DNA of 64,000 bases from contig CANKHA010000002.1 of the NCBI GenBank assembly GCA_947481685.1, positions 62,001 to 126,000 of the forward strand. Reading direction: 5' to 3'. Position numbers and translations under genes: made by a program. The DNA is from Bradyrhizobiaceae bacterium (lineage in GTDB: Bacteria; Pseudomonadota; Alphaproteobacteria; Rhizobiales; Xanthobacteraceae). Positions 1 to 64,000 of the stretch are shown one piece after another; within the stretch, counting starts at the first letter, position 1; every line of letters starts with the position of its first letter. Under the pieces are notes generated by a model. It was given only the letters and a program-made list of their open reading frames with translations, did not search any database and had not been told where the DNA came from.

Positions 1-312
1 AAACGCATGGTCGCGCCGCGCAACGCCGCGGCTTACCTGAACATAGACGAGGCCGTCGCGAACGCGGTTGCGACGCACTGTTTCGCGCAACACCACGCGC
101 AGAGCGGCAAGAGACATCGGCATGGTAATTTTCAATTCGCCCAGCGAGCGCTGAAGACGGCGCATATGCATGGGCTCATCGACCATGCGCCCGCCCCTCA
201 CCTCGCAAACTTCATAGATGCCGTCGGAAAACTGATAGCCGCGATCCTCCACATGCACCGTGGCTTCAGCGAAGGGCAGATAGCGCCCGTTGACGTAAGC
301 AATGCGCGACAT
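1..312 (-). CDS. dat: D-amino-acid transaminase, N-terminal part (runs off the window)
   Basis: The first 104 codons of a class IV (fold type IV) PLP-dependent aminotransferase are present, read from the ATG at 310-312 and cut by the window edge. The N-terminus MSRIAYVNGRYLPFAEA followed by VHVEDRGYQFSDGIYE is the usual opening of D-alanine transaminases and branched-chain transaminases; VSRGVARRDHAF matches the family's conserved stretch. The catalytic lysine lies beyond the window. The gene follows ntrX on the same strand, the usual place for a dat-like gene in Hyphomicrobiales. Substrate (D-amino acids versus branched-chain acids) cannot be settled from this fragment. Confidence 0.85.
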   Translation of the reverse strand, partial: MSRIAYVNGRYLPFAEATVHVEDRGYQFSDGIYEVCEVRGGRMVDEPMHMRRLQRSLGELKITMPMSLAALRVVLRETVRRNRVRDGLVYVQVSRGVARRDHAF

Positions 313-324
313 TTTTTATTCCTA

Positions 325-372
325 GCGCGTGATCTATCCGAAAACCGGTTCAAGCTTTCCGGGATCAAGCGC
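325..372. repeat. Dispersed rhizobial-type palindromic intergenic repeat, copy A
   Basis: Between ntrX and dat. The ends GCGCGTGATC and GATCAAGCGC are inverted repeats (9 of 10 positions), with a central AAACCGGTTC. The reverse complement aligns along its length with copy B at 20289-20337. The core (GATC, AAACCGGTT, GATC, GCGC) is the intergenic palindrome I know from many rhizobial genomes. It may fold in the ntrX-dat transcript. Confidence 0.7.
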
Positions 373-375
373 GTG

Positions 376-1746
376 CTAGCCGATACCCAGCGCCTTGAGC
401 TTGCGATGCAGGGCCGAGCGCTCCATCCCGACGAACTCCGACGTGCGTGAGATATTTCCGCTGAAACGGTTGATCTGCGCCACCAGATATTCACGTTCAA
501 ACACTTCGCGGGCCTCGCGCAACGGTAGCCCCATGATCTGCTCGCCGCCGTTGCCGCCTGGCATGGCCGGCACCATGGAGCCCACATCTTGTGGCAGCAT
601 GTCGGCGGTGATCGGTACATCGACATCGCCACCGGCAAGGATCATCAGTCGTTCGACGTTGTTGCGAAGCTGGCGCACGTTGCCTGGCCAATCGTGCAGT
701 TGCAGAACCGCCATGGCGTCAGGACCGATCGTCCGTTTTGGCAGGCCGGTGGATTGCGAAATCTGGTCCATGAAATATTCGACCAGATGGGGGATGTCCT
801 CGCGGCGTTCCGCCAGCGACGGCACGCGGATCGGAACCACCGACAGGCGATGGTAGAGGTCCTCGCGGAATTTTCCGGCGGCGATTTCCCCTTCGATATT
901 GCGGGCCGTCGATGAGATGATCCGCACATCGACGGAAATCTTGGCGCTGCCCCCAACCCGCTGGAAGGTCTGATCGACCAGCACCCGCAGGATCTTGTTC
1001 TGCGTTTCGCGCGGCATGTCGGCGATTTCGTCGATGAAAACAGTGCCGCCATTGGCTTCTTCCAATGCGCCAATCTTGCGGCTTTGCGTTCCGGTGGCTT
1101 CATCCACGCCGAAGAGCTCGACTTCCATGAGTTCCGGCGTGATCGCTGCGGCGTTGATCGCCACGAATGGCGCCTCCGCACGGGCTGACAAGCGGTGCAA
1201 GGTGCGTGCAGCCAGTTCCTTGCCGGCTCCGGACGGGCCGACGATCAGGATACGGCTGTTGGTCGGCGCAACCTTTTCAATGATCTGGCGCAACTGATTG
1301 ATTGGCGGCGACTGGCCGATCACCGACGACGGCAAAGGTGCGAGTTGCTTGAGGGTCTTGACCTCGCGCTTGAGACGGGAATTCTCCAGCGCGCGGTCGG
1401 CGACCAGCACCAGGCGGTCGGCCTTGAATGGCTTTTCGATGAAGTCGTAAGCGCCGCGCTTGATAGCCGCGACTGCAGTTTCGATGTTGCCGTGACCGGA
1501 AATCATCACCACCGGCACCTCTGGATGCTGCTGCACAATGGTGTCCAGCAGTTGCAGGCCGTCGAGCCGGCTGCCTTGCAGCCAGATATCCAGAAAGACC
1601 AAATGAGGCCGCCGTGCTGTGATCGCCGAGAGCGCGCTGTCGCTGTCGGATGCCGTGCGCGTGCTGTAGCCTTCATCTTGCAAGATGCCGGAAACGAGTT
1701 GCCGAATGTCATTTTCGTCATCGACGACGAGAATATCTGCCGCCAT
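376..1746 (-). CDS. ntrX: Nitrogen regulation response regulator NtrX
   Basis: Partner of the sensor NtrY. The 456-residue protein has a receiver domain (about 1-120; phosphoacceptor Asp53, conserved lysine in IEKPF at about 105), a central AAA+ domain (Walker A GPSGAGKE at 170-177, Walker B FIDEIADMP at about 237) and a C-terminal helix-turn-helix (NISRTSEFVGMERSALHRKL). Where sigma-54 activators carry GAFTGA this protein reads LFGVDEATGTQSRKIG, so the sigma-54 contact loop is missing, as in other alphaproteobacterial NtrX. It probably regulates sigma-70 promoters by direct binding. It begins 3 nt after the ntrY stop and is surely cotranscribed with it. Confidence 0.95.
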   Translation of the reverse strand: MAADILVVDDENDIRQLVSGILQDEGYSTRTASDSDSALSAITARRPHLVFLDIWLQGSRLDGLQLLDTIVQQHPEVPVVMISGHGNIETAVAAIKRGAYDFIEKPFKADRLVLVADRALENSRLKREVKTLKQLAPLPSSVIGQSPPINQLRQIIEKVAPTNSRILIVGPSGAGKELAARTLHRLSARAEAPFVAINAAAITPELMEVELFGVDEATGTQSRKIGALEEANGGTVFIDEIADMPRETQNKILRVLVDQTFQRVGGSAKISVDVRIISSTARNIEGEIAAGKFREDLYHRLSVVPIRVPSLAERREDIPHLVEYFMDQISQSTGLPKRTIGPDAMAVLQLHDWPGNVRQLRNNVERLMILAGGDVDVPITADMLPQDVGSMVPAMPGGNGGEQIMGLPLREAREVFEREYLVAQINRFSGNISRTSEFVGMERSALHRKLKALGIG

Positions 1747-1749
1747 GTT

Positions 1750-4008
1750 TTACAGTCCGTTCGCAGCTTTGGTGATGTTTTCAGATGCTATTTCTGTTGT
1801 GACGTCGCCACCTGCAAATCGCAGGCGCATCCATGCGCCACGGGCGCCTGGATTCTTCTCGGACGCATCGCGCAATTCGATGCCACCGCCGTGTTCTTCC
1901 AGAATTTTTCCCACGATCGCGAGACCAAGCCCCGTGCCCTTCTCGCGTGTCGTCACATAAGGCTCGAGCAGCCGGCTGCGGTTTTCCTTTGGTAACCCGA
2001 TGCCGTTGTCGATCACGTCGATGATAATGTCGTTGCCCTCGCGACCGGCCCTTACGTCGATGTGGCCACGGCCGAGTTCGGCCTGCGGCACCGCCGAGAT
2101 ACCCTCCGTCGCGTTCTTGATGATGTTGGTGAGCGCCTGCGAAATCAGGCGGCGGTCGAAGCGCGCCATCAGCGGCTCCTCTTCGATCTCTGCATTGATG
2201 TCGATATCCGCGTGCCCGACCCGCATCAGGAATACGGCTTGGCGCACGGCATCGGCGACGTCATCCAGCGCGATCACGGGTTTTGGAGTCTGTGCAAACC
2301 GCGAGAACTCGTCGACCATGCGTTTGATGTCTTCGACCTGCCGGACGATTGTGTCCGTGCACTGCTCGAAAATATCGCGGTCTTCCACGATGATCTTTCC
2401 ATACTTGCGGCGTAGGCGTTCGGCAGACAGTTGAATGGGCGTGAGCGGATTCTTGATTTCGTGCGCAATGCGGCGAGCAATGTCGGCCCAGGCGGACGTG
2501 CGTTGGGCGGAAACAAGTTCGGTGATGTCGTCGATGGTGATGACGTAGCCATGGTCGGCCTCCGTCTCCTGCTCGCTGGTGACGCGGATGGACAGATTAC
2601 GTTCCTTGCCCCTGCGGCTGATGGTGACCTGTCCCTGGCGGAGAGAGCCCGATTGCGCCGCCGCGAGCATTTCCGCGAGTTCCGGTGCCACATCGGCCAG
2701 CGGCTTGCCCAAGGCATCGGCTTCCGAACGATCGATCAAACGGACGGCGGAGCGGTTGAGAATGCTGACACGCCCTTCCGCATCGACGCCGATGACGCCC
2801 GCGCTTGCGCCCGCGAGTACGGCCTCGGTAAAAAGCCGGCGGCTGTCGATGAGATCGCGCGCCCTTACCAGGTCGTCACGCTGCGTGCGCAATTCCTGAG
2901 TCATCTTGTTGAAGGTCTCACCCAGATGCGCAAGGTCTCCCTCGGAACGCCGTATCGGCAATTTCACATAAAGATTTCCGGTTGAGACGAGATTGGCCGC
3001 GCTGATCAGGCGGCGGATCGGAGCAACCAGATAATTTGCGAAATGCAGTCCAATCCATACCGCCGACAAGGTCGCAATCAGCGCGATCAGCATATAAACC
3101 AATGAGAAAGCGGTTTGGACGCCGTAGCGGCTTTGCTGGAGGGCTGTGAAATAGCTTACGTTTTCCTGGATCTGCAGCAGCCGGCCGGCGATCTGCGGAT
3201 CCAGCTCCGTGGCGATGAACAAATACGCATTATCATAATTCTGCAGCTTCACGACGGCAGCAGCATAGTTGTTTTCAGGGAAAAGATTTACTTGTGGATC
3301 GTTCTTTCCGAGGGATGTCAGCGTTTCACGCGACGGCAATTGAACTTGTAGTTCCGACTTGGTATCGGCCTTCTCGATGACATTCAGATCGCCGTCGATG
3401 ATCTGAGCGGCAGCCAGACCGCGGTTGGCGGCGAGCGCTGAAAAGCCTTGGTGAAATTTGTCGCGGTCTGTGTCGAAGTTTTGTTTATTGGAGTCTGTAG
3501 TCACCATCATGAACAATGCTTGTCCACGCACCGAGTCAGCACGATCGAGAACATAGGTGTCGGCCATAACACGTAAGTTTTGCACCATCGTCTGAGTGCG
3601 TGTTGATAGGTTCTGATCGAGACCGCGATCGAGCGTCACCATGGCCACGATGGCCACCAAGATCGCGGGCGCTGCGGCGATCAAAGAAAACAATGCAATG
3701 ATGCGCACATGCAACCGGGCAGCTGCGCGCCCGCGGCGCCGGGCCTGCAGGATGAGCCATAACTCCCGGCCAACCAGACAGCCAAGGATCAGGACCGTCA
3801 CAAAGTCGATCCTTACCAGCGTGACGACGACGTCATTGGTCGGCGACAGCGGGGTCAGATTAGACAGAACGGCAAAGGTGATCAGCGCGCAGATCAGCGC
3901 GCCGATAACCGCAATCCGGCCCAGCACGCGGTTTTCGACCCGGGCCGTCGAAGCCTGCGCCACAGCCACAGCCGCTTCCGCGGCGAGGGCCTGATCAACG
4001 CTGGACAT
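1750..4008 (-). CDS. ntrY: Nitrogen regulation sensor histidine kinase NtrY
   Basis: Membrane-bound histidine kinase for NtrX, 752 residues. From the N-terminus: two or three membrane helices (about 30-125), a periplasmic sensor loop (about 125-298), another helix (300-320), HAMP (about 322-375), PAS (about 395-500), then the kinase core with H-box [11 protein letters not shown] (His516), an N-box with IIKNATEG, DNGIGLP and GTGLGLAI. An upstream ATG at 4059 is open, but the ATG at 4008 has AAGGA 5 nt upstream and yields a normal N-terminus, so I chose it. It is separated from ntrC by a 117-nt spacer holding three hairpins. Confidence 0.93.
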   Translation of the reverse strand: MSSVDQALAAEAAVAVAQASTARVENRVLGRIAVIGALICALITFAVLSNLTPLSPTNDVVVTLVRIDFVTVLILGCLVGRELWLILQARRRGRAAARLHVRIIALFSLIAAAPAILVAIVAMVTLDRGLDQNLSTRTQTMVQNLRVMADTYVLDRADSVRGQALFMMVTTDSNKQNFDTDRDKFHQGFSALAANRGLAAAQIIDGDLNVIEKADTKSELQVQLPSRETLTSLGKNDPQVNLFPENNYAAAVVKLQNYDNAYLFIATELDPQIAGRLLQIQENVSYFTALQQSRYGVQTAFSLVYMLIALIATLSAVWIGLHFANYLVAPIRRLISAANLVSTGNLYVKLPIRRSEGDLAHLGETFNKMTQELRTQRDDLVRARDLIDSRRLFTEAVLAGASAGVIGVDAEGRVSILNRSAVRLIDRSEADALGKPLADVAPELAEMLAAAQSGSLRQGQVTISRRGKERNLSIRVTSEQETEADHGYVITIDDITELVSAQRTSAWADIARRIAHEIKNPLTPIQLSAERLRRKYGKIIVEDRDIFEQCTDTIVRQVEDIKRMVDEFSRFAQTPKPVIALDDVADAVRQAVFLMRVGHADIDINAEIEEEPLMARFDRRLISQALTNIIKNATEGISAVPQAELGRGHIDVRAGREGNDIIIDVIDNGIGLPKENRSRLLEPYVTTREKGTGLGLAIVGKILEEHGGGIELRDASEKNPGARGAWMRLRFAGGDVTTEIASENITKAANGL

Positions 4009-4033
4009 GAAGTTCCTTTGACGCGCGCGGCCA

Positions 4034-4124
4034 GCCCCGGAAAACGGGGCCACCCTCATTAAGGGTGATGCTTTTATACAACAATGTTGCCGGATTGCGA
4101 CATTTCCGCGGCGGGACGCCGCGG
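4034..4124 (-). promoter_or_regulatory. Three stem-loops between ntrC and ntrY
   Basis: Perfect inverted repeats occur at 4106-4124 (8-bp arms CCGCGGCG/CGCCGCGG, 3-nt loop), 4051-4067 (6-bp arms CACCCT/AGGGTG) and 4034-4050 (6-bp arms GCCCCG/CGGGGC). The first starts 1 nt after the ntrC stop. None has a following U-run, so they look like attenuators or RNA-stability elements, not classical terminators. They suggest ntrYX can be expressed apart from ntrBC. Confidence 0.5.
4079..4089. promoter_or_regulatory. CAAC-AAT-GTTG dyad, candidate NtrX site
   Basis: A perfect 4-bp-arm dyad lies 71-81 bases upstream of the chosen ntrY start. It fits the CAA-N3-5-TTG pattern that I recall for NtrX binding in related alphaproteobacteria. 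Position ahead of ntrYX would allow autoregulation; this is inference from a short motif. Confidence 0.35.
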
Positions 4125-4125
4125 A

Positions 4126-5564
<1,439 letters not shown>

Positions 5565-5568
<4 letters not shown>

Positions 5569-6815
5569 TTGCGTCTTCCACCTTTCATGGTGCGTTGCCG
5601 CGGCTGCAACGAAGCATCCCCGAGGTCGCTAACGGCGGCTGATCTCTGGTCACTCGCGCCGTTGCTTGATTTCTTGCCTGCTGTCACAGGCGCATCTTCC
5701 GTCTCATCCGCTGTGTCCTCTCCGACATAGACCGGAAACAGCACGCGGAAATTGGTGCGGCGTGGCTGCGATTCACATTCGACGATGCCGCCGTGATCGC
5801 CGACGATTTTCGCGACCAGAGCCAGTCCCAGGCCCGAGCCCGTAGGCTTGGTCGTCACGAATGGATCGAACAAATGCGGCAATAATTCCTCCGGCACGCC
5901 CGGACCATTGTCGCGTACACAGAATTCCATCGGCAGCGAAACCCGCATTTTGCTGCCTGGCAGGGAAAGTCGCACGCCCGGACGGAAGGCGGTCGTGAGC
6001 TGGATTTCTCCGCTGTCGGACTCGCCAATCGATTCCGTTGCATTCTTCACGAGGTTGAGAAAAACCTGAATGAGCTGGTCGCGATTGGCATAAACCGGCG
6101 GCAGCGAGGGATCGTATTCCTCGACAAACCTGATATTGCGCGCGAAGCCAGATTGCGCGAGCCGCTTCACATGCTCCAGCACGGCATGGATGTTGACCGG
6201 TTCACGCTCAATCGGCCGTTCGTCGGTAAATACCTCAAGACGCCCAACCAGTTTTACAATGCGATCGGCTTCGTCGCAGATGAGGCGAGTCAGCGTGCGA
6301 TCGTCGTCGCTGGCGGACTGTTCCAGCAATTGCGCGGCTCCGCGGATGCCAGAGAGCGGGTTCTTGATTTCGTGCGCCAACATGGCTGCCATCGCGCTGA
6401 CCGAACGCGCGGCGCCGCGATGCGTGAGCTGTCGGTCCATTTTGTCGGCGATGGTGCGTTCCTGCAGCATCACAACGACCGCATCGAGCGGTTCTGGCAT
6501 CGGCGCCACGTGCAGATCGACCAGCCGGTCGCCGGGATTCCGCGGCGTGCCGAGATCGACCTTGTACTCATTCACCGCAGAAGCGGTCGCTCGCACCTGA
6601 TCGACCAGCGTCAGCAGCGGGCTGCCGAATGGCACCAGGTCGCGCAAGAAACGCCGCCGTAACAGCGGCACAGAAACTTCGAAAAAAGATTCCGCAGCAA
6701 CATTGGCGTCCGCGATTTTGCCGTCAGCCAAAATCATGATAACCGGGTGCGGCAGCGCATTCAGCACGGCATCCGCGGTGATGGCGGGGAATGAAGGCTG
6801 CATTTCAATGCTCAT
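5565..6815 (-). CDS. ntrB: Nitrogen regulation sensor histidine kinase NtrB
   Basis: Cytoplasmic kinase/phosphatase acting on NtrC under control of PII proteins; 416 residues, no membrane segment. It contains an N-terminal PAS region (about 12-120), the H-box [13 protein letters not shown] (His148), an N-box [11 protein letters not shown], a DNGPGVP G1 box and GSGLGLALV. The C-terminus, after about residue 375, is a low-complexity charged tail. The start overlaps the dusB stop by ATGA and the stop overlaps ntrC, giving a tightly coupled dusB-ntrB-ntrC operon. Confidence 0.95.
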
Positions 6816-7837
6816 GCTGCGGCCCTCAAGCCGAAGGTGTCATAGGCGTCGGTGAGGTGCCGTACCGCCTCGCCTGGTTCTTCCACGGTGAGAACCTGGT
6901 TGCGGCATGTCTTCAGAAGATCGGCGGGAATGCCGGCAGTCGCGGCAGCAGCGTCCAGTGCCCACCCGAGATGCTTGCGCGCATGGCGAAGCCCGATGCG
7001 CAGTCCGTGATGCGACAGCATCTCCTGGTAGAGCTCGATGACCAGCGCGAGCTGTGTGCCGAGCGGCGGCGCTTCTTCGCGGCTGCCGGTTGCGAGATAG
7101 CGCGCCATTTGTCCTGGAAACCAGGGCCGGCCCTGTGCCGCGCGTCCGACCATGACGGCGTCGGCGCCGGAATTGCGCAGCGCGGTATCGGCATCTTCAA
7201 ATGTTTCGATATCGCCATTGACGACGACCGGAATAGTGACGGCATCTTTCACCGCGCGGACCGCGGTCCAATCCGCCTTCCCTTTGTAGAATTGGCAGCG
7301 CGTGCGCCCGTGCACCGTGATCAGACGCACGCCCGCAGCTTCCGCGCGGCGCGCGAGTTCGGGCGCGTTAATCGATTGATGATCCCAGCCCAACCGCATC
7401 TTGAGCGTCACGGGTACTGAAACGGCACCGACCGTTGCGTCGATCAATGTGAGCGCGTGATCGAGATCGCGCATCAGCGCAGAGCCGGACTGGCCATTGG
7501 TGACGTGTTTGGCCGGACAACCCATGTTGATGTCGATCACGTCGGCGCCGGAAGCTTCAGCGATTCGCGCGCCCTCTTCCATCCAGTGGGCTTCACAGCC
7601 CGCGAGTTGCACGACGTGAATGCCGACGCCTTGACCTTCCGCGCGAAGAACCGCGTTGCGGTCGCCATCAACCAGATCCTCACAGGCCGTCATTTCGGAC
7701 ACGACGAGGCCCGCCCCCAGGTTCGCTACCAGGCGTCGGAACGGAGCGTCGGTGACCCCCGACATCGGCGCGAGCACGACGCGGTTTGGAAGAGCTATCG
7801 GGCCGACTGAGAGCGGTTTTTGGAATAGTGGGCTCAT
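6812..7837 (-). CDS. dusB: tRNA-dihydrouridine synthase DusB (NifR3)
   Basis: FMN-dependent enzyme that reduces uridines in the D-loop of tRNA; 341 residues. TIM-barrel features are visible: [13 protein letters not shown] near the N-terminus, the catalytic cysteine in [10 protein letters not shown] (Cys107), LKMRLGWD, and [14 protein letters not shown]. Known as nifR3 because it precedes ntrBC in many alphaproteobacteria, as here. First gene of the operon, facing ispDF across a 165-nt intergenic region. Confidence 0.95.
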
Positions 7838-7850
7838 GCCATCATCTTAT

Positions 7851-7894
7851 GCCCAACATTTGGGCGAATTAAATACTGCATAGAGTTTAGCCAA
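7851..7894 (-). promoter_or_regulatory. Candidate dusB-ntrBC promoter with downstream operator-like dyad
   Basis: On the minus strand TTGGCT (7894-7889) and TAATTC (7871-7866) are separated by exactly 17 nt. Directly after lies the perfect dyad GCCCAA-CAT-TTGGGC (7851-7865), over the expected transcription start and ending 13 nt before the dusB ATG. The layout suggests a repressor site or a 5' stem near the ribosome-binding region. The -10 element is weak. Confidence 0.4.
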
Positions 7895-7912
7895 AATACC
7901 GTGCCGCGCAAG

Positions 7913-7927
7913 TGTTGCAGTGCAACA
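7913..7927. promoter_or_regulatory. Perfect dyad TGTTGCA-G-TGCAACA upstream of ispDF
   Basis: Seven-base arms about one central base, 75-89 nt upstream of the ispDF ATG and inside the divergent dusB/ispDF region. The inner core TGC-N3-GCA resembles sites described for PhaR-type regulators of alphaproteobacteria, but the assignment is speculative. Similar dyads occur upstream of pdhA and gltA in this window. Confidence 0.45.
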
Positions 7928-8002
7928 AATTTAACAGCGGCGGATAAGGCAAAATGTTCATATGGTGGAAGCAATTGGCAGCGATTTCAGGGCTTGGCGA
8001 AA

Positions 8003-9175
8003 ATGACTGGCAGCGTTGCAGCGGTAATCGTGGCGGCTGGACGTGGGAGTCGGGCTGGCGACGGAGTGCCTAAGGCTTATCGCTCATTGGGCGGTCAGCC
8101 GATGATTCGTTTCAGCCTCGACCTGTTCTCCTCTGACCAAAATGTCAGCGTGGTCCAGCCAGTCATTCACGCGGACGACGTCGGTCTCTACGCCACTGCC
8201 GCCGGCGGACTAGACGTTTTGCCGGCAGTATTCGGCGGCGCAACGCGGCAGGCATCTGTGCTTGCCGGCCTGCAAGCGCTGGCAGCACGGAAGCCCGAAA
8301 TCGTTCTGGTCCATGACGCGGCCCGGCCTTTCGTTTCTTCCGCACTCATCGGGCGCGCCATCTCGGCGGCAAAACGAAGCGCCGCGGTTCCAGGTATCGC
8401 CGTAAGCGACACGATCAAGGCCGTGGATGCGCAGGATCGCGTGGCGCAGACGCCCGATCGCTCAATATTGCGAGCCATCCAGACGCCACAGGCGTTCAAC
8501 TTCGATGCCCTGCTCGACGCGCATCGGCGCGCAGCGGGTGCAGGCCGCGATGATTTCTCCGACGATGCTGCGTTGATGGAATGGGCGGGCCACGCCGTCA
8601 CTGTATTCGCCGGCGAGCCAGGCAATGTGAAGCTGACGCTTGCCGAGGACTTCACCCGCGCCGAAGGCTTGCGGCTTTCTGCTCTCGCCGACGTGCGCAT
8701 GGGCACGGGCTATGACGTGCATGCCTTCACGGAAGGCGATCACGTGATGCTGGGTGGTGTCAAGATTCCGCACAGCCGCGGGCTGTCGGGACATTCCGAT
8801 GCCGACGCGCCGCTGCATGCCCTGGTGGACGCCATTCTTGGCGCGCTGGCGGACGGCGATATCGGTGTGCATTTCCCGCCCAGCGATCCACAATGGCGCG
8901 GGGCGGCTTCCGAGAGATTTCTTCGCTTTGCGGTCGAGCGGGTGCAGGCGCGCGGCGGCATGATCGCGCATCTCGATGTGACGGTGATCAGCGAAGCGCC
9001 GCGCGTCGGGCCGCATCGCGATGCCATCCGCGAACGCATAGCCTCTATCGCAAGTGTGTCGCTCGATCGCGTTGCTGTGAAAGCGACCACCAGTGAAAAA
9101 CTCGGCTTCATCGGCCGCGGCGAAGGTATCGCGGCGCTGGCAACGGCAACACTCCGCCTGCCCTGGAGCCCTTGA
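8003..9175 (+). CDS. ispDF: Bifunctional IspD/IspF enzyme of the MEP isoprenoid pathway
   Basis: 390 residues. The N-terminal IspD domain (about 1-225; [20 protein letters not shown] nucleotide loop, [10 protein letters not shown]) attaches CMP to 2-C-methylerythritol 4-phosphate. The C-terminal IspF domain (from about 231; metal site [27 protein letters not shown]) makes the cyclodiphosphate. The fusion is typical of alphaproteobacteria; IspE is not in the window. The frame stays open to a GTG at 7901, but the ATG at 8003 starts exactly at the family N-terminus, so the longer form is rejected. Dxr of the same pathway lies at 58.2-59.4 kb. Confidence 0.95.
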
Positions 9176-9681
9176 TGGACGAGGCGATGCAGAAGGCAGC
9201 GAAAGCGCTGCTGGATTTGTGCGGACGAAAAAAGCTTACAATCGCGGTGGCGGAATCCTGCACCGGCGGCCTGCTCGCGGCGGCGCTAACGGAAATTCCC
9301 GGTTCCTCAAGTGTGTTCGACCGGGGCTTCGTTACCTACAGCAACAAAGCCAAACAACAGCTCGGCGTTGCTGCCGCAACTCTCGAGCAGCACGGGGCCG
9401 TGAGCCGCGAAACAGCGGAAGCCATGGCGAAGGGCGTGCTCGCCAATGCGCCGGTCACCCTTGCGGCTTCCATAACGGGCATCGCCGGGCCAGGCGGCGA
9501 CACACCGGACAAGCCAGTGGGATTGGTGCATTTCGCGGTCCGCGCTTTGCTTAGCGGCAAGCTCGTGCATCACGAGCACCGCTATGGCGCGATTGGACGC
9601 GAGAATGTGCGCCGGGAATCCGTGCTTCGTGCCATCGCCATGCTGCAGGAACTCGCCGAAGGCGAAGACTTCACAAACTAG
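9175..9681 (+). CDS. pncC: Nicotinamide-nucleotide amidohydrolase PncC (CinA C-terminal domain)
   Basis: 168 residues matching the stand-alone CinA C-terminal amidase, which converts NMN to nicotinate mononucleotide and ammonia. Visible motifs are [32 protein letters not shown], and [15 protein letters not shown]. There is no N-terminal molybdopterin-binding-like CinA domain. The ATG at 9175 overlaps the ispDF TGA by one base (TGATG), so translation is coupled; a TTG at 9172 is less likely. The stop codon shares a CTAG palindrome with the convergent COQ10-like gene. Confidence 0.9.
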
Positions 9682-10160
9682 GTTGCAACTTTGCCGGTTG
9701 GTGCTGTGCGCCCGCCGTAAATCTCGTCGGCGCGCTTTTCGAATGCTTCCGCGAAGCGCCGGAAAGCTGCGTCGAACATTGCGCCCATCAGCGCAGCCAA
9801 AATGCGGCTGCGGAATTCGTATTCGATGAAGAACTCGACGTCGCAGGTTTGTGCATCGACCGATCGGAAGGTCCAGCGGTTTTGCAATCGGCTAAAAGGC
9901 CCGCTGAGATACTCAACGAGGATGTGCAATTTGGGTCGGTCCAGCGTTACGCGGCTGGTGAAGGTTTCGTGCACGAGTTTGTAGGCGACGGTCATGTCGG
10001 CCACCAGCACTTCGATGCCCTCTTCCTTGTTCGTCCGTGTCTTGACCTTCAAGCCGCTGCATAACGGTACGAATTCCGGATAGCGCTCGACGTCCGCGAC
10101 GAGGTCGAACATCTGGTCCGCAGCGTGACGTACACGGCGTCTGGTGGAGAATTGCGGCAT
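9678..10160 (-). CDS. COQ10/RatA-like START-domain protein
   Basis: 160-residue polyketide cyclase / START-fold protein (opening [34 protein letters not shown], then [26 protein letters not shown]-type end). The family binds ubiquinone-like lipids (COQ10) and has been annotated as RatA toxin in E. coli; the lipid-chaperone role is the safer reading. It follows lipA after 2 nt, so it is probably the last gene of the pdh-lpd-lipA operon. Its TAG stop and that of pncC overlap in the same CTAG. Confidence 0.88.
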
Positions 10161-10162
10161 GC

Positions 10163-11107
10163 TCAGCCGCGAGCGCGCGCCGCTTTAAGCCGCGCGAAGT
10201 CCTCGCCCGCATGGTGCGAGGAGCGCGTCAGCGGCGACGCCGACACCATCGAGAAGCCCTTGGCATAAGCCACTGTCTCGAGCGATTTGAATTCTTCCGG
10301 CGGAACGAAACGCATGACTTCGTGATGCTTGCGCGTCGGTTGCAGATACTGGCCGATGGTGAGGAAATCGACGTTGGCGGCGCGCAGGTCATCCATCACC
10401 TGCAGGATCTCGTTTCGCTCCTCGCCAAGCCCGACCATGATGCCAGACTTGGTGAAGATGGTCGGATCAAGCTCCTTTGCCTGTTGCAGCAAACGCAGCG
10501 AAGCGAAATAGCGCGCGCCCGGTCGCACTGTGACATATTTCGACGGCACCGTTTCGAGGTTGTGGTTGAACACATCCGGCCGCGCGTCGATCACCAATTC
10601 CAGCGCGCCGTCCTTGCGCAGGAAATCGGGCGTCAGCACTTCGATGGTAGTCTGCGGGCAATGCGCACGAATGGCGCGGATGGTTTCAGCGATATGCCCT
10701 GCCCCGCCGTCGGCGAGATCGTCGCGGTCCACGGATGTAACAACAATATGTGCAAGCCCGAGCTTGGCCGTGGCTTCTCCCACTTTTCTGGGTTCATCCG
10801 GATCAAGCGGTCCCGGCAATCCGGTGCGCACATTGCAGAAGGAACAGGCGCGGGTGCAGATGTCGCCCATGATCATAAAGGTGGCGTGCTTCTTCTCCCA
10901 GCACTCACCGATGTTAGGGCAGCCGGCCTCCTCGCAGACGGTAACGAGGCCGTTGTCGCGCATGATCCGGCGCGTTTCCTCATAGCCGCGCGAGATCGGC
11001 GCTTTCACGCGGATCCAGTCCGGTTTTTTCGCGACGGGGGTGTCGGGCCGATGCGCCTTTTCAGGATGGCGCGGCCGGTCTTTCACCGTATCGAGGAGGA
11101 CGACCAT
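10163..11107 (-). CDS. lipA: Lipoyl synthase LipA
   Basis: Radical-SAM enzyme that inserts two sulfurs into octanoyl groups on lipoyl domains; 314 residues. It has the auxiliary cluster cysteines in [12 protein letters not shown] and the radical-SAM CTRACSFC motif, plus [10 protein letters not shown] at the C-terminus. An SD (GGAG) lies 5 nt before the ATG. Its substrates, the lipoyl domains of PdhB and PdhC, are encoded just upstream in the same direction, so the operon makes the complex and its cofactor together. Confidence 0.97.
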
Positions 11108-11188
11108 GGAATCTCCGACAATTCCTTATCTAGGTACGGATTCCCGTCCGTAACCGCAAGCAGGCCGGCCCGGTAGCTGGCATGCAGG

Positions 11189-12607
11189 TCAGGCATTCAA
11201 TACACGGCCATAAGCATCCAGCACTGCTTCCTTCATCATTTCCGACAAAGTCGGATGCGGGAAGACTGTATGCATCAACTCTTCTTCGGTGGTTTCGAGA
11301 TTCATCGCGACCACATAGCCCTGGATCAGCTCAGTGACTTCAGCGCCGACCATATGCGCGCCAAGCAACTGGCCGGTTTTCTTGTCGAAGATCACTTTCA
11401 CCATGCCCTGGTCTTCGCCCAGCGCTATGGCCTTGCCGTTGGCGGCGAAAGGGAAGCGGCCGACGCGCACATCGAGTTTCTTTTCCCTGGCGGCCTGCTC
11501 AGTGACGCCGACCGAGGCAATCTGAGGTGAGCAATAGGTGCAGCCGGGGATAAGGCTCTTGTCCATCGGATGCACCTTCATCCCCTTGATGGCCTCGATG
11601 CAGATCACGCCTTCATGTTCGGCCTTGTGCGCGAGCATCGGCGGACCGGCAACGTCGCCGATGGCATAGATGCCAGGCACGTTGGTGCGGCTGAACTGAT
11701 CGGTGACGACAATGCCGCGATCGGTTTTCACGCCGACCTTTTCCAGTCCAAGATTTTCGATGTTGCCGACGACACCCACAGCAGAGATCACGCGATCGAC
11801 TGTGAGCGTCTGCGTGGTCTTTCCGTCGTCAATGGTCGCAGTGACGCTGTCGGCTTTCTTGTCGAGCTTCGTCACCTTTGCGCCGGTGAGGATTTTGATG
11901 CCCTGCTTCTCGAATGCCTTGCGTGCGAAGGCCGCGATCTCTGTGTCTTCCACCGGCAGGATTTGCGGCAGGAGTTCAACGATCGTCACTTCAGCACCGA
12001 ACGCGCGATAGAAGGATGCGAACTCGACGCCGATGGCGCCGGAGCCGACGACCAGCAGTGACTTCGGCATTTTCTCCGGGACCATGGCTTCGAAATAGGT
12101 CCAGACCAGTTTCTTGTCCGGTTCGAGTCCGGGCAGCACGCGCGGACGCGCGCCGGTTGCGACGATGATGTGCTTGGCCTGATAGCTTCCCGGCCCGAGC
12201 GTGCCTTTCGGCGCCTCAGTCTTCGATGCCTTCACCGTGACCTTGCCCGGGGCGTCGATCATCGCCTCGCCCCAGATCACCGAGACCTTGTTCTTCTTCA
12301 TCAGATAGCCGACGCCGTCGTTCAGACGCTTCGACACACCGCGCGAGCGCTGTACCACCGCCTTGGCGTCGTAGCCGACCTTTTCCGCCGAGAGCCCGTA
12401 ATCCTTGGCGTGCTGCATGTAGTGGTAGACTTCCGCGGAGCGCAGCAGCGCCTTGGTCGGAATGCAGCCCCAGTTCAGGCAAATGCCTCCGAGGTGGTCG
12501 CGTTCGATGATGGCGGTTTTGAATCCGAGCTGTGCGGCGCGGATGGCGGTAACATAACCGCCAGGGCCCGAGCCAATGATCAGAACGTCGAAGGAAGTAT
12601 CAGACAC
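11189..12607 (-). CDS. lpdA: Dihydrolipoamide dehydrogenase (E3 of pyruvate dehydrogenase)
   Basis: FAD-linked disulfide reductase that reoxidises dihydrolipoyl groups with NAD; 472 residues. Features: FAD-binding GSGPGGYVTAIRAAQLG, redox pair in GGICLNWGCIPTKALL, NAD-binding VVGSGAIGVEFASF, second FAD motif IYAIGDVAGPPMLAHKAEHEG, and the C-terminal catalytic HPHPTLSE. The start codon follows the stop of the small membrane gene with no gap, indicating coupling. Its place after pdhC marks it as the E3 dedicated to pyruvate dehydrogenase. Confidence 0.97.
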   Translation of the reverse strand: MSDTSFDVLIIGSGPGGYVTAIRAAQLGFKTAIIERDHLGGICLNWGCIPTKALLRSAEVYHYMQHAKDYGLSAEKVGYDAKAVVQRSRGVSKRLNDGVGYLMKKNKVSVIWGEAMIDAPGKVTVKASKTEAPKGTLGPGSYQAKHIIVATGARPRVLPGLEPDKKLVWTYFEAMVPEKMPKSLLVVGSGAIGVEFASFYRAFGAEVTIVELLPQILPVEDTEIAAFARKAFEKQGIKILTGAKVTKLDKKADSVTATIDDGKTTQTLTVDRVISAVGVVGNIENLGLEKVGVKTDRGIVVTDQFSRTNVPGIYAIGDVAGPPMLAHKAEHEGVICIEAIKGMKVHPMDKSLIPGCTYCSPQIASVGVTEQAAREKKLDVRVGRFPFAANGKAIALGEDQGMVKVIFDKKTGQLLGAHMVGAEVTELIQGYVVAMNLETTEEELMHTVFPHPTLSEMMKEAVLDAYGRVLNA

Positions 12608-12826
12608 TTAGTTCTCCAACCGCCGCTTGTGGATGATCCGTCTGACCCACCACTCCAACACCACAAGCAGGACAACGACTGCAAGCGCCGTGAAGAAAAT
12701 TGGCTGGGCAATGTTGCGGGATAACTGCTCGCCCGAGAAAAACGCCAGATAGATGAAATCCTGTCCGACCGGAAACACGGCCAGCGCGACAGCCATCAGC
12801 ACGGTGATCCAGGGCCAACGGTGCAT
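12608..12826 (-). CDS. Unknown small membrane protein in the pdh operon
   Basis: 72 residues with two likely membrane helices (about 4-27 and 43-60) and a basic end (WWVRRIIHKRRLEN), so the C-terminus is likely cytoplasmic. I do not recognise the family. It sits between another unknown membrane gene (1 nt upstream) and lpdA (0 nt downstream), so it is almost certainly translated from the pdh message. The real reading frame is supported by this perfect packing and by a clean two-helix hydropathy pattern. Confidence 0.7.
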   Translation of the reverse strand: MHRWPWITVLMAVALAVFPVGQDFIYLAFFSGEQLSRNIAQPIFFTALAVVVLLVVLEWWVRRIIHKRRLEN

Positions 12827-12827
12827 G

Positions 12828-13232
12828 CTAGCTCCTCCACCGCAGATAGTAACGCAGCAGGTACCATTGCAAGGTCACGGTCAGGCACATGGGAACGATG
12901 AATTGCAACGCGCCCTGTCCGTCGCGCCCGAAATTGATGTTTCCGCCGCTCTGGCTCAGGCCAATCAGGACAATCGCAGCAATTGGAGCCAGCAAAACCC
13001 ACATCGCGATCTTGATGGCGCGTTCAGTACGCGCACGCCACAGCGTGATCCCCATGACCAGCATCGTCACCACCGCATAAAAGATCGTGCCGACAATGCC
13101 GTAAACTTCTCCCATGCCCACCGACGCTGCGTCGTCAAAGCGTGGCAACCAGTGGGTTGCGACGTAAACCAGTGAAATACCAACGCCGAAAGACAAGGCG
13201 GCGGCGAGTGGAACCATCAGCAACAGGGGCAT
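12828..13232 (-). CDS. Unknown four-helix membrane protein in the pdh operon
   Basis: 134 residues, strongly hydrophobic, with likely helices at about 5-27, 40-65, 75-95 and 108-128, and charged loops (RARTERAIK after helix 2). I recognise no enzyme motif. It starts 19 nt after pdhC ends and its stop is separated by one base from the start of the next small membrane gene. The pair could form a small membrane complex; no function can be assigned from sequence. Confidence 0.72.
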   Translation of the reverse strand: MPLLLMVPLAAALSFGVGISLVYVATHWLPRFDDAASVGMGEVYGIVGTIFYAVVTMLVMGITLWRARTERAIKIAMWVLLAPIAAIVLIGLSQSGGNINFGRDGQGALQFIVPMCLTVTLQWYLLRYYLRWRS

Positions 13233-13251
13233 CGGTCTCCTCGCCTGGTGG

Positions 13252-14559
13252 TTAGACCACCATCATCACCGGATTTTCGATCATCGATTTGATGGCGCCG
13301 AGAAGCTGAGCGCCGAGAACGCCATCTACCGCGCGATGATCGGTGGAGAGGGTCGCGCTCATCACGGTCGCCGCTTCGACCTTGCCATTGCGCACGATGG
13401 CGCGCTGTTCTCCGGCGCCGACAGCGAGAATGGTCGCATGCGGCGGATTGATCACGGCGGAGAATTCGCGGATGCCGTACATGCCGAGGTTGGACACGGC
13501 GCTGGTGCCGCCCTGAAATTCCTCGGGCTTGAGTTTCTTGGCGCGCGCGCGGCCGGCAAGATCCTTCATCTCGTTCGAGATCGCCGAAAGGGATTTGCTC
13601 TCCGCGTTGCGGACGATGGGGGTGATCAGCCCGCCGGGAATGGACACTGCCACGCCCACGTCGGAATGCTTGTGCTTGAGCATACCGACTTCGGTCCAGG
13701 TCACATTGGCATCCGGCACGCGTTGCAGCGCGACGGCCAAAGCCTTGATGACAAAGTCGTTGACCGAAACCTTCCAGGCTGGCTTGCCGTCCTTGTCCTT
13801 CGGCGCGGCGTTGTTGATCTCTTCGCGCGCGGCCAAAAGGTTGTCGATGACGCAATCGACCGTCAGATAGAAATGCGGGATGGTCTGTTTCGCTTCGACC
13901 AAACGCTTGGCAATGATCTTGCGAATATTGTCGTGCGGAATGATCTCGTAGCTGCCCTGCTCGAACAGCGCGCGGATTTTGTCGTCGGACTGCGGTGTCG
14001 CAAGGCCTGCCGCCGCAGCCGGAGCCTTCAGGGCCCCGCCGGATTTTGCGGCGTCGATGTCACGCGCCACGACGCGGCCATGTGGGCCGGAGCCTGCGAC
14101 GCGCGACAGATCGATATTGGCTTCCTTTGCCAGCCGCTTGGCGAGCGGTGACGCAAATATCCGGTTGCCGTTCTGAACGGATGGTGCGGGTGCGCTTTGC
14201 GGAACAGCGGCGGCTTGCTTTGGTGCCTCTGAGGCTTTGGAAGTGTCCGCGGGCTTTGCCTCAGCCTTCGGCGCGAGAGCAGACTGTCCACCGGAAGCGG
14301 CAGCCTTCACGTCTTCGCCTTCACCGGCGAGGATTGCGATCAGCTGATTGACCGGAACGTCCTGTGTGCCTTCCGGCACGATGATCTTGGCGAGTGTGCC
14401 TTCATCGACCGCCTTGACTTCCATGGTCGCCTTGTCGGTTTCGATTTCGGCCAGCACGTCGCCGGGAGCGACCTTGTCGCCTTCTTTCTTCACCCATTTG
14501 GAGAGGTTGCCCTTTTCCATCGTGGGCGAAAGCGCGGGCATGAGGATGTTGGTCGGCAT
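13252..14559 (-). CDS. pdhC: Pyruvate dehydrogenase E2, dihydrolipoamide acetyltransferase
   Basis: 435 residues. One N-terminal lipoyl domain (lysine in [11 protein letters not shown], about residue 43), an Ala/Pro-rich linker, a peripheral-subunit-binding domain (FASPLAKRLAKEANIDLSRV, GPHGRVVARDI), then the catalytic acetyltransferase domain (IPHFYLTVDCVID; active-site STDHRAVDGVLGAQLL near the C-terminus). The frame is open to 14661, but the ATG at 14559 begins the lipoyl domain and lies 7 nt after the pdhB stop, so it is the start. Confidence 0.96.
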   Translation of the reverse strand: MPTNILMPALSPTMEKGNLSKWVKKEGDKVAPGDVLAEIETDKATMEVKAVDEGTLAKIIVPEGTQDVPVNQLIAILAGEGEDVKAAASGGQSALAPKAEAKPADTSKASEAPKQAAAVPQSAPAPSVQNGNRIFASPLAKRLAKEANIDLSRVAGSGPHGRVVARDIDAAKSGGALKAPAAAAGLATPQSDDKIRALFEQGSYEIIPHDNIRKIIAKRLVEAKQTIPHFYLTVDCVIDNLLAAREEINNAAPKDKDGKPAWKVSVNDFVIKALAVALQRVPDANVTWTEVGMLKHKHSDVGVAVSIPGGLITPIVRNAESKSLSAISNEMKDLAGRARAKKLKPEEFQGGTSAVSNLGMYGIREFSAVINPPHATILAVGAGEQRAIVRNGKVEAATVMSATLSTDHRAVDGVLGAQLLGAIKSMIENPVMMVV

Positions 14560-14566
14560 GTGCGTG

Positions 14567-15946
14567 TTACCGGTAGCAGACGGCTTTGGCGGCGGCGACG
14601 ACTTCGCCGACGGAGGGCAGCGCCAGTTTTTCGAGATTGGCAGCGTAAGGCAGTGGGACATCCTTGGCGGAGACGCGGATCACGGGAGCATCGAGATAGT
14701 CGAAGGCTTCTTCCATGATGCGGGCGGAAATCTCGGCGCCGATGCCGGACTGCTTCCAGCCCTCCTCGACCGTAACGACCCGGCTCGTCTTTTTCACGGA
14801 ATTGACGATGGTCTCGGTATCCATCGGGCGCAGCGTGCGCAGGTCGATGACTTCAGCGGAGATGTTTTCCTTCGCCAGTTCTTCTGCCGCCTTCAGGGCG
14901 TAGCTCATGCCCATCGCGTAAGCGACGAGTGTAACGTCGGTGCCCTCGCGCGCGATGCGTGCGCGGCCGATCGGCAGCACGTAGTCATCGAGCTTCGGGA
15001 CCGGGAAGGATTGGCCGTAAAGGATTTCGTTTTCCAGGAAGATGATCGGATTGGGATTACGGATCGCAGCCTTCAGCAGGCCTTTGTAATCGGCGGCCGT
15101 ATAGGGCGCGATCACCGTCAGTCCGGGAATGTGCGAATACCAGGAGGAGAAATCCTGGCTGTGCTGCGCGGCGACGCGCGAAGCAGCGCCGTTCGGACCG
15201 CGGAAGACAATCGAACAACCCATCTGTCCGCCGGACATGTAGAGCGTCTTGGCGGCTGAGTTGATCAACTGGTCCATCGCCTGCATGGCAAAGTTCCAGG
15301 TCATGAACTCGACGATCGGCTTCAGGCCTGCAAGTGCGGCGCCGACGCCAAGGCCGGCGAAGCCATGCTCGGTGATGGGCGTATCGATGACGCGCTTCAC
15401 GCCGAATTCCTGCAACAGGCCCTGGGTGACTTTGTAAGCGCCCTGATATTCCGCGACCTCTTCACCCATGACGAAGACGTCCGGATCGCGACGCATTTCC
15501 TCGGCCATGGCGTCGCGCAAAGCTTCGCGCACGGTCATCATGACCATCTCGGTGCCTGCCGGCACGTCGGGATCCGGTAGTGCTTTCGGCTGTGCGGGCA
15601 CTGTGGCCCTGGGCGCCTCTGCGGTTTTCTCTTCTTTTGCGGGCGGCGTGGATTCCGCGGCCTTTGGCGCAGGCTGGGCGGATTTTGCGGCGGAAGCGTT
15701 TTCGCCTTCCGACAGGATGGTCGCAATCGGCGTATTCACCGCAACGTCTTGCGTGCCTTCCGGCACGAGGATCTGGCCGAGCGTCCCCTCGTCCGTGGCC
15801 TCAACCTCCATCGTAGCTTTGTCGGTTTCGATCTCGGCGATCACGTCGCCGCTTTTGATCGTCTCGCCCTCTTTCTTGAGCCATTTGGCAAGATTGCCCT
15901 TCTCCATGGTGGGCGACAGGGCGGGCATGAGAACTTGAATCGGCAT
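14567..15946 (-). CDS. pdhB: Pyruvate dehydrogenase E1 beta subunit with an N-terminal lipoyl domain
   Basis: 459 residues, longer than a plain E1 beta because a lipoyl domain (about 1-80; [11 protein letters not shown]) and an Ala/Pro linker are fused in front of the transketolase-like E1 beta region (about 135-459; [54 protein letters not shown]). This fusion is characteristic of alphaproteobacterial and mitochondrial-type-like pdh operons. It pairs with PdhA to bind thiamine diphosphate and decarboxylate pyruvate; the added lipoyl domain is a further LipA substrate. Confidence 0.96.
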
Positions 15947-15992
15947 GGGCTTCTGAACTCTTAAATCAAAGGACCAATAGCTATCGCGCTGT

Positions 15993-17039
15993 TCAGCGCA
16001 TCACGTCGGTATAAAGCTCGGAGGGATCTGGCTCCGGATCGTTGGTGGCAAATTCGCCGGCTTCATTGACCCTGGCGCGCACTTCGGCATCGATTTTCTT
16101 CAGCGCGTCTTCGGTCATACCCTTCTCGAGCAAACGATGGCGGACCTGCTCGATCGGGTCCTGCTCGCCGCGCACCTTCTCCACTTCCTCGCGCGTCCGG
16201 TACTTCGCCGGATCGGACATGGAATGACCGCGATAGCGGTAGGTGAGCATTTCGAGGATATAAGGGCCCTTGCCTTCGCGGCACCGTTTCACGGCCTTTT
16301 CGCCGGCCGCTTTCACGGCGCGGACGTCCATGCCGTCAACCTGTTCGCCTTCGATGTTGAAAGAAATGCCGCGGCGGGAAAGATCGACGGTGGAAGACGA
16401 GCGATTGATCGAGGTGCCCATAGCGTAGCGGTTGTTCTCTATCACGTAGATGACCGGGAGCTTCCACAACGAGGCCATGTTGAAGCTCTCATAGACCTGG
16501 CCCTGGTTGGCAGCGCCGTCGCCGAAATAGACCACGCTGACATTGTCGTTGCCGCGATAGCGGTTCGCAAAAGCCAGGCCGGTGCCAAGCGGCACCTGAG
16601 CGGCAACGATGCCGTGACCGCCGAAGAATCCTTTTTCGACCGAGAACATATGCATCGACCCGCCTTTGCCGCGGGAGTAGCCGTTCTTGCGGCCGGTGAG
16701 TTCAGCCATCACGCCTTTCGGGTCCATGTCGCAGGCCAGCATGTGGCCGTGGTCCCGATAACCGGTGATGATTTGATCGCCCTGCTTCAGCGCCATCTGC
16801 ATCCCAATGACGACCGCTTCCTGTCCGATGTAGAGGTGGCAGAAACCGCCGATCAGGCCCATGCCGTACATCTGGCCCGCTTTTTCCTCGAAGCGGCGGA
16901 TGGAGAGCATGTCGCGATAGGCGACGAGATCCTGCTCTTTGCTGAATTCGGGCACCGCATTGGGGCTGCCTTGACCGGTTGAACCGGCCCGGCTGGAAAC
17001 ATCTGGTGTGGCGGATTTGGCGGAGGAGACGGCGGCCAT
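15993..17039 (-). CDS. pdhA: Pyruvate dehydrogenase E1 alpha subunit
   Basis: 348 residues. The thiamine diphosphate/Mg motif [20 protein letters not shown] is present, as are [21 protein letters not shown] and the phosphorylation-loop-like [19 protein letters not shown]. The first 30 residues form a variable Ser/Ala-rich lead. An SD GGGAG is 3 nt before the ATG. It begins the pdhABC operon; the 46-nt spacer to pdhB carries no hairpin I can see. Confidence 0.97.
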
Positions 17040-17164
17040 GGGACTCCCTGGGAACGATTTTTTTTAAGCGACTGCAAACCAATAGCCCAATTCGCCTAAA
17101 GGCGGAAGCCAAGGGCTGTTGCGATCAGAGGGTGGGCTAGAGCAACTTTTAGGCAGGACAGGCG

Positions 17165-17180
17165 ATGTTGCCCGCAACAT
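17165..17180. promoter_or_regulatory. Perfect dyad ATGTTGC-CC-GCAACAT upstream of pdhA
   Basis: Sixteen bases with perfect 7-bp arms, 12 nt beyond the ftsB stop and about 126 nt upstream of the pdhA start. The half-site TTGC/GCAA matches the dyad upstream of ispDF and the partial one upstream of gltA, though the spacer here is 2 rather than 3 bases. Likely an operator for pdhA; could also act as a weak stem after ftsB. Confidence 0.45.
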
Positions 17181-17192
17181 TCGGTCTGCAGC

Positions 17193-17510
17193 TTAGCGTG
17201 GCTTCAAAATCAAGGTCACTTCGCGAGGGTGGATGTATTGCAATTCCGCCCGCGCCCGCTCGTCCAACAGGTCTGGATCCAGGCGATCCGAACGCAGCAG
17301 CGAGACACGGCGTTCCCACTGTGCCCGCTCCTGCTGGGTGCGGCCAAGCTCGCCTGACAGCTCGGCGATCTGCTCGTCGAGCTGCTGTTTGGCGCGCAGA
17401 CCGTGATTACCGGAGAAGGCATTGGCGGCGAAATAGCCGACGAACAGCACAGCGATTGCGTAGAGGCCGAGTGCCGTGAAAAAGGAGCGCAAACGTTTGC
17501 GGGTGACCAT
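17193..17510 (-). CDS. ftsB: Cell division protein FtsB / DivIC-like septum formation initiator
   Basis: 105 residues: short cytoplasmic basic N-terminus (MVTRKRLRS), one membrane helix (about 11-30), a coiled coil (about 38-75; LDEQIAELSGELGRTQQERA), and a C-terminal ARAELQYIHPREVTLI. This is the layout of FtsB, which recruits FtsL and FtsQ at the septum. In many alphaproteobacteria it lies between eno and pdhA; here der, a lipoprotein gene, a TPR gene and panB separate it from eno. Confidence 0.9.
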   Translation of the reverse strand: MVTRKRLRSFFTALGLYAIAVLFVGYFAANAFSGNHGLRAKQQLDEQIAELSGELGRTQQERAQWERRVSLLRSDRLDPDLLDERARAELQYIHPREVTLILKPR

Positions 17511-17634
17511 GAATCAAGCATGGCCGGTTCGCCCTTAATGTGGCTTTAACGCGCGACGCTTCGGTCGACTGAATAGAACGAAGGCAATCAAGATCAGATG
17601 GATGGACTAGCTTGCTGCCAGATCGATCGAAGGA

Positions 17635-19005
17635 TCACCGTTGCCGGTTCTTGCGCCCCGCAAAGGGATTCTCTTTTTCACGCAAGGTCAGCCGGATCGG
17701 CGTTCCCGGCAGATCGAAAGTCTCGCGCAGTCCGTTGATAAGATACCGCCGGTAGGCCTCCGGGAGGGCGTCGGCCCGGGTGCAGGACAGGATGAAGCTC
17801 GGTGGCCGCGATTTCGGCTGGGTGATGTAGTTCAGTTTCAGCCGGCGACCGGACACTGCTGGCGGCGGATGATGGTCCAGGGTGTCGCCGAGCCAGCGGT
17901 TCAGCGCTGAGGTGGACACACGGCGATTCCAGACGGCGTGGCTATCGGTCACAGCCTTCAGCAGCCGCTCGATGCCCTCGCCTGTGATGCCTGACACAGC
18001 CACCACCGGCACGCCTTTTACCTGAGGCAGCCGATGGTCGGTTTCCTCCCGCAGCTTTTGAAGCGCGCCGCCTTGTTTCGGCATCAGGTCGGACTTGCTC
18101 ACGGCAACCACCAGCGCACGGCCTTCGCGCTCGGTCAGATCGGCGATGCGCAGATCCTGTTCTTCAAAGGCATGTTCGGAATCCATCAGGACGACGACCA
18201 CATGAGCGAAACGGATGGCGTTGAGCGCATCCGCGACCGAGAGCTTCTCCAGCTTTTCGTCGATCTTGGACTTACGGCGCATGCCGGCCGTGTCGTAGAT
18301 CAGGAAATCGCGGCCATGCCATTGCAACGGCACGGCGATGGCGTCGCGGGTGATCCCAGGTTCGGGACCTGTCAGCAGGCGTTCTTCCCCGAGCAGGCGA
18401 TTGATCAAGGTGGATTTGCCAGCGTTCGGCCGGCCGACAACCGCGACGCGAATGACTTCGGTTTCCGGCGCAGGCGTTTCGCCCTCTTCGTCCTCGGATA
18501 ACTCGGTCGCTTCCGGCAAGGCCTCGCGCAAAGCCTCGTACAGATCGGAAAGTCCCTCGCCATGCTCGGCGGAGATCGCCACGGGATCGCCCAGTCCAAG
18601 CGCATGAAATTCGGCGGCACCCGCGGTCCCGCCCTTGCCCTCACATTTGTTGGCGACCACCACGACCGGCTTGCCCGTACGCCGAACCAGGTCCGCAAAG
18701 CCTCGGTCGGGTGGCAACAGGCCGCTACGCGCATCTATGACGAAGAAGATTGCGTCCGCGTCGGCCAGCGCGGTTTCCGTCTGCGCACGCATCCGGCCGG
18801 ACAGCGTTTCCGCCCCAGCGTCTTCCAGACCGGCGGTATCGATGATGGTGAATTCCAGATCGCCCAGCCGCGCATGCCCTTCACGGCGGTCGCGGGTCAC
18901 GCCTGGCTGATCATCAACCAGCGCGAGTCTGCTTCCCGCAAGGCGGTTGAACAGCGTCGATTTGCCCACGTTGGGCCGGCCGACAATGGCAACTGTAAAG
19001 TTCAT
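17635..19005 (-). CDS. der: Ribosome assembly GTPase Der (EngA)
   Basis: 456 residues with two tandem GTPase domains: first P-loop GRPNVGKST (9-17), DTAGLED, NKCEG; second P-loop GRPNAGKST (about 193-201), [17 protein letters not shown], followed by a KH-like C-terminal domain and a basic tail (GRKNRQR). It acts in 50S subunit maturation. It follows the lipoprotein and YfgM-like genes on the same strand, an order related to yfgM-bamB-der in gammaproteobacteria. Confidence 0.97.
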
Positions 19006-19062
19006 GACGCGATGATCCAGCCACGTTGGAATAACGGGCTTCAGGTTATCGCGTAACGTGTG

Positions 19063-19536
19063 TCAGCGCGAAGTAGTGTTGGTACCGGGCGTCGGCCAGT
19101 TGGCCTGCGCACCATTGTTAGCAGGTGCAGTTGCCGCCGGAGTCGGCCACGGCGACGCCGCGGACTGACCCGCTGGCTGCGCGGCAGGTTGGGCGGGGAC
19201 GCTGGCCGTTCGCGGCTTTGGTGCTGCCGGCCGGACGACTTTGGGTTTCGGCGCGGGCTTTGCGGCGGGCGCGGGTTCAGCAGCGGGAGCAGCGTCAGCA
19301 TCGAGCGTGGCCTGCTGATTGCCTTTGTACATCTCTTTAGGCACGCCTTCCGGCACGCCGGGCACGCCACCTGGGAAGACATCCTTGCGGTCTCCAGAAA
19401 TCTTCGGCTTGCTGTCAAAGAAATCGCCGGTGATCCAGTCGGTCGGATCGAAATTGCTGCTGGTGCCACTGCAGGCGGAAAGCGCCAGGCCAGCGGTCAA
19501 GATCGCAACGGTGGGGAATACACGAACGCGGGACAT
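19063..19536 (-). CDS. Ala/Pro-rich lipoprotein of unknown function
   Basis: 157 residues with a signal peptide ending in the lipobox LALSAC (Cys22), followed by a conserved-looking head (DPTDWITGDFF, PGGVPGVPEGVPKEMYKG) and a long low-complexity Ala/Pro/Lys tail. I chose the ATG at 19536 because AGGAGA sits 6 nt upstream; an ATG at 19554 overlaps the upstream gene and lacks this. It occupies the slot where many proteobacteria keep bamB, but has no beta-propeller. Probably an outer-membrane-anchored, periplasm-spanning lipoprotein; function unknown. Confidence 0.8.
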   Translation of the reverse strand: MSRVRVFPTVAILTAGLALSACSGTSSNFDPTDWITGDFFDSKPKISGDRKDVFPGGVPGVPEGVPKEMYKGNQQATLDADAAPAAEPAPAAKPAPKPKVVRPAAPKPRTASVPAQPAAQPAGQSAASPWPTPAATAPANNGAQANWPTPGTNTTSR

Positions 19537-19550
19537 GTAGTGTCTCCTGC

Positions 19551-20204
19551 TCAACTGTTGCCGCCGTCGCCGGACAGCGCCATCAGCATCTGGATGCGCT
19601 GGCGCAATGCGGCCGAAGCGGCCGCATCGGTGACGATCTGGTCAAACCATTTGCGCGCGCTCGCTGTGTCGTTGGCTTTCATAGCCGACAACGCCAGCAT
19701 TTCGCGGGCGGAGTTGCGGAAAGGATGGTCTGCGCTCGCTGCCGACTCGAGACGCTTGCGCATATCCTCATAGGAAGCGCTATCGACCAAAATGAATGCC
19801 GCGCGCACGGCCGCGACATCACGCAGGGTGTCATTCAATCGGCTGTCGTTGGCGATCGCGTCATAGGCTGCGACTGCCGCCTTCGGGTCCCGCTGTGCGG
19901 ATTCACCCGCCGCCTGCAGCCGCGCGAGGTCACGATAACCAGCCGTTCCCTGCTCTGCCACCTTGGCGAAGGCCGCTTCGGCCTCGACATGCTTGCCTTC
20001 GCTGCTGAGGGTCATCGCTGCCTGGAAGGCGCCACCGGCTTCGGCCGACTGCTTGGCCTGCCACCAGGCATAGCCACGCCACCCGCCAACCGCGAGGACG
20101 AACAGAACCACCGCGCCGATGATGAGGCCCTGGTAGCGCTCCCAAAGCTTTTGCAGCTTCTCGCGCCTTACCGCCTCATCGACCTCATTGAAAATATCGG
20201 ACAC
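19551..20204 (-). CDS. YfgM-like tetratricopeptide membrane protein
   Basis: 217 residues: cytoplasmic N-terminus (SDIFNEVDEAVRREKLQKLW), one membrane helix (about 26-47), then TPR-like helices on the periplasmic side. The family includes YfgM, an ancillary SecYEG/PpiD-associated chaperone factor. The start is read as the GTG at 20204, with GGAG 6 nt upstream; the TTG at 20216 is part of that SD. Its stop lies just 14 nt before the lipoprotein start, so the two are cotranscribed with der. Confidence 0.85.
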   Translation of the reverse strand: MSDIFNEVDEAVRREKLQKLWERYQGLIIGAVVLFVLAVGGWRGYAWWQAKQSAEAGGAFQAAMTLSSEGKHVEAEAAFAKVAEQGTAGYRDLARLQAAGESAQRDPKAAVAAYDAIANDSRLNDTLRDVAAVRAAFILVDSASYEDMRKRLESAASADHPFRNSAREMLALSAMKANDTASARKWFDQIVTDAAASAALRQRIQMLMALSGDGGNS

Positions 20205-20288
20205 GAAATTCTCCAACCCTCTGCAAACACATCAATTCCCGGATGGGCGCGTAACCTATCGATATGGCGCGGGCAAGGCAAAGGATTA

Positions 20289-20337
20289 GCGCTTGATCCG
20301 GCGAAGTGGGAACCGGTTCGCCGATAAGATCATGCGC
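20289..20337. repeat. Dispersed rhizobial-type palindromic repeat, copy B
   Basis: GCGCTTGATC...GATCATGCGC ends with a central GGAACCGGTTCG. Aligns throughout with the reverse complement of copy A (325-372). Lies in the 270-nt spacer between panB and the YfgM-like gene, 52 nt from copy C. Nothing else recognisable is in that spacer. Confidence 0.75.
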
Positions 20338-20389
20338 CCGTTAACAATTAGCGCGCGATACCGCAGATCTGTATACGCAATCTGCGCAG

Positions 20390-20435
20390 GCTTGATTGCC
20401 CCGCAAAACCGGACCCACTTTTGCTGATCGCGCGC
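20390..20435. repeat. Dispersed rhizobial-type palindromic repeat, copy C (diverged)
   Basis: GCTTGATTGCC, then CAAAACCGG and CCCACTTTT, ending in GATCGCGCGC. Its reverse complement matches copy B (GATC, AAGTGGG, CCGGTT and the ends) with more mismatches than A. B and C are direct neighbours, in opposite orientation. Confidence 0.6.
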
Positions 20436-20474
20436 ATAAACGTAAAGGCTTCGCTGCAAGCCCTTAATGCTCAA

Positions 20475-21299
20475 CTAGTCCTTGCGTTTCATGGGATAAA
20501 CGTGGTCCGGCCCGGGGAAAGCCCGGGCCCGCACCTCCGCCGCGTAGACCTCCACGGCCTTCCCAATCGACGGCCCCAGATCGGCATAGCGCTTGACGAA
20601 TTTGGGCACCTGCGGGGACAGGCCCAGCATGTCCTCCAACACCAGAACCTGCCCGTCGCAGGCCGGGCTGGCGCCAATCCCAATGGTCGGGACCGGGATC
20701 TGCCCTGTCAGCTTCCGGGCCAGCGGTTCCGCCACGGCTTCGATCACCACGGAGAAAGCGCCGGCATCAGCCACTGCCCGGCCATCGGCCTCAAAGTCGG
20801 CCCACTCGGATTCTTCCCGTCCGCGCGCACGGAACGAGCCGAGCACATTGATCGACTGCGGCGTCATCCCGATATGCGCCATCACCGGAACGCCGCGCTC
20901 CACCAGGAAGGCGATAGTCTCCGCCATCCGGCGGCCACCTTCGAGCTTGATGGCGCCACACTGGGTTTCTTTCAGCACGCGAACCGCTGAATGGAACGCC
21001 TGCTCCTTCGACGCTTCGTAGGAGCCGAACGGCATATCGACCACGACCAGCGCGCGTTTCGAACCGCGCATCACCGCGCGTCCTTGCAGGATCATCATGT
21101 CGAGTGTGACAGGAACGGTGTTCTCCAGCCCGTGCATCACCATGCCAAGCGAGTCGCCGACAAGGATGATGTCGCAATGCTGATCGAGGATGCGCGCAGT
21201 ATGAGCGTGATACGAGGTAAGGCAGACGATCGGTGCGCCGCCTTTGCGCGCGCTGATGTCCGGCGCCGTGAGCCGCTTGATATCCTGCTGCACCGACAT
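20475..21299 (-). CDS. panB: 3-methyl-2-oxobutanoate hydroxymethyltransferase PanB
   Basis: First committed step of pantothenate synthesis, using methylene-tetrahydrofolate and Mg; 274 residues. TIM-barrel motifs: [65 protein letters not shown], and a [15 protein letters not shown] stretch. It starts 17 nt beyond the eno stop on the same strand, so it is probably cotranscribed with eno. PanC is not in the window. Confidence 0.96.
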
Positions 21300-21316
21300 G
21301 CCGTCTCTCCTGCTGC

Positions 21317-22633
<1,317 letters not shown>

Positions 22634-22693
22634 CTACAGGATAGAAATTGAGGCGGAAAGAGCGGCAACGCCCCCTTGCGGGGTTAATTGTTA

Positions 22694-22709
22694 CGGAGAA
22701 CAATCTCCG
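22694..22709 (+). promoter_or_regulatory. Leader hairpin before the sugar dehydrogenase gene
   Basis: CGGAGA-ACAA-TCTCCG, a perfect 6-bp stem with a tetraloop, lies 14 nt upstream of the ATG and directly next to the ribosome-binding GGGAGG. It may modulate ribosome access; no ligand-binding family is recognised. Confidence 0.35.
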
Positions 22710-22723
22710 CGGGAGGCGACACC

Positions 22724-23869
22724 ATGAAAACCACCATTCAAACGGCATTTGCCGCTGCCGTTTTTATGGCCGCCTTGTCGGTTATGCCGTCGCAGGCGGC
22801 CCCCCTCGCCCAGACACAGCTTGTCGATACCTTTGATACGCCCGTCTATGTCACCGGAGCTCCCGGCGCCTCGTCCAGCACATTGCTGTTCGTGGTCGAG
22901 CAGCAGGGTACTATCCAGGTCCTCGACAACGAGGTGACGGAATCTACGCCCTTCCTCGACATGACATCCGTCGTCAACTTCGATGGCGAACGCGGACTTC
23001 TGTCGATCGCCTTCCCGCCGGACTACGAGACCAGCAAGTTGTTCTATGTGTGCTTCACGAATGACGACGGCGATGTCGAGGTTGCTGAATTCACGCGAAC
23101 CTCCGCAAAAGTAGCCGATGCCAATTCGCTACGTACCGTTCTGGTTGTCTCCCATCGTGAAGCGAGCAATCACAATGGTGGGCAGTTGCAATTCGGGCCG
23201 GACGGTTTTCTCTACATTTCGATTGGCGACGGTGGAGAGGTGTTTCCACGCGGCAAGTATTCTCGCGATTTGACATCGCTTCTGGGCAAGATCCTGCGCG
23301 TCGATCCGAAACAGCAAGGCATGAATGCCTACAGCATTCCCCCGGATAATCCGTTTGCCGGAACGGCAAACCGCGGCGAGATTTTTTCCTACGGTCTGCG
23401 CAATCCATGGCGGTTCTCGTTCAACGGCAACAACATTGCGATAGGCGATGTTGGCCAGAACAAAGAAGAAGAGATCAACTTCCTGCCGGTTGCGACAGCC
23501 AAAGGAGCGAATTTTGGCTGGCCGGAATTCGAGGGAAAGAAGAAGTTTGACAAAAAACAGCCCGGTCCGGACAAGCCTCTCAAGCCGATGTACGTCTACG
23601 ACCACAAGAAAGGCGCATGTGCGGTGATTGGCGGCTATATCGTCAGCGATGCGGCTTTGCCAGCGCTCAGCAGTCAATATCTGCTGGGTGATCTCTGTAC
23701 GGGACGCATCACGAGTTTTCGTCCGGACCCCAAAGGAAAGAAGGCGATGATGGTGCGCGACACGGGGATCGTGGCAGGCGGCCTCAGCAGCTTTGGCGTC
23801 GGCCCGGGCAACAAGATCTACATCACGCAGACAGGCGGTGAGCTTTCCCGCATAGAGGAAGCGCATTAA
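22724..23869 (+). CDS. Secreted PQQ-type soluble aldose (glucose/sorbosone) dehydrogenase
   Basis: 381 residues with a cleavable signal peptide (helix VFMAALSVMP, cut after SQA). The mature part is the six-blade beta-propeller family of YliI and soluble glucose dehydrogenase: ERGLLSIAFPPDY, the catalytic-base segment SNHNGGQLQFGPDGFLYISI, KILRVDP, GLRNPWRFSF, NFGWPEFEG and ITQTGGELSRI. Likely periplasmic oxidation of an aldose with PQQ; many members are poorly characterised. The ATG at 22724 has GGGAGG 7 nt upstream. No PQQ synthesis genes are present here. Confidence 0.88.
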   Translation: MKTTIQTAFAAAVFMAALSVMPSQAAPLAQTQLVDTFDTPVYVTGAPGASSSTLLFVVEQQGTIQVLDNEVTESTPFLDMTSVVNFDGERGLLSIAFPPDYETSKLFYVCFTNDDGDVEVAEFTRTSAKVADANSLRTVLVVSHREASNHNGGQLQFGPDGFLYISIGDGGEVFPRGKYSRDLTSLLGKILRVDPKQQGMNAYSIPPDNPFAGTANRGEIFSYGLRNPWRFSFNGNNIAIGDVGQNKEEEINFLPVATAKGANFGWPEFEGKKKFDKKQPGPDKPLKPMYVYDHKKGACAVIGGYIVSDAALPALSSQYLLGDLCTGRITSFRPDPKGKKAMMVRDTGIVAGGLSSFGVGPGNKIYITQTGGELSRIEEAH

Positions 23870-23914
23870 CAACGCACTCGCACATGGCCGCGAGATGATT
23901 TAAAAGTCCGCGCC

Positions 23915-24372
23915 ATGTCTAAGCCCCCACTAAAGCCGCGTCTGCTCGGCAAACAAAGCAGGCTTCCGTCGTCTCCCGCCGATGCCGTGCTGGACCGGGT
24001 TCCAAACCCGCATCCCGACACGGATTATGTCGCGCGCTTTACGGCGCCGGAGTTCACCACGCTTTGCCCGATCACAGGACAGCCGGATTTCGCGCATCTC
24101 GTCATCGACTATGTGCCGAGGGAATGGCTGGTCGAATCGAAGTCGCTGAAACTTTATCTCGCGAGTTATCGCAACACCGGGACGTTCCACGAAGACTGCA
24201 CCGTTGGTATCGGCAAAGAGCTAGGAGCCCTGTTGAAGCCGAAATTCCTGCGCATCGGCGGCTACTGGTATCCGCGCGGCGGCATGCCGATCGATGTGTT
24301 CTGGCAGATGGGAAAAGTGCCTGCAGGTGTTTGGCTGCCGGATCCTGGCGTCGCTCCCTATCGCGGACGCGG

Positions 24373-24376
<4 letters not shown>
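23915..24376 (+). CDS. queF: NADPH-dependent 7-cyano-7-deazaguanine reductase QueF
   Basis: Last soluble step to preQ1 in queuosine synthesis: reduces the nitrile of preQ0. 153 residues, the short single-domain form. Catalytic cysteine in [12 protein letters not shown], substrate motif [14 protein letters not shown], and FHEDCTVGI, ending in PYRGRG. It converges on thiE with a 3-base stop overlap. No other queuosine gene is nearby. Confidence 0.95.
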
Positions 24377-26002
<1,626 letters not shown>

Positions 26003-26023
26003 GGTCTACTCCGCCGCCATCCA

Positions 26024-26099
26024 CCAGTGTCGTGTTCAGAAATTCACTTCATGCCTGCCGCGAGTCCTTCAAGCGAATTTCTGAACCAAACGACACTGG
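26024..26099. repeat. 76-bp imperfect palindromic element, upstream member of a tandem pair
   Basis: Ends CCAGTGTCG and CGACACTGG are perfect inverted repeats; the arms continue imperfectly as GTTCAGAAATTC / GAATTTCTGAAC. The inner part (ATGCCTGCCGCGAG) resembles that of the next element read in reverse. It lies in the 111-nt thiO-thiS spacer, 14 nt from its partner. Confidence 0.75.
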
Positions 26100-26113
26100 A
26101 ACGTTACATTTTG

Positions 26114-26188
26114 CTAGTGTCCTTGGAATCCGAAGTTCGCTCCCGAGGGCGCCGCAAGATCATGCGAACTTCGGATTCGGGACACTAG
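26114..26188. repeat. 75-bp imperfect palindromic element that forms the end of thiO
   Basis: Ends CTAGTGTCC and GGACACTAG are perfect inverted repeats; inner arms AATCCGAAGTTCGC / GCGAACTTCGGATT are also perfect. Its terminal CTA provides, on the minus strand, the TAG stop of thiO and its body encodes the last 24 codons. Same size and similar termini as the neighbour at 26024-26099, so probably one family. Confidence 0.75.
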
Positions 26189-27328
26189 CCTCGCGAAGCG
26201 CTCGAAGCTGAAATTATTCATCCGCGGATCGGCCTTGCCGTCCATCACCAGCGTCGCGATGGCGTCCGCCGTGATCGGCGTCAGCAGGATGCCGTTGCGA
26301 TAATGGCCGGTGGCATAGACCAGACCCGGCATCGCGCTTTCCCCAATGATGGGAGCATCGTCGCGGCTGCCGGGACGGAAACCAACCCACATTTCATCGA
26401 TCGGCAATTCCTCGATCCCGGGCAGCGCACGCCAAGTCGCTTCCAGCAGCGCGAGCTGGCCACCCGCGGTTAGATTGGTATCGAAACCCTTTTCCTCAAC
26501 CGTGGCGCCGATCAGCAGTCGGCCATCCTTGCGCGGCACAAGATAGGCGCCGGGCGCCCAGACGACATGCGAGAGCAGTGGCGCTCGTGGGTCCATGCGC
26601 AAAGCCAGCATCTGGCCTTTTACCGGACGCACCGGTGGCAGCACAGACTTTGGCAAACCGTCGATGCTGCGCGACCAGGCGCCCGCGGCAAGAATGACGA
26701 CGTCGGCTGCAATCGTGTCTCCCGCGATGCCGACGCCGGTCACGCGACTGTCCGAGGTAACGATGCGTTCGACGGGTGTGTTCTCGCGCAGCGTGACACC
26801 AGCTTTGAGCACCGCCGCGCGCAGCGCTACTGCGACCGCGCGGTTGTCCACCTGGTGATCCTGCGGGCTGAAGATTGCGCCACTGATGGTCGGTGTCAGA
26901 TAGGGCTCGCGCTTGCGAACTTCCGCAGTCGTCAGCCATTCCAGCGGCAAGCCGAGCGACTTCTGGAAAGCCAGAACGTGCTTCAGGCGCGATTGATCGT
27001 CGCCCGTGAGCGCAAGCAGGAAAGTGCCTTCGGTGCGCAGATCGACCGGCAGGCCGCTCGCTGCTTCCAACTCCTCCGCGAACGCAGGCCAAAGCTGCTG
27101 GCTGGCGCGGTTGAGCGCCACCAGATTTTCCTCGCGCGGTTCGGCTTCCAGATGCGCCGCCAGCATGCCGGCGGCTGCGTGCGTTGCGCCTGATCCGGCG
27201 GTGCCTTTGTCGAAGACAATCACTTTCGCGCCGCGCTGCGCCAGCCGCCAAGCGGTAGCGAGACCGATTACGCCCGCGCCAATAATGGCAACGGTCGGCG
27301 ACGGCGAAAGCGATCCACGTTTACTCAT
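26114..27328 (-). CDS. thiO: Glycine oxidase ThiO with a repeat-derived C-terminal tail
   Basis: FAD-dependent oxidase that converts glycine to iminoglycine for thiazole synthesis; 404 residues. FAD fold VAIIGAGVIGLATAWRLAQRG at the N-terminus, ATHAAAGMLAAH, VRPVKGQMLAL and GHYRNGILLTPITADAIA at the end of the domain. After NNFSFERFAR the final 24 residues (starting LVSRIRSSHDLAAP) are translated entirely from the palindromic element at 26114-26188. The catalytic body appears intact. The SD (AGGAAGG) is 5 nt before the ATG and lies in the TPP riboswitch. Confidence 0.93.
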   Translation of the reverse strand: MSKRGSLSPSPTVAIIGAGVIGLATAWRLAQRGAKVIVFDKGTAGSGATHAAAGMLAAHLEAEPREENLVALNRASQQLWPAFAEELEAASGLPVDLRTEGTFLLALTGDDQSRLKHVLAFQKSLGLPLEWLTTAEVRKREPYLTPTISGAIFSPQDHQVDNRAVAVALRAAVLKAGVTLRENTPVERIVTSDSRVTGVGIAGDTIAADVVILAAGAWSRSIDGLPKSVLPPVRPVKGQMLALRMDPRAPLLSHVVWAPGAYLVPRKDGRLLIGATVEEKGFDTNLTAGGQLALLEATWRALPGIEELPIDEMWVGFRPGSRDDAPIIGESAMPGLVYATGHYRNGILLTPITADAIATLVMDGKADPRMNNFSFERFARLVSRIRSSHDLAAPSGANFGFQGH

Positions 27329-27410
27329 CGGCGCCTTCCTACGCTGGCATGACCCAGACAGGTTCGATGGGTTTGATCTCAGCCGCGAAGGTTCGCGGCA
27401 CCCCAGGCCG
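27329..27410 (-). promoter_or_regulatory. TPP riboswitch (THI element) of the thiOSGE operon
   Basis: Read on the minus strand the region shows GGGGTGCC, a GCCGCGAA/TTCGCGGC stem (P3), the CTGAGA core (27382-27377), ACCCATCGAACCTG, and GGGTCATGCCAGCGTAGGAA. These are the conserved parts of the thiamine diphosphate aptamer. The closing P1 pairs GCCT (27408-27405) with AGGC (27336-27333), which overlaps the thiO Shine-Dalgarno AGGAAGG (27340-27334). TPP binding should therefore block translation initiation directly, with no separate terminator. Confidence 0.93.
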
Positions 27411-27460
27411 TTGCAGACATATTTGACACTTTTCCCGCCCGAAACAAGCGCGTCGGAAGG

Positions 27461-28315
27461 TTAGTGCTTAGCGACGGAATCGAATTCCATCAACTTGCGA
27501 AGGAGGCCTTCCAAGTCCTTGATAGCAATCATATTCGGTCCATCGGATGGTGCGCGATCCGGGTCCTGGTGGGTTTCGATAAAAACGCCTGCCACGCCAA
27601 CGGCCACGGCCGCACGCGCCAGCACGGGCACGAATTCCCGCTCCCCGCCCGAGGACGTTCCCTGTCCGCCCGGCTGCTGCACCGAATGGGTGGCGTCGAA
27701 AATTACCGGCGCTCCGGTGGTGCGCGCCAGGATCGGCAGCGCCCGCATGTCGGAAACGAGCGTGTTGTAGCCAAAGGAGGCGCCGCGCTCGGTCACCAGA
27801 ATGTTGCGGTTACCTTCTCCGGTGATCTTGGCGACCACATTCTTCATGTCCCAGGGAGCAAGGAACTGCCCCTTCTTCACGTTGATGACGCGGCCGGTTT
27901 GCGCAGCCGCCACAAGTAAATCCGTCTGCCGGCACAGGAAAGCGGGAATCTGCAAGACATCGACCGCCTTTGCTGCTTCCGCGCATTGCGCAGCATCGTG
28001 CACGTCGGTGAGAACCGGCAGCCCCAGCTTTTCGCGGATCTCGGCAAAGATCGGCAGCGACTGCTCCAGACCCAGACCGCGTGCGCTGCCGCCGCTGGTG
28101 CGGTTGGCCTTGTCGAAGGATGTTTTATAAATGAGACCGATCTTCAGGCGTGCTGCGATTTCTTTCAACGCCGAAGCCATCTCAAGCGCGTGGGCGCGGC
28201 TTTCCAACTGGCACGGACCGGCGATCAGCGAAAGTGGCAAGCTATTGCCGAAGCGCGCGTCGCCGACTTCAACGTTCAGATTCGGTATGGTGTCTGTTGT
28301 CACGGGCCGGACCAT
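27461..28315 (-). CDS. kdsA: 3-deoxy-D-manno-octulosonate 8-phosphate synthase KdsA
   Basis: Makes KDO 8-phosphate from arabinose 5-phosphate and phosphoenolpyruvate for lipopolysaccharide. Seen: [78 protein letters not shown] and [19 protein letters not shown] use the ATG at 28315 (284 residues); a GTG at 28345 and one at 28273 are open alternatives and no start has a strong SD. It lies downstream of the PAS-GGDEF-EAL gene, 50 nt beyond its stop. Confidence 0.93.
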
Positions 28316-28365
28316 GCCGTCGCCCGCGCGCCGGGTCAACCGCACGGCGAAAGCATCCGAAAACG

Positions 28366-30444
28366 CTACTTCACGATCCGTACGAGGCGTTTCGGCTCGG
28401 TCGGGCGGCGGCCGACGAGGTCGGTATAGTCTTCGATCGGCAGCGGGCGGCCCACCACATAGCCCTGCACCTGATCGCAGTCTTCACGCACCAGGAATTC
28501 AAGCTGCGACTTGGTTTCGACACCTTCGGCGAGCACCGGCAATCCGAGACCGCGACCAAGACCGATCACCGCGCGAACGATGGCTGCCGACTGTGGATTG
28601 TGATCGAGGTTTGAAATGAACGTCTTGTCGATCTTGATTTTGTCGAATGGGAACGACTGCAGGTAAGACAGCGAAGAATAGCCGGTGCCGAAGTCGTCCA
28701 TCGCTATACGCACGCCGAGAAGCTTAAGCCGGCGCAGGATCGAGACGGCGCTCGAGAAATCTCCGATCAGGACGTTTTCCGTGATTTCCAGTTCAAGCCG
28801 GTGCGGCGCCAACCCGGTTTCGAGCAGCACCGAATGCACCATGCCGACGAGGTCGCCGTGCTGGAACTGCACCGGCGACAGATTGACCGCGACCTGCAGG
28901 TCCTTCGGCCAGCTTGCGGCCTCACGACATGCTTCGCGCAACACCCATTCGCCGATCGGGACGATCAGTTCGCTCTCCTCCGCCAGCGGGATGAAGTTGT
29001 TGGGCGAAATCACCCCGCGATGCGGATGATGCCAGCGCAGCAAGGCTTCAAAACCGATGATGTCGCCGTTGATCTGCGACTGCGGCTGGAACGCCAGTTT
29101 GAGCTCCCCACACGCTGCCGCCGAACGGAGATCAAGCTGCAGTTCGCGCCGCTCGCGCAGCAGATGGTCCATCTGCGCCTCGAAGAAGCGAATGGTACCG
29201 CGCGCCTCCAGCTTCGCCTGGTCCAGCGCGGAAGCCGCGTTACCCAGCAGGGTCGTGGCGTCATAGCCGTCGGTCGGGTAGAGCGCGACGCCGATAGTAC
29301 CGCCGACCTGAAATTCCTGACCCTCGACTTCGATCTCTTCGCTGGCGGCAACACGGATCCTGTCTGCCACAGCCTCGGTGGTTGCGGGTTGCGGGCCTTC
29401 GACGATCAGCGCGAACTCGTCACCGCCCATGCGGGCAAGGAAGGCGCCGCCTGCTGTTTCCTGAAGTCGCTTTGCCATTTCGCACAACAGATGATCGCCG
29501 CCGGCGTGACCGAAGATATCGTTGACCTCCCGGAAGTGATCGAGATCCAGGCAGACCACCGCGAAAGTATCTCCACGCTCAACGGCCGTTTCGAGCTGCC
29601 GCGTAAAGGCGGCGCGGTTTGGCAAACCCGTCAGCGAGTCGTGGTTGGCGAGATATTCGATGCGCGCTTCCGCTTGCTGGCGGTTGGTCACATCCTCGAT
29701 CACATTGACGAAATACTGGGGGCTGCCATCTTCATCGCGGATTGTCACCTTCTTGTTGGTGATGAGGCGCGTGCCTTTACGTGGCGTTTTCAGCGGATGG
29801 TCTTGGACGAACATCTCGGTGTTGGCATGGAGCAGCTCCTCGTCGCGCGCAGCGATGATGTCGGCCTGCGCCTTGCTGAAAATGTCTTCCGATGTTTTCC
29901 CAATGATTTCCTCGCGCGGGAGGCCGAAGAAATTTTCCCCCGCACGATTGATCAGCACGTAACGGCGGTCGTGCACGCTCTTCACCACCAGCGTGGCGGG
30001 GACATGGTCAACAATGGTGTCCAGGAAGGTTCGCGTTCGGTCCCGTTCGCGCTCGGCGTTGCGCTGTTCGGTGACGTCGGAATGCGTCGAAACCCAGCCT
30101 CCGTCATGCATGCGGTGGTTGGTGACGGAGATGCAGCGGCCATCAGGCAGCTCGACCAGCTTGGTCTCATGACCTTTGATCAGGAACTCGCCGGCATTGG
30201 GGTTGCCTCGAAACCTGCCGCTTTCATCCATCACGCGGGCTAGATACTTCACCAGGTCCGGCGTGAACGTTCCGGCCTTTTTTCGCAGCCGGAACTGCTC
30301 GGTGAAGTTTGACCCCAGTTCGATATCGGTCGGATTGAGTCGATATAATTCCGCGTAACGCTGGTTGAACAGGATCAGCCGATCTTCGGCGTCAAACATC
30401 AACAGTCCCTGGGATATGTTGTCCAAGGCCGCTTCAAACAACAC
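28366..30444 (-). CDS. PAS-PAS-GGDEF-EAL cyclic di-GMP enzyme, main part of a frameshifted gene
   Basis: 692 codons. PAS at about 3-125 ([21 protein letters not shown]), PAS/PAC at about 137-258, GGDEF domain at about 262-430 with an intact GGDEF (340-344) and no RxxD inhibitory site, EAL domain from about 440 with EALLR (466-470). Both activities look possible. The only upstream start is a GTG at 30444 with no SD, and the same frame is open, with family-like linker sequence (FTDRRAEATSRNQ), back to 30492. That points to loss of an N-terminal membrane part by frameshift (see 30434-30769). Confidence 0.85.
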
Positions 30445-30769
30445 ATTCTGATTGCGTGATGTTGCTTCCGCCCGCCGGTCGGTGAATGCAGCTTACGCTG
30501 GCGACAACAAGCAGCACGAAGGCGCTCGTCACCAGGCTCACCATCAGCGCTTGCGATGAAAAATAGAGCGATGTGGCGGTCCAGATGCCGCACCCGATTG
30601 CGGCGACACCAGACGGTATCATCCAGATCACCCGTTGACGGCTGCCGGATGCGCGCGCGCGATGAACAAGATTGACGGCGCTCAGGAGCGCCAAAACGCA
30701 GGACAGGCCCGCCAGGACGACGAGCCATCCTTCATGCTGCCCGGTAATGCTGCTGATCGCCCGGAACAT
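30434..30769 (-). pseudogene. N-terminal membrane fragment of the PAS-GGDEF-EAL gene
   Basis: 111 codons with three membrane helices (HEGWLVVLAGLSCVLALL; GVAAIGCGIWTATSLYF; SLVTSAFVLLVVASVS), opening much like MHYT sensor domains but lacking the rest of that fold and the MHYT signature. After VVASVS the frame runs out into unrelated residues, while a one-base shift near 30490 continues into the linker of the downstream enzyme. I infer a single ancestral gene 28366-30769 interrupted by a +1 frameshift; a base-call error would look identical. The 236 nt between it and pyrG hold no recognisable feature and are AT-richer. Confidence 0.65.
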
Positions 30770-31005
30770 ACTGAGTTTGCGCCAATCTTTGTTCAGCGCA
30801 CTCTAGGAACCATGCCTTTTCTTGAAGTTAAAATTAGAATGAGCATTTTACGGCCGAGCTTAAGTGACGGCTGTGCGGACGCTATCTCATTGAAATTATT
30901 TGAGTTAGGCAAAGGTCCTGAGCCGATGCGCCAAACGACCTAGCGGGATTTTCTGGGCGGTAACGCACAGACGATCGTCGTGTCGCTGCCGTGTTGAGCG
31001 GGCTG

Positions 31006-32654
<1,649 letters not shown>

Positions 32655-32818
32655 GCCAAATCGATTCGACGAGCCCTTATCGGCGGAGGCAGTTCTGCTG
32701 TGGAGAAGGGTAACAAACCATTGCTCCAAAGCGATCTGCATCCTGCGATTACTTCCTCAGGTATTACTTTAAGAGACGAGCCAATTCGCTGGCCCAGTTA
32801 TCCAGAAATCGCGGCCGC

Positions 32819-33199
32819 TTATTGCGACCGTGGGGCCTGCGGCGTTGTGGGCTGGGCCGGCGCATTCGGGAATTGGTCGAGCAGGCTGCCACCGGGAGCC
32901 GTCGGCGCGGTGTTGCCCGGCTGACCCGCAGGTGGTGTCGAGCCGCCCAAAATCGATGTTGGACGGCGATCAACTCCTGCCAGGACGGACAGGATCAGGC
33001 TTGTTGAGAAGAAAACCGCCGCTAGGACGGCCGTTGCGCGCGTCAGCAAGTTGCCGGTGCCGCGGCTGGACATAAATCCGCCGCCACCGCCCATGCCAAG
33101 GCCGCCGCCTTCGGATTTCTGCAGCAGCACAACGCCAATCATGGCGAGCACCACTACCAGGTGAATGACAATGATCACGTGTTGCATAAGCCAGTCCAA
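32819..33199 (-). CDS. secG: Protein translocase subunit SecG
   Basis: 126 residues. Two membrane helices (about 5-24 and 57-76) around the conserved VVLLQKSEGGGLGMGGGGG, then FMSSRGTGNLLTRATAVLA, as in all SecG proteins. The C-terminal 45 residues form a Pro/Gln/Gly-rich cytoplasmic tail, usual in alphaproteobacteria. The gene follows tpiA, the normal order (tpiA-secG-pyrG). Confidence 0.95.
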   Translation of the reverse strand: MDWLMQHVIIVIHLVVVLAMIGVVLLQKSEGGGLGMGGGGGFMSSRGTGNLLTRATAVLAAVFFSTSLILSVLAGVDRRPTSILGGSTPPAGQPGNTAPTAPGGSLLDQFPNAPAQPTTPQAPRSQ

Positions 33200-33211
33200 T
33201 CAGAAGCCGCA

Positions 33212-33243
33212 GCAGCCTCGAGGCTGCGCGGGCGATAATCGCC
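33212..33243. promoter_or_regulatory. Two perfect dyads in the secG leader
   Basis: GCAGCCTCGAGGCTGC (33212-33227, 8-bp arms, no spacer) and GGCGAT-A-ATCGCC (33231-33243) lie 3 bases apart, 12 nt upstream of the secG start and downstream of tpiA. No U-run follows. Could be operators or a folded leader. Confidence 0.35.
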
Positions 33244-33302
33244 ATATGGGAAGTCGGGGCGGTCTCTACACGATCCCCGATGATAATTCCACCCTTCGCG
33301 GG

Positions 33303-34052
33303 CTAACGGTAGGCTGCTGCAATGCCGAGGAAATCGGAGGCTTTCAGGCTGGCCCCACCGACCAGGGCCCCGTTGACGTTGGGGACCGCCATCAGTTCGC
33401 TGGCATTGGAGGGCTTCACCGAGCCACCATAAAGGATGCGGATGCCCTGCCCCATGGCGCCATAGCGCGAAATAAGCCGTTCCCGCAGGAAACCATGAAC
33501 CTCCGCAACGTCGCCGGACGTCGGCGTGAGGCCGGTTCCGATTGCCCAGACCGGCTCATAGGCGACGATCAGGTTTCCGGCCGAATCCGGCAGCGAACCG
33601 TCGATCTGCTGTCCCACCACGGCAATCGTTTCCCGCGCCTCGCGCTGGGCCCTGGTCTCACCGACGCAGACGATGGCGGTCAGTCCTGCACGATGGGCTG
33701 CCACCGCCTTGCGACGGACCAGATCGTTGCTCTCGCCATGCAGGCTGCGGCGTTCCGAATGTCCAACGATGACGGCGGTGGCGCCGGCATCCGCCAGCAT
33801 CTCGGCGGAAATGTCGCCGGTGAACGCGCCGGAAATCTCGGGATGGCAATCCTGCGCGCCGATCGCGATCGGCGAGCCAGAGGCCCAGAAGGCAAATTCC
33901 ATCAGCAAGGTTGCCGGCGGGCAAACCATCAGGTCCGCCTTACCTGCGAGATCGTGACAGCCCTCTGCAATCGCCTTGAGTTCCTCGAGCGAGCTGCGCA
34001 AGCCGTTCATTTTCCAGTTGCCCGCAACCAGCGGACGCGGCGTGTTCGCCAT
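33303..34052 (-). CDS. tpiA: Triosephosphate isomerase
   Basis: 249 residues. [11 protein letters not shown] with catalytic Asn/Lys, the electrophile VIVGHSERR, catalytic glutamate in [15 protein letters not shown], and [11 protein letters not shown] in the phosphate loop. The frame extends upstream to 34238, but the ATG at 34052 starts the family N-terminus and is preceded by a G-rich SD. Divergent from ppiD across a 197-nt region in which I recognise no clear promoter. Confidence 0.97.
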
Positions 34053-34249
34053 CACCACCCCCCCGAAATGCCTCGTTCCTGTGTGCGGGTAGCAGACCCG
34101 CCGGAACCACGCCAGAGGCGCTAACCTTGCCGCGAGGTAATGTCGCTGGAGCGTCAAAATGTTGCGGCATGCCAAGGCGTTCTCTATGATAGCGACTGCG
34201 GCGCTTGACGGCGTCGGCGTCCGCGCAATCCCAACCATGCACAGGTCCT

Positions 34250-36160
34250 ATGCTTAGAGGTATCCAGAAAGCCTCCACCGGTCGTATCGGCAAAGCCATC
34301 ATGACGGTGGTTCTGTCCGCACTCGCGCTCAGCTTCGCGATCTGGGGCATCGGCGACATTTTCCGCGGCTTCGGCCGGTCCGCGCTGGCCAAGGTCGGTA
34401 GCACCGAAATCGGCATCGAGCAGTTCCGCAACATTTATAACGACCGGCTGCAGCAACTCACTCGCGAGGCTGGCCGGCCCGTTTCGCAGGATCAGGCGCG
34501 GGCCTTTGGTTTCGACCGCCAGGTGCTGGGCCAAATGGTGGCTGAAACTGCGCTCGATGAGCGTGCGCGTCAGATGGGTCTGAATATTTCCGACGCCGAT
34601 GTCGCGAACTCAATCAGGCAGGACCCAAGTTTCCGCGGTGTGGGCGGCGGGTTTGATCGTGCGCGTTTCGAGGCGATCATCCGTCAGGCGGGCTACAACG
34701 AGCCGCGCTATGTGGCAGAGCAGCGCAAGCAGATCCTGCGCCGGCAGATCGTGAACACGATCGCCGGTGAGCTGACAACGCCAAAGGCGACGATTGAGGC
34801 CGCGTACCGTTACGCCAATGAAGAACGCGCCATAGAATATGTGGTGCTTGATCGTTCGCAGGCAGGCACCATCGCTCCGCCCTCCCCCGAACAACTGGCC
34901 AAATATTTCGAAGAGCGCAAAGGACAGTTCCGCGCCCCGGAATATCGCAAGGTCGTGCTGGTCGTCATCACGCCGGCGGACATCGCCAAATGGGAAGTCA
35001 TCCCTGACGATGAAGCCAAGCGTGTCTACGAAGAGCGCAAGGCGCGTTACACGACGCCGGAGCTGCGGCAGGTCCAGCAGATCGTATTCCCCAATGCCGA
35101 GGAAGCGCAGGCAGCGGCAGCGAAGCTTGCGCAGGGCACGACCTTCGAAACCCTGGCTACGGAGCGCGGCCTGAAAGATACCGACATTGATTTGGGCACG
35201 ATTCCGAAGTCCGGCATCATCGATCAGGCTGTTGCGGATGCTGCCTTCTCGCTGAAGGAGGGTGATGTCAGCGCTCCCACGCAGGGCCGGTTCGGCACTG
35301 CGATAGTGCGCGTGGCGAAAATTCAGCCCGGCAATACCAAGACCTACGAGCAGGTAACGAGCGAGATCAAGAGCGACATCGCGCTGGAGAAAGCCAAGGC
35401 TCAGGTTTCGGGGCTGCGCGACAAGCTGGAAGACGCACGCGCCGGCGGTGAAACACTGGCCGAAGCCGCGGAGAAACTGAAGATCGCGACCCGCACGGTC
35501 GAGGCTATCGATCGCGGCGGCCGCATGCCGGATGGCGTTCAGCTCACGGATTTACCGAAGCCGGTCGAACTCCTGCCTGCTGTCTTCAGCAGCGATGTCG
35601 GCGTGGAAAACGATCCGCTGCAATATGAGAACGGTTACGTCTGGTACGACGTCGCCGGAACGACACCGGCGCGGGACCGCACCCTCGACGAGGTCAAGAC
35701 CGAGATCGAGATCCGCTATACCAATGACGAGATCGCAAAGGCGTTGAAGACCAAAGGCGACGCCATGGTCGAAAAGCTCAAAACCGGCGGCGTGCTGAGC
35801 GCTGTCGCGGCGGAAGACAAGTTGAAGCTGGAAACCGCGGCATTCATTAAACGCGGCGATGTGACTGACACGCTGTCCACCGCAACGATCGATGCGATAT
35901 TCCGCGCGCCCAAAGATGCGCCCGGTTCCGCTGAAGGCGTTCAGGCAACGCAGCGCGTGGTATTTCGCGTCACCGACGTGAAGATGCCGGAACTCGATAT
36001 GGCCTCCCCCGATGCCAAGCGCCTCTCGGACAGCATTCGTGCGTCTTTGGGCGACGAGTTGCTCGCCGGTTATGGCGAGCGGCTGGAAAAGGACGTCGGT
36101 GTTTCGATCAATCCGAGCGCCCTCCTCCAGGCCACCGGTGGCGCCCCCAGCACGAACTGA
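34250..36160 (+). CDS. ppiD: Membrane-anchored periplasmic peptidyl-prolyl isomerase (PpiD/SurA-type)
   Basis: 636 residues: one N-terminal membrane helix (about 13-33; IMTVVLSALALSFAIWGIGD), a SurA-like chaperone region (about 40-200), a parvulin domain (about 255-350; ELRQVQQIVFPNAEEA, FETLATERGLKDTDIDLG, SLKEGDVSAPTQGRFGTAIV) and a long C-terminal region. PpiD-type proteins fold outer-membrane and periplasmic clients near SecYEG. The start is the ATG at 34250, in front of the basic-plus-hydrophobic anchor. Eight bases separate it from trpE, a common rhizobial arrangement. Confidence 0.9.
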   Translation: MLRGIQKASTGRIGKAIMTVVLSALALSFAIWGIGDIFRGFGRSALAKVGSTEIGIEQFRNIYNDRLQQLTREAGRPVSQDQARAFGFDRQVLGQMVAETALDERARQMGLNISDADVANSIRQDPSFRGVGGGFDRARFEAIIRQAGYNEPRYVAEQRKQILRRQIVNTIAGELTTPKATIEAAYRYANEERAIEYVVLDRSQAGTIAPPSPEQLAKYFEERKGQFRAPEYRKVVLVVITPADIAKWEVIPDDEAKRVYEERKARYTTPELRQVQQIVFPNAEEAQAAAAKLAQGTTFETLATERGLKDTDIDLGTIPKSGIIDQAVADAAFSLKEGDVSAPTQGRFGTAIVRVAKIQPGNTKTYEQVTSEIKSDIALEKAKAQVSGLRDKLEDARAGGETLAEAAEKLKIATRTVEAIDRGGRMPDGVQLTDLPKPVELLPAVFSSDVGVENDPLQYENGYVWYDVAGTTPARDRTLDEVKTEIEIRYTNDEIAKALKTKGDAMVEKLKTGGVLSAVAAEDKLKLETAAFIKRGDVTDTLSTATIDAIFRAPKDAPGSAEGVQATQRVVFRVTDVKMPELDMASPDAKRLSDSIRASLGDELLAGYGERLEKDVGVSINPSALLQATGGAPSTN

Positions 36161-36168
36161 GTTTTCCG

Positions 36169-37686
36169 ATGCAGATCGAACCATCGGCAGAAGCTTTCGC
36201 CGACTGCTATGCGCGCGGCGACGCGCAAGTGGTTTGGACAACGCTGGTGGCCGACCTCGAAACGCCGGTCTCTGCTTTCATCAAGATCGCCGGTGGGAAG
36301 CCGATGAGCTTTCTGCTGGAGTCGGTAGAAGGCGGCGATACCCGCGGCCGCTATTCGATCATCGGGCTTGAGCCTGACCTGGTCTGGCGCACGCTGGGCA
36401 ACGCAGCTGAGATCAATCGCTCGGCACGCAGCAAGCCAGACAGTTTTTCGCCGTGCGAAGAGTCCCCGTTGCAGGCGTTGCGCGCGCTGCTAGCCGAAAG
36501 CCGCATCACACTGCCGGAGAAGCTGCCGCCGATGGCGGCCGGTGTCTTCGGTTACCTCGGCTATGACACAGTGCGGCTAATGGAGGATCTGCCCTCACCC
36601 AACCCGGACCCGATCGGGATTCCGGATGCGGTGCTGATGCGGCCGACGCTGATTGTGATCTTCGACGCGGTGGAAGACACGCTGACCGTGGTGACGCCGG
36701 TACGTCCCGAGCAAGGCGTTACGGCGAAGACAGCGCTCGCGCGCGCGGAGGAGCGGTTGTCGCGGATCGTCGACGCGCTTGACCGGCCGCTCGACAAGGA
36801 AACCGTACACGGCCACACCGGCCCGCTGACCGCGACCCCGGTTTCCAATACATCTGCCGCCGAATACCGGCAGATGGTGTTGAAGGCGAAGGAATACATC
36901 GCAGCCGGCGATGTCTTCCAGGTGGTGCTGGCGCAGCGGTTCGAAGCGCCTTACGAGCTTCCGCCGTTCTCGCTCTACCGCGCATTGCGCCGGGTCAATC
37001 CGTCGCCTTATCTTTATTTCATCGATCTCGGCGATTTCGCCGTCACTGGATCGAGCCCCGAGATTCTGGTGAAGGTTGAAAACGGCAAGGTCACGATCCG
37101 TCCGATCGCCGGCACGCGTCCACGCGGCGCGACGCCGCATGAGGACAAGGCGCTGGAAGAAGAGCTTCTGGCCGATCCGAAGGAACGCGCGGAGCATCTG
37201 ATGCTGCTCGATCTCGGCCGCAACGATGTCGGCCGCGTCGCCGAAATCGGCACGGTGAAAGTCACCGATCAATACTTTGTCGAACGCTACAGCCACGTCA
37301 TGCATATCGTATCGAACGTGGAAGGCCAGCTCAGCGGCAAATACGATGCGATCGATGCGCTCGCCGGTGGTTTCCCCGCAGGCACCGTTTCCGGCGCGCC
37401 AAAAGTGCGCGCGATGGAAATCATCGACGAGCTCGAGAAGGAAAAGCGCGGGCTTTATGCCGGCGCGGTCGGCTATTTCTCTGCCGCGGGCGAGATGGAC
37501 ACCTGCATCGTGCTGCGCACCGCACTGGTGAAGGACGGCATGATGTATGTGCAGGCCGGCGCCGGCATCGTCGCCGACTCCAATCCGGAGTCGGAACAAC
37601 AGGAATGCGTCAACAAATCAAAGGCGCTGTTCCGCGCCGCTGAGGAAGCCCGGCGTTTCGCCAGCAGCGCCAAGCGCGGGCAATAG
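36169..37686 (+). CDS. trpE: Anthranilate synthase component I TrpE
   Basis: Converts chorismate and ammonia (from TrpG) to anthranilate; 505 residues. The N-terminal part carries the tryptophan-feedback element LLESVEGGDTRGRYSIIG. The chorismate-binding part contains VFQVVLAQRFE, GSSPEILVKVENGKVTIRPI, AGTRPRGATPHEDKALEEEL, LDLGRNDVGRV, FPAGTVSGAPKVRAMEIIDE. This is a separate trpE, not the trpE(G) fusion found in several rhizobia. No tryptophan leader peptide is visible. Confidence 0.96.
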   Translation: MQIEPSAEAFADCYARGDAQVVWTTLVADLETPVSAFIKIAGGKPMSFLLESVEGGDTRGRYSIIGLEPDLVWRTLGNAAEINRSARSKPDSFSPCEESPLQALRALLAESRITLPEKLPPMAAGVFGYLGYDTVRLMEDLPSPNPDPIGIPDAVLMRPTLIVIFDAVEDTLTVVTPVRPEQGVTAKTALARAEERLSRIVDALDRPLDKETVHGHTGPLTATPVSNTSAAEYRQMVLKAKEYIAAGDVFQVVLAQRFEAPYELPPFSLYRALRRVNPSPYLYFIDLGDFAVTGSSPEILVKVENGKVTIRPIAGTRPRGATPHEDKALEEELLADPKERAEHLMLLDLGRNDVGRVAEIGTVKVTDQYFVERYSHVMHIVSNVEGQLSGKYDAIDALAGGFPAGTVSGAPKVRAMEIIDELEKEKRGLYAGAVGYFSAAGEMDTCIVLRTALVKDGMMYVQAGAGIVADSNPESEQQECVNKSKALFRAAEEARRFASSAKRGQ

Positions 37687-37707
37687 CGGACGCAAGGGAG
37701 ATCACCC

Positions 37708-38175
37708 ATGACGCGTGATCGCGATTCCAAATGGAAGCATGAGGGTGTGCGGGTCATTCCCGCTGATACGCTCGATCCCAACACCGCACAGACCCCCGGC
37801 ATGGACCGCAAGGCCGCAATCAATCTTGCGCGCGCTGGTGCGCAGAAGTTGTGGGCCGGTACGGTCGCGATCCATCCCAATGCCAAGACCGGCGCCCATC
37901 ACCACGGTGCGCTCGAAAGCGTGATCTATGTGGTGCGCGGTCGCGCCCGGATACGCTGGGGCGAGCGGCTCGAATTCACCGCCGAAGCCGGGCCCGGCGA
38001 CTTCATCTTTGTGCCGCCTTATGTGCCGCATCAGGAGATCAATGCCAGCCCGACGGAGCCGCTCGAATGCGTGCTGGTGCGGAGCGACAACGAGGCGGTG
38101 GTGGTCAATCTCGACATCGCCCCGGCCGAGGTGCCGGAACAGGTCAAATGGATCGATCCGATCCATAAAGCGTGA
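37708..38175 (+). CDS. Cupin-domain protein between trpE and trpG
   Basis: 155 residues with one cupin fold (about 45-140). Metal-binding motif 1 is seen as HPNAKTGAHHHGALESVIYV (His, His, Glu present) and motif 2 as PGDFIFVPPYVPHQEIN (His). It could bind Fe, Mn or Zn and be an enzyme or a sensor; sequence does not say which. It starts 21 nt after trpE in the same direction, so it is transcribed with trpE. Confidence 0.85.
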   Translation: MTRDRDSKWKHEGVRVIPADTLDPNTAQTPGMDRKAAINLARAGAQKLWAGTVAIHPNAKTGAHHHGALESVIYVVRGRARIRWGERLEFTAEAGPGDFIFVPPYVPHQEINASPTEPLECVLVRSDNEAVVVNLDIAPAEVPEQVKWIDPIHKA

Positions 38176-38200
38176 CGTTTACGCCGAAATTTGCCGTGCC

Positions 38201-38229
38201 TTGACCCCCCTCCGGCACAGCCTTAAGAC
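38201..38229 (+). promoter_or_regulatory. Candidate sigma-70-type promoter for trpGDC
   Basis: TTGACC (38201-38206), a 17-nt spacer and TAAGAC (38224-38229), 27 nt upstream of the trpG ATG. Lies in the 81-nt cupin-trpG spacer. Would allow trpGDC-moaC-moeA to be expressed independently of trpE. Confidence 0.4.
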
Positions 38230-38256
38230 CTTGAGTACGCAAGAAAACGGCCGACC

Positions 38257-38883
38257 ATGATCCTGCTGATCGACAATTACGACAGCTTCACTTTCAACCT
38301 GTTCCATTACCTGGGCGGGCTGGGGGCGGACGTTGCTGTGCATCGCAATGACAAGATCAGCGTGCAGGATGTCATCGCCGCGCAACCGGACGCCATCGTG
38401 CTTTCCCCCGGTCCCTGCACGCCCAACGACGCGGGCATCTGCCTCGACCTGATCAGGCAAGCCTCGCCGACCATTCCGATCTTTGGTGTCTGCCTCGGTC
38501 ACCAGGCCATCGGCCAGGTGTTCGGCGGCGACGTGGTGCGCGCGCCGATCCCGGTGCATGGCAAACTGTCCGAGGTGAAACACAAGGGTCAAAGCGTGTT
38601 CCGCGGCATCAACGGCCCATTCAAGGCAACGCGCTATCATTCGCTCGTGGTTGATCGCAAAACCTGGCCGCAGGAACTGAACGTCACCGCCGAAACCGAT
38701 GACGGGCTGGTGATGGGTCTCGCACACAACACGCTGGCCGTGCACGGCGTGCAATTCCATCCCGAGAGCATCGCTTCGGAGCATGGCCATCTGATCCTGC
38801 GGAATTTTCTCGAGCTTGCCGCCGACTGGAACGCAAAACACGGGCGCGGCAAGACCGCGCCAGCGCGCAAGCAGACGCATTAA
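38257..38883 (+). CDS. trpG: Anthranilate synthase component II (glutamine amidotransferase) TrpG
   Basis: 208 residues, class I amidotransferase. [14 protein letters not shown] start, oxyanion [12 protein letters not shown], nucleophile cysteine in [11 protein letters not shown], and the His-x-Glu of [11 protein letters not shown]. It supplies ammonia to TrpE and may also serve PabB in folate synthesis. The C-terminal 20 residues are basic and variable. Confidence 0.95.
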
Positions 38884-38894
38884 GGGGGGCGAGC

Positions 38895-39911
38895 GTGACT
38901 GACGATTTCAAGCCGCTCATCGGCAAAGTAGCAACCGGTGCGTCGCTGACCCGCGATGAGGCGGCGAAAGCCTTCGACCTGATGATGTCCGGTGCCGCAA
39001 CGCCCTCACAGATGGGCGCGCTGCTGATGGCGCTGCGCGTGCGCGGCGAGACCATCGAGGAGATCACCGGCGCCGTGACGACGATGCGCGCAAAGATGCT
39101 GCGCGTCGATGCGCCGCCCAACGCGATCGACGTGGTCGGTACTGGCGGCGATGCGTCCGGCACCTACAACATTTCCACCCTCGCCTCGTTGATTGTGGCT
39201 GGCGCCGGCGTGCCGGTCGCCAAGCATGGCAACCGGGCGCTGTCTTCGAAGTCCGGCGCGGCCGATGTGCTGACGGCGCTCGGGGTGAAAATCGATCTGA
39301 CGCCCGAACAGGTTGGGCGCTGCATCACGGAAGCCGGCATCGGTTTCATGTTTGCGCCCGCGCATCATCCGGCGATGAAGAATGTCGGCGCGACACGCGT
39401 CGAGCTCGGCACCCGCACCATCTTCAACCTGCTCGGTCCGCTTTCCAATCCGGCCGGTGTGAAGCGGCAGATGGTCGGCGTCTTCTCCAGGCAATGGGTT
39501 GAACCGCTGGCGGAAGCACTGAAAAATCTCGGCTCGGAAGCCGCATGGGTGGTGCACGGCTCCGATGGCCTCGACGAGATCACGATCTGCGGACCAACAA
39601 CCGTCGCCGCGCTGGAAAACGGCAAGGTGCGCACATTCGAAATTAAGGCCGAAGATGTCGGGCTCACGCCGTGCAAGGCGGAAGATTTGCGCGGCGGAGA
39701 TGCTGCGCACAATGCCGCGGCATTGCTCGACGTGCTGAAGGGCTCCAAGGGACCGCATCGCGATGTTGCGGTGATGAATGCCGGTGCGGCATTGGTTGTG
39801 TCCGGCAAGGCGGCTAATTTGAAAGCCGGCGTCGTACTGGCGCAGCAGTCGATCGATTCCGGCGAAGCCAAGAAGCGGCTCGATCGCCTCGTTGCGGTTT
39901 CGAATGCCTGA
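38895..39911 (+). CDS. trpD: Anthranilate phosphoribosyltransferase TrpD
   Basis: Transfers phosphoribosyl from PRPP to anthranilate; 338 residues. [20 protein letters not shown] is the PRPP loop, [19 protein letters not shown] the anthranilate site, [20 protein letters not shown] and [15 protein letters not shown] complete the signature. It lies 11 nt after trpG and 2 nt before trpC. Confidence 0.97.
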
Positions 39912-39913
39912 CC

Positions 39914-40738
39914 ATGGCTGACATCCTCACCCAGATCGAAACCTACAAGCGCGAGGAGATCGCGGCGGCGAAACGCGGGCGGCCGCTCGGCGCGATCGAA
40001 GCTGAAGCGCGTGCAGTCTCCGCGCCACGCGGCTTCCTGCATGCCATCGAGCGCAAGCTGAAGGCAGGCGATTACGCGCTGATCGCGGAGATCAAGAAGG
40101 CCAGCCCGTCGAAGGGGCTGATCCGCGCCGACTTCGATCCGCCGGCGCTGGCCCGCGCTTATGCCGCCGGTGGCGCGGCGTGCCTCTCCGTCCTGACCGA
40201 TGGGCCGTCGTTTCAGGGCCGGCCGGATTTCCTCAACGCGGCGCGCGCTGCGACTTCCCTGCCCGTGCTGCGCAAGGACTTCATGTACGACCCCTATCAG
40301 GTGACTGAGGCGCGGGCCTGGGGCGCCGATTGCATCCTGATCATCATGGCTGCCGTCGATGACGCTGTCGCGAGCGAGTTGGAACAGGTTGCCTGCGCGC
40401 ACGGGATGGACGTGCTGATCGAAGTGCACAACGAGCCAGAACTCGAACGCGCTCTGAAGCTGAAGTCACGTCTGATCGGTATCAACAACCGTAACCTGAA
40501 GACCTTCGAAACGTCGCTCGATGTGAGCGAGCGCCTCGCACCTCTACTGCCGAAGGACCGCATTGCCGTCGGCGAGAGCGGCCTCTTCACACCCGTCGAT
40601 CTGGCGCGGCTGCGGCGCGTCGGCATCGCGACTTTCCTGATAGGCGAAAGCCTGATGCGGCAAACCGATGTGGAAGCGGCAACACGCGCTCTTTTGCAAA
40701 CGGACGCACCCGCTCCGTGGGTTCCGCATGGCGCCTAA
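39914..40738 (+). CDS. trpC: Indole-3-glycerol phosphate synthase TrpC
   Basis: 274 residues, TIM barrel. Catalytic and substrate residues are visible in [15 protein letters not shown] (Lys), [48 protein letters not shown] and VGESGLFT. Not fused to TrpF. The last 11 bases overlap the start of moaC. Confidence 0.97.
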
Positions 40739-41204
40739 ACTCACCCATCTTGGCAAGAGCGGCGAAGCGCGCATGGTCGATGTGTCCGCCAAGGATGTCA
40801 CAGCGCGGGTCGCAACGGCCGAGGGCCGCGTGACCATGTCGCGCGCCACGCTCGATCTGGTGCTGAAGGGCGACGCCAAGAAAGGCGACGTACTGGGAGC
40901 GGCCCGCATCGCCGGCATCATGGCGGCGAAGCGCACCCATGACCTGATCCCACTCTGCCATCCGCTGCCGATCACCAAGGTCGAGATCGCCATAGAGCCG
41001 GACAAAAAAGGATTGGTCGTCACCGCGACGGTCAAAGTGACAGGCCAGACCGGCGTCGAGATGGAAGCACTGACCGCGGTTTCAGTCGCGTGCCTCACCA
41101 TCTACGACATGGTCAAGGCGGTTGAGCGCGGTATGACCATCGAAGGCATTCATCTCGTCGAAAAGCGCGGTGGGAAATCCGGGCACTATCGCGCGAAGGA
41201 GTAG
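40728..41204 (+). CDS. moaC: Cyclic pyranopterin monophosphate synthase MoaC
   Basis: Second step of molybdenum cofactor synthesis; 158 residues. [18 protein letters not shown] start, catalytic [20 protein letters not shown] and [20 protein letters not shown]. The ATG at 40728 overlaps trpC by 11 bases; the frame's upstream extension is inside trpC. MoaA is not in the window. Confidence 0.97.
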
Positions 41205-41207
41205 CCC

Positions 41208-42419
41208 GTGGCGTTGTTGCCGGTAGCCGATGCGCTTGCGCAGATCCTCGCGGATGCGAAACCGTTGCCCGCGGAAGATGTGTCGCTCGCGGAGGCGCCC
41301 GGGCGCGTGCTCGCCGCTGACGTTGCCGCGCGCATCACACAGCCGCCGTCCGATGTCTCCGCGATGGATGGCTATGCCGTGCGCGGCGACGACGTGGCAA
41401 AGGTGCCCAACACCCTGAAAATCATCGGCGAGGTTGCCGCCGGCCATCCGTTTGCGTCACCGGTTGGTGCGGGCGAAGCCGCGCGCATCTTCACCGGCGG
41501 CGTTTTGCCGGACGGCACTGACACCGTCGTCATTCAGGAAAACACCACGAAACAGGACGGCGCGGTCGTCATTAACATTGCGGCGCCGCGCGGCAAGAAT
41601 GTCCGGGTGCGCGGCCTCGACTTCAAAGAAGGCGACGTGCTGCTGCCGAAAAGCCGCCGCCTCAGCGCGCGGGACGTCATGCTGGCGGCCGCCTCCAACC
41701 ATCCAACGCTGCCGCTGCATCGCATCCCCAAAGTGGCTGTGCTCGGCACCGGTGATGAGTTGGTGCCACCGGGCTCGACTTTGAAAACGGGCCAGGTGGT
41801 TTATTCGAATGGCTTTGCGCTCGGCGCGCTGGCGCGTCAGGAAGGCGCGGAGGTGATCGATCTTGGCGTCGCGCGGGATCGCGTGGAAGACATCGCTGCC
41901 GCCGTGCGCAAGGCGCGCGCGATGAACGCCGATATCCTGCTCACCGCCGGGGGTGCGTCGGTCGGCGACCACGATCTGGTGCAGCAGAGCCTCGCCTCAG
42001 AAGGCCTCGCGCTGTCCTTTTGGAAGATCGCCATGCGCCCTGGCCGCCCGATGATGCATGGAAAGCTCGGCGCGATGCATGTCCTCGGCCTGCCCGGCAA
42101 TCCGGTGTCGTCCTATGTCTGCGCGCTCTTGTTTCTAGTGCCGCTGATCCGCCGCATGGCGGGGCGCACTGACCTTTCGGCGGTCAACGAAACCGTGATC
42201 CTGGGCAGCGACCTGCCGGCCAACGACGAGCGGATGGATTTCCTGCGCGCAACGCTCAGCACCGGACGGGACGGACGGCTGATTGCCACCGCGCTGCCGC
42301 TTCAGGACTCGTCGATGATGGCGGCGCTGGCCAAGGCCGACTGCCTGGTGATTCGGGAAGCCAACGCCCCGGCGCTTGTGTCCGGTAGCGTATGTCCCAT
42401 CGTTAAGCTGCGGTTTTAG
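41208..42419 (+). CDS. moeA: Molybdopterin molybdenumtransferase MoeA
   Basis: Inserts molybdate into adenylated molybdopterin; 403 residues. SAMDGYAVR, FTGGVLPDGTDTVVIQE, VRVRGLDFKEGDVLLP, the GTGDELVPPGSTLKTGQVVYSN-type substrate segment, TAGGASVGDHDL and LPGNPVSSYVCALLF. GTG start 3 nt after moaC, with GGAG upstream. Completes a trp-mo transcription unit leading into lexA. Confidence 0.95.
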   Translation: MALLPVADALAQILADAKPLPAEDVSLAEAPGRVLAADVAARITQPPSDVSAMDGYAVRGDDVAKVPNTLKIIGEVAAGHPFASPVGAGEAARIFTGGVLPDGTDTVVIQENTTKQDGAVVINIAAPRGKNVRVRGLDFKEGDVLLPKSRRLSARDVMLAAASNHPTLPLHRIPKVAVLGTGDELVPPGSTLKTGQVVYSNGFALGALARQEGAEVIDLGVARDRVEDIAAAVRKARAMNADILLTAGGASVGDHDLVQQSLASEGLALSFWKIAMRPGRPMMHGKLGAMHVLGLPGNPVSSYVCALLFLVPLIRRMAGRTDLSAVNETVILGSDLPANDERMDFLRATLSTGRDGRLIATALPLQDSSMMAALAKADCLVIREANAPALVSGSVCPIVKLRF

Positions 42420-42458
42420 GGCACGCCCTAATTCTTCACCCGAAATTAAAGGGTTGCG

Positions 42459-42473
42459 GAACACATATGGAAC
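42459..42473. promoter_or_regulatory. lexA: SOS box GAAC-N7-GAAC upstream of lexA
   Basis: GAAC ACATATG GAAC is an exact match to the alphaproteobacterial LexA operator (GTTC-N7-GTTC or its complement). Located 72-86 nt upstream of the lexA ATG, giving autorepression. Confidence 0.85.
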
Positions 42474-42484
42474 GGATAGGGTAT

Positions 42485-42499
42485 GTTCATGATTTGTTT
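42485..42499. promoter_or_regulatory. lexA: Second, imperfect SOS box GTTC-N7-GTTT
   Basis: GTTC ATGATTT GTTT, one mismatch from the operator, opposite orientation to the first box and 11 bases from it. May give graded or cooperative autorepression. Confidence 0.5.
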
Positions 42500-42545
42500 C
42501 TAACCCTGTCCCGTGTTTCGCACCTTTCCGGGAGAAGAGTCACCG

Positions 42546-43262
42546 ATGCTGACCCGCAAGCAACTCGAACTGCTCCGCTTCATCCATGAGCGCCTCAAGG
42601 AGGCCGGGGTGCCCCCCTCCTTCGACGAAATGAAGGACGCTCTGGACCTGCGGTCCAAGTCCGGCATCCACCGGCTCATTACGGCGCTTGAGGAGCGTGG
42701 CTTCATCCGCCGCCTCCCGAACCGGGCCCGGGCCATTGAAGTCATCAAGCTGCCCGACAGCGTCCCCCAGAGCATGGGTGGCAATGGCCGCCGGGGCTTC
42801 ACTCCGAGCGTGATCGAGGGCGACCTTGGCCGCGTGCGCCAGATCTCCCAGGACGACGAGGGGGGCAACAGCAACCGTCCTGTGGCCATCCCGATGATGG
42901 GCAGGATCGCGGCCGGCACGCCAATCGAGGCGATCCAGACCCGCACCCACACCATCAACATGCCGCCCGACATGCTGACGTCCTCCGGCGAACATTACGC
43001 CCTCGAAGTGCGCGGCGATTCGATGATCGAGGCCGGCATCCTCGACGGCGACACCGTGCTGATCAAGAAGAGCGACGCCGCCGACACCGGCGACATCGTG
43101 GTGGCCCTGATCGACGACGAGGAAGCTACCCTCAAGCGCTTCCGCCGCCGCGGCGCCTCCATCGCGCTCGAACCCGCCAACACCGCCTATGAGGTCCGTA
43201 TCCTGCCGCCCAACCGCGTACGCATTCAGGGTAAGATGGTCGGGCTGTTTCGGAAGTATTAA
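42546..43262 (+). CDS. lexA: SOS repressor LexA
   Basis: 238 residues. N-terminal winged helix ([40 protein letters not shown]), a linker of about 45 residues, longer than in E. coli, then the S24 peptidase domain: cleavage bond Ala123-Gly124 in GRIAAGTP, catalytic Ser159 ([10 protein letters not shown]) and Lys197 (EATLKRF). All residues for RecA-stimulated self-cleavage are present. The ATG at 42546 starts the family N-terminus. Confidence 0.96.
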
Positions 43263-45182
43263 TCGCCCGGTTCCATATCCTCCCCGCGCGGCGTTGCGTC
43301 GCCCGCGGCAGGTGGTGGCGCTTGAGTTGTGGGAAATGTAATCGGAACCGCGCGCGACCATGGGCGATCGTAATTAGCTGCCCGTGAGGGCGTCACGGTA
43401 AATCCTTTCCCTTCCCGTACGAGTGAAACTGCACCGGTTTGCGTCCGCAATTTCCGGTCAATCACAAGCGCTGCGCATTCCGCAGGCGCATTGCCTTGGG
43501 TCACCACGACTGCCGCGTGGCAGCAATCGTCTTCTTGCGATTCTGCGGAAAGCGATAACGCCACAAACCGGCCATCAGGCAGCCGCGTGACGCAACCGGC
43601 CGGATCGCATTTTGTCCCGTCGCTCAGACTTTTGTCCTTAGGCTGGCGATCATCGCCAGAAGAAGGCGTCGAAGCCGAAAGGCATGGCCAGAAGGCCAAA
43701 CAGACCCATGGGCATAACCCAGGCAGATACCACCGGCATCGCGAAAAGGTTGGCAATCACCCCGTAAGGGGCCGCGCGATGAAAGTGGTAAGCGGCATAC
43801 GGCATGGTTGCGAGGCCCGCGACGAGCGATGCTAGGATCAACGCGACTACTTCGCGGCCGCCCCATAAAGCGATCCGCGCGCTCAATGAATTATCCGCAC
43901 TTGGCCGCCCAAGAGCCAACCCATTGGAGTAGACGGCAATCAGCGCCAGCGTCGCGGCAAAAGACATCTGAAAGCTCGGATGAACAACCGATTCAGGCGA
44001 CAGCAGCAAAACGGCTAGCGCCGCGATCGCGAGTGTTCTCAAAGTTAGCGCGGTCCGATCGACCAGCACCGCCAGCAGCACGATGATCAGCATGATGTAG
44101 GAGCGCTGCGTTGCAACTTCGGCCCCGGAAAGAATGAGGTAAAAGGTGGCAACGAAGAATGTGATGACTGCCGCGAGCTTTTTGATCGGGTACCGGCTGG
44201 CAAAAGTAGGCAGCAAAGCCAATCCGGCACGCACAATGAAGAAGACGACCGTTGCGACCAGCGCCATATGGTAGCCGGAAATTGACAGCACATGCGCCAG
44301 ACTCGAGACATACATTGCATCGTTGACGTTCTGCGTTATCGCGTCGCGCTTGCCTGTAAGAAGCGCCGATGCGATCGAGCCTTCGTTGCCCGGGATCACA
44401 GCCCGAATGCGCTTGTCGATGCTCTCGCGAATACCATCGACAACTGCTGCAAATCGCAGTCGCAATGTGTGTTCACCCGGAGGGTCTGCGGTCTTGATTT
44501 TTCCCAAGACAAAACCCGATGCGCCGATCCGCTGAAAATATTGATCACGCGCAAAATCGTAGCCACCTGGGCGGAGGGGTGTTACGGGCGGAGACAGTCG
44601 CGCCCGCAGTTCTACAAAAGCGCCGACGTCGGGTGCGGTCCCCTTGCGGACTGCAACGCGGACACGATCCGGCGTCTCCGTCATCCGTGCGCCGTCAACG
44701 CGATGCGCGCGAATGACAATGCGATCGCTTCTTTCCCGTTCTTCACGAACCTCGACCCAACCGCTAACGTTAGCCACAACGGGGCTCTGCAGAACGGGAT
44801 GCGCGATGATGGCTGCACGCAATGTTGCTGTTGCGAAGCCCGCGGCTGAAGCGGTGAAAGCGAGCGCAATCGCGAACGCCATTGCACGGCGGCGCAGCAG
44901 GACGGAAAGCGTCGTGCAAACCAGGAGCAGGATAACACTCGCCCACGTCGACGGTTGGCGTTCGGCAGAAAAGTAGAGAGCAATGCCCGCACCGAAGGTC
45001 ACAGGGAGCCAAGGCAGCAGGCGACCAGGTGCGACATCGGCCAAAACCCAGCCCGTCAATGTCGATTGAAGGTTTTGCGCGAAGCGAGGCAGACCGACCG
45101 GCCATCCCCATACGGCTGCGCGGCGGCCACCCAGCGGCCATGACGCCACACGCCCTCGCGCTTTATCCGGATCCAAACTCAC
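43259..45182 (-). pseudogene. comEC: comEC (DNA-uptake channel) broken by an internal deletion and frameshift
   Basis: The first part (45182-43650, 510 codons) has the N-terminal region with membrane helices and the competence domain (LSISGYHMALVATVVFFIV, LILSGAEVATQRSYIMLIIV), ending FGFDAFFWR-stop. A second frame to 43259 carries the C-terminal tail of rhizobial ComEC (DGTKCDPAGCVTRLPDGRFVAL, AALVIDRKL, YDRPWSRA). In full-length relatives these parts are separated by about 130-150 residues with further helices, so a deletion that also changed frame is inferred. The protein would lack its last helices and C-terminal domain. Its end overlaps the lexA stop. Confidence 0.75.
43643..43659. repeat. 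17-bp perfect inverted repeat at the comEC deletion junction
   Basis: CTGGCGAT-C-ATCGCCAG, 8-bp arms around one base. It contains the premature stop of the comEC 5' part and lies where the sequence switches to the C-terminal tail frame. Small palindromes are typical deletion endpoints; chance formation is possible. Confidence 0.6.
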
Positions 45183-45237
45183 GCAACGCTCCCCAACGGG
45201 AGCATGCTACACAGCAACCGCGCAAAAGGGCTAGCCG

Positions 45238-46920
<1,683 letters not shown>

Positions 46921-47006
46921 GCCATGGTCCTGTCGAATGCGTTGGGGGCTATTTGCCAGTTTCGCCCCCCCGCGCCAAGCGGCCCGGTGCAAGGAAAAGC
47001 TGACAT

Positions 47007-47036
47007 CGCGCCCCACAGCTATGCTAAGGGGGCGCG
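47007..47036 (+). promoter_or_regulatory. Hairpin in the gltX leader
   Basis: CGCGCCCC (47007-47014) and GGGGCGCG (47029-47036) are perfect 8-bp arms around 14 bases, ending 27 nt before the gltX ATG, in the 143-nt glnS/gltX divergent region. No U-run follows. Confidence 0.4.
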
Positions 47037-47063
47037 AATGCGTCGCTCTGTCCATAGATCGCA

Positions 47064-48497
47064 ATGACACAACCTGTCGTTACCCGTTTTGCGCCCTCCC
47101 CAACCGGCTTCCTGCATATCGGCGGGGGCCGCACGGCATTGTTCAATTGGCTCTATGCGCGCCGCTTTGGCGGCAAGATGCTGCTGCGGATCGAAGACAC
47201 CGACCGCGAGCGCTCCACCGACGCCGCCATCGCCGCCATCCTCGACGGGATGAAATGGCTCGGCATCGATTGGGACGGCGATACCGTCTATCAGTTCGCC
47301 CGCGCCGCGCGGCATCGCGAGGTCGCGGAGCAACTGCTCGCGACAGGCAAGGCCTACCGCTGCTACGCCTCGCCGGAAGAACTGACTGCAATGCGCGAGG
47401 CAGCGCGGCGCGAAGGCCGTTCCAAACTCTATGACGGCCGCTGGCGCGACCGCGATCCTTCCGACGCGCCGGCTGGCGTGAAGCCGGTAATCCGCCTCAA
47501 GGCGCCGCAGACCGGCGAAACCATTGTCGACGACCAGGTCCAGGGCCGGGTGACCTGGCAGAACGACAATCTCGATGACTTCGTGCTGCTGCGTTCGGAC
47601 GGCAACCCGACCTACATGCTCGCGGTGGTGGTGGACGATCATGACATGGGCATTACCCACATCATCCGCGGCGACGATCATCTCAACAACGGCGCGCGCC
47701 AGACGCAGATCTACGAAGCGATGGGCTGGAAGGTGCCGGTGATGGCGCATATCCCGCTGATCCACGGACCGGACGGATCGAAGCTATCCAAGCGCCATGG
47801 CGCGCTTGGCGTCGATGCTTATCGCGCGATGGGTTATCTACCCTCTGCGATGCGGAATTACCTGGTGCGTCTCGGCTGGGCCCATGGCGATCAGGAAATA
47901 TTCTCCACCGAGGAAATGATCGCGGCATTCGACCTGCCTCAGATCGGCCGATCGCCCGCACGCTTCGACTTCGCCAAGCTGGAGAGCCTGAACGGCCACT
48001 ATATCCGCCAGAGTTCGGATGCCGACCTGGTGATGGAAATCGAAAAGCTGCTGCCGCATATCGCGGGCGGCGCTGAATTGAGCGCGACGATGACGCCTGA
48101 GCTCCGCAGCCGGCTACTGGCTGCCATGCCGGGATTGAAGGAGCGCGCCAAGACGTTGATCGAGCTGATCGATAGTGCCGGCTTCCTGTTTGCAGAACGG
48201 CCAATCGGGCTCGACGACAAGGCCAAGGTGGTGATGACCGACGAGGCTCGCGAATTGCTCAAGGCGCTCCTTCCCGACCTGGAAGCTGTCGAGCCGTGGG
48301 CTGCGGCGAGTGCAGAACAAACGGTTCGCGCCTTTGCAGAACGCGCCGGCGTCAAATTGGGAGCCGTCGCCCAGCCCTTGCGTACGGCATTGACCGGGCG
48401 CGTCACCTCGCCCGGTATTTTTGACGTGCTGATCGTGTTGGGAAAAACCGAAAGTCTGGGACGGCTGCGGGATCAGGCTGACAAAGCTGGCGGCTAG
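47064..48497 (+). CDS. gltX: Glutamyl-tRNA synthetase GltX
   Basis: 477 residues. HIGH region [56 protein letters not shown]-like [11 protein letters not shown], and an alpha-helical anticodon domain. Discriminating or not: as glnS is present, tRNA-Gln need not be charged by this enzyme, but most rhizobia also carry GatCAB, which cannot be checked here. Confidence 0.96.
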
Positions 48498-48536
48498 ACA
48501 GCGCCGCAAATTGTGGCAGCCCCCTAGGGTGCCATC

Positions 48537-48565
48537 TTGCAGTGCACACTAGGATGCGGTACCCT
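48537..48565 (+). promoter_or_regulatory. Candidate gltA promoter overlapping a TTGC-AGT-GCAC dyad
   Basis: TTGCAG (48537-48542), 17 nt, TACCCT (48560-48565), about 95 nt before the gltA start. The -35 is embedded in TTGC-AGT-GCAC, one base off the TTGC-AGT-GCAA dyad found upstream of ispDF, so a regulator bound there would occlude RNA polymerase. Confidence 0.35.
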
Positions 48566-48659
48566 AATTCAAGAGGATTTCCCTGCCAGCGGCTCCCGCC
48601 GCTTCGATGGCTCGACCGGGCTTGATGGGAGGTCCACTCTCAGTTTCGAGGGCATGACC

Positions 48660-49967
48660 ATGGATGCGAAGACGGCAAAAACGAAGAACGCCAAGCTGAC
48701 CGTCGGCGACAACAGTTGGGATTTCCCGATTTACGACGGGACCATCGGCCCCTCCGTCATCGATATTTCCAAGCTCTACGCCGCTACCGGCCAGTTTACT
48801 TACGATCCGGGTTTCACCTCGACAGGAAGCTGCGAGTCCAAGATCACCTATATCGATGGTGACGAAGGCATCCTCCTCTATCGCGGTTATCCGATCGAAC
48901 AGCTCGCCGAACATGGCGACTTCCTCGAGACCTGCTACCTGTTGTTGTACGGGGAGCTTCCGACGCCTTCCCAGAAGGCCGAGTTCGACTACACCGTCAC
49001 GCGCCATACCATGGTGCATGAGCAGATGAGCCGGTTCCTGCAGGGCTTCCGTCGCGACGCGCATCCGATGGCCATTCTCGTCGGCAGCGTCGGGGCGCTT
49101 TCGGCCTTCTATCACGACTCGACCGACATTTCAGATCCGGTTCAGCGCATGATCGCGTCGATCCGCATGATCGCGAAAGTGCCGACGCTCTCGGCCATGG
49201 CCTACAAGTATTCGATCGGCCAGCCGTTCGTTTATCCGAAGAACGAGCTCGATTATTCCTCGAATTTCCTGCGCATGTGCTTTGCCGTGCCGTGCGAGGA
49301 ATACAAGGTCAATCCGGTTCTGGCGCGCGCCATGGACCGCATCTTCATCCTGCACGCCGATCACGAGCAGAATGCCTCGACTTCGACCGTGCGCCTCGCC
49401 GGTTCTTCCGGTGCCAATCCGTTCGCCTGTATTGCCGCTGGCTGCGCCTGCCTCTGGGGCCCCGCGCATGGCGGCGCCAATGAGGCAGCGCTGAAGATGC
49501 TCGCGGAAATCGGCACGCCGGAGCGCATTCCGGAATACGTCAAGCGCGCCAAGGACAAGAACGACAGCTTCCGCCTGATGGGCTTCGGCCACCGGGTCTA
49601 CAAGAACTACGATCCGCGCGCGAAGATCATGCAGAAGACCTGCCACGAAGTGCTGGCAGAACTTGGCATCAAGGACGATCCGCTGCTTGACGTCGCCATG
49701 GAGCTCGAGCGCATCGCGCTGCACGACGAATATTTCATCGAGAAGAAGCTCTATCCGAACATAGACTTCTATTCGGGCATCACACTGAAGGCGATGGGCT
49801 TCCCGACCACCATGTTCACCGTGCTGTTCGCGCTCGCGCGGACTGTCGGCTGGATCGGTCAGTGGAAGGAAATGATCGAGGATCCGAACCAGAAGATCGG
49901 CCGTCCGCGCCAGCTCTATACCGGAGCCACGTCGCGCGACTACATCCCGATGTCGCGGCGGAAGTAA
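48660..49967 (+). CDS. gltA: Citrate synthase
   Basis: 435 residues, type II (hexameric-type) citrate synthase. [40 protein letters not shown], catalytic His regions [15 protein letters not shown] and [14 protein letters not shown], and catalytic Asp near [12 protein letters not shown]. The ATG at 48660 has GAGG 8 nt upstream; an ATG at 48654 is too close to it. Draws on the acetyl-CoA made by the pdh complex at 13-17 kb. Confidence 0.96.
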
Positions 49968-49974
49968 TCCGCCG

Positions 49975-51153
49975 CTACGTCCGCGCCCGCAGCGCTTCTT
50001 TCAGGACGATATCGGCTGCCCGCACGCTTGGGTGAGCGACTCCGATTTCCATCACGGAATCGAGCCGTGCGAAGGCGTAAAGCTGGCGCTGTCGCTCCGG
50101 TCTATCCGAAAATAGCGGCATCAAAGCACGGGTCAGGTTCTCGACCGTGCAGTCTTCCTGCATGAATTCCGGCACGACATTCTCGCCCAGCACCAGATTG
50201 GCAAGGATTGCCGAAGGGGCCTTGATCAGGCGCCGCGCGATAGGCGCCTCAAAGGCGGTCACCTTGTAAGCGGTCACCATCGGCACGCCGGCCACGGCAA
50301 GCTCCAGCGTTACGGTACCGGATTTGGCAAGCGCCGCGCGCGCGATGCGGAAGGCAGCCTGTTTCTTGTCGGGATCGGCAACGATACGCGGCTGTTTTGC
50401 CCAACCCGCAACGTGTTCGCGAACGGCCGCCTCAACATGCGGCACCGTCGGAATCACCACATCGATTGGCCCCACGCGCCGGTCCAGTTCCTCAACCGTT
50501 TTGGAAAAGACACCGAGCAAACGTTTGACTTCACCGGTTCTGCTGCCGGGAAAGACCAAAAGAACGGGCGGTTGAGCCGCCCTTCGCGCCGTCTCGGTTT
50601 CGTTCGGACGCAATGCCGAAGCGGTTTCCGCCAGGGGATGACCCACATAGCTGCAAGGCGGTCCACCAAGTCGCTCATGCACTTCGGGTTCGAACGGCAG
50701 GAGCGCCAGCACATGGTCGATATAGCGGCGCATGCGGCGCGCCCTGCCCGGACGCCAGGCCCAGACCGACGGCGATACATAATTCACGATGGGAATCGAT
50801 GGCGCGCGTTTATGGATCCGCCGGGCGACTCGATGGGTGAAATCCGGACTGTCGATGATCACCACCACATCGGGATTGGCTGCCGCCGCCGCCGCCGCCG
50901 TTTCCGAAATGCGCCAGAAGATCAACGGCAGTTTCCGCGCCACGGCATTGAAGCCCATGATCGCGAGGTCGCCGATCGGAAATAGACTGTTCAGTCCTTC
51001 GCGCGCCATCTCCGATCCGCCGACTCCTGAGAAGCTCACATTGCTGTGCCGCTCCTTCAGCGCGCGCATCAAGGGGCCACCCAACCGGTCGCCGGATTCC
51101 TCCCCTGCGACCAGAAAAACATGCAGCGGCTGCAATGCGGCAGCGCCATTCAT
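49975..51153 (-). CDS. lpxB: Lipid-A-disaccharide synthase LpxB
   Basis: GT19 glycosyltransferase joining UDP-2,3-diacylglucosamine and lipid X; 392 residues. HVFLVAGEESGDRLGG, VSFSGVGGSEMAREGL, VVIIDSPDFTHRVARRI, NYVSPSVWAWRPGRARRM, LPGSR-like LVFPGSRTGEVKRLL and a C-terminal KAPSAILANLVLGENVVPE. Last gene of the envelope block; its ATG overlaps the lpxI stop. Confidence 0.96.
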   Translation of the reverse strand: MNGAAALQPLHVFLVAGEESGDRLGGPLMRALKERHSNVSFSGVGGSEMAREGLNSLFPIGDLAIMGFNAVARKLPLIFWRISETAAAAAAANPDVVVIIDSPDFTHRVARRIHKRAPSIPIVNYVSPSVWAWRPGRARRMRRYIDHVLALLPFEPEVHERLGGPPCSYVGHPLAETASALRPNETETARRAAQPPVLLVFPGSRTGEVKRLLGVFSKTVEELDRRVGPIDVVIPTVPHVEAAVREHVAGWAKQPRIVADPDKKQAAFRIARAALAKSGTVTLELAVAGVPMVTAYKVTAFEAPIARRLIKAPSAILANLVLGENVVPEFMQEDCTVENLTRALMPLFSDRPERQRQLYAFARLDSVMEIGVAHPSVRAADIVLKEALRART

Positions 51154-52022
51154 TCCAGCGATCCATCCGGGTTAGCGCCGACAAGGAAAATGTCGTGCGT
51201 ATCGGCGAGCGCATTCATGCGCTGCGGTTCAGCAACGATGCTCGCGCCTGCGACCACCGCCACGCCGGCAAGCCCTGCACGGGCCGCACCTTCAATGGTC
51301 TGGGGACCAATGGACGGCAGATCGAAGCGCCAGTCCTGTCCCGGCTTCGGAGCCTTCACCAGCACGCCACCTGCCCCACCGACACCTCGACCGCGAAGCT
51401 CCGCGACACGCTCCAGCATTCTGTCGGTGCCTTCGGCGCCTTCGACCGCAAGGATATGGTTTCCCGCAACGACCGCGGCCTGACCGACATCGAATTCCCC
51501 GATGGCGTGCAGCAGCTTCAGAGCCTGCACAATATCCGCCAATTCTTGCGTGTCGGGGCGGCGTTTGCTGAGCACGCCTGCCGGCATCAGGATATCGGGC
51601 GCAACTTCATGCGCGCCTACGAGACGAAAGCCTTCCTGCTCGAATGCCTGCGCGACACCCGACAAGAGATGATTGTCGCCGCCGCGATAGGCTGCGATGA
51701 CGCGTGGCAGGATCCGCAACGTTCCCCAATCGAAGCGCAGGCGCCAAAGCGTTGGTCGCGCAAGGGTGCCTATAAAAACGATCTCGCGACAGCCTTCAGC
51801 GCGGGCCTGACGACAGACCCAGCCGAACCGACCGAGAGCGCCCCAATAATGCTTGTAGTCCGCGACGCGTTTCGGATCGGCCCAGCCGCGCAACGCGAAC
51901 AGGACAACATCGCGGCCGTGCTGCCGGACCGACTCGGCCACCGCAAAGGGTAATGAACCGCCCCCGCAGATGATCGCTAGCGGACCTTGACCAGCCGGTC
52001 CGGCGTCCGCCACAGCGCTCAT
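51150..52022 (-). CDS. lpxI: UDP-2,3-diacylglucosamine pyrophosphatase LpxI
   Basis: 290 residues of the LpxI (DUF1009) family, which replaces LpxH in alphaproteobacteria and makes lipid X. LAIICGGGSLPFAVAESV start, GRFGWVCRQARAEGCREIVF, GDNHLLSGVAQAFEQEGFRL and C-terminal AAVVAGNHILAVEGAEGTDR, ending in LADTHDIFLVG. Overlaps lpxA upstream and lpxB downstream by ATGA, consistent with consecutive steps. Confidence 0.95.
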   Translation of the reverse strand: MSAVADAGPAGQGPLAIICGGGSLPFAVAESVRQHGRDVVLFALRGWADPKRVADYKHYWGALGRFGWVCRQARAEGCREIVFIGTLARPTLWRLRFDWGTLRILPRVIAAYRGGDNHLLSGVAQAFEQEGFRLVGAHEVAPDILMPAGVLSKRRPDTQELADIVQALKLLHAIGEFDVGQAAVVAGNHILAVEGAEGTDRMLERVAELRGRGVGGAGGVLVKAPKPGQDWRFDLPSIGPQTIEGAARAGLAGVAVVAGASIVAEPQRMNALADTHDIFLVGANPDGSLE

Positions 52023-52852
52023 GCCGCATCCGTCTCTGCGTTCGGGCTGCCGCTCCGCGGCGGCTGCACCAAAGCGCGCGACCCACCCTCGTGGATAAAG
52101 GCTGTGACCTTTCCTACGACCGGATCGTCCCCATAGGTTTTGACCGCAGCGTCAATGCGTTCCTTGAAAGTACCGGTTTCCGCGAAGATCTCGGCCAGCG
52201 CACGACGCAGCCGATGCATATCGTCGCGCTTGAAGCCGCGACGCTTCATTCCGACCACATTGATGCCGACCAGCTCTGCGTGTTGTCCGCTGACAAAACC
52301 AAAAGGAATGATGTCACCGCGCACACCGGTCATACCGGCGATCATCGCGTTCTCGCCAATGCGTGAGAACTGGTGGATCGCGCAGATACCACCAAAGAAG
52401 ACTTTGTCGCCGACAGTGACATGCCCGGCGAGCGTTGCGTTGTTGGCCATGGTGACGTCGTTGCCGATATGACAATCATGGGCCACGTGGGTTGCCACCA
52501 TGAAGAGACAGCGCGCACCGACCTGGGTGACGCCGCCGGCGTCTTCGGTGCCGGTATTCATCGTTACATGCTCCCGGATCTCACACTTCGGTCCGATCAC
52601 AAGCCGGGTGGGACCGCCCTTGTATTTCACCGATTGCGGCGGTGTTCCGAGCGACGCAAAGGGATAAACGATGGTGCCCGCGCCCAGCGTCGTATGCCCC
52701 GTGACATAGACATGCGAGACCAGCTTGCAGCCGTCTTCGATCGTAACGTTTGGACCGACCACACAATAGGGGCCGATCGATACGTCTTTGCCGAGGGCCG
52801 CGCCGGGCTCGATCCGCGCAGTTTGATCAATCGTGGCCATGGTGGTGCTCAC
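52019..52852 (-). CDS. lpxA: UDP-N-acetylglucosamine O-acyltransferase LpxA
   Basis: First step of lipid A synthesis; 277 residues. Left-handed beta-helix hexapeptide repeats ([37 protein letters not shown]), catalytic histidine in [13 protein letters not shown], and a helical C-terminus ([12 protein letters not shown]). Overlaps fabZ by ATGA. Confidence 0.97.
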
Positions 52853-53310
52853 GCGTCCGCAATCATGGCGCCGACTTCGGCTTCAGCAACAAGTTTGCCA
52901 TCGACCTTTGCCTCACCACGGAACCACCACATGGCTTTGCGGCTGGAAATCTTCGTCATGTGATACTCGACGGTATCTCCAGGCAGCACGGGCTTCCGGA
53001 ATTTTGCCTTGTCGACGGTGAGAAAATAAACCGACTGCGGCTTTGCCTGACCGCGCCGCGAGTGGATGCAAATCACCCCACCGGTTTGCGCCATGCCTTC
53101 AATCAACAGCACGCCGGGGAAAACCGGATTACCCGGAAAGTGGCCCTGAAACTGTGGTTCATTGATCGAGACATTTTTGATGCCGATGGCGCGTTGATCG
53201 CCTTCCATCCCAATCACGCGATCGATCATGAGAAACGGATAGCGGTGCGGAAGATATTTGAGGATCGTCGCGATATCCACGGTCTCCAGCGTTGTAGCGT
53301 GGTCGTTCAT
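52849..53310 (-). CDS. fabZ: 3-hydroxyacyl-ACP dehydratase FabZ
   Basis: 153 residues, hot-dog fold. Catalytic histidine in [14 protein letters not shown] and glutamate in [15 protein letters not shown]. The ATG at 53310 follows GGAGAGC and lies 7 nt after the lpxD stop; an ATG at 53382 lies inside lpxD. FabZ competes with LpxA for hydroxyacyl-ACP, and the two genes are translationally coupled. Confidence 0.96.
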
Positions 53311-53317
53311 GCTCTCC

Positions 53318-54391
53318 TCACCGGTCATCGGCGCTCGCCAGGGGCGAACCATCGTTTCTGTTTTCCCGCGCCAGTTTTTCAACCAGCAAGATCTCGCGGA
53401 ACCATTGCTTCACCGGTTTTGCCGGCGTACCGCCGTAACGTCCGCCGGAGGGAATGTCGCTGTTGACGCTGCTGGTGGCGGCTATCTGCGCTCCTTCGCC
53501 GATCGTCACGTGATTGTTGACCGCCACACGCCCGCCCAGGACAACCATATCTTCCAGCGTGGCGCTGCCGGAAATTGCCGTGTGGGCAACGATAATGCAA
53601 TGACGGCCAACCGCCACATTGTGACCAATCTGCACAAGGTTGTCGATCTTGGTGCCTTCGCCGATCACCGTGTCGCGGATCGCACCGCGATCGATAGTGG
53701 TTCCGGCCCCGATCTCCACGCTGTCCTGAATGATGACGCGGCCGATCTGCGGTATCTTCAGATGCGCGCCCTTGTCGAACACGTAACCGAAGCCGTCCTG
53801 ACCGAGATGGCAGCCTGGATGAATGATGACGCGGTCGCCAATCAGGCAATGCATCAGCGTCGCACTTGCGCCAATTGAACAGTCCCGGCCGATCCGGACT
53901 TTCGCTCCTATCACTGCATTCGGGCCGATGACCGTACCGGCGCCGATTTCGGCGCGCGGCCCGATAACAGCACCAGGATCGACCGTCACTCCGTTCTCCA
54001 GCCGCGCGGACGCGTGCACGAATGTACCGGGCGCGACGCCCTTGGCATCGAACAACGATGATGGGCGCAGAGCTTCCGGATAAAGCTCACGCATGACGGA
54101 GACAAAAGCGCGATAAGGATCGCGCGCCAGCAGAACGGCCATGCCTTTTGGCGCATCCTTCTCAAAACGCGATGTCAGTAGACATGCACCGGCGCGCGTT
54201 GTCGCGAGCTGATCGGCGTATTTCGCGTTTTCGAGAAAAGCCAGATCGTGGGGGCCGGCCCGATCCAGCGGAGCGACATTGACGATGGGCCGATCAAGCG
54301 GCGCCCCGTCACGCACCGCCGCACCGGTCAGGCGAGCAATGTCGCCAACCGTCAGCTTCTGCGCCGGCTCAAAGTAAAAGGGCTCGGTCAT
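53318..54391 (-). CDS. lpxD: UDP-3-O-acylglucosamine N-acyltransferase LpxD
   Basis: Third step of lipid A synthesis; 357 residues. N-terminal uridine-binding domain ([33 protein letters not shown]), hexapeptide beta-helix with [19 protein letters not shown]-type repeats, catalytic [14 protein letters not shown] and C-terminal helix. The ATG at 54391 starts the family N-terminus; the frame reaches back to 54535 inside bamA. Confidence 0.96.
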
Positions 54392-54426
54392 CCCACCCGT
54401 ACCGGCGGCGACGGCGCAGACCGCTA

Positions 54427-56820
54427 TTAGAACTTGGTCCCGCCGCCGAAGCTGATTTCCTGAGTGACGTCGTAGCTCGCCTTGGTAAGGGCGATCGCAT
54501 AATCGATGCGCAGCGGCCCGAACGGAGACGCCCACACAAGTCCGGCACCGACAGAACTCCGAATCTTGTTGTCATCATCGTAGCGCAACGTTTCCTTCGT
54601 CGCGCTGAAGTAAGTAGGTCCGCGATAGTCCCATAGACTTCCCGCGTCTGCATAAACCGCCCACTTCACGCCAACTTCCTTGGGCAGGAAGAACAGAGGA
54701 TACTGCAGTTCGACGCTGGCTCCCCAATAGTTTGTACCGCCGATGGCACCAAGAGATTGCTGATCGCGTGGACCGATGCCACTTGGAGCAAAGCCACGGA
54801 CTACTGTCGGACCAAGCTGGAATTGATCCAAGAACCGGAGATCTGCCCCGCCCCAGCCTGTCAGGTTACCCGCCTGAAGGTGCAAGACACTAACAATGTC
54901 CGATGTCACTTCCTGGTATTTTCGGAAGTCAACCGTGGAGCGGATGAAGTTAACGTCGCCACCAATGCCGGCAAAATCTTGCTTGAAGTCTACTACCAAG
55001 CCTTTTCTCGGATCCTGGTTGTTATCGACGGTATTATAGGTAAGTGAATATCCAATGAGCGACGTCAAAGATGGTCCCTGAGCCAGTTCTATTCGAGCGG
55101 GCAACGGCGCTTCGATATCCAGGCACGGATTGTTATTTAATACCGGTGGCTTGTAATTAATACAGTTATTCAACTGACCCGACAGTGAAAGGTCGCTGCG
55201 ATAGATCGAATATCGAAGGCCAAGCCTCACTTCTTCGGTTAGTGCAAAGCCAAGCTTCAGATTCGTGCCAACGGTATTCGTTGAGTAAGAACTGTACGGC
55301 GTTGGATCACTCTGTTTGCCGAACAGATCGATTCCAGCGGCTACACGGTAACCGAGGAAAAAAGGTTCCGCATAGGATAGCTCGAACCCCTTCGAATATT
55401 GACCATAGCGCACCGTGGCCCGCGCGTATTTTCCTTCGCCCCACAGGTTCTTTTCTCCGACACTGACTTCAGAGACGATACCGTCGGTAGAAGAATAGCC
55501 GCCTGAAAGCGAGAACTCCCCTGTGGCCTGATCTTCCACATCAACGTTCAGCACCACCCGATCAGGCGAAGACCCTGGTTCCGAGCTGATTTTAACGTTT
55601 TTGAAATAGCCAAGATTTTTCAAACGCCGTTCCGCGCGATCGAGCAGCGCCCGATTGTAGGGATCTCCTTCAGACACGTCGAACTCACGCCGAATAACGA
55701 AATCGCGGGTTCTTGTATTTCCGCGAATGTTGATGCGCTCGATATAGGCGCGAGGGCCCTCTTCAACTATAAACGCTAGATTGACCTTCAGGTTATTGTA
55801 GTCGCGGTCACCACGAGGCCGCACGGCCGCGAAGGCATATCCACGCTTCGACACTTCCACGGTCAGAGCTTCGACAGTTTTCTCAACAGCTTCCGCGCTG
55901 TAAACTTCCCCCGGGGCTGTCCGCAAAACCGTCTTCAGCGAAGAGCCATTGACCGAAGCCACGCTGGATTGAATATCCAGGGAGCCAATCCGGTACTGCG
56001 GGCCTTCGTCGATGTTGAAAGTGACGATAAAACCCTTGAGCGCCGGGTCATATTCACTCATCGCAGAGATGATGCGAACATCCGCATAGCCGTGATTCAG
56101 ATAGAAGCGCCGCAGCAAATCGCGATCCGCTTCTATCCGATCAGGATCATAAACGTCTGCTGTCTGCAAAAAGCTTAGCCAGTTGCTTTGGCTGGTTTTG
56201 ATTACGTCCTTCAGGCGGAAGGATGAATAGGCTTTGTTGCCGCCAAAATCGATCCTCTTGACCCCAGTTTTCTGCCCTTCGGTAATCTCAAATACGAGAT
56301 CCACCCGATTGTTGGGAAGTTCGATCACTTTTGGGTTCACACGAACATCAAACCGCCCACTACGGCGGTAGATTTCAACAATGCGCTGCGTGTCGGCCTG
56401 AACCATGGCGCGCGAGAAGGTGCCGCGCGGTTTGGATTGAAGCTCGGTGGTGAACTGCTCGTCCTTGACCTTGCGATTGCCTTCCAGGGCAACACGGCTG
56501 ATCACCGGATTTTCGACCACCGTCACGACCACGCGGCCGCCCGGCTGTGTGATCTTCACGTCCTGGAATAGACCGGTGGCGTAGAGCGCCTTCAGACCAT
56601 TATCGATCGCGGCAGCGTCGAGGCGTCCCGAACTGCTATTGAAGTATGAGCGGATGGTGCTGGCTTCGACCCGACGATTGCCTTCCACGACGATGTTTGC
56701 AGTTTGTGCATAGGCCGCGGTCGCCGACAGCAACGCGCCACCGACAGAACCCACAACGACACCGCCGAGAACACAGCCGGCCAAGGCTAGCCCCCGGAAA
56801 AACCCCACCCTAAGTCTCAT
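54427..56820 (-). CDS. bamA: Outer membrane protein assembly factor BamA
   Basis: 797 residues: signal peptide (cut near [14 protein letters not shown]), five POTRA domains (about 30-425; [19 protein letters not shown] is POTRA1), then a 16-strand barrel ending [20 protein letters not shown] and the terminal aromatic FGGGTKF. Barrel landmarks GATNYW-like [15 protein letters not shown] and [13 protein letters not shown] (L6 VRGF) are present. Start set at 56820; an ORF to 56877 adds a poor signal. Sits between rseP and lpxD as in most proteobacteria. Confidence 0.96.
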
Positions 56821-56947
56821 CCGCAACACGCCCTTTTGTAATTTTTGACCGTCCCAGGGGACGATAACGGAGCCCACCGAGTCACCGTTTTACAGGCTTT
56901 CCCCCGAGAGGCAACCAAACTTTCCCCTTCGCGAACCCTTTGCCCTG

Positions 56948-56968
56948 AAAAAGTTGCTTTCCTGCAAC
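56948..56968 (-). terminator. Candidate intrinsic terminator after rseP
   Basis: On the minus strand GTTGC-AGGAAA-GCAAC followed by TTTTT, 3 nt beyond the rseP stop. The stem is only 5 bp, so termination would be partial. It implies that bamA has additional promoter activity in the 150-nt spacer. Confidence 0.45.
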
Positions 56969-56971
56969 GAT

Positions 56972-58129
56972 TTAGGACCATAGCCAGCTAAAGCGCAGAA
57001 CGTCGTTATAGGTGGAAAAAAGCATCAGCATCAGAACCAAAGCCAAACCCACCCGGAATCCCAATTCCTGCGCCCGCTCGGAGAGAGGGCGTCCCCGCAA
57101 TGCCTCAACGGCGTAGAACAAAAGGTGACCACCATCGAGCAGCGGAATCGGGAATAAATTCAGCAGACCGATGGAGACGGAGAGCAAGCCGGCTAAATTA
57201 AGAATCGCCGGGAAGCCCAAAGTCGCAACCTGGCCGGAAAGATGGGCAATACCGATGACGCCGCTAATCTGATCGGGTGATTCCCTTCCAGCGAAGATTT
57301 TGCCAATGTAACCGAGGGTCGTTTCAATAACGTCCCACGTCCGTCCGATACCAAGGCTGATAGCCGTGATTGGATTTACCGCTTTCATTCCCGGTTCGTC
57401 GGCGGCATTTGGCCCACGAGTTATGCCCAGCATGCCCATGCGTTGGGTACCGAACGGGCCTTTTTCTTCTTTCAGGGTAGGTGTTGCTTTCAGCACGAAC
57501 TGCTGGCCACCGCGGTCAACCGCGACGTCTAACGTCTGACCTGCGTTAGGGATCACGATCCGCTGTACCTCGTCAAAGCTCTCGATCGCGCGACCATTGA
57601 TCGAAACGATGATATCGCCAGGTTTAAAGCCCGCTTTTTCTGCCGCGCTACCGGCGACGATGGTGTCAACGCGCGCGGTGGTAGACGGCTTGCCATAGAC
57701 CATGAAAATGCCGGCGAAGATCACAGTCGATAGGATGAAGTTCGCGAGTGGACCTGCAACCACAACCGCGGCGCGACGCGGCAGCGACTTGTGCACGAAG
57801 CTCTGCCCGCGCTCCTCTTCCGTCATCGTCGCGATGGCGTCTTGGTCAGGAACACTCGCGGCATTCTGATCACCGAAGAACTTCACATAGCCGCCAAGCG
57901 GAATGGCGGAGAGCTTCCAGCGCGTGCCATGCCGGTCATTGAAACCAACGATTTCAGGACCGAACCCGACTGAGAAAACCAGGACCTTCACACCCACCCA
58001 GCGGGCGACAATAAAATGGCCGAGTTCATGGAAAAATACGACCACGCCCAACCCGAACAAAAACGGCAGGATCCAGCCCGTCCAGCCACCGCCCCAAAAT
58101 CCGAAATTACTCAGAAAACTCATAGACAT
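56972..58129 (-). CDS. rseP: Site-2 intramembrane metalloprotease RseP
   Basis: 385 residues. First helix with the zinc motif HELGH (34-38), PDZ domain (about 125-230; GFKPGDIIVSINGRAIESFD), then LLNLFPIPLLDGGHLLF with the third zinc ligand Asp. Cleaves membrane anti-sigma factors and remnant signal peptides. The ATG at 58129 has GGAG 5 nt upstream; the frame runs on to 58159. Between dxr and bamA, the common order. Confidence 0.95.
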   Translation of the reverse strand: MSMSFLSNFGFWGGGWTGWILPFLFGLGVVVFFHELGHFIVARWVGVKVLVFSVGFGPEIVGFNDRHGTRWKLSAIPLGGYVKFFGDQNAASVPDQDAIATMTEEERGQSFVHKSLPRRAAVVVAGPLANFILSTVIFAGIFMVYGKPSTTARVDTIVAGSAAEKAGFKPGDIIVSINGRAIESFDEVQRIVIPNAGQTLDVAVDRGGQQFVLKATPTLKEEKGPFGTQRMGMLGITRGPNAADEPGMKAVNPITAISLGIGRTWDVIETTLGYIGKIFAGRESPDQISGVIGIAHLSGQVATLGFPAILNLAGLLSVSIGLLNLFPIPLLDGGHLLFYAVEALRGRPLSERAQELGFRVGLALVLMLMLFSTYNDVLRFSWLWS

Positions 58130-58186
58130 CCGATCTCCATGGGCGGTACGGCCCGCCATATTGGGCGTTAGACTTTACTTTTCAGT

Positions 58187-59410
58187 TTAGGACGCCTTTG
58201 CGGCAATTTCGGGCAGAAGCGCCAGCGCACGGGCGCGCGCCGCATGGTCGATCGCCAGCGCATCCTCTAACGATGCCGGTTCCTCGGTGATGCCGGCACG
58301 GGTGGAAGCGTCGAGTACCGCTTCCACCAACGCGGCTATTCCGTTGAACGCGAGGCGATGCTCAACGAATTCTCGGACCGCGACTTCATTCGCCGCGTTC
58401 AACACCGTCGGCGCTGCGCCACCCATCGCCATCGCACGCCGCGCAACCGCAAGCGCCGGAAATCGATCGAGGTCCGGGTGTTCGAAACTGAGATTGGCAA
58501 TGGCCGCGAGATCGAGCCGCGCCGCGGGCCCGTGAATGCGCGCGGGCCATGCCAGGCAATGCGCAATGGGAATGCGCATGTCGGGTGGACCAAGCTGCGC
58601 GATCATCGAACCGTCGCGAAACTCTACGAGACCGTGGACGATGGATTGAGGATGCACGAGCACATCCAATTCATCCGGCGAGAGAGCGAACAGGTGATGC
58701 GCCTCGATCAGTTCGAGGCCTTTGTTCATCAGCGTCGCTGAATCGATGGTGTTCTTCACGCCCATCGACCAATTCGGATGGCGCAATGCTTGTTCAGGCG
58801 TGGCTAGGGCGATCTGGGCCTGTGTCCAGCGTCGAAAAGGCCCCCCTGAAGCGGTCAGAACAACGCGATGAACGTCTTCACGCCGGCCTGCGCTCAGCGC
58901 CTGGAAGATCGCATTGTGTTCGGAATCCACCGGCAGGATCGTGGCGGCGGCGGCGGCGGCCTTCCGCATGAAAAGTGCGCCCGCGCAGACCAGACACTCC
59001 TTGTTCGCGAGTGCAACTGTCGCTCCGCGCTCGACTGCAGCCAGCGTGGGCCGCAAGCCGCTCGCCCCGCTGATGGCTGCCATAACCCAGTCGGCCGGAC
59101 GAAGCGCGGCTTCGATCAATGCGCTCTCCCCTGCGCCGGCCTCGATACCGGAACCGGACAGCGCATCCTTCAGTTCGTTATATGACGCTTGATCGGCCAC
59201 TGCCGCGTATCGCGCGCCGACATCGCGCGCGATACGCGCGAGCGCCGACGCATTGCGATGGGCGGTTACCGCTTCGATGCGATAGTTCTTGCTCTCGCGT
59301 TTGAGCAAATCGATGGTGCTCGTGCCGATCGACCCGGTGGCGCCCAGGAGCGACACAGCACGTTCAACCGGGATAGCCGACGATTGTGTTCGTACACGCG
59401 GCACGGTCAT
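58187..59410 (-). CDS. dxr: 1-deoxy-D-xylulose 5-phosphate reductoisomerase Dxr
   Basis: Second step of the MEP pathway, NADPH-dependent; 407 residues. [16 protein letters not shown] nucleotide loop, [11 protein letters not shown], metal/substrate segment [35 protein letters not shown] and [16 protein letters not shown]. The substrate feeds IspDF encoded at 8.0-9.2 kb. Confidence 0.96.
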
Positions 59411-59414
59411 GCGG

Positions 59415-60302
59415 TCACCACACCAGCAGGCCTTGTGCCGCGGTATCCATGCCGACGCGCGCTACGCCGAGCGCCATGGCCGCGGCGGCGGCCGCAATGA
59501 ATCCGTCCATCCGGTCCATGACGCCGCCGTGCCCCGGGATGAGATGGCCGGCATCCTTGGCACCGAAACGGCGTTTAACAGCGGATTCAAAAAGGTCGCC
59601 GGCCTGGGCAACAGCCGAAAGAAACACTGCAACGATGGCGATGGCGAAAAGATTGTCGATATGCGCAAGAGCCGCGACGGCGACACCGGCGATCATGGCT
59701 CCGAGCGTTCCACCGATCGCGCCGGACCAGGTCTTGTTGGGGCTGATCCCGGGTGCGAGTTTCGGACCGTCAAAGGTGCGACCGGCAAAATAACCTGCGA
59801 TGTCCGTTGCCCAAACGAGCGCAAACAGGAACAGGATTGCAGTCAGGCCGAAGGGAACATCACGGCGCAACAGGATGGGCGCCGTAAGCAACACACCGGC
59901 ATAGATAACGCCTCCTGCCACCCAGCTTCGTCGTTCGGCGCGCGCAAATACGCCTGCGGCCAGTGCGCCGAGAACGATGATCAGCATTGGAGTTCGCGTA
60001 CGCGCCGTGCTGAATTCTGCAACGACCATTGCCAACACCAGCGCACTGGATCCCAGGAAAAACAGCAACCGATTATCGGGACCAGCCACCAGCGTCGTCC
60101 ACTCCCACCAGACCGCTAACGCTGCAATCAGCCAGAAAAACCCAAATATCCAACCTCCGATCTGCGGATAAGCGCTGCTCGGGAGCCATGCGACGAAGAT
60201 TGCCAGTGGCGCAAGCACCAGCGCGGACAGAACGCGCGGCAAGAGGTCACTGCCTTTGGCGATCTTGGGCGTGGTTGTAAGATCTGCGGGTTCGGCAACC
60301 AT
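59415..60302 (-). CDS. cdsA: Phosphatidate cytidylyltransferase CdsA
   Basis: 295 residues, polytopic (about eight helices). CDP-diacylglycerol synthase signature seen as [20 protein letters not shown] and [32 protein letters not shown] (metal-binding aspartates). Start at the ATG of 60302, 4 nt after the uppS stop; upstream frame extension overlaps uppS. Confidence 0.95.
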
Positions 60303-60306
60303 TGCG

Positions 60307-61071
60307 TTACGACCCGGTGCGGGCAACGAGCCCGCCGAACCGTCGCTCGCGCCGCCGATATTCGGCAATCGCGCCTTCCAAAGTCGCGCGATCGAAATCC
60401 GGCCAGTAGGTTGGTACAAAGACCAGTTCGCTATAGGCGGCTTGCCAGAGCAGAAAATTCGATAGCCGCTGCTCCCCGCTTGTGCGGATGATCAGGTCCG
60501 GATCCGGCAGATCGGCGGCATCGAGATTTCTTCCGAGCGCCTCTGCGGTGATCCCTTCGATCGGCATGTTACCGGCAAGCACATCGGCGGCAAGCTTTTG
60601 CGCGGCGCGCGCGATCTCCTGCCGTGCGCCGTAGTTGAACGCAACGATCAGGATCAAGCCATTATTGTCGCGGGTAAGCTCTTCGGCCTCCTCCAGCAAA
60701 CGGCGGATATCCGGCGCCAGGCCCTCGCGCTCGCCTATGACCCGGACACGCACGTTGCTTCGGTGTAATTCCGCAAGATCGTGACGGATGAAAAGCTTCA
60801 GCAAGCCCATCAAGTCGCGCACTTCAGCCGGCGGCCGCGACCAGTTTTCCGAACTGAAGGAAAAGATCGTGAGCACTCCGATGCCCATATCACCCGCAGC
60901 GCGCACGGTTTTGCGCAGCGCTTCTACGCCGCGGCGATGGCCCTCGGTGCGCGGCAGACCACGCGCGGATGCCCAGCGCCCGTTGCCATCCATAATGATG
61001 GCGACGTGGCGCGGCACCTCGAAGGTGGCGTCGTCAACAGCTGCGGGCGCTTCAGCCTTCGGCATTGGCAT
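60307..61071 (-). CDS. uppS: Undecaprenyl diphosphate synthase UppS
   Basis: 254 residues. Catalytic [19 protein letters not shown] (Asp, diphosphate binding), [20 protein letters not shown], and C-terminal [25 protein letters not shown]. Condenses isopentenyl units from the MEP pathway into the peptidoglycan and LPS carrier lipid. Followed at once by cdsA. Confidence 0.97.
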
Positions 61072-61094
61072 GACGGGCGCGCGGGCCCTGCTCC

Positions 61095-61658
61095 TTAAAC
61101 AGTGAGTATCTCTTTTTCCTTGGCCGCAAGCATATGATCGATCTCGGTAATGGTCTGATCGGTGGTCTTTTGAACCTGCTCAGCGTCGCGGTCGTGATCG
61201 TCCTTGCTGATCTGGTGATCTTTTTCGAGCTTTTTCAGGACATCGAGTCCGTCACGGCGCACATGGCGTACCGCGATACGCGCGGCTTCCGCATATTTGT
61301 GCGCGACCTTAACCAATTCCTTGCGGCGGTCCTCGTTCAATTCCGGAATCCGCAGCCGGATCACCTGGCCTTCGGTTGCCGGACTCAGACCGAGGTTGGC
61401 GTTGACGATCGCCTTTTCGACGGGATGCACCATCGATTTGTCCCAGACCTGGACACTGATCATACGGGGCTCCGGCACGCTCACGGTTGCCAGCTGATTG
61501 AGCGGCATGGTTGAGCCGTAAGCTTCGACCTGAACCGGATCGAGCATGGCAGCAGTGGCGCGACCGGTACGAAGTCCGCTCAGTTCCTGTCTGAAGGATT
61601 GCAATGCGCCCTGCATGCGCCGTTTCAGTTCATTTGAGTCGTGCGTCGTGACCGCCAT
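61095..61658 (-). CDS. frr: Ribosome recycling factor
   Basis: 187 residues, the family length: [75 protein letters not shown], and [22 protein letters not shown]. Splits post-termination ribosomes with EF-G. Downstream of pyrH; a perfect hairpin lies in the spacer. Confidence 0.97.
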
Positions 61659-61681
61659 GGCATCCTCTAAACAGGTTTTAT

Positions 61682-61700
61682 CGGATCGCGGCGCGATCCG
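61682..61700 (-). promoter_or_regulatory. Perfect hairpin in the pyrH-frr spacer
   Basis: CGGATCGCG-G... 9-bp arms about one central base (CGGATCGCG / CGCGATCCG), 18 nt after the pyrH stop and 23 nt before the frr start. It is followed by ATAAAA rather than a U-run, so an RNA-stability or attenuating element is likelier than a terminator. Confidence 0.45.
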
Positions 61701-61718
61701 GCTTGATAGCGACCGGCG

Positions 61719-62435
61719 TTATTGACCGACGATGGTCGCCTTTCCCTCTCCGCGCAGCACAGCGCCAATCGCGCCCGGCTCCCGGATCGAGAAGACAATG
61801 ATAGGCATACGGTTTTCCCGGGCAAGCGCGAAGGCAGTAGAATCCATCACCTTGAGGTTTTTCTCGATGGCTTCCTGATGGCTGATGCGGTCATAACGGG
61901 TCGCCTTGGGATCCTTCTTGGGGTCGGCGCTATAGACGCCATCGACGTTTGTGGCCTTTAGAACGGCCTGCGCGTCCAGCTCTGCCGCCCGCAACACCGC
62001 GGTTGTGTCGGTAGTGAAGAATGGACTGCCGGTACCCGCTGCCAGAAATACGACGCGTTTCCTGGAAAGGTGCTTCAGCGCGCGGGGGCGATTGTAGTGC
62101 TCGCAAACCGCCGGCATCGACAGCGCGGAAAGCGTGCGCGCGCCAACGCCGCGATGCTCGATGGCCGCCTCCAACACGAGGCAGTTCATGACCGTCGCCA
62201 GCATCCCCATGGAATCGCCGGTGGGCCGCGCCACGCCGCGCGCGGAGACATCGACGCCGCGGAAGATGTTGCCTCCGCCCACGACCACGCCGAGCTCAAT
62301 GCCCAGTTTGGTGCAGGCGATGAGATCATCCGCGATGCGATCGACAATAGGCTGGTGAATGCCGAAGCCTTCGGGACCGGCAAGCGCCTCGCCCGAAAGC
62401 TTGATAACAACGCGACGGTAGCCAGGCTCGCCCAT
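61719..62435 (-). CDS. pyrH: UMP kinase PyrH
   Basis: 238 residues, amino-acid-kinase fold. [64 protein letters not shown], and [17 protein letters not shown]. Converts UMP to UDP, later the precursor for PyrG at 31-32.6 kb. Between tsf and frr as usual. Confidence 0.97.
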
Positions 62436-62474
62436 GATGCGATCGCTCCGTCCCGTAACGCCGCGGCGTGCTGA

Positions 62475-62491
62475 TCGCCGTTAGACGGCGA
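62475..62491 (-). promoter_or_regulatory. Perfect hairpin after tsf
   Basis: TCGCCGT-CTA-ACGGCGA on the minus strand, 7-bp stem with 3-nt loop, 3 nt after the tsf stop. A 12-bp palindrome ACGCCGCGGCGT (62458-62469) follows before pyrH. No U-run. Confidence 0.45.
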
Positions 62492-62494
62492 ACG

Positions 62495-63418
62495 TCAGCT
62501 CTGACCGGCGGCGGCCGCAACCTCGGCGGCGAAATCCGATTCCTGCTTTTCTATACCTTCACCAAGCGCGTAACGCACGAAGCCCGTGACCTTGATCGTT
62601 CCGCCGACCTTGCCTTCCGCTTCCTTCAGCGCCTGGCTGACGGTCTTGCTCGGGTCGTGAATGTAGGCCTGATCGAGCAGACAGACTTCCTTATAGTAAG
62701 TCTTCAGCCCGGATTCGACGATCTTTTCAATGACATTCGCCGGTTTGCCCGAAGCCTGGGCCTTGTCGGCAAGCACGGCCTTTTCGCGCGCGATCAGCGC
62801 GGCATCGAGGCCGGTCAAATCCACAGCCTGTGGATTAGCCGCGGCAACATGCATCGCGATCATGCGTCCGAGCGTCGCGAGCTCGTCGGTCTTGCCGGGG
62901 GATTCGAGCGCGACGATAACGCCGATCTTGCCCAGGCCATCGGTCACCGAGTTGTGCATATAGCTTGCAACGACGCCCTTGCTGACCGACAGAGCGGCAG
63001 CACGGCGTAGCGTCATGTTCTCGCCGATCTTGGCGATGGTATCGGTGATGGCTTCCGCAACCGTGATCGATCCAACCTTCGACGCGTTGATCTTCTCGAC
63101 GTCGGTGCCGGCCTCGAGCGCGACCTGCGCGATCATCTTGACCAGTCCCTGGAACAGGTCGTTACGCGCGACAAAGTCGGTTTCTGAATTGACCTCAACC
63201 ACCACGCCTTTGGTGCCGGCCAGCGCAACGCCAATCAAGCCTTCCGCAGCAACGCGACCGGCTTTCTTGGCGGCCTTGGACAGGCCTTTCTTGCGCAGCC
63301 AATCGACCGCAGCTTCCATGTCGCCGCTCACTTCGCCGAGCGCGGCTTTGCAATCCATCATGCCGGCGCCCGTGGAGTCGCGCAGCTCTTTCACCATCTG
63401 AGCAGTGATATTTGCCAT
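62495..63418 (-). CDS. tsf: Elongation factor Ts
   Basis: 307 residues. N-terminal UBA-like domain ([20 protein letters not shown]), [52 protein letters not shown] and a C-terminal [21 protein letters not shown]. Nucleotide exchange factor for EF-Tu; downstream of rpsB as in nearly all bacteria. Confidence 0.98.
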
Positions 63419-63448
63419 TGTCGGATTCCCGGTCGGAATTTTTTGGAA

Positions 63449-63475
63449 CGCCGCGCCCCAAAAAGGAGCGCGGCG
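63449..63475 (-). promoter_or_regulatory. Hairpin in the rpsB-tsf spacer
   Basis: CGCCGCGC / GCGCGGCG, perfect 8-bp arms with an 11-nt loop containing CCTTTTTGG, in the 64-nt spacer. Attenuates or processes the rpsB-tsf transcript at a guess; no U-run follows the stem directly. Confidence 0.45.
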
Positions 63476-63482
63476 GTGCTAA

Positions 63483-64000
63483 CTACTCGGCTTCGGCAGT
63501 GATTGCCTTGGCCTGCGAGATCCAGCCCTCAACGCGGCCTGGAAGCCCGACCTCTTCGCCCACATTATGCGCAGCAGCCGGATTAAGCTCTGCAATCTGC
63601 CAGTAGTGGAAGATGCCGAGGTTGTTAAGCTGCTTTTCGATCGCAGGCGAAATGCCCGTGAGCTTCTTGAGATCGTCGGCAACGCCACGCGGACCGGGCA
63701 AAGCCTCAAAGCCAAGGCCTTCGGGCTGCGCCGGGATGACTTGGGCGGCCGGCTGAGCGGCTGCACCGAGATCGATTCCCGAATCGCCCTGCGCACGGGA
63801 GATGCCGTCGATCGACGCCTTGGCAATCAGCTCGCAATAGAGCGCGATGGCGCGAGCCGCATCGTCGTTACCCGGAACCACATAGGTGATGCCGTTGGGA
63901 TCGCAGTTGGTATCGACCACGGCCGCAACCGGGATGCCGAGACGCTGGGCTTCCTTGATCGCCAGATCTTCCTTGTTGGTGTCGAGCACGAACAGCAGGT
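63483..64000 (-). CDS. rpsB: Ribosomal protein S2 with a helix-hairpin-helix-like C-terminal extension (N-terminus beyond the window)
   Basis: The C-terminal 172 codons are present; frame continues past position 64000 ([21 protein letters not shown] is S2 core). After the normal end of S2 ([18 protein letters not shown]) comes a low-complexity AAQPAAQV linker and a roughly 60-residue domain ([49 protein letters not shown]), resembling the small helix-hairpin-helix-like domain also attached to L21 and NuoE in rhizobia. Not present in E. coli S2. The function of the extension is unknown to me. Confidence 0.95.

Follow-up and report, generated by a model that had tools for sequence, protein, structure and literature searches.

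The locus studied here raises the question of why two small membrane-protein genes separate the E2 gene from the E3 gene in a pyruvate dehydrogenase (PDH) operon. In bacteria, PDH is regarded as a soluble complex that is controlled by transcription and by metabolites. The window, i.e. the whole stretch of 64,000 nucleotides that was analysed, contains this operon on its minus strand. The names M134 and M72 were coined here for the proteins of 134 and 72 amino acids, respectively.

The pdh operon and its two small membrane proteins

The genes of the operon and of its downstream flank are as follows.

15993–17039, minus strand: pdhA, E1 alpha (PF00676 by Pfam)
14567–15946, minus strand: pdhB, E1 beta with a lipoyl domain (Transket_pyr, Transketolase_C, Biotin_lipoyl)
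13252–14661, minus strand: pdhC, E2 (PF00198, Biotin_lipoyl, E3_binding), for which an internal start at 14559 is likelier
12828–13232, minus strand: M134 open reading frame (ORF), 134 amino acids, ATG start, of an apparently new, uncatalogued family
12608–12826, minus strand: M72 ORF, 72 amino acids, ATG start, likewise of an apparently new, uncatalogued family
11189–12607, minus strand: lpd, E3 (Pyr_redox_2, Pyr_redox_dim), whose GTG start abuts the M72 stop codon
10163–11107, minus strand: lipA, lipoyl synthase, downstream of lpd (Radical_SAM; LIAS_N 0.3 bits below the cut-off)

The sequence-only reading placed two small membrane-protein ORFs inside the operon, at 13232–12828 and 12826–12608, with gaps of 19, 1, and 0 bases across pdhC, M134, M72, and lpd, and both the ORFs and the gaps were confirmed. 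The G+C content at third codon positions was 0.73 and 0.77 in the M134 and M72 ORFs, similar to the 0.74–0.76 of the operon genes. No minus-strand terminator-like site lies within 12608–13252, and the region holds 11 terminator-like sites against a shuffled expectation of 9.5, i.e. no excess. The spacing suggests, at most, that M134 and M72 are co-transcribed with the pdh operon. Translational coupling, which the sequence-only reading had proposed from this tight spacing, is possible at most because a purine-rich, ribosome-binding-like stretch of its own lies just upstream of the start of each small ORF, and independent initiation is equally possible. The E1 beta encoded at 14567–15946 has a lipoyl domain (PF00364) of its own at the N terminus.

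Four hydrophobic segments in M134 and two in M72 correspond to four and two predicted transmembrane (TM) helices, respectively, and hydropathy and charge analysis of the loops predicts cytoplasmic N and C termini for both proteins. Their longest loop is at most 23 residues, the inner loops and tails measure 3–15 residues, and the cytoplasmic loops and tails are predicted to be basic. The window M134 aligned with the M134 profile (A2) over profile positions 1–129 (E = 3.0e-34), and the window M72 matched the M72 profile (A3; E = 1.0e-27) and contained the pattern conserved in that alignment, WPW, P-x-G, and E-(x)3-R; in both cases, the window sequence is one of those from which the profile was built.

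The absence of a recognised family, as first noted from the sequence, was borne out. Neither the window M134 and M72 nor 26 M134 and 21 M72 relatives gave a credible match in Pfam or NCBIfam, transporter families included, so that the two families were not traced to any unrelated well-known family. Five proteins searched against PHROGs gave no credible match, and M134 and M72 gave only chance matches to solved chains. The AlphaFold2 model of M134, built from seven sequences, has four helices with a pLDDT of 66 and a pTM of 0.45; its best Foldseek match had an E value of 0.64, and the VIA-align rows were general helical bundles. Foldseek searches with this model and with that of a natural M134–M72 fusion (L284), both of low confidence, returned nothing at E = 0.001 or better, which does not amount to a new fold. 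The profiles built here define two families that appear uncatalogued in the libraries scanned (Pfam, NCBIfam, and PHROGs). An apparent homology of M72 with the second half of M134 was a MAFFT artefact, ruled out by an hhalign probability of 1.4. No literature on the M134 and M72 genes was found in openly licensed PMC papers.

The median dN/dS was 0.31 in the M72 family (55 pairs), and 0.20 (15 pairs) and 0.32 (three pairs) in the M134 family, after one row had been exchanged in the six-member M134 set and two rows had been removed from the Afipia-type set on account of frame or end errors. Purifying selection acts on the relatives of M134 and M72.

Distribution of the two families and occupancy of the pdhC–lpd junction

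The organism's own family is Xanthobacteraceae, represented here by 296 genomes of 47 genera. The pdhC–lpd intervals were fetched from family genomes (101 loci examined, L001 included), and profiles A2 and A3 were made from the relatives gathered at this junction. Because the profile members came from the junction, the counts of location rest on whole-genome searches, and matches with E values above about 1e-9, located elsewhere or unplaced, were left out. A single-sequence search with the window protein gave a match in 6 of 100 family genomes, the genus being represented by one genome, and scanning named genomes with the M134 sequence alone gave no relative; the M134 family diverges too fast for such a scan, so profiles were needed.

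Genome-wide, profile A2 gave 37 matches (E ≤1.1e-16) in 36 of the 296 family genomes and 9 of the 47 genera, and profile A3 gave 48 matches (E ≤5.1e-17) in 48 genomes and 15 genera. At the cut-offs used, M134 is absent from 260 and M72 from 248 of the 296 genomes, whereas pdhC was detected in 95 of 100 family genomes. The sequence-only reading had tied the synthesis of the two proteins to the PDH complex, and had itself named absence of the genes from most relatives as a refuting outcome. Most relatives do lack them, and a general membership of the two proteins in the complex is not supported.

Where the genes do occur, their placement is nearly invariant. All 37 M134 matches and 47 of the 48 M72 matches in the family genomes are adjacent to pdhC and/or lpd and share their strand, the sole M72 match away from the junction being that of genome G062. 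Beyond the family, profile A2 gave eight matches (E ≤7.7e-10) in 7 of 297 genomes of the order, and six of these eight, from two other families, sit at the pdhC–lpd junction. For M72, no convincing match was obtained outside the family among 347 genomes of the order, some of them of the own family (three matches outside, at E = 9e-4 or weaker). The position, whose conservation across Hyphomicrobiales had been offered as a check on the early proposal, is conserved well beyond this genome. In the pooled set, which takes in loci fetched because they contain pdhC or lpd, 93 of 96 distinct members lie at pdhC and/or lpd, and all 93 are on the operon strand. M134 and M72 are located near-exclusively at the E2–E3 junction and are co-oriented with the operon, in their own and two other families.

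One M134 relative lies outside this setting. In the 99% complete genome G432, it (L266:3327-3761) is flanked by an ftsB-like gene and lipA, where PDH genes would be expected; no PDH E2 is detectable in this genome, and the only E2-type gene comes after a sucA-like end.

The junction itself is highly variable. The pdhC–lpd interval ranged from a few bases to 4092 bases (98 family, 55 order, and 78 named intervals) and exceeded 200 bases in 79 of the 98 family intervals, for which most of 20 added loci were chosen because they contain M134, as well as in 40 of the 55 order and 46 of the 78 named intervals. Other genes at the junction, named by eye rather than by profile, were hydrolases or esterases, GNAT acetyltransferases, Bug-type receptors, and DUF465-like and DUF559-like genes. 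A GDSL-type hydrolase occupied 9 of the 55 order intervals. TAXI-TRAP genes, also named by eye, were on the opposite strand in five of five cases; where such an insert separates pdhC from lpd, lpd must have another promoter. Inserts of this kind were observed at L050, L056, L076, and L082.

A third family is found at the same place. Family C, as defined here, comprises uncatalogued proteins of about 160 amino acids in which one TM helix is combined with a conserved soluble part; some cysteines are invariant, and the N.DC end is conserved (alignment A8; L218:762-1223 plus 15 other rows). Its 23 matches, spread over 21 of 139 family genomes, all adjoin pdhC and/or lpd, and the window's own genome gave no match. 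Like M134 and M72, family C is a small, uncatalogued membrane protein restricted to the pdhC–lpd junction; unlike them, it has a single TM helix and a conserved soluble part. A copy sometimes adjoins M134. In genomes G008 and G041 (L044 and L073), the family C copies are split over two frames, as if decaying.

These observations bear on four readings of M134 and M72. The nearest rival to the accessory module proposed below is that they are passengers: the E2–E3 junction would be a place that tolerates insertions within an operon that is well expressed, and the two proteins, with an unrelated membrane function, would be passed on by vertical descent. The wide range of junction lengths and the esterase, GNAT, Bug receptor, DUF559-like, and opposite-strand TRAP genes found there fit this reading, as do the retention of M134 in G432 without a PDH E2 and a high turnover, presence having changed at least 11 times for M134 and at least 24 times for M72 on a FastTree of lpd proteins with 159 tips. 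However, insertion cargo should occur elsewhere too, and M134, M72, and family C almost never do, whereas lipA, which serves the E2 of the PDH complex, was near lpd in only 31 of 87 own-family intervals; moreover, all 93 placed members are co-oriented with the operon. We regard the passenger reading as a doubtful but serious possibility.

The ORFs might instead act chiefly as spacers that separate E2 from E3 and set the ratio of their expression, the protein being secondary. In 26 named spacers of 60–210 nucleotides without an M72 match, strong hairpins were predicted (z < −2 in 23 and < −3 in 14, relative to shuffles), which would suit such a role, and no M72 remnant was found in these spacers at E values up to 1. 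Purifying selection on the protein, and the existence of near-zero junctions of 1–16 bases, which indicate that no spacer is needed, render this very improbable. Palindromic, repeat-like pdhC–lpd spacers were seen in place of M72 at L288, L289, L290, L304, and L310.

Two further readings would each be one mode of the accessory module, and their probabilities are given for each taken alone. According to the first, M134 and M72 would form a transporter, or an accessory of one, for pyruvate or a related carboxylate. Their four plus two TM helices, giving six upon fusion, and the carboxylate-receptor-like genes (Bug and TAXI) that other genomes carry at this junction are consistent with this. Small four-TM subunits and transporters are known, namely LrgA/CidA (including the pyruvate facilitator PftA), TctB, DctQ, EmrE, and MPC, and M134 resembles them in size, TM number, and the idea of carboxylate handling. 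However, none of these was matched by the 26 M134 members at E values up to 0.05, and LrgA/CidA, TctB, DctQ, and MPC were all absent from the Pfam scan of the 26 M134 and 21 M72 members at that threshold. Furthermore, the window has no large permease gene beside M134 and M72, in contrast to small-subunit transporter systems, the TAXI-TRAP genes are on the opposite strand in every case, and neither a transporter family at a credible E value nor, with the low-confidence models, a fold was matched. A transporter role is improbable.

According to the second, M134 and M72 would be anchors by which the PDH complex is held at the inner membrane. Their basic cytoplasmic loops and tails would be suitable for this, and family C, with its soluble part, occurs at the same junction, sometimes beside M134. 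However, hardly any soluble domain is exposed by M134 and M72, given inner loops and tails of only 3–15 residues, and most relatives have PDH without either protein, leaving little probability for an anchor.

Fusion and co-occurrence of M134 and M72

Both families were present together in 17 family genomes, and in 12 of these M134 and M72 form one uninterrupted ORF, M134 first, in the same order as in the window; the fused protein has six predicted TM helices. Genome G133 carries an unfused relative of M134 (49% identity to the window M134), followed by a fused copy. Fusion usually indicates that two proteins work together, and we infer physical contact between M134 and M72. Each was nevertheless often found without the other, and independent pairs on the lpd FastTree, the only tree on which their independence was judged, showed no tendency to co-occur. 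Because of the many changes on this tree and the lack of co-occurrence in independent pairs, the pair is not obligate.

A proposed accessory module of the PDH operon

The proposal that M134 and M72 are part of the PDH complex was rejected, both being absent in most relatives and M134 being kept in G432 without a PDH E2; on these grounds, "accessory" is preferred over "part of the complex". Because M134, M72, and family C are almost never found elsewhere while lipA wanders, a role tied to the PDH operon is favoured, and we infer that M134 and M72 share a function with PDH. We propose the following scenario, for and against which we judge the evidence to be about evenly balanced: M134 and M72 may be an accessory module in the membrane, restricted to this operon, that modulates either the PDH step or the supply of its substrate on the membrane side. 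The two small inner-membrane proteins would form one module, at times as a single fused six-TM protein, would be expressed from the PDH operon, and would act on the PDH step from the membrane side, modulating it without helping to build it. Candidate modes are holding the complex near the membrane, handling substrate, and tuning E2/E3 output. The near-exclusive, co-oriented location, the fusions, purifying selection, and the like restriction of family C speak for the module. The patchy presence of the genes, their high turnover on the lpd tree, the lack of co-occurrence, the cases of G432 and G062, the opposite-strand TAXI-TRAP and other unrelated genes at the junction, and the junctions with hardly any spacer all argue against it.

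In Sinorhizobium meliloti, PDH activity is reported to be impaired when the gene for a putative arylesterase is disrupted (Soto 2001, cited in PMC12542648). This may serve as a precedent for accessory genes that influence PDH, though the arylesterase is a soluble hydrolase and M134 and M72 are membrane proteins without a hydrolase profile match. The arylesterase gene is reportedly located in the pdh operon, which would make it, like M134 and M72, an accessory cistron of that operon. An effect of an accessory gene on PDH has been published before, whereas the M134 and M72 families appear to be new.

A broader and rather unlikely extension is that M134, M72, and family C are an interchangeable membrane-side control layer on PDH, which might, for example, dock the complex at the inner membrane, near its substrate supply. 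If this is true, the E2–E3 junction in Xanthobacteraceae and relatives houses at least three small membrane families found almost nowhere else. Protein families that are confined to one operon, fuse with each other, and are retained in several bacterial families despite low sequence identity point to a membrane link to PDH that may have been overlooked. This candidate link concerns some Alphaproteobacteria, including Bradyrhizobium, Afipia, and Rhodoplanes, some of which are culturable, and close Bradyrhizobium species differ naturally in the presence and absence of the genes, so the role is directly testable. Among 80 lpd loci of named genomes, M134 was found in 6, including Afipia, one Bradyrhizobium, and one Rhodoplanes fusion that is counted under both families, and M72 was found by a looser interval scan in 20, mostly of Bradyrhizobium.

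Follow-up and report, generated by a model that had tools for sequence, protein, structure and literature searches.

Dispersed palindromic repeats of the REP/BIME/REPIN type have been reported in Bradyrhizobium and Rhodopseudomonas (PMC3733652, PMC8266576). The repeat described here, referred to as the doublet, resembles them in being scattered between genes and in pairing its palindromes in inverted orientation around a short linker, which is 11 to 14 nt long in 64 doublets from several genomes. However, REP hairpins measure 20 to 50 nt, compared with 75 to 76 nt for the hairpins of the doublet; each doublet hairpin carries CTAG at both feet, with GTAG or CGTC as the outer foot in none of 55 doublets; and the doublet is a composite of fixed makeup, with ends that can be placed exactly and CTAG as its target. 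No link to RAYTs was found, given that, of the two Y1 genes adjacent to doublets, the one scanned scores as IS200 and falls below the cut-off of the RAYT model.

Two palindromes of Bradyrhizobium, Br-REP1 and Br-REP2, have also been described, the second of which is said to be part of a larger element whose sequence is not given there (PMC5082802). Like the doublet, they are found at the 3' ends of genes, and probably in the same bacterial family. Identity of the doublet with either was rejected: the best local scores were 10 and 13, compared with 8 and 11 for shuffled doublets, and the window, the whole 64,000-nt stretch of DNA that was analyzed, contains no exact copy of them.

Like MITEs, the doublet is short, contains no open reading frame (ORF), has imperfect terminal inverted repeats with a tetranucleotide on both sides, and can be matched to empty sites; unlike MITEs, each unit comprises two complete hairpins, and no parental insertion sequence (IS) was met among the loci read. 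PATEs have hairpin ends and insert at a fixed tetranucleotide. The doublet shares both properties with elements of this kind, derived from IS200/IS605, and an IS200-type TnpA lies beside two doublets; nevertheless, the hairpins are unlike those of the neighboring IS, and most doublet carriers have no Y1 transposase. RIME1 of Rhizobium contains two palindromes. Both RIME1 and Bru-RS of Brucella, a reported hot spot for IS711 (PMC2266754), resemble the doublet as far as their descriptions go, being about 105 bp long, palindromic, intergenic, and alphaproteobacterial. A literature search returned no named description of the doublet in the open literature, most of the subscription literature being outside reach. 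The doublet is accordingly filed as a variant of the REP/BIME/MITE-type repeats for which no published name was found, the comparison with RIME1 and Bru-RS being by description only.

Structure of the composite element

Two palindromes occupy positions 26024-26099 (76 nt) and 26114-26188 (75 nt) of the window and are separated by 14 nt, in agreement with the sequence-only reading, which had remarked on their similar termini and equal size. Folded alone, each hairpin reaches -34.8 to -49.6 kcal/mol (z-scores of -6.5 to -8.2), both strands fold well, and none of 200 shuffles folded as well as either hairpin. In the window, the pattern AGTGTC-N{40,70}-GACACT has exactly two occurrences, where 0.04 would be expected. 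The z-scores and the count of the terminal motifs exclude a chance origin of the two palindromes.

The same reading regarded the palindromes as two adjacent elements; they are instead the halves of one composite, that is, inverted homologues that recur together at the same spacing. The parts of this composite, all on the minus strand, are as follows.

26024..26188, minus strand: complete composite (doublet) element, 165 bp; matches positions 1-167 of covariance model R1 with 138 bits
26114..26188, minus strand: hairpin 1, 75 nt; consists of an outer arm, a loop that contains TTGCGGC, and an inner arm interrupted by a short bulge
26100..26113, minus strand: AT-rich spacer CAAAATGTAACGTT; family consensus CAAGTCTATGATT
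26024..26099, minus strand: hairpin 2, 76 nt, inverted homologue of hairpin 1; CCAG foot at 26096-26099 and CTGG foot at 26024-26027

When hairpin 2 is reverse-complemented, it aligns with hairpin 1 in the same order of outer arm, loop, and inner arm with a bulge of 3 to 4 nt; the unit is therefore an inverted pair of homologous hairpins. The feature is thus a single composite repeat, in which two inverted homologous hairpins with CTAG feet surround an AT-rich spacer of 13 to 14 nt. In the window, hairpin 1 has CTAG at both feet (26185-26188 and 26114-26117), so that the element as a whole ends in a CTAG foot on one side and in a diverged CTGG foot on the other. Across the 64 doublets, the outer foot is exactly CTAG in 54 on the left and 49 on the right, and the feet vary in complementary pairs, CCAG with CTGG and CGAG with CTCG. 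Doublets are 164 to 170 bp long and have no ORF of their own; their outer arms form imperfect inverted repeats, the ends of which read TGCCCCGCTTCCGAAGTTCG and TGCCGCCGATTTGAAGTTCC after the CTAG.

In some enterobacterial BIMEs, an IHF site lies between the palindromes. The spacer consensus CAAGTCTATGATT likewise resembles an IHF site, as does the spacer itself in half of the copies: 32 of the 64 spacers match at least 8 of the 9 consensus positions, compared with 0.9% of shuffled spacers, although the copies are not independent. The spacer of the thiO copy is degenerate in this respect.

Copies across genomes and the CTAG target

The source genome is a 3.26-Mb draft in 107 contigs and the sole representative of its genus in the sample; judging by its named relatives, its GTDB family is most likely Xanthobacteraceae. 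BLAST and pattern searches identified further copies in it, including at least 13 doublets with both hairpins and a short spacer, the alignment of which defines 51 base pairs in the two hairpins. These copies fall into two sequence subfamilies accompanied by decayed forms. For example, in the decayed single hairpins at C7:103694 and C5:120400, the two outer arms are fused; a hybrid doublet at C1:31372-31537 combines two A-type hairpins from different subfamilies; and a degenerate copy is present on C38. A doublet on C46 (locus 1501-1690) extends as far as the opening bases of a tRNA-like gene (GGGCGCGTAGCTCAGC...).

To survey other genomes, covariance model R1 was used, and only 7 candidates per genome were scored, so that copy numbers are lower bounds. 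Doublets were detected in 228 of the 392 sampled genomes of the family, representing 34 of 47 genera, and the carriers probably include Bradyrhizobium and Rhodopseudomonas. The proposal of the sequence-only reading that the palindromes belong to a dispersed repeat is thus borne out by many further copies, both in the source genome and in related ones. Elsewhere in the class, 18 of 384 genomes, from many families, carry doublets with the same feet, a recognizable spacer, and the same size. Short forms of 129 to 133 bp, with loops of only a few bases, were also seen in other alphaproteobacterial families. BLAST against plasmid collections returned partial matches only, on Roseibium and Labrenzia plasmids, one of which, on a Roseibium plasmid, is a full doublet according to the model; several IMG/VR contigs also carry doublets, and the phage collections searched contained no doublet match.

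Empty sites were sought by joining the flanks of copies and searching the joined sequences in the 392 genomes. At one site, AAAGGCATT-CTAG-TCACC in three species corresponds to AAAGGCATT-CTAG-[element]-CTAG-TCACC in the species that carries the doublet. ATAG, TTAA, or CCAG stands at the insertion point of other empty sites, some of these non-CTAG cases aligning loosely. In agreement with this pattern, some doublets have another doublet inserted within their CTAG. These cases show insertion at a tetranucleotide resembling CTAG, of which an empty site has one copy and a filled site one on either side. The pattern fits a 4-bp duplication as well as it fits a target joined to the element's own end.

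The tetranucleotide CTAG is depleted about seven-fold in the window (31 occurrences, compared with 227 expected). The outer TAG serves as the stop codon of the neighboring gene in 25 of 62 doublets, compared with 9 of 48 other CTAGs (p=0.02), a modest enrichment obtained with a crude ORF caller that was applied to doublets and other CTAGs alike. With CTAG strongly depleted and a good part of what remains being C-TAG stops, many copies coincide precisely with a stop codon, so that the protein encoded upstream is unaltered, as these counts show statistically.

Taken together, the feature is very probably a nonautonomous mobile repeat of about 165 bp that spreads into CTAG, the thiO copy having landed out of register with the stop and hence having yielded a protein tail. 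If this is right, a common repeat of genomes of the Xanthobacteraceae type has gained precise boundaries, a covariance model, and a defined target site; it could then serve in annotation, in following insertions from strain to strain, and in studies of the spread of palindromic repeats. The CTAG rule would also help to explain repeats at the 3' ends of genes without invoking regulation.

The C-terminal tail of ThiO

The minus strand of positions 24373-27415 carries, in order, a TPP riboswitch, thiO, thiS, a thiG-like gene, and a thiE-like gene. The features around the insertion are listed below.

27319..27415, minus strand: TPP riboswitch in the operon leader upstream of thiO, from an Rfam scan
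26114..27328, minus strand: thiO, a vitamin B1 gene encoding glycine oxidase; hairpin 1 contains its stop codon and the 24 codons before it
26006..26023, minus strand: remnant of the old thiO end, TGG ATG GCG GCG GAG TAG (W M A A E stop), no longer coding
25784..26002, minus strand: thiS, sulfur carrier protein; starts 111 nt after the new thiO stop

The minus-strand frame of thiO crosses 26114-26188 as CTA GTG TCC ... GGA CAC TAG. The encoded protein reads ERF-AR, followed by 24 residues from hairpin 1 and the TAG of the inner foot; the frame passes through the hairpin, and translation ends at that foot. ThiO was compared at 92 loci of relatives, some of which are present in both collections. 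In most of these proteins, 7 or 8 residues follow a conserved Arg-Phe before the end, and 45 of the 92 finish in Ala-Ala-Glu; the start of thiS usually lies no more than about 20 bases beyond thiO, or the two genes overlap. The 24-residue tail is absent from all 92 loci. The comparison shows that the element inserted a few codons before the old stop, with the 24 new residues replacing the old end.

This frame reproduces the earlier suggestion that the second palindrome supplies thiO with its TAG and last 24 codons. The further suggestion, that a noncoding repeat has become a protein tail, is supported on two counts: none of the ThiO relatives that were read has the tail, and the old Ala-Ala-Glu-stop survives downstream of the element. 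The comparison that was drawn with Rickettsia holds for the outcome only, a repeat within an ORF. Rickettsia palindromic elements (RPEs) are likewise palindromic repeats inside protein-coding genes but, compared by description alone, differ from the doublet, whose tail is C-terminal and an uncommon outcome. Indeed, the protein tail is an exception, the usual insertions hitting CTAG and often keeping the gene's own TAG stop.

Excision of the element with both feet in silico yields ERF-ARWMAAE-stop, which has the commonest length among the relatives, whereas excision that leaves one CTAG places the old thiO end one base out of frame. Since one leftover CTAG breaks the frame, thiO requires either that the insertion added no extra tetranucleotide or that a 1-nt indel occurred afterwards. 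The 111 nt that now separate the thiO stop from the thiS start include hairpin 2, and the insertion may weaken translational coupling between the two genes; the GGAG in the remnant at 26006-26023 is likely the ribosome-binding site of thiS. The thiO case offers a direct view of how a mobile repeat turns into the tail of a protein; the former end of the gene can still be read beside it.

Candidate mobilizers and maintenance of the stems

The analysis linked no transposase to the doublets as their mobilizer, which would act in trans and would since have been lost from the source genome. One candidate is an IS200/IS605-type (HUH, Y1) transposase, for which the left CTAG would be the target and the right CTAG the end of the element, and which would bind the hairpins. 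A 153-aa IS200-type TnpA (NF033573, E value of 2e-43; PDB relatives include ISHp608) adjoins a doublet in two genera, at L263:1185-2010 and L264:1187-2010 (genomes G040 and G341); the flanks of the two loci are unrelated, and the foot that it abuts is the same in both. Nested doublet insertions are present in these two genomes as well. CTAG precedes the left end of this IS200-type element in all 4 copies, including two without doublets (L287 and L288), and its right end, TTAG or TTAC, abuts the CTAG foot of the doublet. The single CTAG at empty sites fits Y1-type insertion as well. However, a doublet is present at only 2 of the 37 Y1 loci scanned, and the end hairpins of the IS200-type element itself differ from those of the doublet, so that the doublet's CTAG may have been no more than an insertion site for this element. 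Furthermore, no Y1 transposase was matched in the source genome, in 140 of the 228 carrier genomes, or in 74 of the 103 carriers in which the number of scored copies reached its maximum. The TnpA beside doublets is the best lead, but an IS200-type mover is no more than a tentative candidate. Y1 transposases were found in 88 of the 228 carriers, compared with 31 of 164 noncarriers; as proof of the mover, this co-occurrence was rejected, given that 52 of those 88 belong to one large genus and that many heavily loaded genera have no Y1 transposase. A lone hairpin on an IMG/VR contig (59-199) has an inner CTAG foot followed by an apparent IS end (GAGCCTGTCCAGATAGGC...), which suggests that other ISs also target CTAG feet.

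Alternatively, the doublets could be MITEs of a DDE insertion sequence with TG...CA ends that duplicates 4 bp of CTAG (or TA within YTAR). The imperfect inverted-repeat ends are consistent with such an origin, as is the presence of CTAG at both ends of filled sites and once at empty ones, and IS711 provides a precedent for YTAR targeting (PMC2266754). Yet the outer feet are nearly always CTAG rather than the wider YTAR, the inner feet, which are also CTAG, are left unexplained, and no DDE element with doublet ends was met among the loci read. A DDE mover is possible to about the same degree as an IS200-type mover, the two being about equally likely. A broader scheme seems somewhat doubtful: doublets would be class-wide nonautonomous single-strand DNA elements that an IS200-type transposase specific for CTAG mobilizes in trans, and CTAG, a word that genes hardly contain except as C-TAG stops, would be a safe harbor, with proteins left unharmed and the double hairpin placed after the stop.

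In 55 doublets from many genera, 97.7% of stem cells are paired, and 44 of the 51 pairs have changed on both sides; the covariation score is 0.404, compared with 0.137 for shuffled alignments (above all 500 shuffles) and at most 0.095 for slid partners, in statistics across related copies that are not independent. The uncompensated stem changes comprise 39 mismatches and 15 wobbles, with no clear wobble excess. Changes on both sides without a wobble excess point to stems that are kept at the DNA level. The palindromes might stay perfect through a transposase that reads them or through palindrome-directed repair that copies one arm from the other; either transposase recognition or such arm-templated correction would fit perfect stems.

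The hairpins might instead be kept for a role in RNA, such as stabilization of 3' ends, termination, or regulation, with mobility being incidental. Many copies do lie directly after a stop codon, the thiO copy is inside an operon mRNA, and Br-REPs of Bradyrhizobium are transcribed in 3' UTRs (PMC5082802). Nevertheless, more mismatches than wobbles is unlike the expectation for selection on an RNA helix, and both strands fold well. No T-run follows either hairpin, a terminator and promoter scan gave no hits, and an Rfam scan of the whole window matched the TPP riboswitch only, with no family matching the hairpins. An RNA role is therefore improbable as the reason for their upkeep. Finally, two unrelated palindromes in chance proximity, together with a fortuitous lengthening of thiO, would account for the differing arm sequences of the two hairpins. 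This explanation has virtually no chance of being correct and is contradicted by inverted homologous pairs at a fixed spacing in hundreds of genomes.
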